From positions 2,518,501 through 2,582,500 of the forward strand of contig CP030158.1 in NCBI GenBank assembly GCA_003285105.1: a stretch of 64,000 nucleotides of DNA, read 5' to 3'. Position 1 is the first letter of the stretch; each line of letters opens with the position of its first letter. This stretch comes from Roseithermus sacchariphilus (GTDB taxonomy: Bacteria > Bacteroidota > Rhodothermia > Rhodothermales > MEBIC09517). Shown one piece after another: positions 1 through 64,000 of this stretch. The translations under genes were made by a program, and so were the position numbers. Below the pieces are notes generated by a model. That model made no database searches and was not told the DNA's origin. It saw only the letters and a program-made list of their open reading frames with translations.

Positions 1-2
1 CG

Positions 3-338
3 CAGTTCGTCTTTCGGCTGGGCGCTGCCGGCGAAGCTTACGTGTTCAACGGGGCCGGGCAGGTCATCGACCTGGAAGACCTCGTCGTGGGGTGCCGCAT
101 CACGCCGGAGGCCCCCGCCGGGGAGCCCATCGTGAACCCGGTCAAGGACAGCCTGGCGACGAAGACGACGCCGGAGACGACCCGCGTGGCGGCTGCCGTC
201 TATGCCCCCCTCGCCGCCATGCCTCCCGACACGCTGGCAGCGATCTGTGACGAGTTTGCCGGCTTGCTGGCGGCCTGTGGGGCGGCGGAGGACGTGGCCT
301 GTGCCGTCCTGCTGCCGGGGGAGGAACGGAGCGTCTGA
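3..338 (+). CDS. B3/B4 tRNA-binding-domain protein, C-terminal part (5' truncated by window edge)
   Basis: The reading frame is open from the first bases of the window, so only the last 111 residues are visible and the start lies outside. The visible part begins QFVFRLGAAGEAYVF and contains NPVKDSLATKTTPETTRVA. A strand of the form DS-x-T-x-T-x-E-T-x-R near a hydrophobic Tyr-containing strand is typical of the B3/B4 domain of phenylalanyl-tRNA synthetase beta and its free-standing relatives. Free-standing B3/B4 proteins are thought to bind or proofread tRNA or aminoacyl compounds, but their role is mostly unknown. The assignment rests on this short stretch only. It is separated from lptC by about 155 bases with no clear terminator. 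Confidence 0.5.
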   Translation, partial: QFVFRLGAAGEAYVFNGAGQVIDLEDLVVGCRITPEAPAGEPIVNPVKDSLATKTTPETTRVAAAVYAPLAAMPPDTLAAICDEFAGLLAACGAAEDVACAVLLPGEERSV

Positions 339-493
339 GCGGGTCGCCGCCCGGTACCGTGGCGGGGTGCGGCCCGGGCAGAGTCGCCGCCGGGAGCGGA
401 TCGGGAAGCGGATTGCGCCGTACAACGGGGGCGCCGCCCGTCTCACCCGTTCCGTCCGCTGCCCCCTTCGGACCCTCCGCCCCGCACCCCCTC

Positions 494-1069
494 ATGCGTC
501 CGCACCTCTACGTCGCCTTGCTGTTCGCGTGGCTGTTGCCGGCGGGGACCGGCTGCCAGAGGCAGGCGCCCCCGGTCTCGATCGAGGACGTGCGTGCCGA
601 GGCGCAGCCCGACCAGGAGAGCTGGGACGTCCGCTTCGCCATCCTCAACGGCGACCGGCCGCGGGTGCTCGTCGAGGCCGGGTACATGGCCCAGTTCAAA
701 CGCGGCGACAGTACCTACGTGCTGCTGACCCCGGCCGGGGAGGATACGGCCTCGTTCGTGACGGCCTACCTGTTCGATACCACGGGGGACTCCACGGCCA
801 CGCTCACGGCGGATCGGTTGCGCTACTACGAGACGGAACGCCGCATGGAGGCCCGCGGGCGGGTGCTCGTCGTCACCCGCGAGGGCAAGCGCCTGGAGAG
901 CGAGCACCTGGAGTGGCTGGAGGTGGAGGCCGAGGTGCGCACCCGCGGCTTCGTGCGCATCACGACGCCCACCGAGCGCATCCAGGGCTACGACCTCGTG
1001 GCCGACGAAGACCTGGAGACCTATGACATCGCGCGCATCACAGGGCAGGTGAGGGTGGACGACGCATGA
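494..1069 (+). CDS. lptC: LPS export system protein LptC (lipoprotein form)
   Basis: This 191-residue protein begins MRPHLYVALLF and has a hydrophobic signal ending in AGTGC, a plausible lipobox. The remainder is beta-rich, as expected for the OstA-like fold of LptC. LptC sits at the inner membrane and passes lipopolysaccharide from LptBFG to the periplasmic LptA bridge. The frame is open upstream to a GTG at 359, but the ATG at 494 places the signal peptide at the N-terminus and is preferred. Its stop overlaps the start of the OstA-like gene (ATGA), and lptB follows, so the three form one lpt operon. The family call leans heavily on this context because LptC sequences diverge strongly. Confidence 0.8.
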   Translation: MRPHLYVALLFAWLLPAGTGCQRQAPPVSIEDVRAEAQPDQESWDVRFAILNGDRPRVLVEAGYMAQFKRGDSTYVLLTPAGEDTASFVTAYLFDTTGDSTATLTADRLRYYETERRMEARGRVLVVTREGKRLESEHLEWLEVEAEVRTRGFVRITTPTERIQGYDLVADEDLETYDIARITGQVRVDDA

Positions 1070-2628
1070 GGTCCGGCACGCGAAGGGGGTGGGGGAGGAT
1101 CCTCTGCGGGCTCGGCCTGCTCCTGGTGGCGGTCCGGCCGGCTCCGGCGCAGGAGGCTCCCCCGGATACGACGCAGGACGTGGTGCTCATCCGGCAGGCG
1201 GATCGGGGCACGCGCCAGATCGAAGACGGCGAACCGGTCCGCCGCCTCGCCGGCCACGTGCACCTCCAGCAGGGCGAGACGTACCTCTGGGCCGATGAAG
1301 CCCGCCAGTACGAGCAACGCGGAGAGATCGTCTTCCGCGGCGACGTGCGCATCGTCGAGCGCGGCGATTCGCTCTCGGCCGACACGGTCTTCTACGACAG
1401 CAACACCAAGGTCGGGCGCGCCCGGGGCCGCGTCGAACTCACCGACGGCGACGTGCTCGTCTTCGCGCCCTCCGGGCTGTACTTCACCCGGGAAAAGCGC
1501 GCGCAGTTCGAGGAAGGCGTGACGATGGTGGACAGCGCCAGCACCCTGCGCAGCCGGGCCGGGCAGTACTGGTCCGAAGAGAAACGGGCCGTGTTCTACG
1601 GCGACGTCCGCCTCGACGCCCGGGCCTCATCCCTGGAGGCGGACTCCGTCACGTACTTCCGCGAAACGGAAGTGGCCGATGCCCGGGGGCACGTCTTCAT
1701 CGAACGATTCGGAGACGACGACGCCGGGGACCAACCCGACTCCTCGACCGTGGCGCTGCTCTTCGGCGAACGGGCCTACAGCGACGATCCGAACGGCCTC
1801 AGCCGCATGGAGGTCGACGCCCTGCTCATTCAGCTCCGCGCCGACACGGCCGCGGCGGAGCCGTCCATCGACACGTTGCTGATCCGCGCCGATCGCCTGG
1901 AGGCCAGCCGACGCGATTCCCTGCAGCGCCTCATCGCCGTGGGGGATGTGCAGATCTGGCAGCGCGGCTTTGCGGCCCGGGCCGACTCGGTCGTCTACGA
2001 CCGCATCGAACGCGTCACGCGCGACGAACGGGGCCGAGAACAGACCGAACGCATCGAGGACGTGCGGCTCTTTCGCCAGCCCGTCGGCTGGTTCGAGCAG
2101 ACGCAGGTCAGCGGGGATACCCTCCGGGTGACGCGCCGCGGTGGGCAGACCGACTCGCTCATCGTCCGGGGGCAGGCCTTCGTGGCACAGCGAGATACGC
2201 TGCTCGACCGGATCCAGCAGCTTCAGGGCCGGCACCTGGTCGGGTTGTTCGAGCAGGATTCGCTGCGTCGTCTCGACGTCGGCCCCAACGCCGAGGCGAT
2301 CTATTACCTGGCCGAGGACGACCGGCCCAACGGCGGCGTACAGTTGTCCGGGGATCGCATCGTGTTTCGCTTCGAGGGGGGCACGCTGAAACGCATCCGG
2401 GGGCTTCGGGGTATCGAGGGCACCTATTACCCCGAGGAGCTCTTGCCGGCCTCGTTTCAACTCTCCCGCTACCGCTGGGAGCCTGAACGCCGCCCGGTCG
2501 ACACGTCGCTGCTCGACCGGGAGGACGTGCCCCGTCGCCTGGAGGCGGCCCTGGAGCGGTTGCAGGCCCTCGGCCGGTCCGCAGCCGGAGCGGGTGCGTC
2601 CCCGGCCGCCTCCGATCCCCCGGGCTGA
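1066..2628 (+). CDS. OstA/LptA-like periplasmic LPS transport protein
   Basis: A 520-residue protein with an N-terminal signal peptide ending in VRPAPAQ. It carries successive beta-strand repeats around phrases such as RLAGHVHLQQGETYLWADE, RGEIVFRGDVRIVERGD and REKRAQFEEGVTMVDS, the pattern of the OstA (LptA/LptD N-terminal) beta-jellyroll. It is far longer than proteobacterial LptA (about 185 residues), which is usual for the OstA-like proteins of Bacteroidota. Expected role: periplasmic bridge carrying LPS between LptC and the outer-membrane LptD. It starts inside the lptC stop codon (four-base overlap, translational coupling) and ends 15 bases before lptB. The last 40 residues are Ala/Ser/Pro-rich low complexity. 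Confidence 0.82.
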   Translation: MRSGTRRGWGRILCGLGLLLVAVRPAPAQEAPPDTTQDVVLIRQADRGTRQIEDGEPVRRLAGHVHLQQGETYLWADEARQYEQRGEIVFRGDVRIVERGDSLSADTVFYDSNTKVGRARGRVELTDGDVLVFAPSGLYFTREKRAQFEEGVTMVDSASTLRSRAGQYWSEEKRAVFYGDVRLDARASSLEADSVTYFRETEVADARGHVFIERFGDDDAGDQPDSSTVALLFGERAYSDDPNGLSRMEVDALLIQLRADTAAAEPSIDTLLIRADRLEASRRDSLQRLIAVGDVQIWQRGFAARADSVVYDRIERVTRDERGREQTERIEDVRLFRQPVGWFEQTQVSGDTLRVTRRGGQTDSLIVRGQAFVAQRDTLLDRIQQLQGRHLVGLFEQDSLRRLDVGPNAEAIYYLAEDDRPNGGVQLSGDRIVFRFEGGTLKRIRGLRGIEGTYYPEELLPASFQLSRYRWEPERRPVDTSLLDREDVPRRLEAALERLQALGRSAAGAGASPAASDPPG

Positions 2629-2643
2629 TCCCCCCGCACAGAC

Positions 2644-3708
2644 ATGGACCCCACGCATCCGGTTCACGACACCCTGCTCCGCGAGCTGCGCAGGCATCTG
2701 CGCGGCATCCCGCCGGAGGAGCTCGACCGCGTCCTCGACGCCGTGGCCCGGGCCCGGGAGGCCGTGATGGCTGCCCACGGCGTGGAGGTCGGGGAGCGGC
2801 TGCTCGGGGTGCTGTTCGACCGCGCCGCCCGGCACTACGTGCAGGCCTACACCGCGGGCGACCCGGAGCCGGCCCTGCCGCCCGGTTCGTATGACGAGGG
2901 CAGCCCGTCCGAGGTGGTGCCTGCGGCGGCGCCGTCCGAGGCGGGGCGTGCGGCGGCGCCGACGCCGGGCGAGGGGCTGGTGCTGCGGGCCGAGGGGCTG
3001 ACGAAGCGCTACAAGAAACGCGCCGTGGTGCAGGGGGTGGACCTCGCCGTGCGCCAGGGGGAGATCGTCGGGCTGCTCGGGCCGAACGGGGCCGGCAAGA
3101 CCACCACCTTCCACATGATCGTCGGCCTCGTTCGCCCGAACCGCGGGCGCATCTTCCTGCAGGAGGCCGACATCACCCGCCTGCCGATGTACCGGCGTGC
3201 CCGGCGCGGCATCGGGTACCTGGCTCAGGAGGCGTCCGTGTTTCGCCATTTGACCGTCGAGCAGAACCTGCACGCCGTGCTCGAATTCCAGCCGATCAGC
3301 CGGGCCGAGCGGCGTGCGCGCGTCGAGCAGCTGCTCGACGAGTTCGGGCTGGCCCGCGTCCGCACCTCGAAGGGCTACATGCTGTCGGGCGGGGAGCGGC
3401 GGCGCACCGAGATCGCACGGGCGCTGGCGACCCGCCCCCGCTTCCTGCTGCTCGACGAGCCCTTCGCGGGGGTCGATCCCATCGCCGTCGAGGACATCCA
3501 GGCCATCGTGGCCGATCTGAAGGCGCGGGGGATCGGGGTGCTCATCACCGATCACAACGTCCACGAAACCCTCGCCATCACGGACCGCGCCTATCTGCTC
3601 TACGAGGGCACCATCTTCCAGCATGGCACGGCCGAGGAGCTGGCCGGCAACCCCGAGGTGCGCCGGCGGTACCTCGGGGAGAAGTTCACGCTCGAGCGCT
3701 ACCGATGA
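2644..3708 (+). CDS. lptB: LPS export ABC transporter ATPase LptB with N-terminal extension
   Basis: A 354-residue ABC ATPase. The nucleotide-binding domain starts near residue 113 with Walker [10 protein letters not shown] at 146-154, the signature LSGGE at 247-251, Walker B LLLDEPF around D271/E272, and a switch His in ITDHNVHET. The [15 protein letters not shown] stretch is characteristic of LptB. LptB hydrolyses ATP to drive LPS extraction by LptFG. The preceding genes are lptC and an OstA-like gene, confirming the role. Unusually, about 110 residues precede the ATPase domain: a charged, probably helical part (1-75) and an Ala/Pro/Glu-rich linker. LptB is normally about 240 residues. No internal Met with a good ribosome-binding site removes the extension cleanly, so it appears real. 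Confidence 0.92.
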
Positions 3709-3833
3709 ATTTTTGCGGGGGGTGCCCCTGTGTGCCTCGCGTGCGGTTGATTTGCAGGCCCGGATGTGGCACCTTTACAGGCTACACCCCCGTGTACCCT
3801 TTCTGATGTTCCCACCAGTTCATTCTGCGAGAC

Positions 3834-4871
3834 ATGGTCGTCGTCATGCAGCCCCAGGCCGAGGAGGCCCAGATCCAGGCCGTCATCGAGCGGCTCAACG
3901 GGTACGGATTCGACGTGCACCGTTCCAGCGGTGTCAACCAGACGGTGCTGGGCGCCATCGGCGTGCAGCCGGATTTCGACGTGCGCCACATCAAGGTGCT
4001 CGAAGGCGTGGCCGACGTCTATCGCGTCACGGAGCCGTATAAGTTCGCCAGCCGCGCCTGGAAAAAAGACAACACGACCATCGACATCAACGGCCTGACG
4101 GTGGGGGGCGACGAGGTCGTCGTCATCGCCGGGCCGTGCTCGGTGGAGAGCGAAGAGCAGATGAACGAGGTGGCGGCGCTGGTGGCGGCGCACGGGGCCA
4201 CGATGCTGCGCGGCGGGGCCTTCAAGCCGCGCTCCTCGCCCTACTCGTTCCAGGGGCTCGGCGAGGAAGGCCTGCGCTACCTGCGTGCCGCCGCCGACCG
4301 CTACGACCTGCGCACCATCACCGAGGTCATGGAGATCGGGCAGATCGAGGTGATCTACCCGTACACCGACGTCTTCCAGGTGGGTGCGCGCAACATGCAG
4401 AACTTCAACCTGCTCAAGGAACTGGGTAAGGTCGACAAACCCGTCTTCCTCAAGCGCGGCCTGTCGGCGACGATCGACGAGTGGCTGATGAGTGCCGAGT
4501 ACATCATCTCGGCCGGCAACCCGAACGTGATCCTCTGCGAGCGCGGTATCCGCACGTTCGAAACCTATACCCGCAACACGCTCGACCTCTCGGCCGTGCC
4601 GGTGGTGAAGAAGAAGAGCCATCTGCCCATCTTTGCCGACCCGAGCCATGCCACCGGCATCCGCGACAAGGTGCTGCCGATGGCCCGCGCCGCCGTGGCC
4701 GCCGGCGCCGACGGGCTCATGGTGGAGGTCCACCCCGACCCGCCGCAGGCCAAGAGCGACGGCCCGCAGTCGCTCTACTTCGACCAGTTCGTCGACATGA
4801 TGCGCCAGGTGCGCCTGATCGCCGAAGCCATCGGCCGCACCGTGCGCGAACCGCAGCAGGTTTCGGCCTGA
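3834..4871 (+). CDS. aroF: 3-deoxy-7-phosphoheptulonate synthase (DAHP synthase, type I-beta)
   Basis: This 345-residue enzyme condenses phosphoenolpyruvate and erythrose 4-phosphate, the first step of the shikimate pathway. Residues 1-70 form a ferredoxin-like regulatory domain ([20 protein letters not shown]). The barrel follows, with [15 protein letters not shown], the [14 protein letters not shown] loop that binds phosphate, [12 protein letters not shown] and FADPSHATG motifs, all diagnostic of the AroAbeta/KDO8P-synthase type. Length fits the family. It stands alone, preceded by a 125-base gap after lptB and followed by a strong terminator, so it is probably monocistronic. Between stop and terminator a 13-base unit is duplicated in tandem. 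Confidence 0.96.
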
Positions 4872-4908
4872 GGTTTCGGCCTGAGGCCGACGCCGGCCGT
4901 GTGCCCGG

Positions 4909-4938
4909 GCCCGGCCCTTCGTGGGCCGGGCTTTTTTT
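4909..4938 (+). terminator. Rho-independent terminator after DAHP synthase
   Basis: A perfect 9-bp GC stem (GCCCGGCCC / GGGCCGGGC) with a five-base loop is followed directly by seven T residues. It lies about 40 bases after the DAHP synthase stop. Confidence 0.9.
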
Positions 4939-5013
4939 GTGGCCCCGGCCCGGGCTGAACCTTCCGGCAGGCCTCGCGTTGACCGAAGCGCTTCAACAAG
5001 ACCGGACAGCGTG

Positions 5014-6102
<1,089 letters not shown>

Positions 6103-6199
6103 CACGCCGGCACGCCGGAGCCGTGTAGATTCGTCGAAAACACACGGGCTCGTGGTAACCCCGACGAGGCTTGTGTATATTATCAAGCTCTGCAATCCC

Positions 6200-6221
6200 T
6201 GCTCCCCCTCCGGGTGGGGCA
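6200..6221 (+). promoter_or_regulatory. Possible hairpin in the rpsF leader (S6:S18 autoregulation candidate)
   Basis: A short GC hairpin, CCCC-CUCCGGGU-GGGG, has a CCG triplet in the loop and lies about 40 bases before the rpsF start. In other bacteria the bS6-bS18 complex represses its own operon by binding a CCG-containing leader hairpin. The resemblance here is loose and not aligned to the published motif. Confidence 0.22.
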
Positions 6222-6258
6222 TGATGTGTAGGTTCACGACATCTTTCCGAGGGGAATC

Positions 6259-6615
6259 ATGGCACAACAACCCTATCTGTACGAGCTCACGTACATCATC
6301 AACGGTGCGCTGAGCGACGAGCAAATCAAGAACACCGTTCAGCGGGTGACGAAGTACATCGAGGAGAATGGAGGACAGGTTCGGGAGATCGACGAGTGGG
6401 GGACCCGCCGTCTGGCCTACCCGATCAACAAGAAGCGGAACGGGTACTACGTCAACCTGTACTTCGAGGCCCCGGGAGAGTTGATCCCGAAGCTCGAGCG
6501 GGCCATGGAGATCAGCGACGAGATCCTGCGCTATCTCACGCTCCGCATGGATGCGAAGATGATCCGCCACTACGAGCGTCGCAAAGCCGGCGCGGCGGCC
6601 GAAGCAGACGCGTGA
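6259..6615 (+). CDS. rpsF: 30S ribosomal protein bS6
   Basis: A 118-residue protein with the bS6 fold signatures YELTYIINGALSDEQIK, EIDEWGTRRLAYPINKKRNGYYV and EISDEILRYLTLRMD. It binds 16S rRNA in the platform as a heterodimer with bS18. A ribosome-binding site (GAGGGGAA) lies just before the ATG. It begins the rpsF-rpsR-rplI cluster. The tail is Ala-rich (KAGAAAEADA). The 156-base leader may carry an autoregulatory hairpin. Confidence 0.97.
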   Translation: MAQQPYLYELTYIINGALSDEQIKNTVQRVTKYIEENGGQVREIDEWGTRRLAYPINKKRNGYYVNLYFEAPGELIPKLERAMEISDEILRYLTLRMDAKMIRHYERRKAGAAAEADA

Positions 6616-6686
6616 GCCGCCCGTAGAGGGCTCCGCGCCCGGATCGCTGACGACATCCTCCCGCACAACCGAGTTGAGATAGACCC

Positions 6687-6902
6687 ATGGCAACATCCCA
6701 GAATCGCTTCGACACCGACAACGTCGAGTACGTCGACTACAAAGACGTCGAGTTTCTGCAGCGCTTCATCAACGAGCAGGGCAAGATCCTGCCGCGCCGC
6801 ATCACCGGCACGTCCGCCAAGTTCCAGCGCCAGCTCACCCGCGCCGTCAAGCGGGCCCGGCACCTGGCCCTGCTGCCGTTCGTGGCCGACGCGGTGAAGT
6901 AG
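6687..6902 (+). CDS. rpsR: 30S ribosomal protein bS18
   Basis: A 71-residue protein containing [19 protein letters not shown] and [20 protein letters not shown], the diagnostic bS18 core, and ending in [12 protein letters not shown]. It pairs with bS6 on the 30S platform and its gene lies 71 bases after rpsF in the same operon. It has no zinc-binding cysteines, so it is the Cys-free type. Confidence 0.97.
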
Positions 6903-6971
6903 CGCCTGCGCGACCTGTCTCATCCGCGGCGCCGTGCCGCCGGCACCCGCCGCCCGATCCCCGGAAGCATC

Positions 6972-7427
6972 ATGAAACTCATTCTGCTGAAAGAAGTCGA
7001 CAACCTCGGTGAGGAGGGCGACATCGTGACCGTCAAGGACGGGTACGGGCGCAACTACCTCATCCCGCAGGGCCTGGCGCTCATGGCGACGCCGGGCACC
7101 ATCAAAGCCCGTCAGGAAGAACTCCGCCAGGCCGCCCGCAAGCGCGCCCAGGCGCAGGAAGAGGCCGAGCGCCTCGCGCAGGAGCTGCAGAACACGGAGG
7201 TGGTCGTCTACGCCAAGGTGGGCGAGGAAAACCGCATCTTCGGCACCGTCACCCCGACGCAGGTGGCCGACCAGCTCGCCCGCCAGGGCTTCGTCGTCGA
7301 CCGGCGCAACGTCACGCTGCCCGAGGACATCCGCATGCTCGGCGTCTACACCGCCCAGGTGAAGGTCCATCCGAAGGTCACCGCGCAGGTCAAGGTGCGC
7401 GTCGAGAACGAGGCGGAGGCCTCCTGA
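6972..7427 (+). CDS. rplI: 50S ribosomal protein bL9
   Basis: A 151-residue protein starting MKLILLKEVDNLGEEGDIVTVKDGYGRNYLIPQGLA, the invariant bL9 N-terminal domain, followed by the long connecting helix (residues 45-75, KARQEELRQAARKRAQAQEEAE) and the C-terminal rRNA-binding domain (FGTVTPTQVADQL). It is the last gene of the rpsF-rpsR-rplI cluster and is followed by a long perfect inverted repeat that probably ends the transcript. Confidence 0.97.
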   Translation: MKLILLKEVDNLGEEGDIVTVKDGYGRNYLIPQGLALMATPGTIKARQEELRQAARKRAQAQEEAERLAQELQNTEVVVYAKVGEENRIFGTVTPTQVADQLARQGFVVDRRNVTLPEDIRMLGVYTAQVKVHPKVTAQVKVRVENEAEAS

Positions 7428-7464
7428 CGAGGTTGATGCCCACCACGGGCGTTCGCAACATTTG

Positions 7465-7507
7465 AAACGGGGTGTTCGTTACCTGCGCGGTCGCGAACAC
7501 CCCGTTT
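7465..7507 (+). terminator. Stem-loop terminator after rplI
   Basis: A perfect 14-bp inverted repeat (AAACGGGGTGTTCG and its complement) flanks a 15-base loop. The stem ends in TTT, but no longer T-run follows, so termination is inferred from the very stable stem and its position 38 bases after the rplI stop. Confidence 0.65.
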
Positions 7508-7591
7508 GCGTTGGGGCGCGTCGAGCACGAAGCCGATGCGCCCCTGACGCGACGCCTCCGGCCGTGGATTCCCCACTTCCCCCCGACGACG

Positions 7592-10054
7592 ATGCGACGT
7601 TTTCGGCTGATCTCGGCGTTCGTTGCGGCGCTGGCGATGCTGCCCGTCGCCGCTGCCCTGGCGCAGGTCGGCCCGGCGACGGACTACGTGACGTGGACGA
7701 TGTCGGGGCCGGCGGCTCCCGTCGCCGCGGGCGGGACGGCGCGGCTGACCATCGAGGCCGCCATCGCCCCCGGGTGGAAGATGTACGCGATGGACTCGCC
7801 CCGCCCGAGCCGGGGCGTCGAACTGCGCTTCGAGGCGCTGCCGCCCGGCTTCCGTGTGCAGGCCCGCCATCAGGCCACGCCCCGCCAGGGGTTCGACCCC
7901 AACTTCAACATCGACGTCCGCTACTTCGAGGAGGCGGCGTCGTTCGAGGTGGACCTGGCGGTGGCGTCGTCCGTGGCGCCGGGGCCGTACGAGGTGCAGG
8001 GCGTGGCCGTCTTCATGATCTGCAACGACCGGCTGTGCCTGCCGCCCACGCGCGCGCCGCTGTCCGCGTCGGTCACGGTCGAGCCCGCCGGCGCGTCTCC
8101 TCCGGCGCTGGTGCCGCCGGAGGCCGGCGTCGACCTGGGCACCGGGGCGGTGGGGACGGCGGCAGACCGGGTGGCCTGGACGGCGCAGGTGACGCCGCCG
8201 GGCGTCGCTCCCGGCGGCCGCGGTCGGCTGACGCTGACGGCGGTGATCGACGCGGGATGGAAGATGTACGCGCTGGATGCGGTGCCGCCGGGACGGCGCG
8301 GCCCGGTGGCCGTCGCGCCGGCGGTGACGGCCCGTCCGGAAGCGGTGACGGTGGGGGGCTGGGAACAGACCCCGCCGGAGGAGGGCTTCGACCCCAATTT
8401 CGGCTTCGACGTGCGCTACTTCGAGGGCGAGGCCACCCTGTGGGCGCCCGTGGAGGTGGCGCCTGACGCCGAGCCGGGACGCTATCCGATCGAGGGCACC
8501 GTGCGCTTCATGGTGTGCAACGACCGGATCTGCCTGCCGCCGACGCAGACGCCCTTTTCGGCGACGGTGGCGGTGGCGCAGCCGGACGGCACCGTGCCGG
8601 ACCGCCTCGCCGGCACGGCAGCGCGGGCCGAGCCCGGCGAGGAGAGGGCGCCGGGGGCGGAGATCGTCGCCGCCGGGGATCTCGATGCGGCGCGTTCCGG
8701 GGGGCTGTGGGCCTTCCTGCTGCTGGCGGTGGGGGCCGGCCTGGCGGCCCTGCTGACCCCCTGTGTCTTTCCCATGATCCCGCTGACGGTATCGTACTTC
8801 ACCCGCCACGCCGAGCGTCGCGGCGAGGCGGTGCGCATGGCGGGCGTCTACGGCCTCGCCATCGTGCTGACGTTCACCGGGCTCGGGGTGCTGATGGCCT
8901 TGCTCGTCGGCGCCGCCGGGGCGCAGGCCATCGCCGCGAACCCGTGGGTCAATCTCTTCATCGGGCTGGTGTTCGTGTTCTTCGCGCTGTCGCTGCTCGG
9001 GTGGTTCGAGCTGCGCCTGCCCTCGCGCTGGCTGAACGCGGTCAACCGGCTGAGCCATGAGCGCCGCGGCTATCTGGGCGTCGTCTTCATGGGGCTGACG
9101 CTGACGCTCGTCTCCTTCTCGTGCACGGCGCCGTTCGTCGGCGCGTTGCTGGCCGCCACCGCCGGCGGCGAGTGGAGCTGGCCGATCCTCGGCATGCTGG
9201 TCTTCAGCGCGACCTTCGCCCTGCCGTTCGTGCTCTTTGCGATGTTTCCGAACCGCCTGCACAGCCTGCCCCGCTCCGGGATGTGGATGCAGGCCGTGAA
9301 GGTGACCCTCGGCTTCGTCGAGCTGGCCGCCGCGCTCAAGTTTCTCTCGAACGCCGACCTGGTCTGGGGATGGAACCTGCTGTCGCGGCCGCTGGCCATC
9401 GCCCTGACGATCGTGATCTTCTCGATGGCCGGGCTCTACCTGATCGGCCGGCTGCGGATGGCGCACGAGCCGCCCGTGGAAGAGGTGGGCGTGGGGCGGG
9501 TGCTGGCGGCGATCGGCTTCTTCGGAGTGGCGCTCTATATGTTGCCCGGCCTGTTCGGTGCACCGCTGAACGCGCTGGATGCCTACCTGCCTCCCCGGCA
9601 GGCGACGGACGTGAGCCTGCTGGCTGCGCTGCCCTCCGGGAGCGGCGCGGGCACCCACGACGAAGGCTGGTTTACCGACGACATCGACGCGGCCTTCGAG
9701 GAGGCCCGCCGGCTCGGCCAGCCCGTCTTCATCGACTTCACCGGCTACACCTGCACGAACTGCCGGGCGATGGAGGCCAACGTGTTCCCGCATCCCGCCG
9801 TCGCCGAGCGTTTCGAGCGGGATTTCGTGCGGCTCCGGCTCTACACGGACGGGCCGCAGGCGGACACCTTCCAGCCTTTCCAGCTTCGCCTGACCCGGAC
9901 GACGGCGCTGCCGACCTATGCCATCGTAGCGCCGAACGAGCGGCGTCTGCTCGCTCAGACGAGCGGCATGATGACGGTGGATGAGTTCGTCGCCTTCCTC
10001 GATCGGGGCGCGGCGGCCTTCCGGCAGCAGGCGCTGGCCAGCCGGGCGGACTGA
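7592..10054 (+). CDS. dsbD: DsbD-family thiol:disulfide interchange protein with two alpha domains
   Basis: An 820-residue envelope protein that moves electrons from cytoplasmic thioredoxin to periplasmic thiols. Signal peptide residues 1-25 (MRRFRLISAFVAALAML to ALAQ). Two tandem N-terminal DsbD-alpha-type domains follow, each with a CNDRxCLPPT active-site loop (C144/C149 and C309/C314), about 165 residues apart. From residue 370 come eight or so membrane segments, with LLTPCVFPMIPLTVSYF and SFSCTAPFVGALLA holding the transmembrane cysteines. A C-terminal thioredoxin domain (from about 685) has C721-TN-C724 in YTCTNCRAMEANVF. The start at 7592 puts the signal peptide first; an upstream GTG in frame is rejected. 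Ordinary DsbD has one alpha domain, so the doubling is unusual. Confidence 0.9.
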   Translation: MRRFRLISAFVAALAMLPVAAALAQVGPATDYVTWTMSGPAAPVAAGGTARLTIEAAIAPGWKMYAMDSPRPSRGVELRFEALPPGFRVQARHQATPRQGFDPNFNIDVRYFEEAASFEVDLAVASSVAPGPYEVQGVAVFMICNDRLCLPPTRAPLSASVTVEPAGASPPALVPPEAGVDLGTGAVGTAADRVAWTAQVTPPGVAPGGRGRLTLTAVIDAGWKMYALDAVPPGRRGPVAVAPAVTARPEAVTVGGWEQTPPEEGFDPNFGFDVRYFEGEATLWAPVEVAPDAEPGRYPIEGTVRFMVCNDRICLPPTQTPFSATVAVAQPDGTVPDRLAGTAARAEPGEERAPGAEIVAAGDLDAARSGGLWAFLLLAVGAGLAALLTPCVFPMIPLTVSYFTRHAERRGEAVRMAGVYGLAIVLTFTGLGVLMALLVGAAGAQAIAANPWVNLFIGLVFVFFALSLLGWFELRLPSRWLNAVNRLSHERRGYLGVVFMGLTLTLVSFSCTAPFVGALLAATAGGEWSWPILGMLVFSATFALPFVLFAMFPNRLHSLPRSGMWMQAVKVTLGFVELAAALKFLSNADLVWGWNLLSRPLAIALTIVIFSMAGLYLIGRLRMAHEPPVEEVGVGRVLAAIGFFGVALYMLPGLFGAPLNALDAYLPPRQATDVSLLAALPSGSGAGTHDEGWFTDDIDAAFEEARRLGQPVFIDFTGYTCTNCRAMEANVFPHPAVAERFERDFVRLRLYTDGPQADTFQPFQLRLTRTTALPTYAIVAPNERRLLAQTSGMMTVDEFVAFLDRGAAAFRQQALASRAD

Positions 10055-10202
10055 CCGGGAGGCCCCGGAACAAGGCGGCGGCCCTGCCACTCCGGGGGCT
10101 CATGCCTTCGGGGGCGGCCGTCGGCTGGCATGAATCCTGCCGGGTGAGCGGGCCGGGCGGCGCGGCGAGCCGCCCTCTGCCGTTCCGTCAGACCCGCGGA
10201 GG

Positions 10203-11720
10203 ATGCGAAGCCCGATGACTCATCTATCTTTTCTGGTGCGATGCTCGGGCATCGGTCCGGGGCTGATCGGCGCCCTCGTGCTGTGGTGGCTGCCGGCGAG
10301 CGTCTTCGCGCAGGATGTCTATACCGAAGAGGGGTACGACGGCGCCGGCGTGGTGCGGCTGGTGGACTGGCCGCGCTCGCTGCTGGAAGCGGCGGAGGCG
10401 GTGCCGGGGGAAGACGACGTACGCGACCGGCTCTACCGCGCCCGGCTGCTCCCGTTCATCGATACGCTGTCGCTGGGATACAGCTACGCCATCGAGGACG
10501 AGCAGCCGCTGATGTCCTTTGCCATCGACTGGGGGCGCGGTGCGTTCGGCATCCTGGGCGGGCGTCGCGTCCATGCCGGGCTCCTGCCCGGGGACGTGCG
10601 GATGACCTCGATCGAGCTGGTGGCGAGCGTCCATGTCGATGGTCGGCCAGTCACCCGGCTGTTCATCGTGGTGGACAGTATGGCCCTGGCACCTAGGCCC
10701 GACGTCTATCCCTTCGAGGTATTCGGGATGCCCTGGGAGGCCCTCTTCGAAGACACCCCGGCCGACAGTGCCCGCGCCTATTTCGAAAAGGGCTTTACGC
10801 TGCGTGACCTGGAGATCGTAAGCATCCGGTTCGAGGCGTTCGAGGAAGGGGCCGATGAGCGCCCGCGCGTCGTGCGCCGGCCGCGGCAGGCCCGCGATGA
10901 ACCCGTCGTGATCGTGGACGACCTGCATGGCGGGGTCTACTGGGGCATTGGTTTTCGGCGGGGGCCGCGGCGTCCTGCCTCGGGGCCCGTGCGAGGCGAC
11001 GAGATGGGGCGAAGCCGGAGCGACGCTTCCGGCGTCTCGCGTGGCCATGAACGCAGCGGAGACGACGGCCCGGAAGTCGAGCGACGCTCTGACCAGACAG
11101 CAGGCACGGACGCCGGCCGGTCCTCGGCTGATCGCTCCGGGGCCGATCGCTCCGGTGCCGATCGCACCGAAAAGAAGCCGTCCGCCCGGGCCGGCGACCG
11201 AAGCGCCGGGACGCGGTCGGCGGAGCCCCGCTCGCGGAGTCGCCGCGGAGGCGATGAGGAGGACGAGGACGAGGACAGCTTGCTGCCGGTCGCGGTGGCC
11301 GGAGCGGCGGCGGTGGCGGCCGTGGCCGTGGCCGGCGGCACGTTCGGCTGGCTGGGCAATGCCCGCGCACCCATCGGGCTGACCTCGGGCTATGTGACGC
11401 CGCGCGGCGGGGTGCTGCTGCACGCCAGCGTCAACGGGGCCCTCCTGTCGCAGTCCACGGACGAGCCCGAGCATTTCATCGCCCGCATCTACGGGTTCGG
11501 CGACCTCTTCCACGCCCGGATCCAGCCGGCGCTGGGCATCGGGGCGTACGTGGAGGAGGCGTCCGGCACGGTGGAGGTGTACCCGGACGTCAGCCTCGGC
11601 GTGGTGGCCAATCTCGGATCGGTGCTGCTGATCGGCGGGTACGACCCCATCGTCGGCGGGGTCGACGTCGGGGTTGCGTTCAATCTCCGGGCCCGGTCGC
11701 GCACGACGTCCGGGCGTTAA
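10203..11720 (+). CDS. Secreted or outer-membrane protein of unknown function with low-complexity linker
   Basis: A 505-residue product not recognised. A signal peptide (LIGALVLWWLPASVFAQ) covers about residues 15-37; the ATG at 10215 is an equally good start. Residues 40-230 form a globular part (LSLGYSYAIEDEQPLMSF, FEVFGMPWEALF). Residues 255-355 are hydrophilic low complexity with repeats of DRSGA and many Arg/Asp/Glu. A short Ala/Val-rich hydrophobic segment (LLPVAVAGAAAVAAVAVAGG) follows. The C-terminal 130 residues alternate polar and hydrophobic residues and look like beta-barrel strands (GVLLHASVNGALL, SVLLIGGYDPIVGGVDVGV). The stop overlaps the convergent neighbour by four bases. Envelope location is inferred; no function can be given. 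Confidence 0.75.
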   Translation: MRSPMTHLSFLVRCSGIGPGLIGALVLWWLPASVFAQDVYTEEGYDGAGVVRLVDWPRSLLEAAEAVPGEDDVRDRLYRARLLPFIDTLSLGYSYAIEDEQPLMSFAIDWGRGAFGILGGRRVHAGLLPGDVRMTSIELVASVHVDGRPVTRLFIVVDSMALAPRPDVYPFEVFGMPWEALFEDTPADSARAYFEKGFTLRDLEIVSIRFEAFEEGADERPRVVRRPRQARDEPVVIVDDLHGGVYWGIGFRRGPRRPASGPVRGDEMGRSRSDASGVSRGHERSGDDGPEVERRSDQTAGTDAGRSSADRSGADRSGADRTEKKPSARAGDRSAGTRSAEPRSRSRRGGDEEDEDEDSLLPVAVAGAAAVAAVAVAGGTFGWLGNARAPIGLTSGYVTPRGGVLLHASVNGALLSQSTDEPEHFIARIYGFGDLFHARIQPALGIGAYVEEASGTVEVYPDVSLGVVANLGSVLLIGGYDPIVGGVDVGVAFNLRARSRTTSGR

Positions 11721-13360
11721 GGCCGGCGGTTTTCCAGGGCGTCGAGCCGACGCTGTTGCGCCCGGACGAGTGCTTCGAGCGAGTCCAGGCGTTCCGCCTG
11801 GGCCTGCACCAGGTGCCAGAGGCCCTGGATGGCTGCGAGGGCGACCCCGTCGGCATCGACCGTGGCAATGTGGCGCTCGTCCGCGCCCAGCCCGAACGCG
11901 GCGTGGAAGTCCTGCGCCGTCGGGCCGAGGTGCCGGAGGCCGTCGGCTTCCGTGGTGTAACGCCAGGTCTGAAGCGGAAGGGTGGCGACGCGGTCCAGGA
12001 TGCTGCGGGGGTCGACGGGGGCGAAGTCGGTTTTGTGGTGGCGGTCGCTGAGGGTGGACCAGGCGCCCGAGCCGGCGGGCAGCACCACGCCGGTGGCGGC
12101 ATCGGGGGCCGTGTAGAGCCAGATGCCGCCGGAGGCCCGCACCTGGAACGACCGTGGGCCGGCGGAGACCAGCGAGTCGGCGGCATCGTCGGCCCAGACG
12201 AAGGCGCCGTCGTGGGCGGCTCTGGCATGGAAGCCGGCCGCGAAGCTGTGCCGTCCGCGGGCCTGGTTGCCCGTACCGCCCGGCACGCTGCTCCCGATGC
12301 CGCTGGCCCGGTTGGCCTCGCCGCCGCTCACCGTGGCGGCCGTTGCCGTGGCCGTGTTGCGCTGTCCACCCGCCACGGTGGCGGCCGTCCCCGAAGCCGT
12401 GTTATCCTGCCCGCCTCCGACGGTGGATCGCGTACCGGCGGCCTGGTTGGACGAGCCCCCGCCGATCGTCGCCGCCGGGCCACGGGCGGTGTTGGCCGAG
12501 CCGCCGGCGATGGTGGCTTCCGCGGCCGTGGCTGCATTGGCCCGTCCGCCGCCCACGGTGCTCCAGTCGCTGGTGGCCCGGTTGCCCTGTTCCGTGAAGA
12601 AGCCGCCGCCGCCGCCCACGGTCGCGTACGGCCCCAGCACCCGGTTGAAGGCGCCCCCGCCGATCGTGCCTCCGGCCGAGCGGGCCTGGTTGGACGAGCC
12701 CCCGCCGACGGTGGCGGCGGCGGCCGCGGCCTGGTTGAACTGCCCGCCGCCCACCGTGGCATAGGCCGCATTCTGAAGGCTGCCCTCGCCGTCTCCGGCC
12801 TGATTGCCCAGGCCTCCCCCCACCGTCCCGTATCCGTCGGTGATGCGCTGGACCAGATCCGGGGCGCCCCCGCCGGCGATGGTGGCCCCGGCAACCCCGT
12901 CCGTCACGACGTTCCCCGCGTAGCCGCCGAGCAGGCTGGGGCCGTCCTCAGCGGCTCGGATGCGCAGCCCCCGCACACTCAGCGCATAGGGTACCGCCCC
13001 GAGGGGCGTCCGGGGAGCGAACTCCGGCGCCGTCGCATCCCCCACGGCCAGGCCGAGCCAGAGCGGCGTGCCGAACGGGACACCGGTGAGGGGCTCCCAG
13101 CGGCCCAGCGAAACCGTAAACACGCCGCCCTGCACCGTGACCTCCGGGTGGGTTTCCGACCAGATCGGCGTACCCACTTCGGCCTGGTCGTACAGGCGAA
13201 ACGTCAGGGTCACGACCGAGTCCGGCAGGGGGGCGCCGGACGCCGCCGTGAGGCGGCCCTGGTACAGGATCCGGTCGGCGTCCTGCGCCGGCAGCCGGGG
13301 CGGGTGGAGGGCAAGGAGGAATGCAATCAGCAGGAAAGAGCAGGCGACGCGGGAAGCCAT
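11717..13360 (-). CDS. Secreted protein with YadA-type head repeats and C-terminal S74 chaperone domain
   Basis: A 547-residue protein starting MASRVACSFLLIAFLL with a signal peptide ending LPAQ. Residues 25-110 resemble the N-terminal part of bacterial tail-fibre-domain proteins (DRILYQGRLTAASGAPL). Residues about 150-350 hold twelve or so TVGGGxxN-type units (TVGGGQFNQA, TIGGGSSNQA, TVAGGQRNTA), the left-handed beta-roll repeats of trimeric YadA heads. The C-terminal 130 residues match the peptidase S74 intramolecular chaperone of endosialidase, with the autocleavage Ser and Lys in LSDRHHKTDF, followed by a coiled coil (AQAERLDSLEALVRAQQRRL). It probably trimerises and self-processes. The frame is open upstream on this strand, but that part is antisense to yccF and is rejected. 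Confidence 0.82.
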   Translation of the reverse strand: MASRVACSFLLIAFLLALHPPRLPAQDADRILYQGRLTAASGAPLPDSVVTLTFRLYDQAEVGTPIWSETHPEVTVQGGVFTVSLGRWEPLTGVPFGTPLWLGLAVGDATAPEFAPRTPLGAVPYALSVRGLRIRAAEDGPSLLGGYAGNVVTDGVAGATIAGGGAPDLVQRITDGYGTVGGGLGNQAGDGEGSLQNAAYATVGGGQFNQAAAAAATVGGGSSNQARSAGGTIGGGAFNRVLGPYATVGGGGGFFTEQGNRATSDWSTVGGGRANAATAAEATIAGGSANTARGPAATIGGGSSNQAAGTRSTVGGGQDNTASGTAATVAGGQRNTATATAATVSGGEANRASGIGSSVPGGTGNQARGRHSFAAGFHARAAHDGAFVWADDAADSLVSAGPRSFQVRASGGIWLYTAPDAATGVVLPAGSGAWSTLSDRHHKTDFAPVDPRSILDRVATLPLQTWRYTTEADGLRHLGPTAQDFHAAFGLGADERHIATVDADGVALAAIQGLWHLVQAQAERLDSLEALVRAQQRRLDALENRRP

Positions 13361-13459
13361 GGGATGCGCAACCAGGCAGGTTCGGGTGCAACCAACGGGC
13401 ACAGGGGTCGTGAACAAGAATCGAACCACCTGAATCCTCAACGTGCCCGATAGCCTCTC

Positions 13460-13888
13460 ATGCGAACCATCGGCAACATCATCTGGCTCCTCCTCGGCGG
13501 CGTCTGGCTCGGTCTGGGCTGGTGGCTGGCCGGGGTCATCATGGCGCTCACCCTCATCGGCATTCCCTGGGCGCGGGCCTGCTTCGTCATCGGCTCGTTT
13601 GCCTTCTGGCCCTTCGGCCGGGAAGCCGTCGACCGGGACGAGATTCGCGGGCGCAGGGATTTCGGAACCGGCCTGCCGGGGGTGATCGGCAACGTCGTCT
13701 GGTTCGTCCTGGCCGGCTGGTGGCTGGCGCTGGGGCATCTCATCTCGGCGGTGCTCAATGCCCTCACGATCATCGGCATCCCGTTCGCCGTGCAGCATCT
13801 CAAGCTTGCCGGCATCGCCCTGTGGCCCATCGGAAAGACGGTCGTGGATCGGGAGGTGGCGGCGCTGGCACGCCGGGCGACCGGCTGA
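13460..13888 (+). CDS. yccF: YccF-family inner membrane protein
   Basis: A 142-residue integral membrane protein with two similar halves, each with hydrophobic segments and the family pattern NxxWxxxxGWWLxxGxxxxAxxxxLTIIGIP: MRTIGNIIWLLLGGVWLGL in the first half and VIGNVVWFVLAGWWLALG in the second, each ending in TLIGIPWA or TIIGIPFA and then FWPFG or LWPIG. This is the DUF307/YccF family, whose function is unknown. It is transcribed away from the S74 protein gene and converges on tmRNA across a shared terminator. Confidence 0.92.
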   Translation: MRTIGNIIWLLLGGVWLGLGWWLAGVIMALTLIGIPWARACFVIGSFAFWPFGREAVDRDEIRGRRDFGTGLPGVIGNVVWFVLAGWWLALGHLISAVLNALTIIGIPFAVQHLKLAGIALWPIGKTVVDREVAALARRATG

Positions 13889-13936
13889 CGGCCCGGCGTC
13901 CTGGTACAGCGCGTACGCCGCAGGAGACGCAGGGGC

Positions 13937-13975
13937 AAAAAAAAGCCCTGATCGCGGCGGGGCCGTGATCAGGGC
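13937..13975 (-). terminator. Terminator of tmRNA (also faces yccF)
   Basis: On the minus strand a 9-bp stem GCCCTGATC/GATCAGGGC is followed by eight T residues, directly after the tmRNA CCA end. It lies between convergent yccF and ssrA and may serve both. Confidence 0.88.
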
Positions 13976-13977
13976 GC

Positions 13978-14346
13978 TGGTGGAGATGCCGGGAGTCGAA
14001 CCCGGGTCCGGATGGGCGCACACGTAGACATCTACGTGCGTAGCCGATCTATTGAAGCTCACTCACCCCTGAGGCCGATCGGCGAGGCCAGGAGTGAGCA
14101 AAGGCTGATCGGGCGTCACCCGCGACATGCAGCCGGAATGCCGCGGGCCGAGTTCATCTAAGTCGATGCCTCAGGCCAGCCGATGAACGAGCGCGGCCAG
14201 AGACAGATAGCGGGTATGGTTACGCCGCCATCGCGTACGAGTAATCGTTCGCAGTTACAGGTTCCAGGCAGTTTCTACGAGCTTGCCAGGAGGCTCGGCA
14301 CGCCGTCTACTGTACGGATCCCATCCGTCGAATCCATAACATCCCC
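13978..14346 (-). ncRNA. ssrA: tmRNA (one-piece), tag AANDYSYAMAA
   Basis: The RNA begins GGGGATGTTATGGATTCGAC (the 5' tmRNA consensus) and ends with a T-arm CCGGGTTCGACTCCCGG and CATCTCCACCA. GGGGATG pairs with CATCTCC to form the tRNA-like acceptor stem, and the encoded end is CCA. The tag frame runs from 14252 to 14220: resume codon GCG, then N D Y S Y A M A A and TAA, giving AANDYSYAMAA with the alanine brought by the RNA. The upstream GTAACTGCG context fits the resume site. Length is 369 nt. tmRNA with SmpB rescues stalled ribosomes and tags the products for proteolysis. Confidence 0.97.
14220..14252 (-). other. tmRNA tag-peptide reading frame
   Basis: Ten sense codons, GCG AAC GAT TAC TCG TAC, then GCG ATG GCG GCG, end in TAA inside ssrA. 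The C-terminal AMAA in place of the common ALAA is a small variation on the protease degron. Start and end are written in minus-strand order. Confidence 0.93.
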
Positions 14347-14363
14347 ATCGTGTGAAAGAACGG

Positions 14364-14381
14364 GTGTCATGTCGATGACAC
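14364..14381. promoter_or_regulatory. Palindrome upstream of tmRNA
   Basis: GTGTCAT-GTCG-ATGACAC is a perfect 7-bp inverted repeat with a four-base spacer. It lies 18-35 bases upstream of the tmRNA 5' end, where a promoter or operator is expected. The bound factor is unknown. Confidence 0.35.
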
Positions 14382-14419
14382 AGGACATTACACCCCCGAT
14401 GCCGCCGTGGGTTCCCCGT

Positions 14420-14887
14420 TCACCGGCGTCGCTCATCGTCCAGCCGGGGGGCGACCAGGCGGAGGCCGGCGGCCTGGAAGTGCTCGTCGAGCGGCGGGAT
14501 CAGCATACGGCGCAGCCGCCGAGAGAGGTAGGGGATCTTGCTGCGCCCACCGGTCACATACTGCCGATAGGGGTGGAAGAAGACGCGCACGTAGTCGTCG
14601 CCGATCGGGGCCACTTCCAGGTAGACCGTGATCCGGTAGAGCCCCCACCGCTGGAGGGTTCGGGGTTCGGTGGCGAGGGTATGTCCGTCGGCGGTTTCCG
14701 TGGGCGTCCACCCCGCCTGCTCCAGCGCCCGAGCGATGCGAACCCTCAGGCTGTCCCCGGGCAGTGCGGTCGCCGGGGGGATGCGATAGTCGTGATAGAG
14801 GGGGGTGATGGCGGGCATGCAGCCAGCGCCCACGCCGGCGAGTATGCCGATGAGCAGCCAGAGATGCGGGCGTCGGGCCAACGACAT
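14420..14887 (-). CDS. Small lipoprotein of unknown function
   Basis: A 155-residue product starting MSLARRPHLWLLIGILAG with a lipobox (VGAGC) near residue 23, so it is probably a lipid-anchored envelope protein. The mature part (RIPPATALPGDSLRVRIARA, GLYRITVYLEVAPIGDDYVRV, LIPPLDEHFQAAG) suggests a small alpha/beta domain; no family is recognised. The frame is open further upstream, but the ATG at 14887 gives the signal peptide. The 3' end lies about 75 bases from the tmRNA 5' end on the same strand. A strong hairpin with T-run sits about 80 bases upstream of its start, so it may be controlled by readthrough. Confidence 0.7.
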   Translation of the reverse strand: MSLARRPHLWLLIGILAGVGAGCMPAITPLYHDYRIPPATALPGDSLRVRIARALEQAGWTPTETADGHTLATEPRTLQRWGLYRITVYLEVAPIGDDYVRVFFHPYRQYVTGGRSKIPYLSRRLRRMLIPPLDEHFQAAGLRLVAPRLDDERRR

Positions 14888-14968
14888 CGGGGAGGATCGC
14901 GGAGGTCGGTACGGGCCGGGGCTCTCCCGGATGGCGAGTTGGACGAACGGAAGGCCGGTCGGTTCAAC

Positions 14969-15013
14969 AAAAAAAGCCAGGCAGACATGCTCACCCAAAC
15001 ATGCCTGCCTGGC
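14969..15013 (-). terminator. Strong terminator (minus strand) upstream of the lipoprotein gene
   Basis: A 14-bp stem, GCCAGGCAGGCATG paired with CATGTCTGCCTGGC (one mismatch), is followed by seven T residues on the minus strand. It lies 212 bases after the alpha/beta hydrolase stop and 82 bases before the lipoprotein start. It could end the hydrolase mRNA, end a small RNA, or act as an attenuator. Confidence 0.85.
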
Positions 15014-15165
15014 GTTGCGGAGGCCATCCGCGGTGCGGAATGCACCGTAACGACTTCGGTCAGGAGGCTTTCCGAAGCGCTGATGGGTACATCAGCAAGG
15101 CCTGTGCCAAAGGGACGGATCGGCGCAGGGAGGGTCTGCAGCGTGTCGGAGATCGTGTCGCGTAG
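14969..15165 (-). ncRNA. Candidate structured RNA between the hydrolase and lipoprotein genes
   Basis: On the minus strand this non-coding stretch contains several hairpins (CTGATG-TACC-CATCAG, GGTGC-ATTCC-GCACC) enclosed by a longer-range helix (GCC.ATCCG with CGGAT.GGC), and ends in the strong terminator. A -10-like TATATT lies at 15176-15171. It could be an sRNA, an attenuating leader for the lipoprotein gene, or a plain 3' UTR. I do not recognise a known riboswitch or 6S RNA signature. Confidence 0.3.
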
Positions 15166-15224
15166 GGGAAAATATACACCCGGTGTACGGAACGCCCCGC
15201 AGGGTCCGGCAGCCGGGCGGAGGG

Positions 15225-16040
15225 TTACAGGCGTTCGGTGGAGGTGACGGGGCGCGGGGTTCCGATCGTCTCACTCAGAAAGTCCAGGGTATACTGGTTG
15301 AACAGCTCCGGGTGTTCGATCATGGGGGCGTGTCCGCATCGGTCGATGAAGCGCAGTTGGGCCTGCGGGAGCCGGTGGAGGAACTCCTCGGCGACGTCGG
15401 GCGGGGTGATGCGATCGTCCCGGCCCCAGATGAGCAGCGTCGGGATGTCGAGCGCATGGAGTCGGTCGGTTACGGTTTCCTGCTGCGTGGAGCGCGCCAT
15501 GCGGATCAGCCGCAGGGCCGTGGCCCGGTTGTTGACGATCTCCAGCATATCGTCAACCAGTTCGTCGGTGACGTGGGAGGGATCGTAGAACGTCATGGCG
15601 GCCCGCTCGCGGATGAATTCGCGGTCCCGCCGTCGCATCGTCGACGTCCCGATCTCGACCTCGTAGATGCCCGAGGCCCCGGAGAGGACCATGGCGGCGA
15701 CCTGCCGGGGGTGTTGCAGCGCGTAGAGGAGCGCCACGTGCCCGCCCAGCGAGTTGCCGATCAGCACGCTCTGGTCCATGGCCATGGCTTCCAGGAAGCG
15801 GTGGGTGTATGTGACCAGGCCCAGCACGTGGCTTTCCTTCAGCGGCAGGTGGTATACCGGGAGCACGGGCGCCAGTACCCGGTAGTTCGCCTCGCTCAGG
15901 GCGGTGATGGTCCGGGTCCAGTTGCTCAGGTCTCCCAGCATGCCGTGGAGGAGCACGATGGGCGGCCGGTCCGAAGGAGGACCCGCTTCGATGAATTGGA
16001 AACCCTTTGCAGACTGAACAGGCAGGGGAGAAGACGGCAT
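15225..16040 (-). CDS. Alpha/beta hydrolase (MhpC-like)
   Basis: A 271-residue alpha/beta hydrolase. The oxyanion motif is VLLHGMLGD (residues 29-37), the nucleophile elbow is IGNSLGGH with Ser97, the acid lies in LIWGRDDRITPP (208/209) and the catalytic His is H237 in DRCGHAPMIEHPE. Such enzymes of the C-C hydrolase/esterase group act on esters or ring-cleavage products; the substrate here cannot be read from sequence. No signal peptide, so cytoplasmic. It is monocistronic: 262 bases of non-coding DNA separate it from the divergent small ribosomal protein gene. Confidence 0.9.
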   Translation of the reverse strand: MPSSPLPVQSAKGFQFIEAGPPSDRPPIVLLHGMLGDLSNWTRTITALSEANYRVLAPVLPVYHLPLKESHVLGLVTYTHRFLEAMAMDQSVLIGNSLGGHVALLYALQHPRQVAAMVLSGASGIYEVEIGTSTMRRRDREFIRERAAMTFYDPSHVTDELVDDMLEIVNNRATALRLIRMARSTQQETVTDRLHALDIPTLLIWGRDDRITPPDVAEEFLHRLPQAQLRFIDRCGHAPMIEHPELFNQYTLDFLSETIGTPRPVTSTERL

Positions 16041-16301
16041 GGGTATACGCGATGGGGGCTACTCGATCTGGCCATCGGCCCGGTGAGATACGGCCCGTCG
16101 GCAGAGCATGCCGGTGCGTCGCCGGGGGCGCTACGAACGAATGTTCAACCGGGCGGGGCGTCTCAGGATTCCGGGGCAAACGCGCCGGCATCTGCTCAGG
16201 TTCTTCAAACAGCCCCGAAACCCCGCTGGAGCGGCGACGTTACAGCTTCGCTATCCTGATGCAATTCGTCATACCCGTTCATCCCAGACATCATCACGCC
16301 T

Positions 16302-16394
16302 ATGCCCTGCGGCCGTAAACGAAAGCGTCATAAGATTGCGACCCACAAGCGGAAGAAGCGTCTCCGCAAGAATCGCCACAAGAAGAAGAAGTGA
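16302..16394 (+). CDS. AURKAIP1/COX24 (mS38-like) small ribosomal protein
   Basis: A 30-residue, extremely basic peptide: MPCGRKRKRHKIATHKRKKR followed by LRKNRHKKKK. It matches the COX24/AURKAIP1 C-terminal domain, the bacterial counterpart of mitochondrial small-subunit protein mS38. Such 30-residue proteins are typical of Bacteroidota-type genomes. It presumably binds 16S rRNA near the decoding region. A hairpin with T-run follows about 50 bases downstream, so it is its own transcription unit. It is easily missed because of its size. Confidence 0.9.
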   Translation: MPCGRKRKRHKIATHKRKKRLRKNRHKKKK

Positions 16395-16444
16395 TACGCA
16401 GACCCGCCCGGGTTCAACGTACCGGTGTTTCGCCCTGGTATGGC

Positions 16445-16482
16445 AAAAAGCTGCGGTCGGACCTCCGGCGGTGGCTTTTTTG
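16445..16482 (+). terminator. Terminator after the mS38-like gene
   Basis: AAAAAGC pairs with GCTTTTT around a GC-rich inner stem and runs into further T residues, 51 bases after the stop codon. Confidence 0.65.
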
Positions 16483-16572
16483 CTATCGGTCTTCTTCGCC
16501 AGGACGTATATTCGACGCCGGTATGTGCGGACGGTCACGGTTCGTCTTCGCCAGTCATCCCGTAGTCATCCT

Positions 16573-16893
16573 ATGAAGCATTATTCGCTAGGTAACGTCG
16601 TGCGCTCCGGGGCATGGGGGCTGCTCGTCGGGGGGGCCGTCGGGTTCACGCTCGGCATTCTGCTGGCCCCCGAGGAAGGCGACAAGGTACGCCGCCGTAT
16701 CGCCTATCAACTGGAGCATCTGACCCGGCAGGTGGGCTCGCTGCTGGAGCAGGTCGTGTCGCCCGGTGTCACGAGCGAGGCCCGGCGTACGGGGGATGCC
16801 CTGGTGGCCGATGCGGAGGTCAAGGCCCGGCGGATCCGCGACGACATCGATGCGCTCCTGGGGGAGTTGCAGCGGCAGGGGACGAATAACTGA
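16573..16893 (+). CDS. YtxH-domain membrane-anchored protein
   Basis: A 106-residue protein with one N-terminal membrane segment (GAWGLLVGGAVGFTLGILLAP) followed directly by EEGDKVRRRI, the YtxH signature of a Gly-rich helix ending LLAPxxG. The remainder is a long amphipathic helix or coiled coil (YQLEHLTRQVGSLLEQVV, VKARRIRDDIDALLGEL). YtxH proteins are general-stress or envelope-associated proteins of unknown mechanism. The ATG at 16573 is chosen because the upstream frame crosses a terminator and the mS38-like gene. Confidence 0.85.
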   Translation: MKHYSLGNVVRSGAWGLLVGGAVGFTLGILLAPEEGDKVRRRIAYQLEHLTRQVGSLLEQVVSPGVTSEARRTGDALVADAEVKARRIRDDIDALLGELQRQGTNN

Positions 16894-16973
16894 TCCACCC
16901 CTCGCGGCCCTGGCGCCGCCGGTAAGGGACGCCTCTCACCGGCCGGACCGCAGACTCGCTAATCCCGACCCGT

Positions 16974-17786
16974 ATGCCCAACTTTTCCATTCTGCTGGCG
17001 CCCTCGGAAGCGAAAAAGCCGGGGGGCAACCCGTATGCGCCGGATATGTTCGACTACCGCACGTCGAACACGTTCAATTATTTCAGCGAACTGAACCCGG
17101 AACGCCGGAAGCTCATCGATGCCCTCCAGGCCACCATCGAACAGGGGGAAGACCTGGAAGCCCTCTTCGGAGTGACGGGGGCGCATCTGGAGGAGGCCAT
17201 CCAGGCCAACCTGGACATCTACAACGCCCCGCTGATGTCGGCGCTGGATCGCTACAGCCCCGGCGTGATGTACCAGGCGATGGACTTCCAGGGCCTTCCC
17301 ACCGGGGCGCAGCGGCGTTTGCTGGAGAACGGCATCATCTTCTCCGGCCTGTTCGGACTCCTCCGGCCGGACGATCTGATCCCGAACTACCGGCTGAAGA
17401 TGGATGCGACGCTGCCCGCTATCGGCAAGGTCTCGCGCTACTGGCGGCCCGTCATCTCCCCGCTGCTGAACCAGAAGCTCGCCGGCCGATTCGTCTGGAA
17501 CCTGCTGCCCGGCGTGCACGACGACGCCTGGGAGGATGAGCATACCTACGAGCGGATGGTGCGGGTGAAGTTCTTCGTTGAGAAGGACGGCGAGCGCAAG
17601 CCGGTGACGCACAACGTCAAGACGCTGCGCGGGCAGCTCGTCAACTTCATCGTGCGGGAGACGGTGGAGGACCTGGAGCCGCTGCTGGAGTGGGAGCACC
17701 CGGCGGGCTTCCGCTACGACGAGGCGGCCTCCACGTTCGACGACGACGCCCGCACCGCGCAGCTCGTGATGGTCAAGCGAGGCTGA
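16974..17786 (+). CDS. yaaA: YaaA-family peroxide stress protein (DUF328)
   Basis: A 270-residue protein with the YaaA hallmarks: ILLAPSEAKKPGG at the N-terminus, IYNAPLMSALDRYSPGVMYQAMDF, IFSGLFGLLRPDDLIPNYRLKM, and a C-terminal NFIVRETVEDLEPL-AGFRYDE stretch. YaaA in E. coli lowers intracellular iron during hydrogen peroxide stress and binds DNA in vitro. Start MPNFSILLAPSEAKK is at the normal position. It follows the YtxH gene by 80 bases and precedes udk by 55 bases; a 15-bp tandem duplication sits between it and udk. Confidence 0.92.
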   Translation: MPNFSILLAPSEAKKPGGNPYAPDMFDYRTSNTFNYFSELNPERRKLIDALQATIEQGEDLEALFGVTGAHLEEAIQANLDIYNAPLMSALDRYSPGVMYQAMDFQGLPTGAQRRLLENGIIFSGLFGLLRPDDLIPNYRLKMDATLPAIGKVSRYWRPVISPLLNQKLAGRFVWNLLPGVHDDAWEDEHTYERMVRVKFFVEKDGERKPVTHNVKTLRGQLVNFIVRETVEDLEPLLEWEHPAGFRYDEAASTFDDDARTAQLVMVKRG

Positions 17787-17795
17787 ACCTCCTCC

Positions 17796-17825
17796 GAATC
17801 GTTCTGATTGGAATCGTTCTGATTG
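17796..17825. repeat. Two-copy 15-bp tandem repeat before udk
   Basis: The 15-mer GAATCGTTCTGATTG occurs twice back to back, ending 16 bases before the udk start. It could affect udk translation; it is a simple recent duplication. Confidence 0.85.
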
Positions 17826-17841
17826 ATTGCCCCCGCACGTC

Positions 17842-18477
17842 ATGCCGCCGGTCGTCATCGGGATTGCAGGAGGGTCGGGGAGTGGCAAGTCGACGGTGCT
17901 GCGGCGCATCGTCGAGTCCATCGGGCCGGGGCGGATCGCGCTGCTCGATCACGATGCCTACTACCGCGACCTGAAGGCGCTGCCCTTCGAGGAGCGTGCG
18001 CGGTTCAACTTCGACCATCCCGATGCGCTCGAAACCGATCTGATGCGGCGGCATCTGGATGAACTGATCGCCGGGCGGGCCATCGACAAGCCGGTCTACG
18101 ACTTCAAACGGCACGTTCGCACGGATCGGACGCAGCGGGTCGAGCCGCGGCCGGTGATCATCATCGAAGGCATTCTGGTGCTGGCCGAGCCGCTCCTGGT
18201 GGAGCGGATGGACATCAAGCTCTTCGTCGATGCCGAGGCCGACGTGCGCCTGATGCGGCGTATCCGCCGGGACATGCAGGAGCGAGGCCGGTCCATCGAG
18301 GCGATCCTGGAGCAGTACGAGCGCACCGTCCGCCCGATGCACATCGAGTTCGTCGAGCCGGCCAAGCGGCGGGCGGACGTCATCATCCCGCGTGGGGGGC
18401 ACAACCGCGTGGCCATCGAGATGGTCCTGTCGCGTATCGAGGCGCTGCTCGGGGCGGCGGCTCAGGCCGGGGCCTGA
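17842..18477 (+). CDS. udk: Uridine kinase
   Basis: A 211-residue P-loop kinase that phosphorylates uridine and cytidine in pyrimidine salvage. Walker A is GGSGSGKST near the N-terminus (MPPVVIGIAGGSGSGKST). Further family features are LLDHDAYYRDL, NFDHPDALETDLMRRHL, KPVYDFKRHVRT, IIIEGILVLAE and a late RRIRRDMQERGR lid. The ATG at 17842 is used; a TTG five codons upstream is less likely. The last 16 bases overlap the 3' end of the convergent coaX gene. Confidence 0.95.
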   Translation: MPPVVIGIAGGSGSGKSTVLRRIVESIGPGRIALLDHDAYYRDLKALPFEERARFNFDHPDALETDLMRRHLDELIAGRAIDKPVYDFKRHVRTDRTQRVEPRPVIIIEGILVLAEPLLVERMDIKLFVDAEADVRLMRRIRRDMQERGRSIEAILEQYERTVRPMHIEFVEPAKRRADVIIPRGGHNRVAIEMVLSRIEALLGAAAQAGA

Positions 18478-19262
18478 GGGGAGGTCGTGGTGGCCGGGTT
18501 GAGGTGCAGCAGCACGTCGATGCCGAGCAGTACGAGGTCGGGTTCCAGCCGGTCGATGGCCGGCAGCTGGTCGGCCAGTAGCGGCCCCCAGCCACCCGTT
18601 GCTACCACGAACGGCGCTTCCTGAAGCGCGGCTGCGATGCGGCGAAGCATGCCCGCGACGCCGTCGAGGAAGCCGAACATCATCCCGGCCTGGATGGCCT
18701 CGCGGGTCGAGCGGCCGATGGCCCTCGTCGGCAGCGTGGGCTCGACGGCCGGGAGCTGGGCGGTGCCGGCGCGCAGCGCCTGCCGCGTCAGGCCCGGCCC
18801 CGCGGCGATGGCGCCCCCGAGGTAGCGGCCGTCCCGGGTGATCACCTCGTAGGTGACGGCCGTGCCGGCATCGACGGCCACGACGCTGCGGGGCACCCCC
18901 TCCGGGTCACGGCCGAAAAGCGCCCATGCCGCCGCGGCGGCCGCCAGGCGGTCGGTCCCCAGGGTGTGCGGCGTCTCGTAGGCCAGCGTGAAGGGCAGCC
19001 GTAGCCGGTGGTCGATGACCAGCGTCGGGCAGCCGTGCCGGGTAGCCACGGCGTCGCGGAGGGCACCGGTGACCGGGGGGACGACGCTGGTGAGGCCGGC
19101 GCGATCGACGGGGACGTCCGGCAGGGCCGCGAGCACCCGCCCGGCGATGCGGGCCGGCGCCTCGGCGCGGTCGTAGTCGATGCGAAACGGATGCACGATC
19201 CGGCCCGCGTCCGCCAGGCCGGCCTTGATGCGGCTATTGCCCGCGTCCAGAACCAGATGCAT
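18462..19262 (-). CDS. coaX: Type III pantothenate kinase
   Basis: A 266-residue CoaX enzyme catalysing ATP-dependent phosphorylation of pantothenate, the first step of coenzyme A synthesis. Motifs: LVLDAGNSRIKAGL (phosphate-binding), PHTLGTDRLAAAAAAW (pantothenate-binding GxDR), VVAVDAGTAVTYEVI, GGAIAAGPGLTRQALRAGTA and VVATGGWGPLLA. The first Met of the frame (19277) would add MHLHA; MHLVLDAGNSR at 19262 fits the family better. The start is 54 bases downstream of the birA stop on the same strand, so birA-coaX probably form an operon. Confidence 0.94.
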   Translation of the reverse strand: MHLVLDAGNSRIKAGLADAGRIVHPFRIDYDRAEAPARIAGRVLAALPDVPVDRAGLTSVVPPVTGALRDAVATRHGCPTLVIDHRLRLPFTLAYETPHTLGTDRLAAAAAAWALFGRDPEGVPRSVVAVDAGTAVTYEVITRDGRYLGGAIAAGPGLTRQALRAGTAQLPAVEPTLPTRAIGRSTREAIQAGMMFGFLDGVAGMLRRIAAALQEAPFVVATGGWGPLLADQLPAIDRLEPDLVLLGIDVLLHLNPATTTSPQAPA

Positions 19263-19316
19263 GGCGTGCAGATGCATGGCGTGGTTGAACCGAATCGGGG
19301 GGAGGGCGACCGGCCG

Positions 19317-20192
19317 CTAGCGGGTCGTCACCTCGCCTGCGTGGAAGGTGTGGATCCCGGTATCCGTCTGGAGCCGGAGGGCTCCCGTTTCCGAGACGCC
19401 CAGCACCCGACCCTCGATGTGTGCGGGCTCCGTCGGAGCCGCTGTCGGAGCCGCTGTCGGAGCCGCTGTCGGAGCCGCTGTCGGAGCCGCTGGATGCGTA
19501 CGTTCGAGGCGGACCGTGCGGCCCCGTCGGTGCATGCGGGCTTCGTAGGCGGATCGGATGGCGCCGGGCGTGTCATGCACCTGCCGGTAGCGCTGTTCCA
19601 GCCGCTCCAGCAGGTGCGCCAGCAGCGCCGGGCGCGGGACGTGCCGCCCGGTGGCGAGGAGCAGGGACGTGGCCCGGTCGGCCAGATCCGGAGGAAACCG
19701 GGTCTGGTTGACGTTCAGGCCGATGCCCAGGATGACGGCCGGAGGCGATGCCGCCCGCGCCTGGGACCATGCCGATTCCAGGAGCATCCCGCAGCACTTG
19801 AGGCCATCGAGCAGCACATCGTTCGGCCACTTGATCGTCGGCTCGACGGGATGCGTGAAGCCGGCGATGGCTTCGGCAACGGCCAGGCCGGCCGCCAGAG
19901 GGATCAGGCCAAGATGCTCGGGGGAGAGCCGGGGGCGCAGCACGACCGAGAACATCAGGTTCTGTCCGGCGGTCGCCTGCCAGCGGCGTCCCAGGCGGCC
20001 GCGCCCGGCCTGCTGGTATTCGGCCAGCACGACGCTGCCCTCCGGCGCCCCCTGCGCCGCCCAGTCGGCCGCCAGCGTGTTCGTCGAATCCACCGTCTCG
20101 TAGCCGCGCAGCATCCGGCCGAAGGCGCGGGTGCGCAGGAGCGGCTGGACCTCACGGGCGAGCGGCGACGAGGGCGGGGGAGCCTGAAGCAT
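19317..20192 (-). CDS. birA: Biotin--[acetyl-CoA carboxylase] ligase
   Basis: A 291-residue biotin protein ligase that makes biotinyl-AMP and transfers biotin to the carboxylase BCCP. Motifs: ETVDSTNTLAADWA, LAEYQQAGRGRLGRRW (the GRGRxGR nucleotide loop), IKWPNDVLLDGLKCCGMLLE and VILGIGLNVNQTRFP. There is no N-terminal helix-turn-helix, so it is the non-repressor class. The start MLQAPPPSSP is preferred to an upstream Met that overlaps the divergent promoter region. In the C-terminal domain five tandem AAPT units (about residues 235-254) interrupt the sequence at a 12-bp DNA repeat. Confidence 0.94.
   Translation of the reverse strand: MLQAPPPSSPLAREVQPLLRTRAFGRMLRGYETVDSTNTLAADWAAQGAPEGSVVLAEYQQAGRGRLGRRWQATAGQNLMFSVVLRPRLSPEHLGLIPLAAGLAVAEAIAGFTHPVEPTIKWPNDVLLDGLKCCGMLLESAWSQARAASPPAVILGIGLNVNQTRFPPDLADRATSLLLATGRHVPRPALLAHLLERLEQRYRQVHDTPGAIRSAYEARMHRRGRTVRLERTHPAAPTAAPTAAPTAAPTAAPTEPAHIEGRVLGVSETGALRLQTDTGIHTFHAGEVTTR
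19432..19491. repeat. 12-bp tandem repeat x5 inside birA
   Basis: Five exact copies of GTCGGAGCCGCT lie in frame in birA, coding AAPT repeats on the minus strand between the central and C-terminal domains. Exact identity suggests recent, unstable expansion. Confidence 0.97.
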
Positions 20193-20347
20193 GGAGCGTA
20201 CGGGCGTGTCCGGTAAACTGCACGGTGACGGGCATACCTCCGCCGACGGTGCGGGATCCGGTAGCCGGTGGCCGGGTGGTACACTTCTTGACACGTATGA
20301 CTGCGTGGAGCCTCGGAAAGTTACGGCCCTGCACGCGGGTTGAGACG

Positions 20348-21028
20348 ATGATGCGCCTACATCGCTGGCTGCTTACGTTCGGGATGGTGCTATGGCCCCT
20401 GGGAGAGGCGGCCGTGGCTCAGGTGGTGCGTCCCCCCGAATTGCAGCAGCAGTACTATCGGGCTGAGGCGGCCTGGCGGAGCGGGTCCAGCGTGCTCGAA
20501 GCGAAAGCCCGCGTGGACCGGGTGCTGCGGGAGATCCCCGACGACGTCGCAGCCCGGAAGCTGCGTGCGCAGGTCTTGCTCGCCATGCAGCGCCCTGCCG
20601 AGGCGCTTCCCGACGCCCGCCGCGCGGCGGAACTCGATCCGAACGACGGGGAGGCCCTGCTCATCCTCAGCGAGGCCGCCCGGCTCAGCGGGGACACGAC
20701 GCTGGCGCGTCAGGCGCTGGACCAGGCCGCCGACCACATCCTGGAAGATGCGGCCCTGCATCTGCGGCTATCCTGGAACGCCATGGAACTGGGCTTGCTC
20801 GACCGGGCCGAGTCCTTCGCCCGGATTGCGCTGGCCCTCGACGGCGAGGCGGCGGCGGCGTACTATCATCTGGCCCGGGTCTTCATGCGGCAACACCGCC
20901 CGGATGAAGCAGCCACCATTCTCCGGCAGGGCCTCGATCGCTCGCTGCTCGATCCGGCCGCCCTGTGGGACGATCCGGTTCTGAAGCCGCTCATGCAGCA
21001 TCCTGCCCTGCGTGGCTACGTCGATTAG
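20348..21028 (+). CDS. Secreted TPR-repeat protein
   Basis: A 226-residue protein with signal peptide (MMRLHRWLLTFGMVLWPLGEAAVAQ) and about four TPR-type helical repeats: AEAAWRSGSSVLEAKARVDR, QRPAEALPDARRAAELDPND, GDTTLARQALDQAADHILED and EAAAAYYHLARVFMRQHRPDEAATILRQGL. It probably acts as a periplasmic protein-protein scaffold; no partner is evident. Two adjacent ATG codons (20348, 20351) can start it. Divergent from birA. The stop codon TAG merges into a 7-bp tandem array that fills the gap to the next gene. Confidence 0.8.
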   Translation: MMRLHRWLLTFGMVLWPLGEAAVAQVVRPPELQQQYYRAEAAWRSGSSVLEAKARVDRVLREIPDDVAARKLRAQVLLAMQRPAEALPDARRAAELDPNDGEALLILSEAARLSGDTTLARQALDQAADHILEDAALHLRLSWNAMELGLLDRAESFARIALALDGEAAAAYYHLARVFMRQHRPDEAATILRQGLDRSLLDPAALWDDPVLKPLMQHPALRGYVD

Positions 21029-21097
21029 CTGCGGGCTTCTGGCTGCGGGCTTCTGGCTGCGGGCTTCTGGCTGCGGGCTTCTGGCTGCGGTGATCAG
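21028..21097. repeat. Heptad tandem array between TPR and lipoprotein genes
   Basis: Alternating 7-mers GCTGCGG and GCTTCTG (a 14-bp period repeated four times, plus a final GCTGCGG and TGATCAG) run from the stop of the + gene to the stop of the convergent gene. Both stop codons overlap the array. Confidence 0.93.
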
Positions 21098-21885
21098 CGT
21101 GGGCGGGCCGGGTCGGCGTCGGGGAACGTGACGCGGGTTTGAAAGGCCCGGGGCGTCTGCCAGAGCAGGGCGAGCTGCGTGTGGGTCTGCTCCACGTCGG
21201 GCACCCATTGGCCACCGGCGTCGGGGCGGATCCGCAGGTCGAAGCGGCTCTGTTCACGGAAGAGCACCGAGGGGCTGGTGCGCTCCAGGTGCAGGCCGAC
21301 GAGCTGGCCGGTGGCGGCGTCCATGGCGAGCCGGGCGCGGCGCAGCGTCTGGTCGCTGCCCGGCAGCGCCGTGATGTCCACGCGGCGCACCGGCCGCCCG
21401 AACAGGACGGTGTCCGGCAGCAGGCGATAGCGGAACTGGTCCTGATTGCGCGGCGACCGGTAGGGTGGGTCTTCCGGGAGGATCAGCGGGACGGGGTTGA
21501 CGGGCGGGGTAGCCGGGTCGGTCCGCCGGGCGAAGCGGCCGAACAGCCCGAAGTCAAACGCTCCGGCGGAGTCGAGACGGGTGACGGTGGGGGCGGCGTC
21601 GAGGTGGTGGCGGACGGTGTAGACCCGGTAGGCGAGCACCCGGCCGTCGGGGGCGTGCTGCTCCGTGCGGAGGTGCCGGAGGTGCGGGTGTGCGGCAAGG
21701 CCACCGAAGGCCTCTTGCAGCGCGTCCGTTCGCAGCGTGTCGAGCAGGGCCAGCACCGCCGTTCGCGCCGCCGGGTCCTGGGGCGGCACGGGCTCCTGCG
21801 CCGGGGCCGGTGCGCAGGCGCTCAGGGCGAATAGCAGCCCCGGCACGAGGAGGCCGGAGACGCGGAGGAGGCGGGGAAACGTCAT
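21094..21885 (-). CDS. Envelope lipoprotein, possible outer-membrane lipoprotein-sorting-like fold
   Basis: A 263-residue protein with a lipoprotein signal (LVPGLLFALSAC, Cys about 24). The mature part has long beta strands with phrases such as RLLPDTVLFGRPVRRVDITA, LRRARLAMDAATGQLVGLHLER and FREQSRFDLRIRPDAGGQWV, resembling the antiparallel half-barrel of LolA/LolB-type or MucB-type lipoproteins. The match is by pattern only. Convergent with the TPR gene across the heptad array; divergent from the inositol monophosphatase gene (155-base gap). Confidence 0.72.
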   Translation of the reverse strand: MTFPRLLRVSGLLVPGLLFALSACAPAPAQEPVPPQDPAARTAVLALLDTLRTDALQEAFGGLAAHPHLRHLRTEQHAPDGRVLAYRVYTVRHHLDAAPTVTRLDSAGAFDFGLFGRFARRTDPATPPVNPVPLILPEDPPYRSPRNQDQFRYRLLPDTVLFGRPVRRVDITALPGSDQTLRRARLAMDAATGQLVGLHLERTSPSVLFREQSRFDLRIRPDAGGQWVPDVEQTHTQLALLWQTPRAFQTRVTFPDADPARPR

Positions 21886-22039
21886 CGTTCGGGATAGGCG
21901 GGGACGGTCCGGCCGGGCTCCCGGAGCCAGCCGGGCTTCCGGCGCCGGGGGCGATGTGCGGCGAGGGCCTTCACGGTGGAACCCGGGAAACGTTCCCGGT
22001 CGTTGAGAGGGCGCCTTCCACGTTCACTTCCCCGATTCC

Positions 22040-22861
22040 ATGGCATCCATCGACCTGTACCGGGCGGCGCGCGACGTCGCCACCTCCGCCGCACATCGGG
22101 CGGCACGCCTCATCCGCCACCATGCCGGCCGCCTCGCCCTCGACGAGATCCAGGAGAAAGGCACGCACGACCTCGTCACCCGGATCGACGGGCAGGCCCA
22201 GCATCTCATCCTGGACACGATCCACGCGGCTTTCCCCGACCATGCCGTGCTGGCCGAGGAAGACGGCCGCTCCGACGGCCCGCCGGGACCCTACGACGGG
22301 TTTCGCTGGATCATCGACCCGATCGACGGCACGACGAACTTCACCCACGGCCTCCACCCGCACGCCGTCAGCATTGCCCTCCAGGAAGGCGATGCGATCG
22401 TCGTCGGGGTGGTGCTGGACGTGTCGCACGGGGATCTGTTCACCGCGATCCGGGGGCAGGGGCTCTACGTCAACGGGACGCCGGCCCGGGTGAGCCAGAC
22501 GGCCGCGTTGCGGCAGGGCATCATTGCCACGGGCTTCCCCTACCGCTGCTGGGACCACGTCGACGCCTATCTGGCCATGCTCAAGAACTGCATCCGTGAG
22601 GCGCAGAGCTTCCGGCGGCTGGGATCGGCGGCGATCGACCTGGCCTATGTGGCCTGCGGCAAGGTGGATGCCTACGTGCAGACCGGCCTGAGCCCGTGGG
22701 ACGTGGCCGCCGGCCTGCTGCTCGTGCGCGAGGGGGGCGGGCGCGTCACGGACCTGCACGGCGCCGAGCATACCGGCTTCGAGCATCCCGTCGTGGCCAC
22801 CAACGGCCGCGTGCACGAGGCCATGCTGGAGGTTGCCGCGCCGCTGCGGGCGGTGCTCTGA
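22040..22861 (+). CDS. Inositol monophosphatase family protein
   Basis: A 273-residue Mg-dependent phosphatase of the IMPase/SuhB/CysQ superfamily. Metal-binding motifs are clear: EEDGRSD (E72-type), WIIDPIDGTTNFTHG (the DPIDGT signature), and GLSPWDVAAGLLLVREGGG (WDxAAG). FRRLGSAAIDLAYVACGKVDAY also fits. The substrate may be inositol phosphate or another sugar phosphate. Length is normal. It is followed by a heptad array and fabI, which has its own 137-base upstream region. Confidence 0.92.
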   Translation: MASIDLYRAARDVATSAAHRAARLIRHHAGRLALDEIQEKGTHDLVTRIDGQAQHLILDTIHAAFPDHAVLAEEDGRSDGPPGPYDGFRWIIDPIDGTTNFTHGLHPHAVSIALQEGDAIVVGVVLDVSHGDLFTAIRGQGLYVNGTPARVSQTAALRQGIIATGFPYRCWDHVDAYLAMLKNCIREAQSFRRLGSAAIDLAYVACGKVDAYVQTGLSPWDVAAGLLLVREGGGRVTDLHGAEHTGFEHPVVATNGRVHEAMLEVAAPLRAVL

Positions 22862-22920
22862 GCGGGCGCGTCGGCTAGCGCCTCACGCCCCGGATTGCTA
22901 CCTTGTCGCCCGCTTGTCGG

Positions 22921-22955
22921 CGGTCAGCGATCAACGATCAGCGGTCAGCCGGCCG
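22921..22955. repeat. Short heptad array upstream of fabI
   Basis: Units CGGTCAG CGATCAA CGATCAG CGGTCAG CCGGCCG, about five heptads, between the phosphatase and fabI genes. Confidence 0.85.
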
Positions 22956-22997
22956 CCCGTATCCCACAGCCATCCAGTCCACGATTCTCTTTTTCCC

Positions 22998-23831
22998 ATG
23001 GCCACGAAAGCCTACAACCTGCTCGAAGGCAAGACCGGCGTCATCTTCGGCGCGCTCGATGAGAACAGCATCGCCTGGCACATCGCCGAGGCCGTCTACC
23101 GGGAGGGCGGTCGTTTCGTGCTCTCGAATGCGCCCGTCGTGCGGCGCTTCGGGACGCTGGAAGCCCTCGCCGAAAAGACCGAGAGCATCATCATCTGGGC
23201 CGATGCCACCAGCGATGACGACATCCGCAGCCTCTACGCCGAGGCCACGGAGCGCCTCGGCCGGCTCGACTTCATCGTGCACTCCATCGGCATGGGCCTC
23301 AACGTCCGCAAGAAGAAGGAGTACGAGGCGCTGAACTACGACTGGTACCACAAGACGCTCGACATCTCGGCCATCAGTCTGCATCGCATCGTGAGCCACG
23401 GGCTGGCCCTCGATGCCCTGGCCGAAGGGGGCTCGATCGTGGCGCTCAGCTACATCGGCGCGCAGCGGACCTTCTCCAAGTACTCGGAGATGGGCGATGC
23501 CAAGGCGCTGCTGGAGAGCATCGTGCGCTCCTATGGCTACCGGCTCGGCAAGCGCCGCATTCGGATCAACGCCATCTCGCAGAGCCCCACGAAGACGACG
23601 GCCGGCTCCGGCATCGAGGGCTTCGACGCGATGTACGACTTCGCGGAGAAGCTCTCCCCCCTCGGCAATGCCGACGCCGCCAGTTGCGCCGACTACACGG
23701 TCACGCTGCTGAGTGACCTGACGCGGATGGTGACGATGCAGACCCTCTATCACGACGGCGGCTTCAGCAGCATGGGCATCTCGGACGAACTCGTGCTCCA
23801 GCTCCACCGCCTGGCTCAGCAGGACGGCTGA
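22998..23831 (+). CDS. fabI: Enoyl-[acyl-carrier-protein] reductase (NADH), FabI
   Basis: A 277-residue short-chain dehydrogenase catalysing the last reduction of fatty-acid elongation. The N-terminal nucleotide site is the FabI variant GVIFGALDENSIAWHIAEA. The catalytic pair is Y162 and K169 in SKYSEMGDAKALLE, with the Tyr-x6-Lys spacing typical of FabI rather than classical SDRs. IRINAISQSPTKTTAGSGI and GFSSMGIS also fit. The upstream open frame runs through the heptad array, so the ATG at 22998 (MATKAYNLLEGKTG) is the start. The M1 peptidase gene follows after 34 bases. Confidence 0.95.
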   Translation: MATKAYNLLEGKTGVIFGALDENSIAWHIAEAVYREGGRFVLSNAPVVRRFGTLEALAEKTESIIIWADATSDDDIRSLYAEATERLGRLDFIVHSIGMGLNVRKKKEYEALNYDWYHKTLDISAISLHRIVSHGLALDALAEGGSIVALSYIGAQRTFSKYSEMGDAKALLESIVRSYGYRLGKRRIRINAISQSPTKTTAGSGIEGFDAMYDFAEKLSPLGNADAASCADYTVTLLSDLTRMVTMQTLYHDGGFSSMGISDELVLQLHRLAQQDG

Positions 23832-23865
23832 GCCCTGCCGGGCGGTGCCTCCGGGGGAGACGCAG

Positions 23866-25389
23866 ATGCTGCGACGGATCGGCCTCGTGCTGCTGGTGGG
23901 CGTGTCGGTGGCGGCCTGCCGGCCCCGGCCGGCCGTCTACGTCCCACCCCCCGGCGTGGACGTGGTGCACTACGACGTCACGCTCGACCTGCAGCCCGAG
24001 ACGCTGTACCTGAACGGCCGGGCCCGGCTGGAGGTGCGTCACCCCGACACGCTGACGCAGTTGCCCCTGGCCCTGCGGGGGCTGGAGGTAGACACGGTGC
24101 GCGTCGATGAGCGGATCGTGCCGGTCCGGCTGGCGGACGGGCGGCTGCTCGTCTCCCTGCCGGGTGGGCAGGCCCGCAGCCGCGTCGAGGTGGTCTACCG
24201 CGGCGAGTCGGACGAAGGCGTCTACGCCGGGGAGCACGAAGGCCAGCGCATCGTCTACAGCGATGCCTGGCCGGATCGGGTGCGCGGCTGGCTGCCCGGG
24301 GTGCACCATCCCTCCGACCCGGCCACGTTCGAGCTGACGCTGACCGTGCCCCGCGGCCACGAGGCCGTCGCCACCGGGGTGCCCGTCGGCGTCGATACGC
24401 TCGGGGACGGCCTCCGCTACCGCTGGCGGCTCGGCGCCCCCGCGCCGACCTATAGCTATGCCTTCGCCGTCTCCGACTTCGCGGTGACCACCACCACGCT
24501 GGGCGACACGCTGCCGGTGCGCTACTACCTGCTCGCCCCGGACTCGGCCGAGGCCGCCGAACTGCGCCGGACGCCGGAGGTGCTCACCTATTTTTCCGAG
24601 CGCCTCGGGCCGTATCCCTTCGCACAGTACGCCACCGTGCAGGTGCCGTTTGCCTGGGGCGGCATGGAAAACGCCTCGGCCTCGTTTCTGAACGCGGATC
24701 TGTTCGGAACCGGACGGGCCGAGGAGACGCAGGTGCACGAGATCGCCCACCAGTGGTTCGGGACGCACGTCGTCCTGGCAGACTGGCGGGACCTGTGGCT
24801 CTCGGAAGGGATGGCGACGTACCTGACGACGTTGTTCTACGAACACGCCGACGGGCTGGACGCCGCCCGCGCGCGATGGGTCGAGATGGCCCGCCTCTCG
24901 GAGGACGACCTCGCCTCGCTGACCGAACTGGTGCCGCGCGGCCCGGTCGACCCGAACACATACTTTTCCTGGGTGCCGTACCGCCGGGGCGGGTGCGTGC
25001 TGCACCTGCTGCGCCGGCGGCTGGGCGATGACGCCTTCTTCGCGGCCTTGCGCCGGGCGTATCAGACCTACCGGGGCCGGCCGCTCTCGACCGAGGCGTT
25101 CCGGGTGCTGCTGGAGCAGGAGAGCGGGCGGGACCTGACCGGGGTGTTCGACGTCTGGGTCTATCGCCGGGAGCTACCCGTCCTCCGCACGCAATGGCGG
25201 CCACAGCGGGACCGGCTGACCTGGCAGGTCGAGGGCGACGAGCGGACGCTGCTCGGGCTGCCGGTGCTGCTGGAAATAGTGCAGGACGGGCGCACCCACC
25301 TCGTCCCGCTCACCGAAGGCGGGGTGACGCTGCCGGGCGATACGCCGCCCCGGGTGCGTCCCGTGGGCATCATGCTACGGGTGGAGTAG
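23866..25389 (+). CDS. M1-family metallopeptidase (lipoprotein)
   Basis: A 507-residue zinc aminopeptidase-like protein. It has a lipoprotein signal (MLRRIGLVLLVGVSVAAC). The N-terminal beta domain (VDVVHYDVTLDLQPETLYLNG) is the aminopeptidase N N-domain. The catalytic domain has GGMENAS (substrate binding), HEIAH with H291, E292 and H295, and third zinc ligand E314 in LWLSEG, exactly the M1 spacing. It lacks the large C-terminal helical domain, so it is shorter than the 850-residue enzymes and closer to the compact M1 proteins of Bacteroidota. Expected periplasmic or surface peptide trimming. The start at 23866 has GGGGAGA seven bases upstream. Confidence 0.9.
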   Translation: MLRRIGLVLLVGVSVAACRPRPAVYVPPPGVDVVHYDVTLDLQPETLYLNGRARLEVRHPDTLTQLPLALRGLEVDTVRVDERIVPVRLADGRLLVSLPGGQARSRVEVVYRGESDEGVYAGEHEGQRIVYSDAWPDRVRGWLPGVHHPSDPATFELTLTVPRGHEAVATGVPVGVDTLGDGLRYRWRLGAPAPTYSYAFAVSDFAVTTTTLGDTLPVRYYLLAPDSAEAAELRRTPEVLTYFSERLGPYPFAQYATVQVPFAWGGMENASASFLNADLFGTGRAEETQVHEIAHQWFGTHVVLADWRDLWLSEGMATYLTTLFYEHADGLDAARARWVEMARLSEDDLASLTELVPRGPVDPNTYFSWVPYRRGGCVLHLLRRRLGDDAFFAALRRAYQTYRGRPLSTEAFRVLLEQESGRDLTGVFDVWVYRRELPVLRTQWRPQRDRLTWQVEGDERTLLGLPVLLEIVQDGRTHLVPLTEGGVTLPGDTPPRVRPVGIMLRVE

Positions 25390-25411
25390 GGGCGGCGCGT
25401 GGAGGGGCCGC

Positions 25412-28400
25412 CTACGGCTCGCCCTCCAGCAGCACCTGGTCCCGGCCGAAGAGCCGCATGGCGGCCGCCATCAACTCCGGCGTCAGGTCGACGACGCAGG
25501 TGCGGCTGCGGATGCGCTGGGATCCCCCCGGAAGGCGGTCGTCCAGGATTTCGAAGTAGAGGCGGACCGCGCCCCGGTAGAGGTCGCACACCTGCCGGAA
25601 TTGCCCGATGTCTTCTACGCCGACGCGGTGACGGTCCACGCGCACGACGAGGGCTTTGACCATCTGCTCGCGCACCTTCCACATCGGCAGGACGTCACGA
25701 GCCAGCACCTTCACACTGCCGCCCCGGATCTCGACCTCGCCGTGGACCAGCACGACCTCGTCGACCTTCAGGTAGTTCTGCACCCGGTCGAAGACCGAAG
25801 AGAAGCAGACCACCTCGCCCTGGCCGTGGAAGTCCTCCATCGTGGCGAAGGCGATGGGTTTGCCGCTGCGGGTCGTACGGCGCTGGACGTCCGTGATGAT
25901 GCCGCAGAACCACTCTTTGCGGCGCGCCTCCCGGCCGCCGTAGCCGTCGCCTCCCGGGTCGGCCTCGGCGAGGGCGGCCTCGAGCGCCTCTGCGTCGGCA
26001 AAGGTGGCCGTGGCGAAGGCGCGGACCTCCGGGGCGTAGGCGTCCAGCGGGTGGCCGGTGACGTAGAAGCCGATCAGCTCGCGTTCCTCCTTGAGCCGCC
26101 GCGCCTTGGGCCAGGGCTCCACCATGGGCAGGTTGGGCTCCATCGTGGCGATGCTGTTGGGGTTGGCGGCAAAGAGCGAATGCTGCCCGGCGGCCAGGTC
26201 CGCCTGGACCTTCTGGGCGTAGCGCACGGCGTCGTCCAGGGCCTCCAGGAGCTGCGCCCGGTGCCCCTCCAGGTCGTCCATGGCCCCGGCCCGGATGAGG
26301 CATTCCAGCGCTTTCTTGCCGACGGCACGGAGGTCCAGCCGCTTCGTCATGCCAAAGAGCGAGGTGAAGGGGCCTCCGGCGTCGCGGGCCTTGATCAGGG
26401 CCTCGATGGCCCCCATCCCCACGCCCTTGATGGCCCCCAGCCCGAAGCGGATCTTGCCGTTTTCGACGGTGAAGTGCGCCTGGCTGTGGTTGACCGAGGG
26501 GGGCAGCATCTCCAGCCCCAGGTGCCGGGCCTCCTCCAGCACCACCGCCAGCTTCTTCGTGTCCCCCATCTCGTTCGTCATCGCCGCCGCCATGAACTCG
26601 GCCGGGTAGTGCGCCTTCAGGTAGGCCGTCTGGTAGGCGACGATGGAATAGGCGGCCGCATGTGAGCGGTTGAAACCATAACCCGCGAACTTGGCCATCA
26701 TGTCGAAGACCTCGTTCGCCTTGGCCTCGTCCACCCCCCGCTCCTTCGCGCCGTTGACGAAGACGACGCGCTGCCTGTCCATCTCCTCTTGCTTCTTCTT
26801 GCCCATCGAGTTGTGGATCACCACGTCGGCGGCCACGAAGTTGGCGAAGGGTGGGACGGCCAGGTCGTAGACCCGTCGTTCTCCCACCGGGGTGATCTCG
26901 ACGATGGGGTCCCACAGCACGTCGTTGTCGGCCAGATGGCGCAGGGCGGGGGATTCGAAGGCGTCCCCGAGCGTCCGTACGCGGTGGCGGCTCAGGGCCC
27001 GCCGAGGGGTGCGGAGGTTGAGGCCGCTCGACAGGTCATGGCCTTCGACGCCGACGGCCTCGCCGGCCTCACGCCAGCTCCGCCCGCTGGCTTGCTTGGC
27101 CGACTTGACGAGAAAGCCCACTTCGGCCGGGACGTTGTAGATCGACTGGTTGCGGGAGCGGGTATGCACCCGCGCTAGGAACCCTTCGAGACGTCGGCGC
27201 TTCGACGTGCACAGGTACGGCCCCAGCACCTCGGCGAACCGCCGTACATCCCGCTGATCCGTGATGAGCAACTCATGGTTGGGCCGGTGGGACGTCGTTC
27301 GGCTGCGGCGCATCGTGACGATGCCCAGCCGGAGCAGGAGGTGCGCCAGATCGTCGATCAGCGCGAGGCTGGACGAGCTGTAAGACAGCCGCTTCCTTTC
27401 GACGGAGCCGTCCGTGCTCCACAGACAGCCCAGGAAGAGCCGTAGCGCGTCGTTCGTATAGCCGAAGACTTCCTCCGGGATGCGCTTGTGCTCGGCCCGG
27501 TGGGCCAGCCCGGTGGCACGGACCATATCCACCACGGGGTTGCGCCCTTCTGTGTCCGTGCAGCGGATCGTCACGACGCCGGTGGTGGCGTGCACGTAGC
27601 GCTTCGTCTGGCCTCCGAGTGCATGCACGGCCTCCGAGAAGTCGTTGAGGAGTTCGGGATCCGAATTGTAAAAGTGGGCCTGTGGAAGGCCGTTGGACTG
27701 GCGGGTGCATCCGTCTCCGATGAGATAGGCCAGCACCTTGATGCGCTCGGGGGGCGGGGCGAGCGTGCCGGAGACGGGAAGACGAGCGGGAACGGCAATG
27801 GCGTCTCCGATGGCGAGATCGGCGAGGTGCCGCCAGCCGCGAACCGTCAGGAGCGGGTGCTCGGCGGTCAGATGCAGGCAGCGGCCGCTGCGGGTGCGCA
27901 CCCGCAGGACCGGCTGCACCCCGTTGTCGAACCGCTCGGCTACCGGCACGGGAACGAGCCGGTAGGCGTCATCCAGCGAAAGCAGCCGCATGCCGGGACG
28001 GACGGCATCGACGCGGACGCGCTCGCCGGTGTCGGCATCGACGACCAGCGTATCACCCGTGACGCAGCGCCGCAGGATGTCGGCCTGTCCCAGCGTGTAG
28101 CCGCCCATCACCTGGGCCATCTGCATCACCTGCTCCTGGTAGACCGGGATGCCGTAGGTGGATTTCAGGATGGGCTCCAGCATGGGGTGGGGGTACTCCA
28201 CCTTCTCGCGGCCGTGCTTGCGGGCGATGTAGTTCGGGATGAGGTCCATCGGCCCGGGCCGGTAGAGCGCGTTCATCGCGATGAGATCGTTGATCTCGGT
28301 CGGCTTGAGCTTGCGCAGCCACTCGCGCATCCCGGAGGATTCGAACTGGAACACCGCCACGGTGTCGCCGCGCTGGAAGAGGCGATAGGTCGGCTCATCG

Positions 28401-30181
28401 TCCAGCGGGAAGTCGTCCGGGTTGAGGCGGACGCCGTGGTTCTGCTCGACCAGGTCGAGCGTATCCTCGATGACGGTGAGCGTCTTGAGGCCGAGGAAGT
28501 CCATCTTGAGCAGCCCGAACTGCTCGATCCAGGAGCCGTCGTACTGCGTGGTGACGGTGACGTCGCCCTTGCTCTTGGCCACGGCCACGGGCACGTAGTC
28601 GCTCACGTTGCCGGGGGCGATGATGACGCCGGCGGCGTGGACGCCGGTGTGGCGGGCCGAGCCTTCGAGGACCTCGGCGTAGTGCATCAGGTTGCGGATC
28701 TGCCGGTCCGGGTGCCGCTTCAGCTCGGCGAACTCCCGGACCTCCTGCATCGCGGAGGCGAGCGTCACCTTGGGGCCTTCCGGGATCAGCTTGGCGATGC
28801 GGTCGGCTTCGCTGAGGGGGATGCCGAGGACGCGGGCCACGTCCCGGATGACGCTCCGGGCGCCCATCGTGCCGAAGGTGATGATCTGGCAGACGTTCTC
28901 GCGGCCGTACTTCTGCACGACGTAGTCGATCACGCGGCCACGGCCGCGGTCGTCGAAGTCGATGTCGATGTCCGGCATCGAGACGCGCTCGGGGTTGAGG
29001 AAGCGCTCGAAGAGCAGGTCGTATTCGAGGGGATCGACGTTGGTGATGCCCAGGCAGTAGGCCACGGCCGAGCCGGCGGCCGAGCCGCGCCCCGGCCCGA
29101 CGGAGACGCCCAGCTCGCGCGCGGCGGTGGTGAAGTCCTGCACGATGAGGAAGTAGCCGGCGTAGCCCATCGTCTGGATGATGCCCAGCTCGTGGTTCAG
29201 CCGCTCGACGACGGCCTGGGGGAGGGGCTCTCCGTAGCGATGCGGCAGCCGGGCCCGCTCGAAGACCAGGTCCCGCAGGTAGGCGTCCATGTCGCCCTCG
29301 TACCGGGCCGGGATCGGGTAGTGCGGCATCAGGAGCGTGCCCATCGGCAGCTCGAAGCGGCACTTGTCGGCGATCTCGCACGTGTTCACGAGCGCCCGGG
29401 TCAGCACGGCCTCGTCCTCGATGCTCGGCGCCAGCGCCTGCCGCATCTGCGGGACGTCCTTCAGGAAGAACTGGTCGTTTTCGAAGCGCATCCGGTTCGG
29501 GTCGGTCAGGTCCTTCCCGGTCTGCAGGCACAGCAGCACGTCCTGCGCGGCGGCGTCCGCCTGTTCGACGTAGTGCACGTCGTTGGTGGCGACGACCTTG
29601 ACGCCGTACTGCCGGGCCCAGCGGAGCAGGACGGCGTTGCAGCGCCGCTGGTCTTCGATGCCGTGGTCCTGGATCTCGATGTAATAGTCGTCCCCGAAGA
29701 TGTCCAGGTACTCCTCGAAGACGGCCCGGGCCGCCTCCTCGCCCCGGTGCAGGATGGTCTGGAGGACCTCGCCCTGGAGGCAGCAGGTCGTCGCCACGAG
29801 GCCGCCGCTGTACTGCCGCAGGAGGGCGCGGTCGATGCGGGGCTTGTAGTAGTAGCCCTCGGTGTAGGAGAGCGAGGAGAGCTTGATCAGGTTGCGGTAG
29901 CCCTCCTCGTTGCGGGCGAAGAGCACCTGGTGGTACCGCGTGCGGTCGTTCCGGTCGAAGCGGTCCGGCGCCACGTAGAATTCACACCCGATGATGGGCT
30001 GCACGCCGGCCTTCCGGGCGGCCGTGTAGAACTCCGGCACGCCGAAGAGATTGCCGTGGTCGGTGATGGCGACGGCCTGCAACTCGAGCTCGGCCGCCCG
30101 CCGCACGAGTGTCTTGATCCGGGCGGCGCCGTCGAGCAGGGAGTACTGGGTGTGGCAATGAATGTGGCTGAATTCGCACAT
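25412..30181 (-). CDS. dnaE: DNA polymerase III subunit alpha, intein-containing precursor
   Basis: A 1589-residue precursor: 1170 residues of DnaE plus a 419-residue intein. It begins MCEFSHIHCHTQYSLLDG, the PHP domain. The polymerase core shows GPGRGSAAGS, the catalytic PDIDIDFDDRGR triad and FGTMGARSVIRDVAR. The intein starts after ADILRR in GGYTLGQADILRR and ends before SMGKKKQEEMDRQ, in the fingers region next to the nucleotide site. C-terminal parts include the tandem HhH region (VGKKALECLIRAGA) and the OB domain. DnaE is the replicative polymerase; splicing is needed to restore it. The gene is divergent from the ArgB-like gene with about 195 bases between. Confidence 0.96.
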   Translation of the reverse strand: MCEFSHIHCHTQYSLLDGAARIKTLVRRAAELELQAVAITDHGNLFGVPEFYTAARKAGVQPIIGCEFYVAPDRFDRNDRTRYHQVLFARNEEGYRNLIKLSSLSYTEGYYYKPRIDRALLRQYSGGLVATTCCLQGEVLQTILHRGEEAARAVFEEYLDIFGDDYYIEIQDHGIEDQRRCNAVLLRWARQYGVKVVATNDVHYVEQADAAAQDVLLCLQTGKDLTDPNRMRFENDQFFLKDVPQMRQALAPSIEDEAVLTRALVNTCEIADKCRFELPMGTLLMPHYPIPARYEGDMDAYLRDLVFERARLPHRYGEPLPQAVVERLNHELGIIQTMGYAGYFLIVQDFTTAARELGVSVGPGRGSAAGSAVAYCLGITNVDPLEYDLLFERFLNPERVSMPDIDIDFDDRGRGRVIDYVVQKYGRENVCQIITFGTMGARSVIRDVARVLGIPLSEADRIAKLIPEGPKVTLASAMQEVREFAELKRHPDRQIRNLMHYAEVLEGSARHTGVHAAGVIIAPGNVSDYVPVAVAKSKGDVTVTTQYDGSWIEQFGLLKMDFLGLKTLTVIEDTLDLVEQNHGVRLNPDDFPLDDEPTYRLFQRGDTVAVFQFESSGMREWLRKLKPTEINDLIAMNALYRPGPMDLIPNYIARKHGREKVEYPHPMLEPILKSTYGIPVYQEQVMQMAQVMGGYTLGQADILRRCVTGDTLVVDADTGERVRVDAVRPGMRLLSLDDAYRLVPVPVAERFDNGVQPVLRVRTRSGRCLHLTAEHPLLTVRGWRHLADLAIGDAIAVPARLPVSGTLAPPPERIKVLAYLIGDGCTRQSNGLPQAHFYNSDPELLNDFSEAVHALGGQTKRYVHATTGVVTIRCTDTEGRNPVVDMVRATGLAHRAEHKRIPEEVFGYTNDALRLFLGCLWSTDGSVERKRLSYSSSSLALIDDLAHLLLRLGIVTMRRSRTTSHRPNHELLITDQRDVRRFAEVLGPYLCTSKRRRLEGFLARVHTRSRNQSIYNVPAEVGFLVKSAKQASGRSWREAGEAVGVEGHDLSSGLNLRTPRRALSRHRVRTLGDAFESPALRHLADNDVLWDPIVEITPVGERRVYDLAVPPFANFVAADVVIHNSMGKKKQEEMDRQRVVFVNGAKERGVDEAKANEVFDMMAKFAGYGFNRSHAAAYSIVAYQTAYLKAHYPAEFMAAAMTNEMGDTKKLAVVLEEARHLGLEMLPPSVNHSQAHFTVENGKIRFGLGAIKGVGMGAIEALIKARDAGGPFTSLFGMTKRLDLRAVGKKALECLIRAGAMDDLEGHRAQLLEALDDAVRYAQKVQADLAAGQHSLFAANPNSIATMEPNLPMVEPWPKARRLKEERELIGFYVTGHPLDAYAPEVRAFATATFADAEALEAALAEADPGGDGYGGREARRKEWFCGIITDVQRRTTRSGKPIAFATMEDFHGQGEVVCFSSVFDRVQNYLKVDEVVLVHGEVEIRGGSVKVLARDVLPMWKVREQMVKALVVRVDRHRVGVEDIGQFRQVCDLYRGAVRLYFEILDDRLPGGSQRIRSRTCVVDLTPELMAAAMRLFGRDQVLLEGEP
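26810..28066 (-). mobile_element. Intein with LAGLIDADG homing endonuclease inside dnaE
   Basis: A 419-residue in-frame insertion. Block A starts with Cys (CVTGDTLVVDADTG), block B has TAEH at intein residues 67-70, the two endonuclease dodecapeptides are LAYLIGDGC (112-120) and FLGCLWSTDG (211-220), and block F/G is VYDLAVPPFANFVAADVVIH-N. The downstream +1 residue is Ser, so class 1 splicing with Cys1, penultimate His, Asn and Ser+1 is expected. The usual His of block F (HNF) is replaced in FANF. Both endonuclease motifs retain an acidic residue, so homing may still be active. The host site is LRR/SMGKKK, a conserved polymerase motif. Confidence 0.95.
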
Positions 30182-30375
30182 ACGCGGCAGAGATCGAGGC
30201 AGCTTCGTTCGACGGGCGAGGCGGGAACATGGCGAGGGGAAGGAACGAAGACCCCGGGGGCGGAATCAAGGGATGTGGATAAGTGCAGGGAGGGATCCGG
30301 TGGACGGCGCTGGCCGTCCCTCGCTCCGCCGTCCCGCATCGTCTCCGACCATCTCGTCTTCACCCGGTGTTCGCC

Positions 30376-31092
30376 ATGACCTACGTGCTGTACCTCGACG
30401 CCTACCACCTCGGCGATCCGCTGTTTCTTCAGGGGCTGGCGCGGTGGGTGGCGCAGGCGGGGGCGCAGCGGCCGCCGCTGTGGCTCGTGCACGGCAGCGG
30501 CGAGCGGGCCGAGCGGCTGCTGGAGGCGCAGGGGCTGTTCCCCGAGCGCTCCGGCGGGGTCTGGACGGTGACCCGCCCCGAGGAGCGGGCGCTCGTCGAG
30601 CGGGCGCTGCGCGAGACGAACCGCACCATCGTGGCGACGTTGACCGACGCCGTGGTCCCGGCCGTGGGGATCCACGGCATCGACCGCAACCTGATGCGCC
30701 GGCAGGCCGACGGCACGGTGGTCGTCGGGCGGATCGGCTGGGTGCGGGATCTGGCGCGGCAGCGCGTGGTGCCGGTGCTCTCCACGCTCGTCACGGACGC
30801 CGCCTCGGGGCAGCCCGGCGAGGCGGCGGCGGGGGCGGTCCTTCGGGCGCTGGCCGAGGCGATGCGGCCGGAGGCGGTGACGGCCGTGGCGCTGCTGAAG
30901 GCGGACACGCCCGGCATCCGGCAGGAGGGTAAGACCCTGGCCGAGGTGCCGGCCGAGGCGCTGGCCGGCGGGGACTGGCTGCCGGACCCGGCGCCCGTCG
31001 AGGCGCTGGCGGCGGCGGGCGTGCCCGTGCTCCTCACCAATCGCCGGGGGCTGCTGGCTCCCGACGGCCCCCTCGGAACCCGCGTGTGCTGA
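30376..31092 (+). CDS. Acetylglutamate kinase-like (amino acid kinase fold) protein, divergent
   Basis: A 238-residue protein that resembles ArgB in order of motifs: LWLVHGSGERAERLLEAQGL (ArgB VHGGG region), RALRETNRTIVATL, VGIHGIDRNLMRRQADGTVV, VGRIGWVRDLARQRVVPVLS (ArgB GxVGxV ... IPVISP) and AVALLKADTPGI. The N-terminal Lys-x-Gly-Gly phosphate loop of true acetylglutamate kinases is replaced by YLDAYHLGD, and the second glycine loop is GSG. It may therefore be catalytically altered or have another acceptor. ATG at 30376 is used. It stands alone between dnaE and the histone-like gene. Confidence 0.5.
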   Translation: MTYVLYLDAYHLGDPLFLQGLARWVAQAGAQRPPLWLVHGSGERAERLLEAQGLFPERSGGVWTVTRPEERALVERALRETNRTIVATLTDAVVPAVGIHGIDRNLMRRQADGTVVVGRIGWVRDLARQRVVPVLSTLVTDAASGQPGEAAAGAVLRALAEAMRPEAVTAVALLKADTPGIRQEGKTLAEVPAEALAGGDWLPDPAPVEALAAAGVPVLLTNRRGLLAPDGPLGTRVC

Positions 31093-31142
31093 CGATTCGT
31101 GCGAAAATTCCCCCAAACGCCCCGAATCACCGCGTTCGTTGC

Positions 31143-31172
31143 TTGACAGCCGGACAGCGGTGCGTTAGTTTG
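31143..31172 (+). promoter_or_regulatory. Probable promoter of the histone H1-like gene
   Basis: TTGACA, 17 bases, then TAGTTTG. The upstream hexamer is a perfect sigma70 -35 box, and the downstream box is close to the Bacteroidota -7 element TAnnTTTG. It sits about 90 bases before the start codon, in an otherwise gene-free gap. Confidence 0.65.
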
Positions 31173-31260
31173 CGCCCGCATTCGAAGGGTACGCCCGGCA
31201 TGTCCCGGTGCCGCCCTCTTTTTTTCTCATCCCAGATCGCTAAACCAGGAGGCACATACG

Positions 31261-31437
31261 ATGAGCCGTTTCGACGCGTTGAAGAACTTCGTCCATGAGC
31301 TGGAAGAAGACTTCACCAAGTTCTACGAGAAGGGCAACAAAGCTGCCGGCACGCGCATCCGTAAGGCCATGCAGGAGCTGAAGCAGATGGCCCAGGACAT
31401 CCGCGTGGAGATCCAGGAGAAGAAGAAAGACCTGTAA
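31261..31437 (+). CDS. Histone H1-like small DNA-associated protein
   Basis: A 58-residue Lys/Glu-rich helical protein, MSRFDALKNFVHELEEDFTK then FYEKGNKAAGTRIRKAMQEL and KQMAQDIRVEIQEKKKDL. The FYEKGNKAAGTRxRKxMQELK core is characteristic of the small histone H1 family of Bacteroidota-type genomes. A strong ribosome-binding site (CAGGAGG) and promoter precede it and a T-run terminator follows, indicating an abundant, independently transcribed protein. It probably acts as a nucleoid protein; unlike classical Hc1 it lacks the Ala/Lys-rich tail. Confidence 0.88.
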   Translation: MSRFDALKNFVHELEEDFTKFYEKGNKAAGTRIRKAMQELKQMAQDIRVEIQEKKKDL

Positions 31438-31461
31438 GGCGTCTCTCCTCTCTACGAGATT

Positions 31462-31494
31462 AAAGGCTGTGCTCTCCGGGCATGGCCTTTTTTT
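31462..31494 (+). terminator. Terminator after the histone H1-like gene
   Basis: AAAGGC pairs with GCCTTT across a 17-base GC-rich loop, followed by further T residues, 25 bases after the stop codon. Confidence 0.75.
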
Positions 31495-31568
31495 CTGCCC
31501 GTCGGGGAGGACGCCCGTCGGGGGAGGATCGGTCTGGCGCATCGCCGGCCTGCACGCATGACCCTTCC

Positions 31569-32510
31569 ATGTCATCCCGACCCATGATGCGTTTGTCGAT
31601 GATGTACCGGATCCGTGCCGCCGGACGGCCGATGGTGCTGGCGTGCCTGCTCGCCGCCACGCTCGTCTCGGGGAGCAGGGCTCAGGATCAAGCCGAGGAG
31701 GCGCCCACCGGCTGGGTCGTCGACCTCGTCACGAAGCTCGCCGCGTCGCAGGCCGCGTACGACAACTGGCAGGAGGGCGGCCTCAACACGCTGGCCTTCA
31801 CGACCGGCGCCGACGGAAAGGCCACCCGGACCTCGCAGCGGTGGACGCAAACCCATCAGATGCGGCTCTCCTTCGGTCTGGTCAAGCAGGATACGCTGGA
31901 TTTCCGCAAAGCCGACGACCTCATCCAGATCAACTCGTCGCTGCAATACCGGGGCGACGACTTCTTCAAACGCTTTCAGCCGACGATCTCGGCGTCGATG
32001 CGGACGCAGTTTGCCTCGGGCTTCAACTACAAGAAGAACCCGTTCACCGAGCCGCCCAAGGTCGGGGATGCGCCGCCGGTGAAGGTGTCGGAGTTCTTCT
32101 CGCCGGCGACCTTCACGCAGGGCCTGGGTCTGACGTACAACCCGCAGCCCTGGATCAAATCGCGGCTGGGCCTGGGGGCCAAGGAGACCGTCGTCGTGAT
32201 CGACCGCCTGCGGGTGTTGTACGGGGTGGATCCGGGGCGGGCGGTGCGCATCGAGGCCGGTCTGGAATCCCGGACGGAGTTCGACCGGGAGATCGCCGAG
32301 AACATCCGGCTGCAGTCGACGCTCAGCCTGTTTGCGGCCTTCAACCAGCCGGATCTGCCGGATCTGATCTGGGAGAACCTGGTGACGATGAAGGTCAACA
32401 GCTGGATGAACGTCAACCTGGAGTTCGTGACGCTCTACGACCGCGACCTGAGCAAGCGGGTACAGCTCAAGGAGGTGCTGTCGCTGGGTGTCTCGTTCGT
32501 CCTGATCTGA
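31569..32510 (+). CDS. DUF3078-family envelope protein
   Basis: A 313-residue protein with signal peptide (RPMVLACLLAATLVSGSRAQ). The mature protein matches DUF3078: TKLAASQAAYDNWQEGGLNT, many beta strands with DTLDFRKADDLIQINSSLQY, and a C-terminal half with LRLQSTLSLFAAF and VKVNSWMNVNLEFVTLYDRD ending in Ile. Alternating strands suggest an outer-membrane barrel of unknown function, common in Bacteroidota. The ATG at 31569 is used; MMRLSMM six codons later is an alternative. The next gene begins 35 bases downstream. Confidence 0.85.
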   Translation: MSSRPMMRLSMMYRIRAAGRPMVLACLLAATLVSGSRAQDQAEEAPTGWVVDLVTKLAASQAAYDNWQEGGLNTLAFTTGADGKATRTSQRWTQTHQMRLSFGLVKQDTLDFRKADDLIQINSSLQYRGDDFFKRFQPTISASMRTQFASGFNYKKNPFTEPPKVGDAPPVKVSEFFSPATFTQGLGLTYNPQPWIKSRLGLGAKETVVVIDRLRVLYGVDPGRAVRIEAGLESRTEFDREIAENIRLQSTLSLFAAFNQPDLPDLIWENLVTMKVNSWMNVNLEFVTLYDRDLSKRVQLKEVLSLGVSFVLI

Positions 32511-32545
32511 GGGGCGGGCCGTGACGGCTCGTTCCGCTCGACCCG

Positions 32546-34897
32546 ATGGCGCTGACCCGGCTCCTGCGCACGCCCCCGCTCCGGATGGTGATGGGGTTCT
32601 ACGCGGTGCTGGCGGTGGGTCTGTGGCCGGTGCCGGTGTTCAACCTGCTGCACGTCGAGTCGGCGGCGGTGGTGGCGCTGGGGGCGTACTTCGCCGCCGG
32701 GCTGTCGTCGCTGCGGTTGTTCGCGCGGGGGGCGGCGTTCCGGCAGGTGCTGGCGGCGCAGGAGGCGGCCTTGCTGGTGCCGTGGGCGTTGCTGACGGCG
32801 ACGCTGCCGTGGGTGCCCAACTGTGGCTATGCCGAGGGGCTCCTGTTTTTCGGGCTGTTCCCCGTCGTCTCGGTCGTGCTGGCGGTGGGGGTGGCCTACG
32901 GGCTGCCGCCGGGCCGGCGGCGGGGGGCGGTGCTGGTCGGGATCGGGCTGGCGGTGGTGGTGCTGGGGCCGCTGTACGACCTGGGCCTGCATCCGCAGTT
33001 CTACACGTACAACCACGTCTTCGGCGGTGTCCTCGGGCCGATCTATGACGAGGAGCTGGCGGTGCGCCCCGGTCTGGTGGCCTTCCGCGGGCTGACGCTG
33101 CTGTGGGCGCTGCTGGGCTACCTGATCGGGCGTCGGTGGCGGGCGCGGCAACGGCCGGAGCGTCCGTTCCGGCCCTGGGTCGAGGACGGCCGCGGGGCGC
33201 TGCTGGTGGTGCTGGGGATCGGGGTGGTCTATGGCTTCGCCGCGCCGCTGGGGCTCAACACCCCGGCCTGGTACCTGCGGCAGGAGCTGGGCGGTCTGCA
33301 TCGCACGCCGCACTTCGACCTCTACTTCGACCCGGCCTCGCTGACGCCCGAGGCCGTGCAGCGGCTGGGCGAGGACCACGAGTTCCACTACGCCCGCCTG
33401 GCCGAGCGGCTGCAGATGGAGGTCCCCGGCCGGATCGCCAGCTATCTCTACCCCGATGCCGAGACGAAGGCACGGCTGACCGGCGCCCGCTACACGAACG
33501 TCGCGCCGGTCTGGCTGCGGGAGCCGCAGGTGCACGTGCTGCTGGGGGCCTACGGGCAGGTCTTCCCGCACGAGCTGGCGCACGTGTTTTCCCGGTCCTT
33601 CGGCCTGCCGGTGCTCCGGGCGTCGGTGTCCGTGGGGCTGGTGGAGGGGCTGGCGGTGGCGCTGGAGCCGCCGGACGGGCGCCCGACGCCGCACGAGCAG
33701 GTGGCCGTGGCGGCGGTCCGGCGGCTCGGCATGGGGGAGGGGGCGCGCGCCGGCGGTCCGGCGGAGCAGGTGGCGGCCCGGCTCTCGCCGCTGGGCTTCT
33801 GGACGAGCCGGGGGGCTGTTTCCTACACCACGATGGGGTCGTTCGTCCGGTATCTGCTGGACGTCTACGGGCCGGAGCCGTTCAAGCGGGCCTACGCCCG
33901 GGCGGCGTTCGAGGCGGCCTACGGGCGGCCGCTGGAGGTGCTGGCGGCCGAGTGGGAGCGCTACGTGCTCGGCCGGCCCCTGGTGGCGCGTGCGGCGGCG
34001 GAGGTCGTAGGGCGTCGGTTCACCGTGCCCTCGCTCTTCGAGAAGCGATGCCCGCATTACGTGCCCGTCTACCGCCGGCGGTACCGGGCGGCGCGGGCGG
34101 CGCTGGCCGCGGGCGACACGACCGGGGCGCTGGCGGGGCTGGAGGATGCCCTGGCCCGGCAGCCGGCCTACCCGGCGGCGCTGGCCGCCTGGGCCGGGGT
34201 GCGCCTGGCCCGGGGGGAGCCGGCCCTCGTCGTGGCCCGGCTGGACACGTTCGCGGCGGCTCGACGGGTGCCGGCGCTGGCCGTGGCGCTGGGGGATGCC
34301 CTGGCGCTGCTGCGGCGGCCCGATGCGGCCCGCGCGGCGTACGCCGCCGCCGTGGCGACGCTGCCGCTCTACGACCATGACCAGCGCGTGCGGGTGGCTC
34401 TGCGCCGCGAGCTGGCCGCCGTGCCGGAGGCCATCCGGGTGCTGACCTCCGGCCAGGACCCCGCCACACAGGCCCGTCGCCTGGCGGCCCTCACCGGGCC
34501 GGAGCCGGCCCGGACCCTCCTCCAGGCGCTTCTGCACGCGGCCGCCGGAGCGGAGGCCGAGGCGCTGGCGCTCCTGCAGGCCGGCCTCGCGGCGCGGCCC
34601 GCACCCCCGGCGGCCACCCCGTCCGCGGCGTCGCTGGACGTGCCGCCGGACGTGCTGCCGGCCGGGGCGCTCCAGCGGCAGGGCCTGGTCTGGACGGCCC
34701 GCCTGCTCGCCCGCACCGGCGATCCCGAGGCGGCGCGGCAGCAGGCGCTGGCCGCCGCCCGCTCCTTTGCCGACGCCGGCGACGCGAACACCGCGGCGGC
34801 GCTGGGCGTATGGGCGGAGCAGGTGCGGTGGACCGCCCGCTGGCGCGCCGAACAGCCGCAGCCGACCCACCCCCGCGCCTCGCGGCGCGGCCCGTAG
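32546..34897 (+). CDS. Multi-pass membrane protein with HELAH metalloprotease-like domain and TPR tail
   Basis: A 783-residue protein not assigned to a named family. Residues 1-235 hold about seven hydrophobic segments (VMGFYAVLAVGLWPVPVFNLL, LVGIGLAVVVLGPLYDLGL, ALLVVLGIGVVYGFAAPLGL). Residues 245-480 resemble a gluzincin peptidase: FPHELAHVFSR with H342, E343 and H346, and a candidate third ligand E367 in GLVEGLAVALE, similar to peptidase MA-type domains. From 500 come Ala-rich TPR-like helices (AALAAGDTTGALAGLEDALARQP, TGDPEAARQQALAAARSFADAG). The architecture suggests a membrane-anchored protease or fold-relic facing the periplasm. The T9SS plug gene follows 71 bases downstream. Confidence 0.75.
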   Translation: MALTRLLRTPPLRMVMGFYAVLAVGLWPVPVFNLLHVESAAVVALGAYFAAGLSSLRLFARGAAFRQVLAAQEAALLVPWALLTATLPWVPNCGYAEGLLFFGLFPVVSVVLAVGVAYGLPPGRRRGAVLVGIGLAVVVLGPLYDLGLHPQFYTYNHVFGGVLGPIYDEELAVRPGLVAFRGLTLLWALLGYLIGRRWRARQRPERPFRPWVEDGRGALLVVLGIGVVYGFAAPLGLNTPAWYLRQELGGLHRTPHFDLYFDPASLTPEAVQRLGEDHEFHYARLAERLQMEVPGRIASYLYPDAETKARLTGARYTNVAPVWLREPQVHVLLGAYGQVFPHELAHVFSRSFGLPVLRASVSVGLVEGLAVALEPPDGRPTPHEQVAVAAVRRLGMGEGARAGGPAEQVAARLSPLGFWTSRGAVSYTTMGSFVRYLLDVYGPEPFKRAYARAAFEAAYGRPLEVLAAEWERYVLGRPLVARAAAEVVGRRFTVPSLFEKRCPHYVPVYRRRYRAARAALAAGDTTGALAGLEDALARQPAYPAALAAWAGVRLARGEPALVVARLDTFAAARRVPALAVALGDALALLRRPDAARAAYAAAVATLPLYDHDQRVRVALRRELAAVPEAIRVLTSGQDPATQARRLAALTGPEPARTLLQALLHAAAGAEAEALALLQAGLAARPAPPAATPSAASLDVPPDVLPAGALQRQGLVWTARLLARTGDPEAARQQALAAARSFADAGDANTAAALGVWAEQVRWTARWRAEQPQPTHPRASRRGP

Positions 34898-34968
34898 CCT
34901 CCGCCCCGGCGCCTCGAACGCCGACCCGCCCCGGGGCCGGGACCCATCCATTCCAGAACCCCATCGAC

Positions 34969-36315
34969 ATGACGCGTGAACGGCTGCGGTGGCCCCTCGG
35001 AGGGCTCGGCCTCGCGATGGCGCTCCTGCTGGGCGCGTGCATGAGCACGCAGGAAGCCAACCAGGCCCGGCGCGAGCGCCAGGAGCAGGCGACGGCCCGG
35101 GCCCGCTCCGAGATGCTCGTCCAGCTCAGCCTCGCCGCCCCGGATACGTCCGTGCGGACCATCCAGCTCTACGGCGTCGACCCCGCCACCGGAGCGCCGT
35201 CCGAGACGGCGCTGCCCGTCTACCGGGCACGTTCCGCTCCGCTCGTGCTCGAGTTCGACGTGCTCCGCTCCAACGGCCGGCCGCTCTCGGTCTACTTCTA
35301 CCACGCCGACCGCCGCTGGCGCCGCGACCTCTCGCCGGGGGAGTACCTGACCGGCTTCCAGCGGGATGATCTGCTGAACTACACCCTCTCCCGAGGCACG
35401 CAGGTGCCCTATGTGCACTACACCTACCGCTTTCCCAACGACCGCATCCAGTTCGAGATCAGCGGCAACTACATCCTCCGCGTCACGGAGCAGGGCAACG
35501 AGGACGCCGTGCTGTTCGAACACCCGTTCTTCATCGCCGAGCAGGCCATGCCCGTCGATCTGACGCTGGAATCCGTCATGGTGAGCGGCCAGGGATCGCC
35601 TTCGGTGCAGCCCCTCGTCTTCTTCCGCCCGCCCGAGGCGCTGCAGGGCCAGGTCTTCGACTTCAGCACGTGCTTCGTCCGCAACGGCCGGTATGAGCAG
35701 GCGCGCTGCACCGATCAGCCCAGCCTGATGCAGCAGCCGCTCCTGCACTTCTACCTCCAGCCGGAGATGGCCTTCGAGCCGCTGGCCGCCGAGTACTACG
35801 TGGATCTCGGCGCGTTGCGCGTCGGCTCCCGGATCGCCCGGACCGACCTGAGCACCTCCCCCTTCCGCATCCTCCTGGAACCCGACTACGCGCGCTTCAG
35901 CGCCGATGCGCTGGCCCCGCGCCTCAACGGGCAGCCCGTGGTCTCGGCCGCGGTGCGCTCCGTGAACGACCCCGACGTGGCGGCGGAGTACGTGTCCGTC
36001 CGCTTCGCCTACGTGCCCCCGGACGACCGGCCCTTCGACGCCGAGGTGATCCTCACCGGCAGCTTCAACCGCTGGCGCATCGACCCGGCGAACCGGTTGC
36101 GCTGGGTGCCGGACGAACAGCGATACGTCGTGGACGTGCTGCTCAAACAGGGTGCCTACGAGTACGCCTACTTCAGCCGGGACGCCCGGCTGCGGCGGGA
36201 ACTGCGCTCCAACCTCCCGCGGACGGATAACCTCTATACCGCGTTCGTCTATTACCGGGATCTCCTCCGCAACACCGACCGGCTGCTGGCCGTCGAGCAG
36301 GTGGTTTCGTATTGA
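34969..36315 (+). CDS. Type IX secretion plug-family protein (DUF5103), lipoprotein
   Basis: A 448-residue lipoprotein (LGLAMALLLGAC, then MSTQ). The mature protein shows the DUF5103 order: TIQLYGVDPATGAPSETALPV, LVLEFDVLRSNGRPLSVYFYHAD-RRWRRDLSPGEYLTGF, VPYVHYTYRFPNDRIQFEISGNYILRV and, C-terminally, FDAEVILTGSFNRW-VVDVLLKQGAYEYAYF. In Flavobacterium the plug protein blocks the periplasmic side of the SprA translocon. Together with the T9SS-sorted cargo at the right end it shows that the organism has type IX secretion. The ATG at 34969 sets the signal at the N-terminus. Confidence 0.85.
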   Translation: MTRERLRWPLGGLGLAMALLLGACMSTQEANQARRERQEQATARARSEMLVQLSLAAPDTSVRTIQLYGVDPATGAPSETALPVYRARSAPLVLEFDVLRSNGRPLSVYFYHADRRWRRDLSPGEYLTGFQRDDLLNYTLSRGTQVPYVHYTYRFPNDRIQFEISGNYILRVTEQGNEDAVLFEHPFFIAEQAMPVDLTLESVMVSGQGSPSVQPLVFFRPPEALQGQVFDFSTCFVRNGRYEQARCTDQPSLMQQPLLHFYLQPEMAFEPLAAEYYVDLGALRVGSRIARTDLSTSPFRILLEPDYARFSADALAPRLNGQPVVSAAVRSVNDPDVAAEYVSVRFAYVPPDDRPFDAEVILTGSFNRWRIDPANRLRWVPDEQRYVVDVLLKQGAYEYAYFSRDARLRRELRSNLPRTDNLYTAFVYYRDLLRNTDRLLAVEQVVSY

Positions 36316-36534
36316 ACCGGGGCCGCTACGGGCCGGGCGCGTCGGACCCGGAGGGGAGGACTGCAACGAGGCGCTGACGATCCGGCGGGGGCCGGGGCGC
36401 TGCATTTACATCCGGCGGTCCGTGCCGTACATTCGAGGCCTTTCGCCCCCGTTCCGGCGCCGCATGCCTCGTGCGGTGCGGCACCGGCGGTGGGCCGATG
36501 TTCGTCCCCAACGTCTACGATAGATTTCAGACCC

Positions 36535-38976
36535 ATGCCTGTGCATCGTTGGCCCCTGATCGTGTTGATCGGAGGCATGCTCCTGGGAGGCTGTACCGCG
36601 TCGCGGGAGGCTTCCACCCCCGATTCGTCGGCGCCCGCTGCCGCGTCTTCGTCCCGGCAGGAGGCCAGGGACGACGCCTCACCCTTCAAGCCGTACGACG
36701 AGGTCATCACCGACGAAGCCGAAACCGACCCCGGCCTGTTCACGGTCCACACCCTCGACGACAAGGTCTACTACGAGATCCCGGACTCGCTGCTGGACCG
36801 GGAGATGCTGCTCGTCACGCGCATCGCCCGGACCATGAACAACCTCGGCTACGGCGGCGAGGAGGCCGACAATCACGTGGTGCGCTGGCAGCGCAAGGAC
36901 GACCGCATCCTGCTGCGTATCGCCAGCTACGAGAACGTCGCCTCCGAGGACAAGCCCATCTACGAGGCCGTCCGCAACTCCAACTTCGAGCCCATCATCG
37001 CCGCCTTCGACATCGAGGCGCTGACGCCGGATTCGGCAGGGGTCGTGATCGAGGTGACGGATCTGTTCACGGAGGACGTGCCGGCCATCGGCCTGCCCAA
37101 GAGCCGGCGGGAAGCCTATCAGGTCCGGCGGCTCGATGGGGACCGCACGTTCATCGACACGGTGCGGAGCTACCCGGAGAACATCGAGGTCCGCCACGTG
37201 CTGACCTACGAGGCCAGCCGTCCGCCCTCGAACAACGCCACCAACACGATCTCGGTGGAGATGAACCAGTCCATGGTGCTGCTGCCGGCGGTGCCCATGA
37301 AGCCCCGCCTCTACGACGAGCGCGTCGGGTACTTCAGCATCCGGCAGACCGACTACGGCCTCGACGCGCAGCGCGCCGAGCAGCGCCGCTACATCGTCCG
37401 CTGGCGCCTGGAGTGTGCCGGCCCGCGCGATGCGCAGGGGCTCTGTGAGCCGAAGAAGCCGATCGTCTATTACATCGACCCGGCCACGCCGGAGAAGTGG
37501 CGCCCCTACCTGAAGCAGGGGGTGGAGGACTGGCAGGTGGCCTTCGAGGCCGCCGGCTTCAAGAATGCCATCCTGGCCAAGGATCCGCCCTCGCCCGAGG
37601 AAGACCCGGAGTTCAGCCCGGAGGACGTGCGCTACTCGGTCATCCGCTACTTCTCCTCGCCCATCCAGAACGCCTACGGCCCCAACGTGCACGACCCGCG
37701 CTCCGGGGAGATTCTGGAGAGCGACATCGGCTGGTTCCACAACGTGATGAACCTGCTGCGGAACTGGTACTTCGTGCAGACGGCCGCGGCCAACCCCGAG
37801 GCCCGGGCCGTGCAGTTCGACGATGCCGTCATGGGTGAGCTGATCCGATTCGTCTCGGCCCACGAGGTCGGGCACACCCTCGGGCTGCCGCACAACTGGG
37901 GCAGCAGCTATGCCTATCCGGTCGACTCGCTGCGCTCGCCCACCTTCACCGCCACGCACGGCACGGCCCCCTCGATCATGGATTACGCCCGCTTCAACTA
38001 CGTGGCCCAGCCGGGCGACGGGGTGACGAACTTCATGCCGCGTGTGGGTGAGTACGACGTCTACAGCATCATGTGGGGCTACACGCCCCTCGACGACGCC
38101 GCGACGCCGGACGAGGAACGCCCCACGCTCAACGCCTGGATCACCGAGCGGGCGGACGACCCGCGCTTCTTCTACGGCCGCCAGAGCGGGGCCCGGGTCG
38201 ACCCGCGCTCGCAGAACGAGGACCTGACGAACGACGCCGTCGCCGCCAGCGAGCTGGGCCTGGCCAACCTCCAGCGCATCGTGCCGAACCTGATCGCCTG
38301 GACGACGGAGCCGGGCCGGAACTACGAGCAGCTCGAGGAGCTCTACGGGCAGGTCGTCGCGCAGTGGAACCGATACCTCGGCCACGTCGGCCGTAACATC
38401 GGAGGGGTCTACGAGACGTTCAAGACGGCCGACCAGGACGGGGTGGTCTACGAGCCGGTGCCGGAGGCGCGCCAGCGGGCCGCCATGGCGTTCCTGCAGG
38501 CGCAGGCCTTCACCACGCCGACCTGGCTGATCGACGAGGCCATCCTGCGTCGCATCGAGGGGGTGGGCGCCCTCGACCGCATCCGCGCCCTGCAGGTGGG
38601 CGTCATCGACCTGCTGCTGGACGAGGATCGTCTGGAGCGGATGATCGAGCACGAGGCGATGCTGGGGGATGCCACGTACACGCCGGGCGAGATGCTGGCG
38701 GATCTGCGCACCGGCATCTGGGCGGAGCTGCAGACCGGCGCGGCCATCGACGCCTATCGCCGCAACCTCCAGCGCGGCTATCTGGACCGCCTGGAGGCGT
38801 TGATGGAGGACGAGGACGTGGCCGACACCGACATCCCCGCCTACGTCCGGGGCGAGCTGGTGACGCTGCGGCAGAGCCTCACGCGCGCCCGCAGCCGCAC
38901 CGCAGACCGCGCCTCGCGCCTCCACATCGAGGATGCCCTGGCCCGCATCGAGCGCATCCTGGACCCGGATGCATGA
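36535..38976 (+). CDS. Zinc metalloprotease of the DUF5117/DUF5118/DUF4953 family (lipoprotein)
   Basis: An 813-residue metzincin. The lipoprotein signal is LIVLIGGMLLGGC. The N-terminal half carries DUF5118 and DUF5117 features (FTVHTLDDKVYYEIPDSLLDREML, EIARTMNNLGYGGEEADNHVV-type strand and NNATNTISVEMNQSMVLLP). The catalytic motif HEVGHTLGLPHNW begins at H443, followed by the Met-turn IMDYARFNY. Substrate is unknown; these proteins are surface or periplasmic in Bacteroidota. The upstream Met 15 codons earlier is rejected because it leaves the signal internal. Its stop overlaps the next start (ATGA). Confidence 0.92.
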   Translation: MPVHRWPLIVLIGGMLLGGCTASREASTPDSSAPAAASSSRQEARDDASPFKPYDEVITDEAETDPGLFTVHTLDDKVYYEIPDSLLDREMLLVTRIARTMNNLGYGGEEADNHVVRWQRKDDRILLRIASYENVASEDKPIYEAVRNSNFEPIIAAFDIEALTPDSAGVVIEVTDLFTEDVPAIGLPKSRREAYQVRRLDGDRTFIDTVRSYPENIEVRHVLTYEASRPPSNNATNTISVEMNQSMVLLPAVPMKPRLYDERVGYFSIRQTDYGLDAQRAEQRRYIVRWRLECAGPRDAQGLCEPKKPIVYYIDPATPEKWRPYLKQGVEDWQVAFEAAGFKNAILAKDPPSPEEDPEFSPEDVRYSVIRYFSSPIQNAYGPNVHDPRSGEILESDIGWFHNVMNLLRNWYFVQTAAANPEARAVQFDDAVMGELIRFVSAHEVGHTLGLPHNWGSSYAYPVDSLRSPTFTATHGTAPSIMDYARFNYVAQPGDGVTNFMPRVGEYDVYSIMWGYTPLDDAATPDEERPTLNAWITERADDPRFFYGRQSGARVDPRSQNEDLTNDAVAASELGLANLQRIVPNLIAWTTEPGRNYEQLEELYGQVVAQWNRYLGHVGRNIGGVYETFKTADQDGVVYEPVPEARQRAAMAFLQAQAFTTPTWLIDEAILRRIEGVGALDRIRALQVGVIDLLLDEDRLERMIEHEAMLGDATYTPGEMLADLRTGIWAELQTGAAIDAYRRNLQRGYLDRLEALMEDEDVADTDIPAYVRGELVTLRQSLTRARSRTADRASRLHIEDALARIERILDPDA

Positions 38977-40064
38977 GCCGCGGCGTTCAGGCTCCCCGCC
39001 GACCGACGACGCCGGCCATGACCCTGCCCGACCTCGTCCCGGAGGCGCCTGTGTTTCAGACGCAGGAGGCCGTGCGGGAGGCCATCGCGGCGGCGTGTGC
39101 GGCGAGCGACGGCCTGGCGGCGTTCCACGACCTCGGTGCGAGTGAGGAGGGGCGGCCGCTCTACGGCGTCGTGGTGGGCCACGGGCCGCAGACCGTCAGC
39201 CTCATCGCCGGTGCGCACGCCGACGAGCCCGTCGGGCCGGAGACGCTGCGGGCGTTGCTGGTGGAGGGCCTGCGGGAGCGCCGGACGCTGGCCGCGCTCG
39301 GCGAGGCGTTCCGGCTGGTCGTCGTGCCGCACGTCAACCCGGACGGCGAGGCGCGCAACCAGCCCTGGATCCGCCGCTGGCCCGACCTGCCGGCCTACCT
39401 GGCCCACGCCGACCGCGAGCCGCCGGGGCGGGACCTGGAATTCGGCTTCCCGGACATGCGGGCCGAGAACCGGCAGGTGGCGGCGTTCCTGCGCGCGCAC
39501 GCCCCCTGTGCCCTGCACATGAGCCTCCACGGCATGGGGTTCGCCGAGGGAGGCATGCTGCTGGTGGAACGCCACTGGGCGGGGGCGCGGACGGAGCGCC
39601 TCCGGGCCGCCTTCGCCGGGGCCGTCCGGGAGGCCGGGCTCGCCCTGCACGACCACAACCGGAAAGGGGAGAAAGGCTTCTTCTACATCGAACCGGGGTT
39701 CACCACGACGCCCGAGGGCGCGGCCATGCGGGCGCATTTTCTGGCCATCGGCGACCCGGACATGGCCGGACGGTTCCGCCAGAGTTCGATGGAGTTCGTG
39801 CGTACCCTGGGCGGTGATCCGCTGTGCCTGGTGACGGAGCTGCCGCTGTTCGTGCTGCCGCCCGTGCGGCCCGCCGTGCCGGGCGTCCCCGCCCGCTACC
39901 TGGCGCTGCGGGCGTGCCTGCCGGGCTGGAAGCTCCGGGTCGCCCATGGCGAGACGCTGACGGCGGAGATCGCCGCCTTCGGCATCGAGCCCCTGCCGCT
40001 GCGGACGGCCATGCGGCTCCAGATGACCACGCTGGCCCTGGCCCTGCACCACCTCCGCGCCTGA
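38973..40064 (+). CDS. M14-family zinc carboxypeptidase-like protein
   Basis: A 363-residue protein with an M14 carboxypeptidase / succinylglutamate desuccinylase-like fold. Zinc ligands are H and E in IAGAHADEPVGPE and the later His in ALHMSLHGMG; VVPHVNPDGEARNQPW is the substrate-binding Asn-Pro-Asp-Gly stretch, and LVTELPLF supplies the catalytic Glu. No signal peptide is seen. The start at 38973 overlaps the stop of the upstream protease gene and implies coupling; ATG at 39018 (MTLPDLVPEAP) is an alternative and gives a more normal N-terminus. It may process peptide or amide products released by the upstream protease. Confidence 0.82.
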   Translation: MSRGVQAPRRPTTPAMTLPDLVPEAPVFQTQEAVREAIAAACAASDGLAAFHDLGASEEGRPLYGVVVGHGPQTVSLIAGAHADEPVGPETLRALLVEGLRERRTLAALGEAFRLVVVPHVNPDGEARNQPWIRRWPDLPAYLAHADREPPGRDLEFGFPDMRAENRQVAAFLRAHAPCALHMSLHGMGFAEGGMLLVERHWAGARTERLRAAFAGAVREAGLALHDHNRKGEKGFFYIEPGFTTTPEGAAMRAHFLAIGDPDMAGRFRQSSMEFVRTLGGDPLCLVTELPLFVLPPVRPAVPGVPARYLALRACLPGWKLRVAHGETLTAEIAAFGIEPLPLRTAMRLQMTTLALALHHLRA

Positions 40065-40130
40065 CGCTCCCCCGGTCGCCGCCGGGCGGGCGGCCTCCCC
40101 GTTCCGGTTCGCAGGCGCCTTCGATTTTAT

Positions 40131-40148
40131 AATCTTTTGATTAAGATT
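40131..40148. promoter_or_regulatory. AT-rich palindrome and TATAAT box upstream of the CBM48 gene
   Basis: AATCTT-TTGATT-AAGATT is a perfect 6-bp inverted repeat in an unusually AT-rich patch, overlapping a TATAAT at 40128-40133. A promoter region is likely; no clear -35 box matches. Confidence 0.4.
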
Positions 40149-40153
40149 TGGGC

Positions 40154-40167
40154 TGAAAGCGCTTGCA
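40154..40167. promoter_or_regulatory. LacI/GalR-type (cre-like) operator
   Basis: TGAAAGCGCTTGCA fits the LacI-family consensus TGNNANCGNTNNCA with the central CG. It sits 20 bases downstream of a TATAAT box and 107 bases before the CBM48 gene, an ideal position for sugar-dependent repression. The regulator gene is not in the window. Confidence 0.6.
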
Positions 40168-40273
40168 TGTTTGGCGTCTGGAACAAATGGGCGTCGTTGT
40201 GCGGAACTTGGTCGGGGCGCGGGCAAAGAAGCCCCGTCCTCAACGGCACCCCAACAGACAACGGTGATCGACC

Positions 40274-40573
40274 ATGGTCGAAAAGAAACTGAGCCCGAAA
40301 GGGAAGTCGGTGCGGGTCACCTTCGAACTGCCCGCCGACGTGGCAGAGAAGAGCGTGGCCATCGTAGGCGACTTCAACGACTGGGATGCGTCCAAGCATC
40401 CGATGGAGCTCAAGAAGAAGAAGGGCGTGTGGACCAAGACCATCTCGTTGCCGCCCGGCGAGAAATACGAGTTCCGCTACCTCGTCGACAACGCGCAGTG
40501 GCGCAACGACGAGGCGGCCGACGGGTACGTCCCGAATCCGTACTTCGAGGAAAACAGCGTGCTGGAGCTGTAA
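40274..40573 (+). CDS. Glycogen-binding CBM48 / isoamylase early-set domain protein
   Basis: A 99-residue single-domain protein. KSVRVTFELPADVAEKSVAIVGDFNDWD and GVWTKTISLPPGEKYEFRYLVD-AQWRNDEAADGYVPN follow the CBM48/AMPK-beta glycogen-binding pattern, with the Trp and Lys expected to contact glucan. No signal peptide, so cytoplasmic. It likely binds glycogen or acts as a regulatory subunit of a glucan enzyme. The upstream region holds a LacI-type operator and a TATAAT box, consistent with carbohydrate control. It is followed by a terminator and convergent with the metallophosphoesterase gene. Confidence 0.9.
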   Translation: MVEKKLSPKGKSVRVTFELPADVAEKSVAIVGDFNDWDASKHPMELKKKKGVWTKTISLPPGEKYEFRYLVDNAQWRNDEAADGYVPNPYFEENSVLEL

Positions 40574-40665
40574 GGCTCCGGTGGTGCTCCGGCCCTCCGT
40601 CACCTCTCGGCGCCTCCCGATCCGCTCTCCGGCGCCCGGCCGGGTTGCACGGTCCGTATGGCACG

Positions 40666-40710
40666 AGAAGGGTCCCCCGCGCAGGCACCTCGGCGGGGGG
40701 CCCTTTTCTG
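40666..40710 (+). terminator. Terminator between convergent CBM48 and metallophosphoesterase genes
   Basis: AGAAGGGTCCCCCG pairs imperfectly with CGGGGGGCCCTTTTCT and ends in a T-run. It probably serves transcription from both sides. Confidence 0.75.
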
Positions 40711-40729
40711 TTCGGGGATGGGGGCGGAA

Positions 40730-41836
40730 TCAGGGCGTGCGGGCGGCTTCGTGGAGGCGGGCAAAGACCTCGGTCAGCGAGCGTTCGGCCAGGGTTTGCG
40801 GCCGGGGCGCGCCCGCATCGTCGGGCCAGCGGACCAGCCGGATCTGGCCGCCGGCGATCTCGATGCCGGTGATGTCGCCATCGAGGAAGGAGCAGCAGCC
40901 GGTGTTGAAGTAGCAGGGGAGGCTGGGTAGCTCCGGCTCGGAGGCGTCGGGTTCCTGCGTTTCCTGCGCCCGCACCCATTCGCGCTCGGCCTCCAGCGCG
41001 GCCACGCGCCCGCGCCGCTCCGGGTCGTCCGGCGCGGCGGCCAGGGCGGCCCGGGCCTCCTCCAGGTCGGCCTCCAGCGCGGCCAGGTGTGAGGCCGAGG
41101 CGAAGATGGGGCGGTGGGTGTGGCCCACGATCAGGACCAGGGCCTCGTCCGGGGCGGAGGCCTCGGTGTTGCGGCGGCAGACCCAGTGGTACATGCCGTC
41201 GTTGAGCACCTTGCGCAGCTCCCAGCTGGTGGCCGGCGTGTTCACGGAGAGGTTCACGACCCGCTGGATGGGGCGCCAGGCCCAGCGGACGAAGAACTTC
41301 GAGATCGGGGCAAACCAGCCGTCGCTGGTCGAAGAGCCCTGGTGGCCGTGTGCCAGGAAGAGCCGTCCCAGCGGCTCCGCGCCGTCGAACACCTGGAACG
41401 TCATGGCCTCGTGTACGGGCAGGCCAGCGCCGAAGATCGGACCGAGGTAGCGGTCCACGGCGCCCTGGCTGGCCCAGAGGTCGTCGTGGTTGCCCCAGAA
41501 GCGAAGGTAGCGGCGCTCCCGGTGGAAGCGGGCTTCCAGGCGCAGGGAGTAGTCGTACGTGTGCAGGACGGTGCCCGGGCGCTCTTCCCAGAGTTCCTCG
41601 GCATCGCCCAGGACGACCAGGGTATAGCCGAGGCGGAGGTAGTAGGCCAGCGCGGCGTTGTAGGCGCGTTCCGTGCGGCGGAAGTCGTCGGCACCGTCCC
41701 GCGCGCCCCGGTGGAGGTCGGAGAAGATGATGTACCGGTCCGTTGCCAGGTCGATCGGGCGGGGGGCGGCGGACGCCTGGGCGTAGGCCCGGTCCATCTC
41801 ACGGAGGATGCGGTCGAGCTTGCGGGAGGAAGCCAT
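40730..41836 (-). CDS. Metallophosphoesterase
   Basis: A 368-residue calcineurin-like phosphoesterase with the full metal-site series: IIFSDLHRGA, VVLGDAEELWEE, LRFWGNHDDLWAS, FLAHGHQG and IVGHTHRP. The acidic residue after GDA (GDAEEL) instead of GDxxD is unusual but plausible. Residues around 265-300 form a charged coiled coil (LEADLEEARAALAAAPDD). Such enzymes hydrolyse phosphodiesters such as UDP-2,3-diacylglucosamine, glycerophosphodiesters or nucleotides; the substrate is open. It is last in a seven-gene minus-strand run, 81 bases after the patatin gene, so a phospholipid-related substrate is possible. Confidence 0.88.
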   Translation of the reverse strand: MASSRKLDRILREMDRAYAQASAAPRPIDLATDRYIIFSDLHRGARDGADDFRRTERAYNAALAYYLRLGYTLVVLGDAEELWEERPGTVLHTYDYSLRLEARFHRERRYLRFWGNHDDLWASQGAVDRYLGPIFGAGLPVHEAMTFQVFDGAEPLGRLFLAHGHQGSSTSDGWFAPISKFFVRWAWRPIQRVVNLSVNTPATSWELRKVLNDGMYHWVCRRNTEASAPDEALVLIVGHTHRPIFASASHLAALEADLEEARAALAAAPDDPERRGRVAALEAEREWVRAQETQEPDASEPELPSLPCYFNTGCCSFLDGDITGIEIAGGQIRLVRWPDDAGAPRPQTLAERSLTEVFARLHEAARTP

Positions 41837-41917
41837 GGACGAGGTCGAAGGGAGGGGGCGAAGGGCGTTCGGGAGGGTTCCTCGCGGCGGTGCGCCGTCG
41901 GTGGACGATCCGCGCGC

Positions 41918-43468
41918 CTAGGCGTCGGTCTGCGTGTGCTGGGCGTAGCTTTCCCACAGCTCTCCCAGGAAGAACGCCCCGAAGGTCGCCAGCGTGCGGG
42001 CTTTCTCGGTCAGCGCGTCGGTGTGGATGGCACGCATGGTCGAGACGAGCCGGATGAGGTCGCCGACGCCCAGGCTGAGGATGCCGGCGCCGACGACGGG
42101 GGCGTGGCCGTCCGGCCCCCGGTGCAGGGTGGTGAACAGCGTCGTGGTATCCTTCCACAGGTCGAAGCCTGGGTCGTCCCGGATGGTTTTTCGGCCGGCG
42201 AGGTAGTAGTCCTCGTCGCCGTGGCGGAAGGCCAGTTCGTAGACCATGTACTTGGTTTCCGGGTCGTCGGCCGGGGAGAACAGGTTGAAGACCCCTCGGC
42301 GGGCAGGGATGGCCGTGCCGAACGGGGTGAAGTCGATCGTGGCGACGAGCGAGCCGGCGTGGTCGGGGTCGGCGATGAAGCGGGCAAGGTCGTGGATGGT
42401 GATGGTGGCGTGCAGGGCGAGGTGGTGGCCGTCGCGCCGGCCCTGCTCGAAGCCGGTCTGCGGGTCCGACGGGCCGAGGGCGAAGGGGCCTTCCATCGTT
42501 TCGCGGAAGGTGATGCCGGGGTTGGAGGTCAGCATGCGGGTCGTTGCCGGAGTGAAGGGGAGGCCATCGGCCGGGCGCGTTTCGAGGTAGGCCCAGGCCT
42601 CGGCATAGCCCTGGTTGACGAGCGTGGCCCCGTCGACGTCGCCGAAGTAATACGCCGGGTCGAGGGGCAGGGGGAAGGTGGGCTTGATCAGGTGGAGGCG
42701 GATCGGCTCGGTGTGGCCGTAGACCGTCTCGCCCTGCCGGATGCGGTCGTTGATCTCCCGGATCCGGTCGAAGGCGTCGTGGAGGGCTCCGCAGGCACTC
42801 ATCTCGATCATGTGGACGTACTGGTTGAAGAAGCCGTCGCGGTAGACGGGGGTGTTGGCGATGATCCAGACCACCCACAGCTCCTGCGCGCCGCGGCGGA
42901 CGGCGTCGATCAGGTTGGCGTCCTGGATCCAGACGGCGTCGGTGTAGGTCGTCTCCCCCTTGCGCACGGCCGGCATGAACATGGGCAGCGAGACCCCGGC
43001 GACGAGCAGGTCGAGGTCGATGTGCGGGTGGGGGATGGCCTCGTTCACCTTGTCGGTGAAGTTGCACACGTTGAAGGTGGCGTCGATGCCCTCGGCCGTG
43101 CAGATGCGGGCCACGTCGATGCCGAGGTGCGGGAAGACGTCCTCGACGAGGCCGTCGGCATCGCCCATCGCGGCCATGGCGGGGCCACGCAGGTATTCGG
43201 CGAAAGGCATCAACGAGACGAAGTCCCGGACGCGCAGCGTGCGCCATCGCTCACACATGGCTGTGGGCGAGAGGCCGGAGAGCAGCATCGCCAGGTTCAT
43301 GATGCCGCCCGAAGTGCCGTCGGCATGGGTGAAGCAGAGGCCGGCTTCTTCGAGGGCCCGCAACACGCCGGCCTGGTAGGCCACCCGCATACCGCCGCCG
43401 GCCAGGATGAGCGCACGCCGGGGGCCGGTGTAGCCGGCGGGCGGGGTGAGGTAGGGTGTGTGGGGCAT
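41918..43468 (-). CDS. Patatin-like phospholipase with C-terminal extra domain
   Basis: A 516-residue protein. The patatin domain spans residues 17-260: oxyanion loop LILAGGGMRVAYQAG (24-27) and nucleophile elbow GTSGG with Ser53. The catalytic Asp is in QDANLIDAVRRGAQELWVV, where DAN replaces the usual DGG/DGA. Residues 320-470 form a second domain of unknown type (FRETMEGPFALG, LALHATITIHDLARFIAD, GRKTIRDDPGFDLWKDTT), which resembles a beta-rich lipid-binding or cholesterol-oxidase-associated segment. Patatins hydrolyse acyl esters of membrane lipids. It is sixth of seven genes beginning with a GMC oxidoreductase; the gap before it is filled by heptads. Confidence 0.88.
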   Translation of the reverse strand: MPHTPYLTPPAGYTGPRRALILAGGGMRVAYQAGVLRALEEAGLCFTHADGTSGGIMNLAMLLSGLSPTAMCERWRTLRVRDFVSLMPFAEYLRGPAMAAMGDADGLVEDVFPHLGIDVARICTAEGIDATFNVCNFTDKVNEAIPHPHIDLDLLVAGVSLPMFMPAVRKGETTYTDAVWIQDANLIDAVRRGAQELWVVWIIANTPVYRDGFFNQYVHMIEMSACGALHDAFDRIREINDRIRQGETVYGHTEPIRLHLIKPTFPLPLDPAYYFGDVDGATLVNQGYAEAWAYLETRPADGLPFTPATTRMLTSNPGITFRETMEGPFALGPSDPQTGFEQGRRDGHHLALHATITIHDLARFIADPDHAGSLVATIDFTPFGTAIPARRGVFNLFSPADDPETKYMVYELAFRHGDEDYYLAGRKTIRDDPGFDLWKDTTTLFTTLHRGPDGHAPVVGAGILSLGVGDLIRLVSTMRAIHTDALTEKARTLATFGAFFLGELWESYAQHTQTDA

Positions 43469-43470
43469 GG

Positions 43471-43526
43471 GCTTCTGGCTGCGGGCTGCGGGCTTCTGGC
43501 TGATGGCTGACCGCTGACCGCTTCAA
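43471..43526. repeat. Heptad array between membrane-protein and patatin genes
   Basis: Units GCTTCTG GCTGCGG GCTGCGG GCTTCTG GCTGATG GCTGACC GCTGACC GCTTCAA, eight heptads, occupy the gap from the stop of the membrane protein (inside the last unit) to three bases before the patatin start. Confidence 0.92.
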
Positions 43527-43924
43527 AGCAACTGCACGTTGCGTTCGGGTTCGTGGCGGATCATCAGCAGGTAGGCGATCAGCAGGAGCCCGGAGGCGAG
43601 GTCGAAGAACGCCACGGCCATGGCGAGCGGGGAAAACAGGTCGTTCGCCACGCCGAGGGTGACGGCGGCGAAGGCGCCGAGCTTCTGGAGCGCGGCCCAC
43701 AGCAGCACGATGCGGTGGTGGCGCGCCGACACGAGCGCGTGCAGCACCATCCCGCCGAAGAGGGCCATGAACATCCCCACGATGCTGAAGAGGTGCAGGC
43801 TGGTCGGCGTGGCCTCGGCACCGATCAGCCGGAGCACCAGGCCCGGCATCAGCAGCTGCCCGAGCCCGGAGAGGAGCGTGAGGGCCGCGATGACGGCGAC
43901 GATGCGGTAGAGGAGCTGCTTCAT
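43523..43924 (-). CDS. Small integral membrane protein (four segments)
   Basis: A 133-residue hydrophobic protein: MKQLLYRIVAVIAALTLLSG, LHLFSIVGMFMALFGGMVLHAL, LLWAALQKLGAFAAVTLGVA and FFDLASGLLLIAYLLM give four predicted membrane helices. No family is recognised. Its ATG overlaps the stop of the upstream membrane gene, so the two are translationally coupled and probably work together. The frame is open much further upstream in the same frame, but that is the upstream gene region on the same strand out of phase with it. The stop lies inside a heptad array. Confidence 0.75.
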   Translation of the reverse strand: MKQLLYRIVAVIAALTLLSGLGQLLMPGLVLRLIGAEATPTSLHLFSIVGMFMALFGGMVLHALVSARHHRIVLLWAALQKLGAFAAVTLGVANDLFSPLAMAVAFFDLASGLLLIAYLLMIRHEPERNVQLL

Positions 43925-44439
43925 GGCGCGGGCGGGGTCTGGACGTCGGGCAGGTGGTTCCAGGCGTGGATCAGGCGGCCCCGGGCGATGAAGTAGCCCA
44001 TCAGCGCCAGCCACATGATCGTCATGGCGATCCAGCGGACGTCGTTGAGGAACATCCACCGCCGGAGCCGCCGGCTCAGCTCCGCCGGGTCGCTGAGGCC
44101 CGCCGCGATCGACTCGTTGATCGGGATGATCAGCGCCTGCCCCACGACGGTGGACACCGTGATGCCCAGCAATGCCAGCACGGCCAGCCACACCAGCCGG
44201 GTCTTGCGCTCGTAGACGATCAGGATGGCGTTGGTGATGAACATCAGCGGCACCACGATGGTGAAGAAGTCGGTGGCGGCGCTGGTAGGCAGGATGAAGT
44301 GGTCCTGCACGTTGCCCGGGTTCATCACCTCCCAGCTCGGGTACCAGAAGAAGTGCAGAGCCCACAGCACGCCGACGTACACCGTCGTGCCGAAGAAGAG
44401 GTAGGTGTTGTTGATCGCCAGGAGGAGGCCTCGGGTCAT
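43921..44439 (-). CDS. Integral membrane protein of unknown function
   Basis: A 172-residue protein with four or five membrane helices: AINNTYLFFGTTVYVGVLWAL, FFTIVVPLMFITNAILIVYE, WLAVLALLGITVSTVVGQALI and WIAMTIMWLALMGYFIARG. The central stretch VVGQALIIPINESIAAGLSD with a Pro-Ile-Asn-Glu motif resembles small DUF1772-type proteins, but this is uncertain. It is fourth in the GMC-oxidoreductase run and overlaps the next gene by four bases. It could be a subunit in electron transfer or transport for that pathway. Confidence 0.75.
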   Translation of the reverse strand: MTRGLLLAINNTYLFFGTTVYVGVLWALHFFWYPSWEVMNPGNVQDHFILPTSAATDFFTIVVPLMFITNAILIVYERKTRLVWLAVLALLGITVSTVVGQALIIPINESIAAGLSDPAELSRRLRRWMFLNDVRWIAMTIMWLALMGYFIARGRLIHAWNHLPDVQTPPAP

Positions 44440-44484
44440 GACGTCACCTGCGGGTCGGGAGCGGAGGGGGAGATACCGGTGGAA

Positions 44485-45393
44485 TCAGGGCGAAGCGGTG
44501 GCCGGGCGCGGGTGCAGCGCCGGCCAGTCGGGGTTGGGCGGGTCGAGCCACTCCTGCCCGAGGCCCAGGCCGGTGACGCTCTCGAGCCCTTCGGGCGGGG
44601 CGGCCGGGGGGCGGTCGTAGGTCAGGAACCAGCACTCGAAGTAGTCATCCAGGATGCCCCGCGTCTCGGGCATGAAGGCGGTGAAGAGCGGGGCGTCCTC
44701 GATCCCCAGCGTCTTGAGCGGCTGCATGCGCGGGTGGTCCCCCAGGATCAGCCGTGCCCGGGCCTTGCCGAAGAGGCTGAGCTGGATCGAGCCGGAGAAG
44801 TAGATGTAGGACTTCATCAGCATCCCGCGGAACTGGCAGTAGTTCTTCATGCCGATGTTGCGCAGCCGGAGCGTGGGGCTGCGCGGGCGGTCGATCTCGA
44901 TCTTCATGGCGAACTGCCCGTCCTTGTCGTACTGGCTGCTCACCGTCGTGTCGGTGATGACGAAGTCGAGGTTCGCCTGGTGCTTGGGCATGCCCCAGAT
45001 GCCTTTGCCGCCTTTGACGGAGATCTCGGTGCTCACGGGCAGGTCGTAGACGAATTGCCCCGTGCCGAAGGTGTTCATCAGCAGCCCCGGCAGCATCCTG
45101 GGCGCCGGGCGCGGCCCCCGCGTGCAGGCCAGGCCGATGCTGAACTCGATGTACTTGCCGATGTCCGTCACCCGGTAGTCGATCACGGTGATGATGAGCA
45201 GGCCCTTGCCGTTCCACAGGCGGAAGGGGTGCAGTTCGTTACCGGGCATGAGCGCGGCGGCGCGGTCCGCATCGATGGGAAAGCCGGCCATCAGCGCCGG
45301 GGTCTGCTCCGAGTTGATGGGCAGTTGGAACGGGATGCCGTCGACCAGCGCGTGCCGGCCGGCCTGCCGCCGGATGCGTTTGGGAAGGGGCAT
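44485..45393 (-). CDS. Acetoacetate decarboxylase family protein
   Basis: A 302-residue protein of the acetoacetate decarboxylase (ADC) superfamily. Features are QTPALMAGFPIDADRAAALMPG, VIDYRVTDIGKYIEFSIGL, VSTEISVKGGKGIWGMPKHQ, which holds the Lys-containing GxPK-type region, and NLDFVITDTT. Classical ADC uses a Schiff-base Lys to decarboxylate beta-keto acids; many bacterial members are not decarboxylases. The KGIWGMPKHQAN stretch corresponds to the catalytic zone. It lies 12 bases after the hydrolase gene in the GMC run. A role in processing a keto acid product of the oxidoreductase is a reasonable guess. Confidence 0.82.
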   Translation of the reverse strand: MPLPKRIRRQAGRHALVDGIPFQLPINSEQTPALMAGFPIDADRAAALMPGNELHPFRLWNGKGLLIITVIDYRVTDIGKYIEFSIGLACTRGPRPAPRMLPGLLMNTFGTGQFVYDLPVSTEISVKGGKGIWGMPKHQANLDFVITDTTVSSQYDKDGQFAMKIEIDRPRSPTLRLRNIGMKNYCQFRGMLMKSYIYFSGSIQLSLFGKARARLILGDHPRMQPLKTLGIEDAPLFTAFMPETRGILDDYFECWFLTYDRPPAAPPEGLESVTGLGLGQEWLDPPNPDWPALHPRPATASP

Positions 45394-45405
45394 GGGGGCG
45401 TCGGG

Positions 45406-46464
45406 TCAGGGAGCGGGTTGCGGGACAGGCTGGCTCAGGGCGTCGAGCATGAGCGGGAAGACGTCGCGCCCGGCATGGCGCCCCATGAACACGTCGAGGT
45501 GGCCGTAGCCGGGCAGCAGGTGCAGGGTGTGGTAGCCGGGCCGGAGGGCGTCGAAGTAGCGATGGCTGCGGATCTGGCTCTCGGGCAGGAAGCAGCGGTT
45601 GTCCTCCCCGGCGAAGAAGGCGAAACGGGCGGTCGTCTTCGGGCCGGCGGCGGCATAGTCGTCCGGCAGCACGTCGCTCAGCGGCTCGACGGTGACGAGG
45701 TGCCCGGCCCGGATGCAGCGTACGATCTGCCGGTAAAAGGTCATCGGGACGTGGGCGAACTCGTGCCGGAGCCAGTCGTGCGTCGCCTCGTTCAGGTTTT
45801 CGTGGCTCCACAGCGCCGGAAAGCCGCTGCCGTAGGAGAAGCTGACGTGCTTGCAGACGCCGTTGTCGCATTCGTGGTGCGTCAGTTCGACGAGGGCGTC
45901 GATGAGCTTCGGGACGAGGCCGGGCGCCTCGTCGCCCCAGCGGGGGTTCAGATACGGCGTCAGCCGCCGGACGACGGGCAGCAGGTAGGTCAGCTTGAAG
46001 GCCGACCAGCGCGGCACGACGGGGTGCAGCGAGACGGCATTGCTGACGATGGTGGTCACCTGCGGCACGAGGCCGGCCATGGCGGCCATGGTGAAGCTCG
46101 TCGAGCCCTGGCAGTGGATGATGGCTTTGATCGTGGGAGCCCCGGAGGCTTCGGCGACCGTCTCGACGGCCTTCGGATGGTCATAGAGCGCGGCCTGATC
46201 GAGCGTCCACTCGTTGGGTGGCAGGTCGATGCTCGCGCGCCAGTTTTCCAGCCAGACGTCGTAGCCGTCTTCGATCAGCGCATCCACGATGGTCGTCGGC
46301 ACCGGGGCGCGGAAGATGTTCGCCCGCACGCCGGCGCCGTGAACCAGCAGCACCGGCCCTTTGTCGGGCGTCCGGGGGCCGCGGAGGTGGACGAGGGTGC
46401 ATCGCATCCCGTCGCCCGCCGTGAACGGGACGAGGCGTTCGGTATAGCGCCGGGGCGAGGGCAT
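45406..46464 (-). CDS. Alpha/beta hydrolase with Cys nucleophile box, GMC-associated
   Basis: A 352-residue alpha/beta hydrolase. It has LLVHGAGVRANIF (oxyanion), a nucleophile elbow IIHCQGSTSF with Cys118 in place of Ser, an acid in FAGEDNRCFLPE and a His in LPGYGHLDVFMG. The G/H-x-Cys-x-G box is like that of PHA synthases and of the hydrolase domain fused to large GMC (cholesterol-oxidase-like) oxidoreductases in some bacteria. WRASIDLPPNEWTLDQAALYDHP and THHECDNGVCKHVSFSYG fit that group. The gene follows the GMC oxidoreductase, matching the fused arrangement. Confidence 0.85.
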   Translation of the reverse strand: MPSPRRYTERLVPFTAGDGMRCTLVHLRGPRTPDKGPVLLVHGAGVRANIFRAPVPTTIVDALIEDGYDVWLENWRASIDLPPNEWTLDQAALYDHPKAVETVAEASGAPTIKAIIHCQGSTSFTMAAMAGLVPQVTTIVSNAVSLHPVVPRWSAFKLTYLLPVVRRLTPYLNPRWGDEAPGLVPKLIDALVELTHHECDNGVCKHVSFSYGSGFPALWSHENLNEATHDWLRHEFAHVPMTFYRQIVRCIRAGHLVTVEPLSDVLPDDYAAAGPKTTARFAFFAGEDNRCFLPESQIRSHRYFDALRPGYHTLHLLPGYGHLDVFMGRHAGRDVFPLMLDALSQPVPQPAP

Positions 46465-46555
46465 GGTCGGTGCCGGGATGAGCCGGGCGGGATGAGCCGG
46501 GAGGAGCGGGTGGCCGCGTGCGTGGCGGCGCGGGAGACCGCGCGGGAGACGCCGG

Positions 46556-48277
46556 TCAGGCCGAGGCCGGGCGCGGCGCGTCGGAGGGCGCGGCGCGGCG
46601 CGGCGTGGGGCGCTGGTCGAGGATGCGGTCGGCCGTGCGGTTGGCCAGGGCGGCGATGGTCAGCGCCGGGTTGGGCCCGACGGGCCCGGGCATCACCGAG
46701 CCGTCGGCCACGAAAAGGCCGGGGTAGTGGAAGACCTCGCCGTAGGGATCGGTCACGCCCTCCTCGGCGGTTTCTCCCATCGAGCAGCCGCCCAGCGGGT
46801 GGACGGTGACGACGCGGTTGAGGTGCCAGGTCGGGTTGCTGATGAAGCGGGCGCCCCAGGCGTGGGCGATGTCCCGCATGGTGTCGCGGAGCCGGTCGAA
46901 GTAAGGCTTCGAGGCGGCGAGCCGCCAGTCCAGGGCGAGGCGGTTACGATGGAGCGAGAAGGTGCCGTCGGCGATGTCGCGGCCCATGCCGAGCAGAGGC
47001 AGGGAGCTGGCCGAGGCGTGTCCGTGCCCGAGCAGGTCCCTCAGCGTGCCGCTGATGTCCGTCTGCGGGTTGCGGGTGATCGTGGCCCAGAGGCGTTTGA
47101 GCGAATAGCCGACGAGGCGGCGGAGGACGGCCGGGGTGTTGCTCGTCTCCACGATCCAGTTGGCGAAGGCCGGGAGGCCGGCATCTTCGATGTACGCGCC
47201 GCGGCCCGGGGTGCCGTCGCCGTCCAGGGTGTCCGGCAGGCGGATGGCGCTGGTGATGACCGGCCCGAAGCTGGGCGAGAGCACGCGGGGGCGGCCGTCC
47301 TGCCGGGCCCGGTGGGCGAAGGCGAGCAGGTCGCCGTTGCCGCAGAACTGCCGGCCGAGCCGTCGGCTCAGGTGCGGGAAGGCCGCGCGGTTCTTGAGCA
47401 GCAGGAAGGTCGTGCCCAGCGTGCCCGCTGCGAGGATCAGCCGGTCGGTCGTCAGCCGGGTCAGCTCGTCGCGGGCCGGGTGGTGGGAGGGGCGCGTCGG
47501 GTCGTGCCGGGCGTAGAAGACGGCAAAGCCGCCGTCGGTGGGTTCGAAGAAGCGGACCTCGCAGAGCGTGCGCAGGTCCGCACCGTGGTGGCGGGCGGCC
47601 GAGAGGTAGGTGACGTCGAGCGTGTTCTTGCTGCCGTAGTTGCAGCCGATGTCGCATTCGCCGCAGAGCCGGCAGGTGTAGCGCGTCCGGCCGTGCAGGT
47701 TGGGCAGGGCCTCCTCGATGGGTTCGCCGGGGACGGGCGGGCGCCCCTGGTTGGCGAAGGTGACGGCCAGGGGGGGCAGGAGCCAGGGCAGCCCCAGGCG
47801 CCCGGCGGCCTCCTGCATGGCCTGCGTCTTGGGCGTGTGGCGATAGGGCGCGTGGTCGAACGGGTAGCGCTGCACGTTCAGCATGCGCTCGACCTGGTCG
47901 TAGTGCGGGTCGAGGTCCGCCCGGGTGACGGGCCAGTACTCGTAGCCGTCCTGCCGCGGGTCCTCCCGGACGAACCAGCGCTCGTCCTTGCGGAGGTGGA
48001 CGTTGGCGTAGATCAGCGACCCCCCGCCCAGGCCGCTGCCGACGATGGCTTCGATGCCCCGGAAGGACCAGACGTTGAACAGCCCGTAGAGCCCCTCGCT
48101 GGGGTCCCAGACGTTGCGGCTCATCTCATAGGGGCTGCGCGGGTACGAGCCGGGCGGATACGGGCGGCCGCGCTCCAGCACACACACGCGCAGGCCGGCC
48201 TCGGCCAGCCGGTAGGCGGTCACGGACCCGCCGAACCCGGAGCCGACGATGACGGCGTCGAAATGGGTGTCGGACAT
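46556..48277 (-). CDS. GMC-family (cholesterol-oxidase-like) FAD oxidoreductase
   Basis: A 573-residue flavoprotein. The FAD-binding N-terminus is DAVIVGSGFGGSVTAYRLAEAG; the GMC signature is in IVGSGLGGGSLIYANVHLRK; further FAD contacts are PNPALTIAALANRTADRIL and the HPLGGCSMG stretch. The cysteine-rich segment RYTCRLCGECDIGCNYGSKN is characteristic of cholesterol-oxidase-like and bacterial GMC enzymes. It probably oxidises a hydroxyl of a sterol-like, terpenoid or lipid substrate. ATG at 48277 (MSDTHFDAVIVGSG) is chosen; an upstream Met 28 codons earlier is rejected. It opens a seven-gene run. Confidence 0.9.
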   Translation of the reverse strand: MSDTHFDAVIVGSGFGGSVTAYRLAEAGLRVCVLERGRPYPPGSYPRSPYEMSRNVWDPSEGLYGLFNVWSFRGIEAIVGSGLGGGSLIYANVHLRKDERWFVREDPRQDGYEYWPVTRADLDPHYDQVERMLNVQRYPFDHAPYRHTPKTQAMQEAAGRLGLPWLLPPLAVTFANQGRPPVPGEPIEEALPNLHGRTRYTCRLCGECDIGCNYGSKNTLDVTYLSAARHHGADLRTLCEVRFFEPTDGGFAVFYARHDPTRPSHHPARDELTRLTTDRLILAAGTLGTTFLLLKNRAAFPHLSRRLGRQFCGNGDLLAFAHRARQDGRPRVLSPSFGPVITSAIRLPDTLDGDGTPGRGAYIEDAGLPAFANWIVETSNTPAVLRRLVGYSLKRLWATITRNPQTDISGTLRDLLGHGHASASSLPLLGMGRDIADGTFSLHRNRLALDWRLAASKPYFDRLRDTMRDIAHAWGARFISNPTWHLNRVVTVHPLGGCSMGETAEEGVTDPYGEVFHYPGLFVADGSVMPGPVGPNPALTIAALANRTADRILDQRPTPRRAAPSDAPRPASA

Positions 48278-48459
48278 GACAGGGAGACGTGAGGGACGGG
48301 CGGCGGGCTGCCATGAGGCGCGCGCCCGGGGAGGGAAGGGCGTGGGGTACAGAAGTGCCATGGCGGCCCCACATGCGCCAACCCGGACTCCCTCATAGTC
48401 GGGGCCTTTCCCTACAGATGCAAGCCGACGAGGAGATATTCAGCGGTCAGGGGCGGCGG

Positions 48460-49002
48460 TCAGCCAAAGAGCCAGCGGACGACGTAGACGGCCAGGAAGA
48501 GGGCGACGACGTCGGCGATGAGGCCGGCGGCCACGGCGTGGCGGGTCTTCTTGACGCCGACGGCGCCGAAGTAGACGGCGATCACGTAGAAGGTCGTCTC
48601 CGTCGAGCCGAACATGGTGGCCGCCATCTTTACCAGCAGCGAATCCTCGCCGTACTGGTTGATCATGTCCAGCACGATGGCGGCCGAACCGGAGCCGGTC
48701 AGCGGGCGGAGGATCATCATGGGCAGCACCTCCGAGGGCACGCCGATGAAGCCCAGCACCGGCCGCAGCCCGTCGATCAGGAAGTCCATCGCCCCGGAAG
48801 CCCGGAACATGCCGATGGCGAACAGGATGGCGACCAGGTAGGGGATGATCGTCACGGCGATGCTGAAGCCGTCCTTCGCGCCTTCGACGAACTCTTCGTA
48901 GACGGGTACCTTCTTGTACAGCCCGTAGAGAGGAAACCCGACGATGAGCAGGGGCAGGACGAAGACGGAGACGACGTCGATGACGGTGCGGAGGGTGTCC
49001 AT
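48460..49002 (-). CDS. spmB: Spore maturation protein B homologue (SpmB)
   Basis: A 180-residue membrane protein. It begins MDTLRTVIDVVSVFVLPLLIVG and carries the nucleoside-recognition (Gate) domain pattern: YEEFVEGAKDGFSIAVTIIPYLVAILFAIGMFR, LPMMILRPLTGSGSAAIVLD and FGSTETTFYVIAVYFGAVG-KKTRHA. SpmB is found in non-sporulating Bacteroidota, where its role is unknown, possibly transport. The reading frame continues upstream, but only through a heptad array, so MDTL is the start. spmA lies upstream on the same strand, with a 538-base repeat-rich gap between. Confidence 0.92.
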   Translation of the reverse strand: MDTLRTVIDVVSVFVLPLLIVGFPLYGLYKKVPVYEEFVEGAKDGFSIAVTIIPYLVAILFAIGMFRASGAMDFLIDGLRPVLGFIGVPSEVLPMMILRPLTGSGSAAIVLDMINQYGEDSLLVKMAATMFGSTETTFYVIAVYFGAVGVKKTRHAVAAGLIADVVALFLAVYVVRWLFG

Positions 49003-49007
49003 GGGAC

Positions 49008-49098
49008 GTGTCGAATGTCGAGTGGCGAGTGGCGAATGGCGAGTGTCGAGTGTAGAGTGTCGAATGTAGAGTGGCGAGTGGCGAGTGGCGAGTGTCAA
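49008..49098. repeat. Heptad array (GTGGCGA type), 13 units
   Basis: Thirteen 7-bp units of forms GTGGCGA, GTGTCGA, ATGTCGA, GTGTAGA and ATGGCGA lie six bases upstream of the spmB start on the minus strand. In one minus-strand frame it reads as repetitive (TRHSPL-like) peptide without a real gene. Confidence 0.92.
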
Positions 49099-49169
49099 AC
49101 GGGTGTTACGCTGCGGGTGATGGAGCCGCTACGTTTCTTTCCCTTCGCTACCGCTCCATTGTGCTGGAT

Positions 49170-49193
49170 CCCCGATCGAGTCGGGGATGTCGG
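49170..49193. repeat. Half-copy of the GGATCCCCGATC palindromic element
   Basis: GGATCCCCGATCGAGTCGGGGATG is related to the left arm of the inverted-repeat element at 53425. It is a short stem, part of the repeat-rich gap between spmB and spmA. Confidence 0.5.
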
Positions 49194-49253
49194 CTGCATA
49201 GGCACGAGGGGGCTCATCCGCCCCATTCCGTGAATACCTGTTCCTGTGAGCAG

Positions 49254-49398
49254 GAGAAGGGGCGGTGTCGCGCCGCGACGGAGGGGTAGCCCCTCGGCGA
49301 GGGCGGCACAGCGGCGGGTGTTGACCCCCTTCCCCCTGCGGGGACTTCCCCCTGATCGGCCTGCGGCCAGGGGGAAGAACTCGTTCCGGCACGAAGCC
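49254..49398 (+). repeat. Dispersed element copy A (about 145 bp)
   Basis: Begins GAGAAGGGGCGGTGTCGCG, continues through GTTGACCCCCTTCCCCCTGC and ends GAACTCGTTCCGGCACGAAGC. Two further copies lie at 53987 and 57281 (the latter inverted). A partial second copy follows at 49417-49457. Internal palindromes are short and GC-rich. Confidence 0.9.
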
Positions 49399-49416
49399 GC
49401 AAACCAGATCCTCCCC

Positions 49417-49457
49417 TTGCGAAGGGGAGGTGTCGCGCAGCGACGGAGGGGTAGCCC
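49417..49457 (+). repeat. Partial copy of the dispersed element
   Basis: TTGCGAAGGGGAGGTGTCGC and AGCGACGGAGGGGTAGCCC repeat the left end of the dispersed element directly after copy A. Confidence 0.75.
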
Positions 49458-49490
49458 TCCCACGGGATAGATCTCGACAGCGTAACATCG

Positions 49491-49525
49491 GTGTCGGATG
49501 TGAATGTGGAGTGGCGAGTGGGCTA
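49491..49525. repeat. Short heptad array before spmA stop
   Basis: Degenerate 7-bp units (GTGTCGG ATGTGAA TGTGGAG TGGCGAG) close the repeat-rich gap between spmA and spmB. Confidence 0.7.
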
Positions 49526-49540
49526 AGGTTTGCCTGCCTC

Positions 49541-50509
49541 TCAGTTCTCCCTGTTCGGGTCCGTGGCGCGGAAGGCAGGGAGGCGGCCCAGGAGTTTGGC
49601 GGCGGTGATGGCGACGATGAGCGAGCAGAGCGTGACGATGATGATGGCGAAGATGAGCTGGTTGATCTGCAGACCCATGATCGCCACGAGCAGCACCGGC
49701 GGCACGAGCTGCACGCTGGCCGTGTTCATCGCCAGCAGCATCACCATCGGGTTCGTCGCGGTGTCCTTGACCGGGTTGAGTTTTTGCAGCTCCTCCATCG
49801 CCTTGATGCCCAGCGGGGTGGCGGCGTTGCCCAGCCCGAGGATGTTGGCCGTCAGGTTCAGCACGATCATGCCCATGGCCGGGTGGCCCTTCGGGATCTC
49901 GGGAAAGAGGGGCCGTAGCAGCGGCTGCGTGACGCGGACGAGGGCGTGGACGAGGCCGGACGTCTCGGCGATGCGCAGCAGGCCCGTCCACAGCGCGATG
50001 GCGCCGATCAGCCCGAGGGCGAGCGTCACGGCCGTCTCGGCGAGGCTGAAGGCGGCTTCGGTGATGGCGGTCATCTTCACGAAGCGCACCGGCGGGAAGG
50101 TCACCGTGGTCGCGGCCAGCGAGTCGCCCTGCAGGGCCAGCGGGGTGACGATGCCGCGCAGGTCGTTGTCGCGGGCGGAGGTCATGCGCCGGATGGTGTC
50201 CAGCGGCTCGGGGACGCCGGCATCGCGGGCGAAGCGGAGCTGCCGGCCGTCGGCGGTCTGCACGAGGACCCCCTCGTAGGCGGCCGTCGGCGCGGCCGTC
50301 GTGCCGTAGAAGGCCCGGTAGGCCTCGGCGTCGATGGTCACGGCGACGGGCACGCGGCGGGCCTCCGGGTCGTAGCCCCGGGGGAAGTGGAGCGTGACCG
50401 GCAGCGGCTGGTCGTTGCGGTAGGTGTCGCGGGCGAGATCCCGTACGTCCGAGACGAGCGCGAAGACGAGGCTGAAGAGGATGAGCCCGGCCCAGATGTA
50501 GTTCAGCAT
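49541..50509 (-). CDS. spmA: Spore maturation protein A homologue (SpmA) with N-terminal insertion
   Basis: A 322-residue membrane protein of the SpmA/nucleoside-recognition family. The first helix MLNYIWAGLILFSLVFALVS is followed by about 100 polar residues (DVRDLARDTYRNDQPLPVTL to SLAATTVTFPPVRF), absent in Bacillus SpmA (about 195 residues). From residue 125 the family core resumes: ITEAAFSLAETAVTLALGLIG, LRIAETSGLVHAL, LPLFPEIPKGHPAMGMIVLNLTANILGLGNAATPLGIKAM and MNTASVQLVPP. The insertion is probably periplasmic. Same strand and family context as spmB, though separated by repeat DNA. Confidence 0.92.
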   Translation of the reverse strand: MLNYIWAGLILFSLVFALVSDVRDLARDTYRNDQPLPVTLHFPRGYDPEARRVPVAVTIDAEAYRAFYGTTAAPTAAYEGVLVQTADGRQLRFARDAGVPEPLDTIRRMTSARDNDLRGIVTPLALQGDSLAATTVTFPPVRFVKMTAITEAAFSLAETAVTLALGLIGAIALWTGLLRIAETSGLVHALVRVTQPLLRPLFPEIPKGHPAMGMIVLNLTANILGLGNAATPLGIKAMEELQKLNPVKDTATNPMVMLLAMNTASVQLVPPVLLVAIMGLQINQLIFAIIIVTLCSLIVAITAAKLLGRLPAFRATDPNREN

Positions 50510-50638
50510 GGCACTCCCGGCGGTGGTGGATGCGAGCAGAGGAAAACCGCCGGGAAGATAGGCAATGCAAGGGCGGTACGCTTTCGGCGGCGGGCTTTCG
50601 GTGGCGAGCTTTCGGCGAGAGGGATCGCACTTCGCTTC

Positions 50639-51802
50639 TCACCGTTCGTCCGGGTCCTCCGGAGCGGGGGCGTATTCGCGGGGCAGGAGGTCGGCCACGC
50701 GCTCGTCGGCCATGGCGCCGTGGACCTGGAGCGCACCGGGGGGGAAGAGGTAGCCGTCCTCGTAGATCGTAGCCAGCAGCGTGTTCATCTTCAGCCAGCT
50801 CACCTGCTCGTCCGGCTTCCAGTCGCGGCGGTACCTCCAGTCGTGCCGGTGCTGGGTATAGACGACGCGCAGGAAGCCGTCGAACGACAGCCCGAAGGCG
50901 CCCGGCGTCTCACGGGGGAAGAGGACGTCGTCCCGGGTGATCGGCTTGACCTCGATCACATCGGTGACGTAGTACGCGTCCGTCTCGATGTCCGTCCGCT
51001 CGCGCGTGAAGTCTTCCATCATCTGGAAGTGTTCCTGCTCGACCCGGCCCTGCGCCAGGGCCCGGAGCAGGTGCCGGAACGAGCCGAGGTAGGTCTGGGC
51101 GCGGGCTTCGGCCCAGCGGGCGGCTTCCTCGGGGCTCTGCGGCGTCATCTCTTCGAAGCGAGGGCGGCCGGAGTAGGTCAGCAGCCGCGCCTTGCGGTCC
51201 CATTCGAACCGCTCGAGCTGGAACGTCAGCCGGTAGCCGAGGGCGTGGTTCTCGATCTGGAGTGGAGCGGCGGCGGTGGCCGTGAGCACGTTACCCAGGT
51301 TGGAGCGCTCGAAGTCGAGCACGTAGGGGTTGAGGATCTCCGTCTGGGCGGCGTTGGGAGAGGGGCCGAGGAAGAGAGCTTCGAACTCGGCATACCGTTG
51401 GCGCCAGCGTCGGGGCGGCCGGGCGGTGACCTCTACGGCGTCCAGTTCGTAGACGGCCGGCGCGAGGCGCACGTCCTGCGTCAGCAGGCGGTCGGCGGGC
51501 CGCACGTCGAGCGGCAACGCCTGGTCCTGGTAGCCGACGACGGAGACGACCAGCTCATAGGCGCCGGGTGCAACGCCTGTGATGCGGTAGACGCCGGCGG
51601 AGTCGGTGGAGGTGCCGCGCAGGGTGTGGGCCAGGAAGACGTTCGCGCCCGGCAGCGGCGCCCCGGTGGCGGCGTCGAGGACGCGGCCGGTCAGCGTGGC
51701 CCCGTCCTGCGCGGTTGCCGGGAGGGCGACCGACGCGGCGATCAGCAGGGCGAGGACCCCCGGCAGCAGGAGGCGCGGTATGGCAGGGTCGGGGAGGTGC
51801 AT
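50639..51802 (-). CDS. Secreted protein with carboxypeptidase-regulatory-like domain
   Basis: A 387-residue protein starting MHLPDPAIPRLLLPGVLALL with a signal peptide ending ALPATAQ. Residues 33-120 form a carboxypeptidase-regulatory-like (CarboxypepD_reg) beta sandwich: LTGRVLDAATGAPLPGANVFLAH, GVYRITGVAPGAYELVVSVVGY. The rest, about 260 residues (RRWRQRYAEFEALFLGPSPNA, RLLTYSGRPRFEE, DGYLFPPGAL), has no recognised family; similar proteins accompany TonB-linked systems in Bacteroidota. It is co-oriented with the symporter (30 bases away) and spmA, possibly one operon. A longer open frame upstream is antisense-frame continuation and is rejected. Confidence 0.82.
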   Translation of the reverse strand: MHLPDPAIPRLLLPGVLALLIAASVALPATAQDGATLTGRVLDAATGAPLPGANVFLAHTLRGTSTDSAGVYRITGVAPGAYELVVSVVGYQDQALPLDVRPADRLLTQDVRLAPAVYELDAVEVTARPPRRWRQRYAEFEALFLGPSPNAAQTEILNPYVLDFERSNLGNVLTATAAAPLQIENHALGYRLTFQLERFEWDRKARLLTYSGRPRFEEMTPQSPEEAARWAEARAQTYLGSFRHLLRALAQGRVEQEHFQMMEDFTRERTDIETDAYYVTDVIEVKPITRDDVLFPRETPGAFGLSFDGFLRVVYTQHRHDWRYRRDWKPDEQVSWLKMNTLLATIYEDGYLFPPGALQVHGAMADERVADLLPREYAPAPEDPDER

Positions 51803-51831
51803 CGATAGGAGGGCGCGGTGGGCCCCGGCTC

Positions 51832-53337
<1,506 letters not shown>

Positions 53338-53338
53338 G

Positions 53339-53368
53339 GCAGCGATCAGCGATGAGCGGTCAGAGGTC
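53339..53368. repeat. Short heptad array before the symporter gene
   Basis: Units GCAGCGATCAGCGATGAGCGGTCA, about four heptads, begin at the symporter start codon side of the gap. Confidence 0.75.
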
Positions 53369-53424
53369 TAGCTACCTGACACGTTGAGGACATGCTCTCT
53401 GAGAACTCGAAATCGTGCGGTTTC

Positions 53425-53498
53425 GTCATCCCGACTCCGATCGGGGATCCAGGCAAAAATGCTCATATGTCCTGGATTCCCGCCTGCGCGGGAATGAC
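53425..53498. repeat. Inverted-repeat (REP/MITE-like) element
   Basis: GTCATCCCGACTCCGATCGG and following GGATCCAGG form an imperfect inverted repeat with CCTGGATTCCCGCCTGCGCG and GGAATGAC, separated by 17 AT-rich bases. The right arm is the widespread GGATTCCCGC palindrome type known from many bacteria. It makes a 74-bp cruciform-forming unit in the gap between the symporter and DUF3311 genes. Confidence 0.75.
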
Positions 53499-53557
53499 GG
53501 TGAGGACACAGCGCGCGACTTCCTGTGATTTAGAGGACGTTTGCACTTTTTCGAACG

Positions 53558-53586
53558 TGTCAGGGAGTCAGGTCAGCAGTCAGTGA
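53558..53586. repeat. Short heptad array overlapping the DUF3311 stop
   Basis: GTCAGGG AGTCAGG TCAGCAG TCAGTGA, four heptads; the DUF3311 stop codon lies in the last unit. Confidence 0.72.
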
Positions 53587-53849
53587 TGTTCTCTGTCGTC
53601 TTCGCCCCGGTAGAGCCAGGTCAGCGCGATCAGCATGACGAAGAGCCAGCCGACGACCCAGGCCAGCGACAGCGGAAGACCGAGCACCAGGGGGAAGGTA
53701 CCGGAAAAGGGGACGTAGCCGGGCCAGACGAGCGCCAGGGTGGTCAGCAGCAGGCAGGCCACGAACCCGCGGCGGCGGCGCTTCCAGCGGGACGAGACGG
53801 GCCGCGAGAAAAACACGAGGCCCCGGGGCATGGACGGGGGTTCCGACAT
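53580..53849 (-). CDS. DUF3311 small membrane protein
   Basis: An 89-residue protein with two membrane helices (GFVACLLLTTLALVWPGYVPF and LVLGLPLSLAWVVGWLFVMLIALTWLYR). The VPFSGTFPLVLGLPLSLAWVV segment fits the DUF3311 family, small proteins encoded next to sodium:solute symporters and likely accessory subunits. The symporter gene lies downstream on the same strand, separated by repeats. The N-terminal arm is basic (SSRWKRRRRG). Confidence 0.85.
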   Translation of the reverse strand: MSEPPSMPRGLVFFSRPVSSRWKRRRRGFVACLLLTTLALVWPGYVPFSGTFPLVLGLPLSLAWVVGWLFVMLIALTWLYRGEDDREHH

Positions 53850-53929
53850 ACGGCAGGCGGTGACGCGCGCGGACAGAGAAAACGCACCGGCTGATCCTAC
53901 GAGGAACGAGGCAGAATCACAAGGTGTGA

Positions 53930-53985
53930 GCGGTCAGCCGTCAGCCGTCAGCCGTCAGCGGTAAGCCAGTAGCCAGCAGCCAGCC
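53930..53985. repeat. Heptad array left of dispersed element copy B
   Basis: Eight heptads: GCGGTCA GCCGTCA GCCGTCA GCCGTCA GCGGTAA GCCAGTA GCCAGCA GCCAGCC. The same series resumes on the other side of element copy B. Confidence 0.92.
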
Positions 53986-53986
53986 G

Positions 53987-54133
53987 CTTGAGAAGGGGCG
54001 GTGTCGCGGAGCGACGGAGGGGTAGACCTCGGGCGATGGCGGCGCAACAGCGGGTGTTGACCCCCTTCCCCCTTCGGGGACTTCCCCCTGTACGGCCTGC
54101 GGCCAGGGGGAAGAACTCGTTCCGGCACGAAGC
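53987..54133 (+). repeat. Dispersed element copy B (about 147 bp)
   Basis: TTGAGAAGGGGCGGTGTCGC to GAACTCGTTCCGGCACGAAGC. Flanked on both sides by near-identical heptad arrays (GCGGTCAGCCGTCAGCCGTC). Same element as copies A and C. Confidence 0.92.
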
Positions 54134-54252
54134 GGTCAGCCGTCAGCCGTCAGCGGTAAGCCAGTAGCCCGCAGCCCCCAGCTGCACAGCAAGCCCCATC
54201 GTGTCAAGCCAGATCACTGATCGCTGAACGCTGAACGCTGATCGCTGAAAGC
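54132..54252. repeat. Heptad arrays right of dispersed element copy B
   Basis: GCGGTCA GCCGTCA GCCGTCA GCGGTAA GCCAGTA GCCCGCA runs to about 54180; after about 35 other bases a second set follows, ACTGATC GCTGAAC GCTGAAC GCTGATC GCTGAAA, to 54252. These fill most of the gap between the DUF3311 and small hypothetical genes. Confidence 0.88.
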
Positions 54253-54287
54253 CGTCCTGCGACCCTTGCCATCTGGCCCGGGCCGCG

Positions 54288-54545
54288 CTACGGGCGGGGC
54301 GTGCGAGTCCGGCGGGGGGTGGGGACGGGGTGGCGGGGCCTCGGTGGCCGGTCCGGGCGGCCGAGGACCGGGACGTGCCGGCGGTGGGGCCGAGGAGGCA
54401 GCGGTTCGACCGGGGCCGGCGGGTTCGGATCGGGTGGGGGCGGGTCGTCCGCGTCGTTGTCGTTGCCGTCGCGCATGAGCTTCAGGGCGTACAGCCCCAC
54501 CAGAAACGGCGCGATCCCCACCAGCAGAACGAGCAGTTCATACAT
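54288..54545 (-). CDS. Small membrane protein with proline-rich tail, unknown
   Basis: An 85-residue protein: one membrane helix (MYELLVLLVGIAPFLVGLYA) then an acidic linker (DGNDNDADD) and a Pro/Arg-rich tail (PPPPDPNPPAPVEPLPPRPH). A ribosome-binding site GGGGAGG lies seven bases before the ATG. No family is recognised. Divergent from the CYTH gene. The gene is plausible but could be a fortuitous frame in GC-rich DNA. Confidence 0.5.
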   Translation of the reverse strand: MYELLVLLVGIAPFLVGLYALKLMRDGNDNDADDPPPPDPNPPAPVEPLPPRPHRRHVPVLGRPDRPPRPRHPVPTPRRTRTPRP

Positions 54546-54630
54546 GACGTGCCTCCCCGGTCCTTCATCAAATCTATACGATTAGTATCGGTTGCCGGCC
54601 GACAAGATTCTAGTGCATTGTCGCTTTCTA

Positions 54631-54658
54631 TTGACGATTTTCAAGCCGGCCGTATCCC
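54631..54658 (+). promoter_or_regulatory. Possible promoter of the CYTH gene
   Basis: TTGACG, 16 bases, TATCCC, inside an AT-richer divergent gap about 30 bases before the CYTH start. The downstream box is weak. Confidence 0.35.
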
Positions 54659-54686
54659 CGCTCCGAAGCTGAACGTGAACCGATTC

Positions 54687-55226
54687 ATGCAGGTGCTGAA
54701 CGTCGAGATCAAAGCCCGCTGTGCCGATCATGAACCGATCCGGCAGTATCTACAGGCCCACGAGGCTCGGTTCGTGGGGGAGGACCACCAGGTGGACACT
54801 TACTTCCGCGTCCCGAACGGTCGGCTGAAGCTGCGGGAAGGGACCATCGAACGGGCGCTGATCCACTACGACCGTGCCGACGAGCACGGGCCGAAGCGCT
54901 CGGACGTGCACCTCTACCATCCCGGCACGGGCGATGCGTCGGCGTTGAAAGCCACGCTGGTGCAGGCGCTCGGCGTGCGTGCGGTGGTGGATAAGCGGCG
55001 GGAGATCTACGTTATCGACAACGTGAAAGTCCACCTCGACCGCGTCGAGGGCCTGGGGACGTTCGTGGAAATCGAGGCCATCGACCGGGAGGGGCACCGT
55101 ACACCGGAGGCGCTCCGTGCTCAATGCGAGCGTTATCTGGCCGCCTTCGGTATCGCGCCGGAGGACCTCGTCGCCGGGTCGTATGGCGATGCGATGGAGG
55201 CCCGGACCTGCGGGTCGGCGGCCTGA
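54687..55226 (+). CDS. CYTH-domain protein (class IV adenylate cyclase / triphosphatase-like)
   Basis: A 179-residue CYTH-fold protein. It starts MQVLNVEIKARCADHEPIRQ, a variant of the metal-binding ExExK motif in which the first Glu is replaced (NVEIK). Further family features are DTYFRVPNGRLKLREG, ALIHYDRAD, VDKRREIYVIDNVKVHLDRVEGLGTFVEIEA and a C-terminal helix. CYTH enzymes act on triphosphates (thiamine triphosphatase, tripolyphosphatase, adenylate cyclase CyaB type). The sulfotransferase gene follows 52 bases downstream. The activity is not certain. Confidence 0.85.
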   Translation: MQVLNVEIKARCADHEPIRQYLQAHEARFVGEDHQVDTYFRVPNGRLKLREGTIERALIHYDRADEHGPKRSDVHLYHPGTGDASALKATLVQALGVRAVVDKRREIYVIDNVKVHLDRVEGLGTFVEIEAIDREGHRTPEALRAQCERYLAAFGIAPEDLVAGSYGDAMEARTCGSAA

Positions 55227-55278
55227 ACCCCTCCTGCCATACGTTGATCGCCACGGACATTCATTCCTCCCTGTTCTC

Positions 55279-56049
55279 ATGCCCCGTTCTCGCATGGATT
55301 TCCCAACGCATCGTGTGTGCCTGTGGTCCGGGCCGCGCAACGTGTCCACGGCCCTGATGTACAGCTTTCGCCAGCGCCGCGATACGCGCGTGGTCGATGA
55401 GCCGCTCTACGGCCACTACCTGCGCGTCACCGGTGCGCCACACCCGGCCCCCGAAGCCGTCCTGGCGGCGCTGGACACCGACGGCGAACGGGTGGTGCGC
55501 GAGGTGGTGCTGGGACCGTGCGACCGGCCGGTGCTCTTCATGAAGCACATGGCGCATCACCTGATCGACCTCGACCTCGGGTTTCTGGACGAGACGGTGA
55601 ACGTGCTGCTCATCCGCGACCCCCGGGACATGCTGCCGTCGCTGGCGAAGCAGCTCCCCGAGCCGACCCTGCGCGACACCGGCCTGGCCCGTCAGGTGGC
55701 GCTGCTGGACGACCTGCTCGCCCGCGGGCAGGATCCGCCGGTGCTCGACGCCCGCGAGCTGCTGCTCGATCCGCCCGGGGTGCTGCGGCAGCTCTGCCGG
55801 CGGATCGGCCTGCCGTTCGACGAGGCCATGCTGCGCTGGCCGGCGGGGCCGAAGCCGGAAGACGGCGTCTGGGCGCCCTACTGGTACGAGAGCGTCCATC
55901 GCTCCACCGGCTGGCAGCCCTACCGGCCCAAGACCGCCCCGTTGCCCGAGCACCTGCGCCCACTCCTGGAGGCCTGCCGGCCCTACTACGAGCGGCTCTA
56001 CGCCCGGGCCCTTCGACGAACGACGGAAGAAGAGCAGCGGTCGGCATAG
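55279..56049 (+). CDS. Sulfotransferase-family protein, paired with the aminotransferase
   Basis: A 256-residue P-loop protein. VCLWSGPRNVSTALMYSFRQRRDT holds the 5'-PSB loop-like site; MKHMAHHLIDLDLGF and VNVLLIRDPRDMLPSLAKQL provide the 3'-PB Arg/Asp motif of PAPS-binding sulfotransferases; YGHYLRVTGAPHPAP is the substrate region. The C-terminus is YYERLYARALRRTTEEEQRS. Such proteins stand beside or are fused to class IV aminotransferases. The next gene is one, in the same direction. The 136-base gap is almost wholly a heptad array. Either ATG, 55279 or 55294, could be used. Confidence 0.8.
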   Translation: MPRSRMDFPTHRVCLWSGPRNVSTALMYSFRQRRDTRVVDEPLYGHYLRVTGAPHPAPEAVLAALDTDGERVVREVVLGPCDRPVLFMKHMAHHLIDLDLGFLDETVNVLLIRDPRDMLPSLAKQLPEPTLRDTGLARQVALLDDLLARGQDPPVLDARELLLDPPGVLRQLCRRIGLPFDEAMLRWPAGPKPEDGVWAPYWYESVHRSTGWQPYRPKTAPLPEHLRPLLEACRPYYERLYARALRRTTEEEQRSA

Positions 56050-56181
56050 CTTTCAGCCGTCAGCGGTCAGCCAGTAGCCAGAAGCCCACAGCCCACAGCC
56101 CACAGTCCGCAGTCCGCAGCCCACAGCCCGCAGCCCACAGCCCGCAGCCCACAGCCCGCAGCCCACAGCCCGCAGCCCACC
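56049..56181. repeat. Heptad array of 19 units between sulfotransferase and aminotransferase genes
   Basis: GCTTTCA GCCGTCA GCGGTCA GCCAGTA GCCAGAA, then alternating GCCCACA and GCCCGCA (with GTCCGCA twice). It begins at the last base of the sulfotransferase stop codon and ends five bases before the aminotransferase ATG, leaving no space for an ordinary ribosome-binding site. Confidence 0.95.
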
Positions 56182-56185
56182 CATC

Positions 56186-57109
56186 ATGCCTGACGCCCAG
56201 CGCCCCGAACCAGTCCTGCCCGATCCTCGCAACGCCGGCATCCTCGTCTACGTCAACGGCGCCATCGTGCCTCGCGAGGAGGCCTGCGTCTCCGTCTTCG
56301 ACAGCGTCGTGCAGGCCGGCGATGCCGTCTGGGAGGGGCTCCGCGTCTACGACGGCAAGGTGGCCGAACTGGAGGCCCACCTGGACCGGCTCTTCGACTC
56401 GGCGCACGCGCTGGCCTTCCAGGAGGTGCCCTCGCGCGAGGTCGTGCGGCAGGCCCTGTTCGACACGCTCCGGGCCAACGGCATGCGGGACGGCGTCCAC
56501 ATCCGGCTGACGCTCACGCGCGGCAAGAAGGTGACCTCCGGCATGAACCCGAAGTGGAATCAATACGGCCCGACGCTCATCATCCTGCCCGAGTGGAAGC
56601 CGCCCATCTACCGCGACCGCCGCCTGCGGCTCATCACCTCCTCCATCCGCCGCAACAACCCGCAGTGCCTCGACTCCAAGATCCACCACAGCAACCTGAT
56701 CAATAACATCCTCGCCAAGATCGAGGCCAACCACGCCGGTGCCGACGGGGCGATCATGCTGGACCTGAACGGGTTCGTCTCGGAGGTCAACGGCACCAAC
56801 CTGTTCATCGTCCGCCGCGGTGAGGTGATCACGCCGCACGCCGACAGTTGCCTGCCCGGCATCACCCGCGGGCTGGTCCTGCGCCTGGCCCGGGCCGACG
56901 GCATCCCGGCCGTCGAGCGCAACGTCTCGATGACCGAGGTCTACACGGCCGATGAGGTGTTTGCCACCGGCACGGAGGGCGAACTCGCCCCGGTGGAGGA
57001 GGTGGACGGCCGCCGGATCCGGGGCGTGGAGGACCGGCCCATCACGCGCCGGCTCCAGCAGCGCTACGCCGAGTGGGTCCGCACCCACGGCACGCCGATC
57101 CCGGAATGA
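56186..57109 (+). CDS. Class IV aminotransferase (branched-chain/D-amino-acid type)
   Basis: A 307-residue PLP enzyme of fold type IV. GILVYVNGAIVPREEACVSVFDSVVQAGDAVWEGLRVYDGKV is the conserved N-terminal region, the PLP-binding Lys is in CLDSKIHHSNLINNILAK, phosphate binding is GFVSEVNGTNLFIV and PGITRGLVLRLA. It resembles IlvE/DAT. The substrate is probably a branched-chain or related amino acid. The start at 56186 follows a heptad array directly, so ribosome binding is unusual. A second large heptad region follows its stop. Confidence 0.92.
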   Translation: MPDAQRPEPVLPDPRNAGILVYVNGAIVPREEACVSVFDSVVQAGDAVWEGLRVYDGKVAELEAHLDRLFDSAHALAFQEVPSREVVRQALFDTLRANGMRDGVHIRLTLTRGKKVTSGMNPKWNQYGPTLIILPEWKPPIYRDRRLRLITSSIRRNNPQCLDSKIHHSNLINNILAKIEANHAGADGAIMLDLNGFVSEVNGTNLFIVRRGEVITPHADSCLPGITRGLVLRLARADGIPAVERNVSMTEVYTADEVFATGTEGELAPVEEVDGRRIRGVEDRPITRRLQQRYAEWVRTHGTPIPE

Positions 57110-57283
57110 GTCGTCAGCGGGTCAGCCTGACGGCTGAAAGCTTCTGGCTACGGGCTTCTGGCTTCTGGCTACGGGCTGCTGGCTATTCGCGGAAGGCTGA
57201 CCGCTGACGGCTGACCGCTGACGGCTGACCGCTGACGGCTGAAAGCTGACCGCTGAAAGCTGACCGCTGAAAGCTGCGGGCTT
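57110..57283. repeat. Long heptad array after the aminotransferase gene
   Basis: Tandem 7-mers (GCTGACC GCTGACG, GCTTCTG GCTACGG, GCTGAAA) cover about 170 bases from the aminotransferase stop to dispersed element copy C. No gene is seen here. Confidence 0.9.
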
Positions 57284-57427
57284 CGTGCCGGAACGAGTTC
57301 TTCCCCCTGGCCGCAGGCCCTGCAGGGGGAAGTCCCCGAAGGGGGAAGGGGGTCATGACCGCCGCATCGCCGCCATCATCCGGGGGCTACCCCTCCGTTG
57401 CGGCGCGACACCGCCCCTTCGCAAGCG
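57281..57427 (-). repeat. Dispersed element copy C (about 147 bp, inverted)
   Basis: GCTTCGTGCCGGAACGAGTTC through GCGACACCGCCCCTTCGCAAGC is the reverse complement of copies A and B, again between heptad arrays. Confidence 0.92.
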
Positions 57428-57506
57428 GCTGGCTACTGGCTTCGGGCTGACGGCTGACCGCTGACGGCTGACCGCTGACGGCTGACCGCTGACCGCTGAC
57501 GGCTGA
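57427..57506. repeat. Heptad array right of dispersed element copy C
   Basis: GCGGCTGGCTACTGGCTTCGG, then GCTGACGGCTGACC repeats, about eleven heptads. Confidence 0.88.
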
Positions 57507-58050
57507 AGGCAGGTTTTGCCCGGGGGGATGAAAAAAACGGGGGCGGCCCATGTCCGGTGGGCACGGGAGGCATGTGCCGCGAGCGGTGGAACGTTGGAAG
57601 GCAGAGCGGTCCCTGCAGGGTCGAAACGAGGGAAAACGGCGCGATCCAGGGCCCTGGCGCAGGAGCGTAGGCGATAAAATCCACGCATCGCCGCTTTAGG
57701 ATGTATCGGATCGGTCGATGCAGAGGGTAACCCATGAATCGGGTCCCTTGCCGGGCCGCATGGGGTGGCACGGTCTTTGACGAAGGCCCTGTTGCACTCG
57801 AAAACCCTGAGCATAGCCCACTAGCGAGCCGTGATCTCTCGACACACGACCCAGACGATGGGGGATGATAGAGCCAGCAGAAGGCGTCCGGTGCGTGTGA
57901 TTCGACGTGAGGGATTTCCGCGTACACAGTAACCCACAGTAGTCCCGGCACGGGTCGGTCGCTGCAACGGCCGGTTCGTGGAGCCGCCTGCTGATTCCTG
58001 TTCATCACAAACCACCAGACGACATCTGTAATCCTTAGGAGGCGCTAGTT
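57507..58050. other. Gene-free upstream region of the giant T9SS cargo gene
   Basis: About 540 bases with no convincing gene on either strand; open frames here lack homology-like features and ribosome-binding sites. A strong ribosome-binding site (TAGGAGGCG) lies immediately before the next gene. Long untranslated or regulatory sequence is likely, given the length. Confidence 0.6.
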
Positions 58051-61000
58051 ATGAGTCTAACGAGAGCACTACGCCGCTGTGGTGGGTGGATCGTAGTCAC
58101 CGCCCTCATGAGCTGGTTCGGCACCGGTCTGGCCCACGGCTTCGACACCTACGACGGAGGCCCGGACGGCCCCGGCGCATCGCTGGAACAGTACCTCGAT
58201 GCGGACGGCACCCTCAACCTCCCGGCCGGCTTCACGGGGAGTTTGAACCCGGCCGGCTGGAACATGAGCTTCGACGCGCAGGGGCGGCCCGTCTTCACGC
58301 GGGCGGCGACGGCCGCGGCGTCGATGGCGGCCCTCGCCGCCGGAGACGAGGCCTGGAACCCGAACCGCGAGTTCAACAGCATGGGCGCCAACGGCAACAT
58401 CTACGCCGTCGTCGTCGACGTGGACGGCAACGTGTACGTGGGCGGCAGCTTCACCAAGGCCGGCGGCCGCACCGCGCCCTACATCGCCAAGTTCCAGGTC
58501 GGCTCGAACAATGCCAAGAAGTGGGTCAACCTGGCCGACGACCTCGACGGGAACGTGTGGGCGCTCGCCATCGGCCCGGACGGCTACGTCTACGCCGGCG
58601 GCGAGTTCTCGACGGCCGGGGGCGTGACGGTCAACAACGTGGCCCGCTACACCGGCTCCGCGTGGGAGGCCCTGGGGGCCACGCCCGGCACCAACGGGAC
58701 GGTCTACGCGCTGGCCTTCAGCGGTAACAACCTCTACGTCGGGGGAGACTTCGCCTCGGCGGGGTCGGCCTCGGCGGCCAACGTGGCCGTCTACAACACG
58801 CTCAGCGGCTCCTGGAGCGCCCTGGGTTCGGGCACGAGCGGGACGGTCTATGCCCTCGAGGTGATCGGTGGCAACGTCTACGCCGGCGGCTCGTTTGCCA
58901 CGGCCGGCGGCACCACCGTCAACAACATCGCCCGCTGGAGCGTGCCCAACGAGCTCTGGTTCGCCCTGGAGAATGCCAACACCGGCATCAACGGCGTGAC
59001 CGGCACCGTCTACGCACTCGATGCGGACGGATCGGACCTCTACCTGGGCGGGAGCTTCACGGTGGACGTCAACGGCTCCGACACGGGCACGAACCTGGCC
59101 CGGTGGACGGGCACCAACTTCCTCCGGCTCTCCGACGGCGCCGGTGAAGGCGCCAACGGCACCGTCTACAGCATCGCCGTGCGCAACACCGGCACGCGCG
59201 CCGTCTACATCGGCGGGGCGTTCACCCAGGCCGGCAGCACCACCGTCAGCCGCGTGGCCGTGTGGGACCCCGCCGGGGAGGACTTCACGCCGCTCGACGA
59301 CGCGCAGCTCTTCGCCGCCAGCGGCGCCGGTGGCACCGTGCGTGCGCTCTTCTACAGCCAGCGCGGTTCCACCGACGAACTCTACGTCGCCGGTGCGTTC
59401 ACGACGGTCGGCGGTGGGTTCAACGTCAACCGCATCGCCTACTGGGACCTGGACCAGACCGCCGGCAGCGGCGAATGGCGCGGCCTCGGTCACGGCGTCA
59501 ACGGGCCCATCTATGCCCTGCTGGTCAACAACAGCCGCCTCTACGTCGGCGGGGACTTCGACGCCGTCGGCGGTATGCAGGCCAACAACGTGGCCTACCT
59601 CAGCCTCTCCGACTTCTCCTGGAACCGCCTCACCAACGGCGGTACCCTGAACGGGACGGACGGCCCGGTCTATGCGCTGGCAGCCTATAACGACGGCACC
59701 GACAACTTCATCGTCGTCGGGGGAGACTTCACCTACGTGCCGGGTGCCACCGGCTTCAACACGGAAGCCAACAACCTGGCCTACTGGGACAGCAACGATG
59801 GCGGTACCGGCGTAGGCACGTGGGGCCGCTTCGATGACGGTGCGACCAGCTACGGCACCAACGGCCCGGTCTATGCACTCGAGATGGAGAGCGCCAGCGC
59901 GGACATCGCGACGACCAACTTGCTCTATGTCGGCGGCAGCTTCACCTCGGCCACGGGGACGGCCGCGAACAACATCGCGAGTTTCGATGCCACGTCGGGT
60001 GGTGTAGCGGCCATCGGCAACGGCTTCAACGGCCCGGTCTACGCCCTGGAGTACCACTCGAACGGCGACGACCTCTACGTGGGCGGCAACTTCACGGCCT
60101 CCGGGTCGACAAGCTACCCCTACCTGGCCAGCATCAATGCCGGGACGACCATCCAGGTCTGGGACGGCTTCGGGGCCAGCGGCGTCGGCACCAACGGGCC
60201 CGTCTACGACCTGCACATTCGCACGCCGGGCTCGGCCCTCGGGGACACGAACCCGCTCTTCATCGGGGGCGACTTCACCTCGATCACCTACGATGACGAC
60301 CAGAGCGGGGGCGGTACGAGCGCCGGCACCACGAGCGCCAGCTACATCGCCATCTGGGACGGTGCCAGCGATGCCGATGCGGCCGCCCCGAGCACCGGCA
60401 CGGGTGTCAACGGCCCGGTCTATGCCCTCTACTTCGACGGCACGAGCCTCTTTGCCGGCGGGGCCTTCACGACGGCCAACGGCACGGCGGCCTCGGGTAC
60501 GGCCTATGCCGTCATCGAGAGCGGGAACGTGACGAGCTGGAACGCCCAGGGCAGCGGCGTCAACAGCACCCCGCGTGCCGTCGCCAACTACTCGGAGTCG
60601 TCCATCGGCTACGTGGTCTACGCCGGCGAGTTCACGCAGGCCGGCGACGGCCAGCCCAGCTACGGCCTGGCCGCCTACGACCCGCCGACGGTCTCCTCGG
60701 GGAGCAGTGGCGGTGACACCGCGCCCACGACCGCCCCGGCGCTGTCCTACCTCGGCGATGGGTTCGACATCCAGACGCTCGACCGGACGAACGAGATCAA
60801 CGCGGCGATTCCGTATCGCGTAACGCTGACGTGGGGCTCGGTCTCCGGCGCGAGCAATTACAAGCTCTGGTATGATGTCGGTGCTGCGCAGGACGGCGTG
60901 GACCTCAGCGGGGCCGCCGACTACTTCGGCGCGGATACCACCTACACGATCGAGATCACGACCAATACGAACGTCGCCATCGAGTTCGTCGTCTGTGGTA

Positions 61001-63027
61001 CGATCGCGACCTCCAACGGAGCCTACAACGGCGATCCCGATAACATCGTCAGTGGGGACCATGCCAACAACGGATCCGATCAGGACGGTGCCTGCCTGAC
61101 CGATGGTGTCGACGACGATGCCGATAACGACGACAACGGAACGATCGATGCCGGTGAGACGGTCTCGGGTGTGAACATCAACATCGAAGATGCCACGCTC
61201 AACATGACCTACAACGGCACGACGTACACCACGGAGGCCGACTTCGCGCTGCCGAGCACGCCGACGAGTGTCGTCGCCACGGTCATCATCCCGAACAGCA
61301 TCTCGCCGACGCTGTACACGGCGAGCACCAGCGAGAACCTGGACGACGGCGACATCGTCGTGGCCGTGTGGACCGATCCGTCGACGGGCCTGCTCAACGG
61401 CGGCGGTTACGGCGTCCATCACGTGACCTCCGGCCAGGACCTCGTGTTCAACATCTACGGAGACAACCCGGTCACGCCCGCCAAGGACGGCTTCGCGCCG
61501 GGCGAGTACATGCGGTTCTTCGTCTTCGAGCACGACCCGACGGCCGACGGCGCCGCCGATGCCAACTTCTCCGGGACCTACTACCTCGCCAAGGTCACCT
61601 TCCGCGATGCGACGCCGAACTTCTCGGCCAGCACGATCTACGAGGCGACCTCGTTCGAGGCCTACGACATCACCTACAACAGCCACGAGCACCTGATCTC
61701 GCTCCAGCAGGGCTGGAACCTGATGTCGACGTTCCTGGAGCCGAACGGAAGCACCTCGGAGGACATCGAGGACGTCTTCAAGGCGTCCGCTGGTGCCGCG
61801 AGCATCGGCTTCACGAGCGGGGCCACCTCCAACTTCGGGCTGGCCCGGTCGCTCGACGGCGGGTTGTACTACCCGACCTTCGGTATCAACACCATCGACA
61901 CGTACGACACCGACAGCGGCTACCAGGTCTACATGAGCGCGGCGGACACGTTGCAGATCCTGGGCTCGCTGCCGGGCGACCTGGACGTGAGCGTGGTGGA
62001 GACGCGCTGGACGATCATCCCGTACCTGCGGAACGAGCGGCAGCGCATCGAGGATGCCCTCGAAGCCGATCTGAACGACATCGTGGCCGTCCGTGACAAT
62101 GCCGGTAACGCGTTCATCCCGGCCTTCGGGATCAACCAGATCGAGTGGATGACGCCCGGCCAGGGCTACCTCATCTACATGAACGACGGGGATGGAACCT
62201 CCGGTGAGACGCTGACGCTGACCTTCAGCGCGAGCAACAACTTCGTCGCGGACTCGATCCTGACGCGGAAGCAGGCCGAGCGGGCCGCCCTGGGCCGTGA
62301 GGTGGCCGAGGAGATCCCGGCCTTCCCGGTGCCGGTGCAGAGCACGCGCTTCACGCCGGTGCGGACGCAGACCGGCTCGTCGGCCACGCTGATCCTGGAG
62401 AGCCAGGAGCTGCGGGTGGGCGATGAGATCGGCGTGTTCAACCAGGCCGGAGACGTCGTCGGCGTCGGGGTCGTCGAGCAGAAAGGCCGTGTGGCCGTCA
62501 CCATCTGGGGGGATGACATCATCACCGAAGACGTGGTCGACGGCGCGCAGCTCGGCGAGGAACTGACGCTGCGGGCCTGGGTGCAGCAGCTCGGCTCCGA
62601 AGAGGCCATCGACGTGCTGCGCCTGCGGGACGTGCTCTCGGGGGCGGAGATGGACCCGGTCGTCCGCTACGAGGAGAACGGCGTCCATGCCGGTGAGGTG
62701 AATGTGGCCAACGTGCAGGTGAGCACGGAAGGCGACCTGGGCCTCCCGACCGAGTTCGAGCTGGCGCAGAACTACCCGAACCCGTTCAACCCGGTCACCA
62801 CGATCCGCTACGCCCTGCCCGAGGCGGCGCAGGTCACCCTGGAGGTCTTTGACATCACGGGGCGGCGTGTGGCGCAGCTGGTCAACACGCAGCAGGCCGC
62901 TGGCCGCTACGAGGCCACTTGGAACGGCCGCAACAGCGCCGGGCAGCAGGTCTCCAGCGGCGTGTACTTCTACCGCATCACCGCCGGGACCTTCACGCAG
63001 ACCCATCGGATGGTGCTGCTGAAATAG
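58051..63027 (+). CDS. Giant secreted repeat protein with T9SS C-terminal sorting domain
   Basis: A 1658-residue cell-surface or secreted protein. N-terminal signal: [19 protein letters not shown]. Residues about 100-910 consist of about sixteen beta-propeller-like repeats with NxxVYALxxxGxNLYVGGxFTxAGG-NNVAxW...W..LGxGxNG cores, e.g. [34 protein letters not shown] and [12 protein letters not shown]. Then a fibronectin-like and calcium-type region (about 940-1100, [18 protein letters not shown]), a 1200-1400 region with [14 protein letters not shown], and the C-terminal T9SS type A sorting domain: [58 protein letters not shown]. It should be exported by type IX secretion and be surface-attached. 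No catalytic domain is recognised. Confidence 0.93.
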
Positions 63028-63069
63028 CCCCGGGATCGTTCACGAACCCGGATTCCTTACCGAACCACG

Positions 63070-63102
63070 CGAGGGGGAGCGGCCGCCGGTCGCTCCCCCT
63101 CG
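63070..63102 (+). terminator. Stem-loop terminator after the T9SS cargo gene
   Basis: A perfect 12-bp stem, CGAGGGGGAGCG/CGCTCCCCCTCG, with a nine-base loop about 40 bases after the stop. A T-run is almost absent (TCGTTCC), so it may rely on stem stability or Rho. Confidence 0.65.
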
Positions 63103-63179
63103 TCGTTCCGGGGGAAAGTCTTGCCGGGGCGCAGGAAGGGGCGTACGGTCCCGGATCTGCGGGGGCGCGCCGGGCGGGG

Positions 63180-63236
63180 CGGCAGCGCCCGAAAGCGGCC
63201 TGAAAGCGGGCTGAAAGCGGCCAGAAAGCGGGCCGG
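63180..63236. repeat. Short GAAAGCGG repeat cluster
   Basis: The sequence GAAAGCGG recurs four times (with spacing 10-11 bases) in the gap before the last gene, with GAAAGCGGCC / GAAAGCGGGC alternation. Confidence 0.6.
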
Positions 63237-63397
63237 GCGGGGCGTTTCGAGGGCGCCGCGGCGGGAAGCAGGCGGTGCGGCCGGGCGGCGCGGAGGCCGG
63301 ACGGCTTGGCACATCGTTTGTCCCCGGAGCAGGCCGGTGCCCCCGCTCATCGTCCGGGCGTGGGGTGCGCCCCCTCTCTTCCCCAGGTGCGTCATCC

Positions 63398-64000
63398 ATG
63401 CAAACCGGCCGATCCTCCCGATGGCTCCGGGTGCGGGCCTTCCTGCCGTGGCTGGTGCTGAGCGTCGCGGCGCTCGGGCCGTCCACGGCGTCGGCCCAGA
63501 ACCGGCTGGTCCCCACGTTCTTCCGGCCGATCCACGAGCGCACGGGCAACTCGGCCATCGTGCTCATGGGGCGCGATACGATCCCGGCCATCCACGACCT
63601 GATCCAGGATCAACTGGTGCGGCTGGACTCGCTCGACGAGATCGGCATCTTCCGCCGTTTTCCCCAGGGGGATAGCTGTGTCGGGGCCGGCGTCTGGCAG
63701 AACGAGCCCCTCAGCATCACCGTCTGGGGCGACAACGAGCAGACCAACACCATCGACGGCATGCGGGCCGGCGACAGCCTCTACGTCCGCGTCTGGCACC
63801 GGAGCCTCGACTCCCTGCGCGTCGACGTGCGCGTCACCTATTCCGCCGACCCCCCGGCCACCGTGGCCTCGCCCATCTACGTCCCCAACGGCATCTACCT
63901 GGTCACGGACGTCCCGCGGCCGAACGATCCCGGCGGGGGCTCCGGTGGCGGCGGGGGCGGCTCCGGCGGGGGAGACGGCGGGGGCTCCGGCGGCGGCGGT
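63398..64000 (+). CDS. Secreted protein with Gly/Ser-rich linker, N-terminal part (3' truncated by window edge)
   Basis: 201 codons are visible. A signal peptide runs from MQTGRSSRWLRVRAFLPWLV to STASA-Q. Residues 30-170 (RPIHERTGNSAIVLMGRDTI, GDSCVGAGVWQNEPLSITVWGDNEQTNTIDGM, RAGDSLYVRVWHRSLDSLRVDV) resemble the beta-rich segments also found in the upstream giant cargo ([40 protein letters not shown]). From about residue 185 a Gly/Ser/Asp linker (GGGSGGGGGGSGGGDGGG) begins and continues beyond the window. It is probably another T9SS cargo, but its C-terminus is out of view. Confidence 0.8.
   Translation, partial: MQTGRSSRWLRVRAFLPWLVLSVAALGPSTASAQNRLVPTFFRPIHERTGNSAIVLMGRDTIPAIHDLIQDQLVRLDSLDEIGIFRRFPQGDSCVGAGVWQNEPLSITVWGDNEQTNTIDGMRAGDSLYVRVWHRSLDSLRVDVRVTYSADPPATVASPIYVPNGIYLVTDVPRPNDPGGGSGGGGGGSGGGDGGGSGGGG

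Follow-up and report, generated by a model that had tools for sequence, protein, structure and literature searches.

A seven-gene cluster of Roseithermus sacchariphilus recurring across bacterial phyla: a candidate enzyme system for a lipid-like substrate

Seven genes of Roseithermus sacchariphilus follow one another in a single direction at positions 40730–48277 of the window (the whole stretch of DNA analysed, 64,000 nucleotides long). Do they constitute one system, and if they do, what kind of substrate would it act upon? An earlier note had proposed a lipid pathway in which one hydrophobic substrate is oxidised, cleaved and deacylated. Here the locus was re-examined, the seven products were compared with known families and folds, and their occurrence together was followed across bacterial genomes.

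Arrangement and recurrence of the cluster

Recomputation of the reading frames agreed exactly with the run described in the earlier note. All seven ORFs lie on the minus strand, and the intergenic gaps, from the gene of the GMC flavoprotein to that of the phosphoesterase, are 91, 12, 45, −4, 54 and 81 bases, the frames of the two membrane proteins (MP1 and MP2) overlapping by 4 bases. An in-frame ATG exists upstream of the GMC gene at 48361, but homology sets in with the FAD motif, around residue 6. The locus has no match in Rfam to an RNA element or riboswitch. Folding indicated a GC-rich hairpin 3' of the cluster (40662–40705, strand not assigned), a weak candidate for a terminator, which is no better than shuffled sequences (z = −0.93) and was not flagged by a terminator scan. 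A CBM48-like gene is convergent with the cluster, and this hairpin may be a terminator common to both.

Viewed in a single genome, and with no sigma-70 consensus detected by a promoter scan of the locus, the seven genes could be a fortuitous same-direction run of unrelated genes. However, this is contradicted by conservation across phyla, by gene fusions and by a common domain (the CTD, see below), and we regard it as highly improbable. The genomes of 84,980 species were scanned for the alpha/beta hydrolase (ABH), and the loci containing it were taken best matches first. Among the 56 ABH loci with full flanks, in a sample that includes near relatives (several Corallococcus, Nostoc and Nitrosomonas), the CTD is the most conserved partner (54 of 56), followed by a GMC gene (52), an acetoacetate-decarboxylase-like (ADC-like) gene (49), a patatin gene (43), a metallophosphoesterase gene (31), MP2 (22) and MP1 (17). 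The ABH recurs in at least ten phyla and is rare in its own, where it was found in four of 394 genomes; the CTD, searched for independently, was found together with it in the same four. Because ten phyla show the partner families in the neighbourhood of the ABH, and because ABH and CTD share these four genomes, the arrangement exceeds chance. The earlier note would have given up its reading if gene order were conserved in very close relatives alone; the recurrence of the partners in ten phyla clearly goes beyond such relatives.

All seven families occur together, rearranged, in the genomes G295 (L099) and G172 (L100) and on an Arthrobacter plasmid (L089). The distance matrices of the partners are correlated in every pair (rho 0.27–0.70), beyond all 300 permutations. 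The carriers are free-living bacteria, namely methanotrophs, nitrifiers, cyanobacteria, myxobacteria, Acidobacteriota, Rhodothermota and others, among which the cluster is patchy and in some hosts plasmid-borne. Membership is flexible, MP1, MP2, the patatin and sometimes the ADC-like protein being absent from many loci, and thus the chemistry may vary among clades. At the level of sequence, these comparisons establish co-occurrence across phyla, fusions, and invariant residues, predicted to be catalytic, in four enzymes. The seven genes almost certainly act as one system. The pathway reading of the earlier note is supported in part: the genes make up a real and widely shared system, whereas deacylation and a single hydrophobic substrate are still what we infer.

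In R. sacchariphilus strain RA grown on xylan, a GMC gene (AWN76_007025) and a patatin gene (AWN76_007050) rose 1.88-fold and 2.70-fold, respectively, and were the sole risers among eight listed AA genes (PMC7409140). These two genes are five locus-tag steps apart, as are the GMC and patatin genes here, a link made by tag spacing and not by sequence comparison. A literature search on the combination of these families found no description of the cluster, and the paper on the lipocone superfamily makes no mention of GMC or acetoacetate (PMC12419801).

Enzymes and membrane proteins

The GMC flavoprotein (46556–48277, minus strand, 573 aa) matches Pfam GMC_oxred_C/N over the cutoff (62.8 bits, cutoff 24.6), has the FAD motif GSGFGG and keeps the catalytic pair His493/Asn536 in 68 of 68 homologues. 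Its closest solved structures are cholesterol oxidases (profile E 3e-66), with which (PDB 3cnj, 1b4v and 1coy) it has the GMC/FAD fold and the His/Asn pair in common. However, it reaches only 208.2 bits against the cholesterol oxidase equivalog NF058674 of NCBIfam (cutoff 850), opens directly with the FAD domain, inspection by eye revealing no export signal, and contains a C202-x5-C208-x3-C212 motif (residues 202–212, encoded at 47642–47674, minus strand) that the aligned cholesterol oxidases lack. The three Cys are present in 69 of 69 homologues (C205 in 60 of the 69) and form a candidate [3Fe-4S] site; their spacing, +6/+4, equals that of Cys212, Cys218 and Cys222 in B. cepacia FAD-GDH, which bind such a cluster (PMC6719666). 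The GMC fold is likewise common to the Fe-S FAD dehydrogenases (B. cepacia FAD-GDH, 6a2u; fructose dehydrogenase, 8jej), although the sequence as a whole is nearer to cholesterol oxidase. Thus, the invariant Cys triplet, absent from the aligned cholesterol oxidases, points to an Fe-S dehydrogenase, and the GMC protein is probably such an enzyme rather than a cholesterol oxidase; the term 'cholesterol-oxidase-like' in the earlier note holds for its ancestry and not beyond. Family profile searches assigned none of the seven proteins to a cytochrome c or a hitchhiker subunit, and the cluster encodes neither a cytochrome nor any other electron acceptor.

The ABH (45406–46464, minus strand, 352 aa) is recognized by conserved residues, its AlphaFold model (pLDDT 95.1) and PDB folds, and its match to the Pfam alpha/beta hydrolase family is marginal (26.2 bits, cutoff 25.8). 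The Cys nucleophile noticed earlier proved invariant: Cys118, in an HCQGS box, and also His322, Asn289 and Asp324, are each kept in 87 of 87 sequences. Judging from conservation and from position after the predicted strands, the triad would be Cys118/His322/Asn289, with Asn at the usual acid position. The top Foldseek matches in the PDB are gastric and lysosomal acid lipases (E 1e-15 to 3e-13), and these (gastric lipase 1hlg/1k8q and lysosomal acid lipase 6v7n) give the best fold and profile matches (TM 0.67–0.75) at about 15–17% identity, but the ABH has Cys for Ser and Asn289 for the canonical acid. A hydrophobic substrate is plausible, since the ABH model folds like the gastric and lysosomal acid lipases.

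The relatives of these two enzymes also suggest sterol/hopanoid metabolism, in which the GMC protein would oxidise a polycyclic triterpenoid at its 3-hydroxyl, the ADC-like protein would remove the resulting beta-keto carboxyl, and ABH and patatin would split steryl or hopanoid esters; exogenous sterols are possible. Cholesterol oxidases are the nearest solved relatives on the GMC side, the nearest solved folds of the ABH include lysosomal acid lipase/cholesteryl ester hydrolase, and a squalene-hopene/oxidosqualene cyclase domain is over the cutoff in 25 of 50 genomes searched. However, the GMC protein is far below the cholesterol oxidase equivalog cutoff, and the cyclase domain was undetected in the single-contig genome of the organism itself and in half of the carriers, for which reason a link to hopanoid or sterol synthesis was dropped. 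We consider this explanation unlikely.

If storage lipids (PHA, wax esters or triacylglycerol) were being mobilised, ABH and patatin would depolymerise them, GMC would oxidise the freed 3-hydroxyacid or alcohol, and the ADC-like protein would decarboxylate. PHA synthase (PhaC), too, has a Cys nucleophile on an alpha/beta hydrolase and is weakly matched by the ABH profile, and a GMC-CTD-ABH fusion lies near phaC/phaE on a Rhizobium leguminosarum plasmid (L092). The nucleophile box of the ABH, however, is HCQGS, and its 16.1 bits on the PhaC subfamily model are far from the cutoff of 365.3. Furthermore, neither PhaC_N (detected in eight of 25 carriers) nor WS/DGAT (in nine of 50) was detected in the organism's own genome; both the PHA link and the wax ester/TAG link were dropped, the domains being absent there in our searches and uncommon in carriers. 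Storage-lipid mobilisation therefore seems quite improbable to us.

The assignment of the third enzyme to the acetoacetate-decarboxylase fold was upheld by Pfam. This ADC-like protein (44485–45393, minus strand, 302 aa) matches ADC (PF06314) with 45.8 bits (cutoff 29.8) and shares the invariant Schiff-base lysine of that family (which includes MppR and other aldolase-type members), Lys137 in IWGMPKH being kept in 71 of 71 sequences and aligning with IWGFPKK of PDB 3c8w in a weak match (E 0.57). The protein is about 300 aa long, and the second lysine of PKK is replaced by a nearly invariant His138 (present in 90% or more of the sequences). In acetoacetate decarboxylase, the second lysine beside the Schiff-base lysine lowers the pKa. 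With His138 in its place, the reaction is therefore not necessarily a decarboxylation.

MP1 (43921–44439, minus strand, 172 aa) has hydrophobic segments and a sub-threshold Pfam match to Anthrone_oxy, a weak DUF1772/anthrone-oxygenase-like resemblance, and MP2 (43523–43924, minus strand, 133 aa) has four hydrophobic segments and no Pfam match. The earlier note saw in these two proteins a possible carrier or electron acceptor; they occur in only 17 (MP1) and 22 (MP2) of the 56 full-flank loci, and no conserved His pair for heme is found among the invariant residues of either. The calcineurin-like metallophosphoesterase (40730–41836, minus strand, 368 aa) is assigned by its motifs (DLH40, GD77, GNHD115 and GHTH238), with no match in Pfam or PDB; at other loci its slot is occupied by different metallophosphoesterase families.

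The patatin gene and its CTD domain

The patatin-like acyl hydrolase (41918–43468, minus strand, 516 aa) matches Pfam Patatin (70.7 bits, cutoff 27.7), in support of the family, over residues 20–181 only. It keeps the GGGxR, the GxSxG serine (Ser53) and the Asp177 of the patatin-like phospholipases (PF01734), Ser53 and Asp177 being present in 56 of 56 sequences, but bears an additional C-terminal domain, the CTD.

Patatin phospholipases are known defence effectors, and a stress or conflict module can be imagined in which the patatin, the phosphoesterase and a gammaproteobacterial CHAT protein are effectors, and the GMC, ADC-like and ABH proteins serve to produce or perceive a lipid signal. The patchy and partly plasmid-borne distribution would fit, and a CHAT-domain protein (PF12770) is the last gene of eight gammaproteobacterial loci. 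However, CHAT is limited to this one clade among the loci examined, no sensor or nucleotide-signal synthase was seen, and the enzymes are metabolic in type with conserved catalytic residues. PADLOC-DB gave no strong match to the seven proteins (only E 0.0014 and 0.0079), and a known anti-phage defence system was dropped on this ground; a conflict module of any kind is doubtful.

The CTD (41921–42520, minus strand, about 200 aa), which the earlier note had overlooked, has the consensus FxETMxGxFxLG..DP..G. Its AlphaFold model is beta-rich with helices (pLDDT 93.8, pTM 0.88). Neither Pfam, NCBIfam and PHROGs nor the sequences in the PDB gave a match, and no PDB fold was convincing (best E 0.023; no match listed exceeded a TM of 0.36). 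Five architectures are found: at the C-terminus of patatin, standalone, fused to GMC, fused to ABH, and between GMC and ABH in one polypeptide. The last, single-chain GMC-CTD-ABH proteins of about 1140–1300 aa (L066, L037, L091, L092 and L101), substantiate the earlier remark that GMC and hydrolase are fused in some bacteria.

A proposed course of reaction

In the mechanism that we propose, the GMC protein would oxidise an alcohol of the substrate to a ketone and would pass the electrons via a [3Fe-4S] cluster to an acceptor other than oxygen. Lys137 of the ADC-like protein would capture the ketone as a Schiff base, and the enzyme would then break or rearrange the neighbouring C–C bond in a decarboxylation or a retro-aldol type of reaction. 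Acyl groups may be transferred or set free by the ABH, with its lipase fold and Cys-His-Asn triad, and by the Ser-Asp patatin; removal of a phosphate may fall to the phosphoesterase. The CTD, joined by turns to patatin, GMC and ABH, would serve them as a shared module, either for presenting or handling the substrate or for docking between the enzymes.

Electron transfer through the Fe-S site is likely, and the order from GMC through a ketone to the Schiff base is offered more tentatively, as an arrangement that could well be otherwise. Our reading as a whole, in which the cluster spreads horizontally as a single enzyme system, works on a lipid-like substrate and acts by this mechanism, has in our view about an equal chance of being right or wrong. 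A bolder version, which we consider less likely than not, makes the CTD a new protein domain, its fold unmatched among solved structures. An undescribed lipid pathway of bacteria would then centre on it, with an Fe-S GMC dehydrogenase, a Cys-His-Asn ABH of lipase fold and a Schiff-base ADC-like enzyme, and the CTD would bind the substrate or itself convert it, as an isomerase or a cyclase might.

If the proposal is true, annotation has until now recorded a whole metabolic system, spread over at least ten phyla, piecemeal as 'GMC oxidoreductase', 'alpha/beta hydrolase', 'patatin' and the like. The shared CTD would be a single marker for locating it, and the GMC-CTD-ABH fusions make its function testable within one polypeptide. 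It would also be unusual to find an Fe-S GMC dehydrogenase paired with a hydrolase that carries Cys-His-Asn on the scaffold of an acid lipase.

Organization of the cluster

The seven minus-strand ORFs at 40730–48277, and the gaps between them, were reproduced exactly as described in the earlier note. Pfam families were assigned to the GMC flavoprotein (573 aa; 46556–48277), the alpha/beta hydrolase (ABH; 45406–46464; a marginal match), the acetoacetate-decarboxylase-like (ADC-like) protein (44485–45393) and the patatin (41918–43468). The membrane protein MP1 (43921–44439) gave only a sub-threshold Pfam match to anthrone oxygenase, and neither the second membrane protein, MP2 (43523–43924), nor the last gene (40730–41836) matched Pfam; the latter contains the calcineurin-like metallophosphoesterase motifs DLH, GD, GNHD and GHTH. 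The cluster is bordered on one side by a convergent plus-strand gene for a CBM48-like protein of 99 aa (40274–40573), and upstream, on its own strand, by genes for two Gate-domain (nucleoside-recognition; PF07670) membrane proteins that resemble an SpmA/SpmB-like pair (48460–50509).

Catalytic residues and the CTD domain

Cys118 (in HCxGS), Asn289, His322 and Asp324 of ABH are invariant in 87 sequences. In the AlphaFold model (pLDDT 95.1) the first three follow strands 112–117, 280–286 and 313–317, respectively, and this predicted strand order puts them at the fold's usual nucleophile, acid and histidine positions. Among solved structures, the ABH fold comes nearest to those of gastric lipase and of lysosomal acid lipase/cholesteryl ester hydrolase (TM 0.67–0.75). 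The ADC-like protein has an invariant Lys137 (71 sequences), whose segment aligns weakly with IWGFPKK of the solved decarboxylase 3c8w, although the second lysine of that motif is His138 here. Ser53 and Asp177 of the patatin are kept in 56/56 sequences, and His493 and Asn536 of GMC in 68/68. GMC also has Cys202, Cys208 and Cys212 (69/69), with the same C-x5-C-x3-C spacing as Cys212/Cys218/Cys222, the ligands of the [3Fe-4S] cluster in the FAD glucose dehydrogenase of B. cepacia (PMC6719666). Because of this spacing, and because the aligned cholesterol oxidases lack the three cysteines, the most likely role for GMC, as judged from sequence, is that of an electron-transferring dehydrogenase.

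The patatin gene encodes two domains. Pfam covers residues 20–181 only, and the last ~200 residues (41921–42520) constitute a conserved domain of their own, designated CTD, which also occurs alone (about 200–220 aa), at either terminus of GMC and at the N-terminus of ABH. CTD lies between GMC and ABH in single chains of 1300 aa (L066), 1139 aa (L037) and 1138 aa (L101) and in the L091/L092 fusions; ORF calling was mechanical throughout, and some of the fusions (e.g. Corallococcus MP2-patatin chains) may have lengths that include upstream read-through. Searches of Pfam, NCBIfam and PHROGs gave no family match for CTD, and no PDB sequence matched it. Its confident AlphaFold model (pLDDT 93.8, pTM 0.88) is beta-rich with helices, and a fold search of 350,542 PDB chains gave a best E of 0.023 and TM ≤0.36 among the hits listed, with weak echoes of ADC-fold proteins and calycin-like barrels. 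Independent searches for CTD and ABH, run on 394 genomes of the phylum, returned an identical set of four, one being that of the window itself and one a fusion, so that the independent part of the test is 2/2 genomes.

Distribution and gene neighbors

ABH is scarce close to home (2/60 relatives; 4/394 genomes of the phylum), and 162 relatives were found in 84,980 species (one genome per species), 80 of which were retrieved. They belong to Pseudomonadota, Myxococcota, Acidobacteriota, Actinomycetota, Cyanobacteriota, Bacteroidota, Balneolota, Nitrospirota, Rhodothermota and Gemmatimonadota. The partners recur beside ABH across these ten phyla, which bears out the proposed co-occurrence of the families beyond near relatives. 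Among 56 full-flank loci, CTD was present in 54, GMC in 52, ADC in 49, patatin in 43, metallophosphoesterase in 31, MP2 in 22 and MP1 in 17, counted within about 10 kb either side of ABH; because ABH served as the query and loci were taken in order of their likeness to the window, these frequencies hold for close ABH orthologues, and several genera are over-represented. The complete seven-family set is found, rearranged, in genome G295 (L099: phosphoesterase, GMC-CTD, ABH, ADC, MP1, MP2, patatin-CTD), in genome G172 (L100: ABH, ADC, MP1, MP2, patatin, phosphoesterase, GMC-CTD) and on an Arthrobacter plasmid (L089). The phosphoesterase slot is occupied by several sequence-distinct families (fam4 in 24 loci, fam8 in 8 and fam15 in 6), which suggests that the system needs the activity rather than one particular protein. 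The pairwise distances within one partner family track those within another (rho 0.27 to 0.70; every pair above all 300 permutations), as expected for genes largely travelling together. The ABH tree requires 16 changes of phylum where 9 would be the fewest possible, and horizontal transfer is likely, the tree alone being no proof because many deep branches are weak.

Other neighbors were also observed. In eight gammaproteobacterial loci (L009, L011, L012, L014, L021, L022, L030 and L031) the phosphoesterase gene is followed, as the last gene of the cluster, by one for a CHAT-domain protein of about 655 aa (PF12770; e.g. L011 17003–18961). In Nostocaceae (L035 14227–16473; also L032, L034, L040 and L046) the cluster is adjoined by a family-1 glycosyl hydrolase-like protein of odd architecture, with an inserted extracellular solute-binding domain (SBP_bac_3). 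On a conjugative plasmid of Rhizobium leguminosarum (L092 1–10014) a GMC-CTD-ABH fusion lies a few kilobases from phaC/phaE, with a CoA-transferase near. A remote relative of ABH (27–28% identity) is encoded on plasmids of Rhodococcus pyridinivorans; on the one examined (L093 1–11485) it sits beside genes for a type I polyketide synthase and for a thioester reductase protein.

Expression and proposed chemistry

In Roseithermus sacchariphilus RA, also of the Rhodothermales, AWN76_007025 is a GMC gene and AWN76_007050 a patatin gene (PMC7409140); their correspondence to the present genes rests on tag spacing, which equals the GMC-patatin distance in the cluster. On xylan they rose 1.88 and 2.70 fold, respectively, the only risers among eight listed auxiliary-activity genes, and three other GMC genes fell (0.43–0.60) (PMC7409140). 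The authors placed this patatin in AA3, which is a category of GMC enzymes (PMC7409140). A CTD held in common with GMC fusions could explain that listing.

No description of this gene combination was found in the literature searched, which was limited to papers open without subscription. The enzyme families are already known. Neither the system nor the CTD domain seems to have been described in the sources consulted, and CTD may already bear a name in InterPro or CDD, the domain search having covered Pfam, NCBIfam and PHROGs. Domains for synthesis of hopanoids/sterols, wax esters/TAG or PHA were not detected in the genome, and these compounds are therefore disfavoured as endogenous substrates here. 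GMC enzymes turn an alcohol into a ketone, and an ADC-type enzyme requires a ketone for its Schiff base. An order in which GMC would act first, its ketone feeding Schiff-base formation by the ADC-like enzyme, is thus chemically sensible. Acyl and phosphate groups would be loaded or unloaded by the Cys-type ABH, the Ser-type patatin and the phosphoesterase, and CTD, linked in turn to three enzymes, may be a common substrate-handling or docking module, or itself an enzyme.

Follow-up and report, generated by a model that had tools for sequence, protein, structure and literature searches.

Cyanobacterial STRR heptamers are degenerate tandem heptanucleotides and belong to a host other than the one considered here. 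Tandem heptamers more generally are reported by the SPADE survey (PMC6344855) as the most abundant intergenic tandem repeats in many prokaryotes, with no clue to their function. Such general intergenic heptamers, as far as they are described in the available parts of the literature (PMC6344855; Mrazek 2007 as cited in PMC4692102), resemble the repeat of Roseithermus sacchariphilus in their period of 7 and in their tandem, intergenic arrangement. Anchoring on AGC, a consistent order of units and a companion element are all present here, whereas none of them appears in those passages of the SPADE survey. In Xanthomonas and Nostoc, the accessible sections of Rehm 2015 (PMC4692102) describe GGGNATC and GGGGA(C/T)T heptamers that are stop-proximal, lie preferably between aligned ORFs, vary in unit number and in one case sit inside the pec operon. 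The repeat described here is like these GGGNATC-type heptamers in being dispersed and intergenic, in lying near or overlapping stop codons and in forming some inverted pairs, whereas its unit is AGCNNNN. The strand at stops also differs, as the same sections report a preference for the G-rich strand on the coding strand, whereas here the C-rich AGC strand is more commonly sense (15 vs 6). The TAACTGA direct repeats of marine Beggiatoaceae are start-proximal in the portions consulted of MacGregor 2015 (PMC4679880); here, in contrast, the units are variable AGC heptads other than TAACTGA, mostly at stops, and of 43 arrays just five have a same-strand start within 15 nt, each of them filling a whole intergenic gap. 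Intergenic heptamers are therefore a known class, with which the AGC family shares period, location and stop proximity and from which it differs in its unit. The order rule and the companion element, called E below, are not mentioned in the compared portions of the SPADE, Rehm 2015 and MacGregor 2015 accounts. Titles and the starts of abstracts in the open-licence literature yielded no description of AGC heptads or of E, and five sequence words of E were absent from the open-licence papers searched.

The array studied here lies within a stretch of 64,000 nt, referred to as the window, whose numbering is used throughout. It separates a sulfotransferase gene (Sulfotransfer_5; 55279-56049, + strand; Pfam PF19798, E=1.1e-50 on 55279-56046) from a class-IV aminotransferase gene on its 3' side (56186-57109, + strand; Pfam PF01063, E=2.6e-48). 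Every seventh base from 56048 to 56176 opens an AGC or AGT (19 in a span of 19; AGT twice), giving a + strand array at 56048-56180 of three AGCNNTC units followed by AGCCAG/AGCCC units, with two AGTCCGC among them and the AGC strand as sense. The TAG stop of the sulfotransferase gene (56047-56049) overlaps the first AGC by two bases, and the last full AGC unit is separated from the ATG at 56186 by the five-base spacer remainder CCATC (56181-56185, + strand). The coordinates agree with the original prediction, which had described an array of 19 heptads between the two genes, beginning within the preceding stop codon and ending five bases 5' of this ATG. The predicted span, 56049-56181, measures 133 bp, exactly 19 x 7, and the lag-7 identity of the array is 0.81, above all of 20000 first-order random sequences of array composition (maximum 0.55), which is the above-chance tandem 7-bp unit that characterises intergenic heptamer tandem repeats. 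For the sulfotransferase, the start candidates are ATG 55279, or 55294 / 55315 from two gene callers. For the aminotransferase, no alternative in-frame start lies from the in-frame stop at 56075 up to ATG 56186, and further into the gene the first candidates in frame are GTG at 56267 (codon 28) and at 56309 (codon 42). Both precede the Pfam stretch (residues 48-272) yet lie within the part common to relatives, the best of which match from residues 5-13. An internal aminotransferase start, named earlier as the observation that would speak against the reading of this junction, found no support on checking and appears unlikely because both GTG candidates fall inside that common part.

The array belongs to a family spread across the genome. 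At least 63 DNA matches to it, itself included, are present in the 4.81-Mb chromosome, a single contig (40 of 169 candidates scored), and five AGC at spacing 7 give 1390 overlapping matches genome-wide (724 + 666) vs 39 (30 + 9) for a reversed control pattern. A genome sample of 1.264 Mb, comprising the window plus 60 stretches and 83% called coding, holds 53 array entries of at least five units, or 49 arrays once pieces are merged; among the 53, the window array is counted as two and an array in stretch L101 as four. All entries are intergenic except one at a gene edge (52/53). A core-free search at lag 7 recovered 59 intergenic stretches vs one genic, 52 of the 59 with an AGC/GCT consensus and the remaining seven including one run of N that may also add to other lags, so that dispersal and over-representation between genes follow the pattern of the heptamer class. 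Other lags between 5 and 15 gave 1-5 intergenic stretches each, except 12 (18), 13 (8), 15 (9) and 14 (55), the multiple of 7 among the lags tested. Within arrays A, G and C are on average the less variable positions (0.95, 0.72 and 0.71 bits vs 1.02-1.37 elsewhere). Close to the studied locus are a second, inverted array 3' of the aminotransferase gene (57129-57282, - strand) and a third on the far side of a copy of E (57428-57504, - strand). The comparison with relatives was made at order level at the closest, and counts of relatives exclude the genome studied. The five-AGC pattern is found in 17 of 59 order-level relatives, with vocabularies that differ among the matches listed, and a phylum sample with 117 other genomes has AGCNNTC runs in 16 of them, at most 44 matches in any one vs 622 here. 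Separately, an array of about 160 units lies between divergent called genes at L101 12908-14049, where AGCTTTC and AGCCTTC alternate in much of the part printed.

The position of arrays relative to genes was counted for the 43 of 49 arrays with called genes on both sides; the calls come from a caller seeded with five window genes, and called starts are approximate. Contacts within 15 nt comprise 15 same-strand stops, six opposite-strand stops, five same-strand starts and no opposite-strand starts, where random placement or random insertion predicts about 1.4-1.9 for each class. Within 50 nt the corresponding numbers are 17, 8, 6 and 4. Eight arrays fill their gap to 15 nt or less on both sides vs 0.34-0.36 expected, five between co-directional genes and three between convergent ones, and the five same-strand start contacts are without exception such fills. 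Examples in the window are a - strand array at 43467-43522 that runs from stop to start in a co-directional gap and another on the same strand at 21024-21086 that occupies a convergent gap. The genes that follow filled junctions are unrelated (cytochrome c assembly, transport permease, glycosyltransferase, patatin-like, the last being the gene after 43467-43522). Because arrays are anchored at stops and contact starts solely as gap fills, a more apt description of the studied array is growth from the end of the sulfotransferase gene as far as the next gene, and the idea of a leader belonging to the aminotransferase is not supported. Given the similar arrays at many other gene ends, it looks like a spreading repeat that invaded an operon and not like a dedicated control switch. 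We consider it probable that the array belongs to an AGC-anchored intergenic family which spreads and expands at the ends of genes throughout the genome, and that it here intruded into an operon.

The history of the gene pair bears directly on this reading. The aminotransferase or its relatives were collected at 109 loci, 29 from order-level relatives and 80 from named genomes whose titles include Acidobacteria, Flavobacteriales, Saprospiraceae, Planctomycetota, Verrucomicrobia, Armatimonadetes and Gammaproteobacteria, and in 54 of the 109 parsing gave a sulfotransferase immediately before it. Between the two genes these 54 loci have a median gap of 9 nt, with 38 at -4 to 40 nt and a 4-nt overlap in ten; eight gaps below -10 nt, probably wrongly parsed stops, are kept in the median. 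Eight further gaps exceed 40 nt and reach up to 185 nt, and these contain no heptads. Two heptads in a row were found at the junction in none of the 54 parsed loci. In the relative at L061, with 70% identity, the stop is followed by eight bases and the ATG, and here the array places the aminotransferase start 136 nt from the sulfotransferase stop. On sequence comparison the two genes appear to form an ancient operon, compact in most cases and shared by distant phyla, and because the pair is usually tight and heptad runs are absent from the 54 parsed loci, the array would be a lineage-specific intrusion into the operon junction. Sequence comparison gives good support to the view that a repeat has pushed apart the genes of a conserved operon junction. 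The original prediction had called the array either the leader of a coupled operon or the actual 5' UTR. Its operon half is supported, since the pair recurs across distant phyla, often with a 4-nt overlap, which places the array between co-directional genes of one likely transcript; its coupling half is not supported, as most parsed relatives have only a few nt between the genes and the array parts the pair instead of coupling it. Two further array-filled junctions can be compared in the same way, each with 29 loci of relatives, of which 16 and 11 were parsed. The junction between CcmB and a cytochrome c assembly protein measures 98 nt here, and none of 16 parsed relatives (gaps 1-338 nt) carries a heptad run. 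The junction between two binding-protein-dependent transport permeases measures 42 nt here and 3 nt in three relatives that share a genus, and again no heptad run occurs in 11 parsed relatives (gaps -4 to 92 nt), among which the permease of relative G005 (84% identity) is not included. As these two junctions behave like that of the sulfotransferase and aminotransferase, the arrays can be said to intrude into operon-type junctions.

The array had been proposed to replace the normal ribosome-binding site. Among 933 called starts, 4.2% have GGAGG within the preceding 25 nt vs 1.4% in shuffles, a small excess, and the regions before these genes are rich in C (about 40%) and contain few Shine-Dalgarno words. 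Most genes thus lack such a site, and because Shine-Dalgarno words are rare in the genome there is no normal site for the array to replace. The + strand RNA of the array has a folding z of +1.16, with 175 of 200 shuffles folding at least as well, and among 250 sampled starts the aminotransferase leader is predicted to be the least folded per nt, with its start region at the 88th percentile of predicted accessibility. Reversing the array in silico lowers the accessibility of the aminotransferase start from 0.58 to 0.27, and reversal of the spacer lowers start accessibility across all five co-directional fills, the smallest change being 0.45 to 0.42. The AGC strand is sense in each of these five. 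Between co-directional genes in general, however, the preference for sense is not significant (16 sense vs 9 antisense, one-sided p = 0.11) and a strong general orientation bias was rejected, so that we only infer that the array lies in this direction because the open one is tolerated. No promoter-like site and no + strand terminator-like site was detected in 55900-57600. A sense-strand intrinsic terminator, in the form of a G+C-rich hairpin followed by a T-run, was rejected for this array on the absence of such a site and on its positive z, and membership of a known RNA family was rejected with zero Rfam matches in 55800-57800 up to E = 1. A G-quadruplex sequence motif is present on the GCT (minus) strand in two of the 53 array entries, the studied array being one of them, and as a general principle it was rejected on that count.

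The composition of the arrays provides clues to how they grow. Unit kinds are mainly AGCNNTC and AGCCAGN/AGCCCNN, and NNTC units come first on balance in all 36 arrays that contain both kinds, 28 of 28 in the sample and eight of eight outside it. In the 28 sampled arrays this balance amounts to 628 pairs with NNTC before CAG/CC units vs 41 in reverse, and two of the eight outside arrays have smaller margins (L002 2452, 37 vs 17 pairs; L006 1496, 40 vs 24); the L101 array of about 160 units is excluded from these counts. Along the array the four variable bases shift from 29% to 9% T and from 8% to 21% A. Within blocks TTTC precedes CGTC/GGTC (9 vs 2), and finer order follows no rule (CAG-type before CC-type 9 vs 7; CGTC before GGTC 8 vs 13). 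Units alternate with period 2 at 142 of 365 positions, where shuffled arrays have a mean of 54 and a maximum of 74, and neighbouring units are identical less often (61 vs 81 in shuffles). This combination of two-unit alternation above and identical neighbours below shuffled values suggests growth by blocks, often in steps of two heptads (14 bp). Plain slippage predicts like units, whereas AGC is better preserved than the remaining positions and identical neighbours fall below shuffles, and slippage alone leaves the unit order unexplained. The order itself may point to a module being copied, or to selection.

These results can be combined into a mechanism for the invaded operon. The array would have grown or inserted at the sulfotransferase stop codon, pushing the aminotransferase start 136 nt away, and would have lengthened by block copying, often two heptads (14 bp) each time. 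It is probably transcribed as an intercistronic spacer. Its survival may be explained by a sense strand that is C-rich and nearly unstructured, together with a genome that mostly initiates without Shine-Dalgarno words, such that ribosomes could still start at ATG 56186 despite the array. The likely cost would be the loss of stop-start coupling. Several observations count against an invaded operon: within 50 nt arrays reach six same-strand and four opposite-strand starts, which indicates no avoidance of starts over such a distance; the junction gap is long yet free of heptads in some relatives; Shine-Dalgarno words, though rare, exceed shuffles; the overall sense preference is weak (16 vs 9); and unit order is unexplained by slippage.

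Element E, dispersed and of about 146 bp, accompanies part of the family and raises the possibility of a composite mobile repeat, in which an ordered heptad module and E spread together by transposition or recombination and the studied copy lost E or never had it. The reference copy of E (53985-54130, + strand) is flanked by heptad arrays at 53929-53984 on its 5' side and 54131-54186 on its 3' side, both + strand; a - strand copy (57283-57427) lies between the two arrays downstream of the aminotransferase gene, and a further + strand copy at 49255-49394 has a partial one next to it (49414-49459). At least 28 E matches occur in the genome (14 of 99 candidates scored), and seven copies stand in tandem at L301 1024-2172 with near-identical 25-base spacers. 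An array lies within 60 bp of 12 of 18 E matches and E within 60 bp of 15 of 52 array entries, and all 16 neighbour pairs have E in one and the same orientation relative to the AGC strand, which together with the consistent unit order argues for a composite unit. Against this, 37 of the 52 entries have no E within 60 bp, and the array at 56048-56180 is among those without it. E is also found in two of the 59 relatives, G010 and G022, which belong to a single other family, and as neither matches the five-AGC pattern, E and heptads appear from their distribution to be separable partners. No E match was found in 72,556 plasmid records. A composite mobile repeat is accordingly a possible account of this array and one we hold to be unlikely. 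By eye, L303, L305 and L306 show nested blocks around E, with NNTC heptads outside, CAG/CC heptads inside and E in the middle, and with an inverted NNTC block on one side.

Stop anchoring would also be expected if arrays were 3'-end elements, acting as terminators or as mRNA-stability hairpins, with the copy in the operon as a by-product. In relative G005 arrays often form inverted pairs by eye, and five of nine G005 loci fold with a z of -2.0 or lower; the folding set consisted of nine of ten G005 loci (L274 left out) and two loci of the genome studied, with segments chosen by eye. The genome studied likewise contains strongly folding regions at L043 (z -3.80) and L099 (z -8.05), and the + strand RNA of 57104-57300, which covers the second, inverted array, folds with a z of -3.29. 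However, four of the nine G005 folds are within shuffle range, and inverted pairs were rejected as the general form in the genome studied, where 48 arrays include four convergent pairs and one divergent. The studied array is itself single-armed, unstructured and without a + strand terminator-like site, and it sits inside an operon-type pair, which makes a 3'-end element improbable as its explanation.

Placed directly 5' of an ATG in an open leader, and with AGC better kept than the other positions, the heptads could alternatively be sites for an RNA- or DNA-binding regulator of the downstream gene, a role that has been proposed for the TAACTGA repeats found 5' of starts in marine Beggiatoaceae. 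Such a regulatory leader is difficult to reconcile with a family that reaches same-strand starts only by filling gaps, with the unrelated genes that follow filled junctions and with the 54 parsed loci that keep the gene pair and have no array, and we regard it as quite improbable. A phase-variable contingency repeat, switching or tuning the expression of the aminotransferase, is suggested by a tandem repeat adjoining a start codon, yet is highly improbable given the many arrays beside unrelated genes and the location of this one outside the aminotransferase reading frame.

A more speculative extension, to which we give little credence, treats the array as an ordered, directional module (AGCNNTC, then AGCCAG/AGCCC) delivered to stops. 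In operons it would serve as a ribosome landing track free of Shine-Dalgarno words and structure, with independent initiation replacing stop-start coupling and array length tuning the output of the second gene. If this were true, the order rule, followed on balance by all 36 arrays with both unit kinds, would be a mark left by whatever mechanism produces the module or delivers it. The genome is a rich case in that it combines many arrays, a consistent unit order and a strong tie to stops with array-free counterpart junctions in relatives. This combination makes testable both the origin of heptad arrays at gene ends and the effect of a 136-nt repetitive spacer on coupled translation where Shine-Dalgarno sequences are few.

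Two further observations concern other sequences. A second heptad vocabulary, with a CGA core, is present in intergenic positions at window 49008-49096, L042 5243-5292 and L098 14006-14072, and the reversed control pattern CGANNNN, which may be of the same kind, has high scores in relatives G007 and G019. At 58051-63027 the window encodes a protein of great length that has beta-propeller-like matches and ends in a type IX secretion tail (Rax2, FlgD_ig, Por_Secre_tail).
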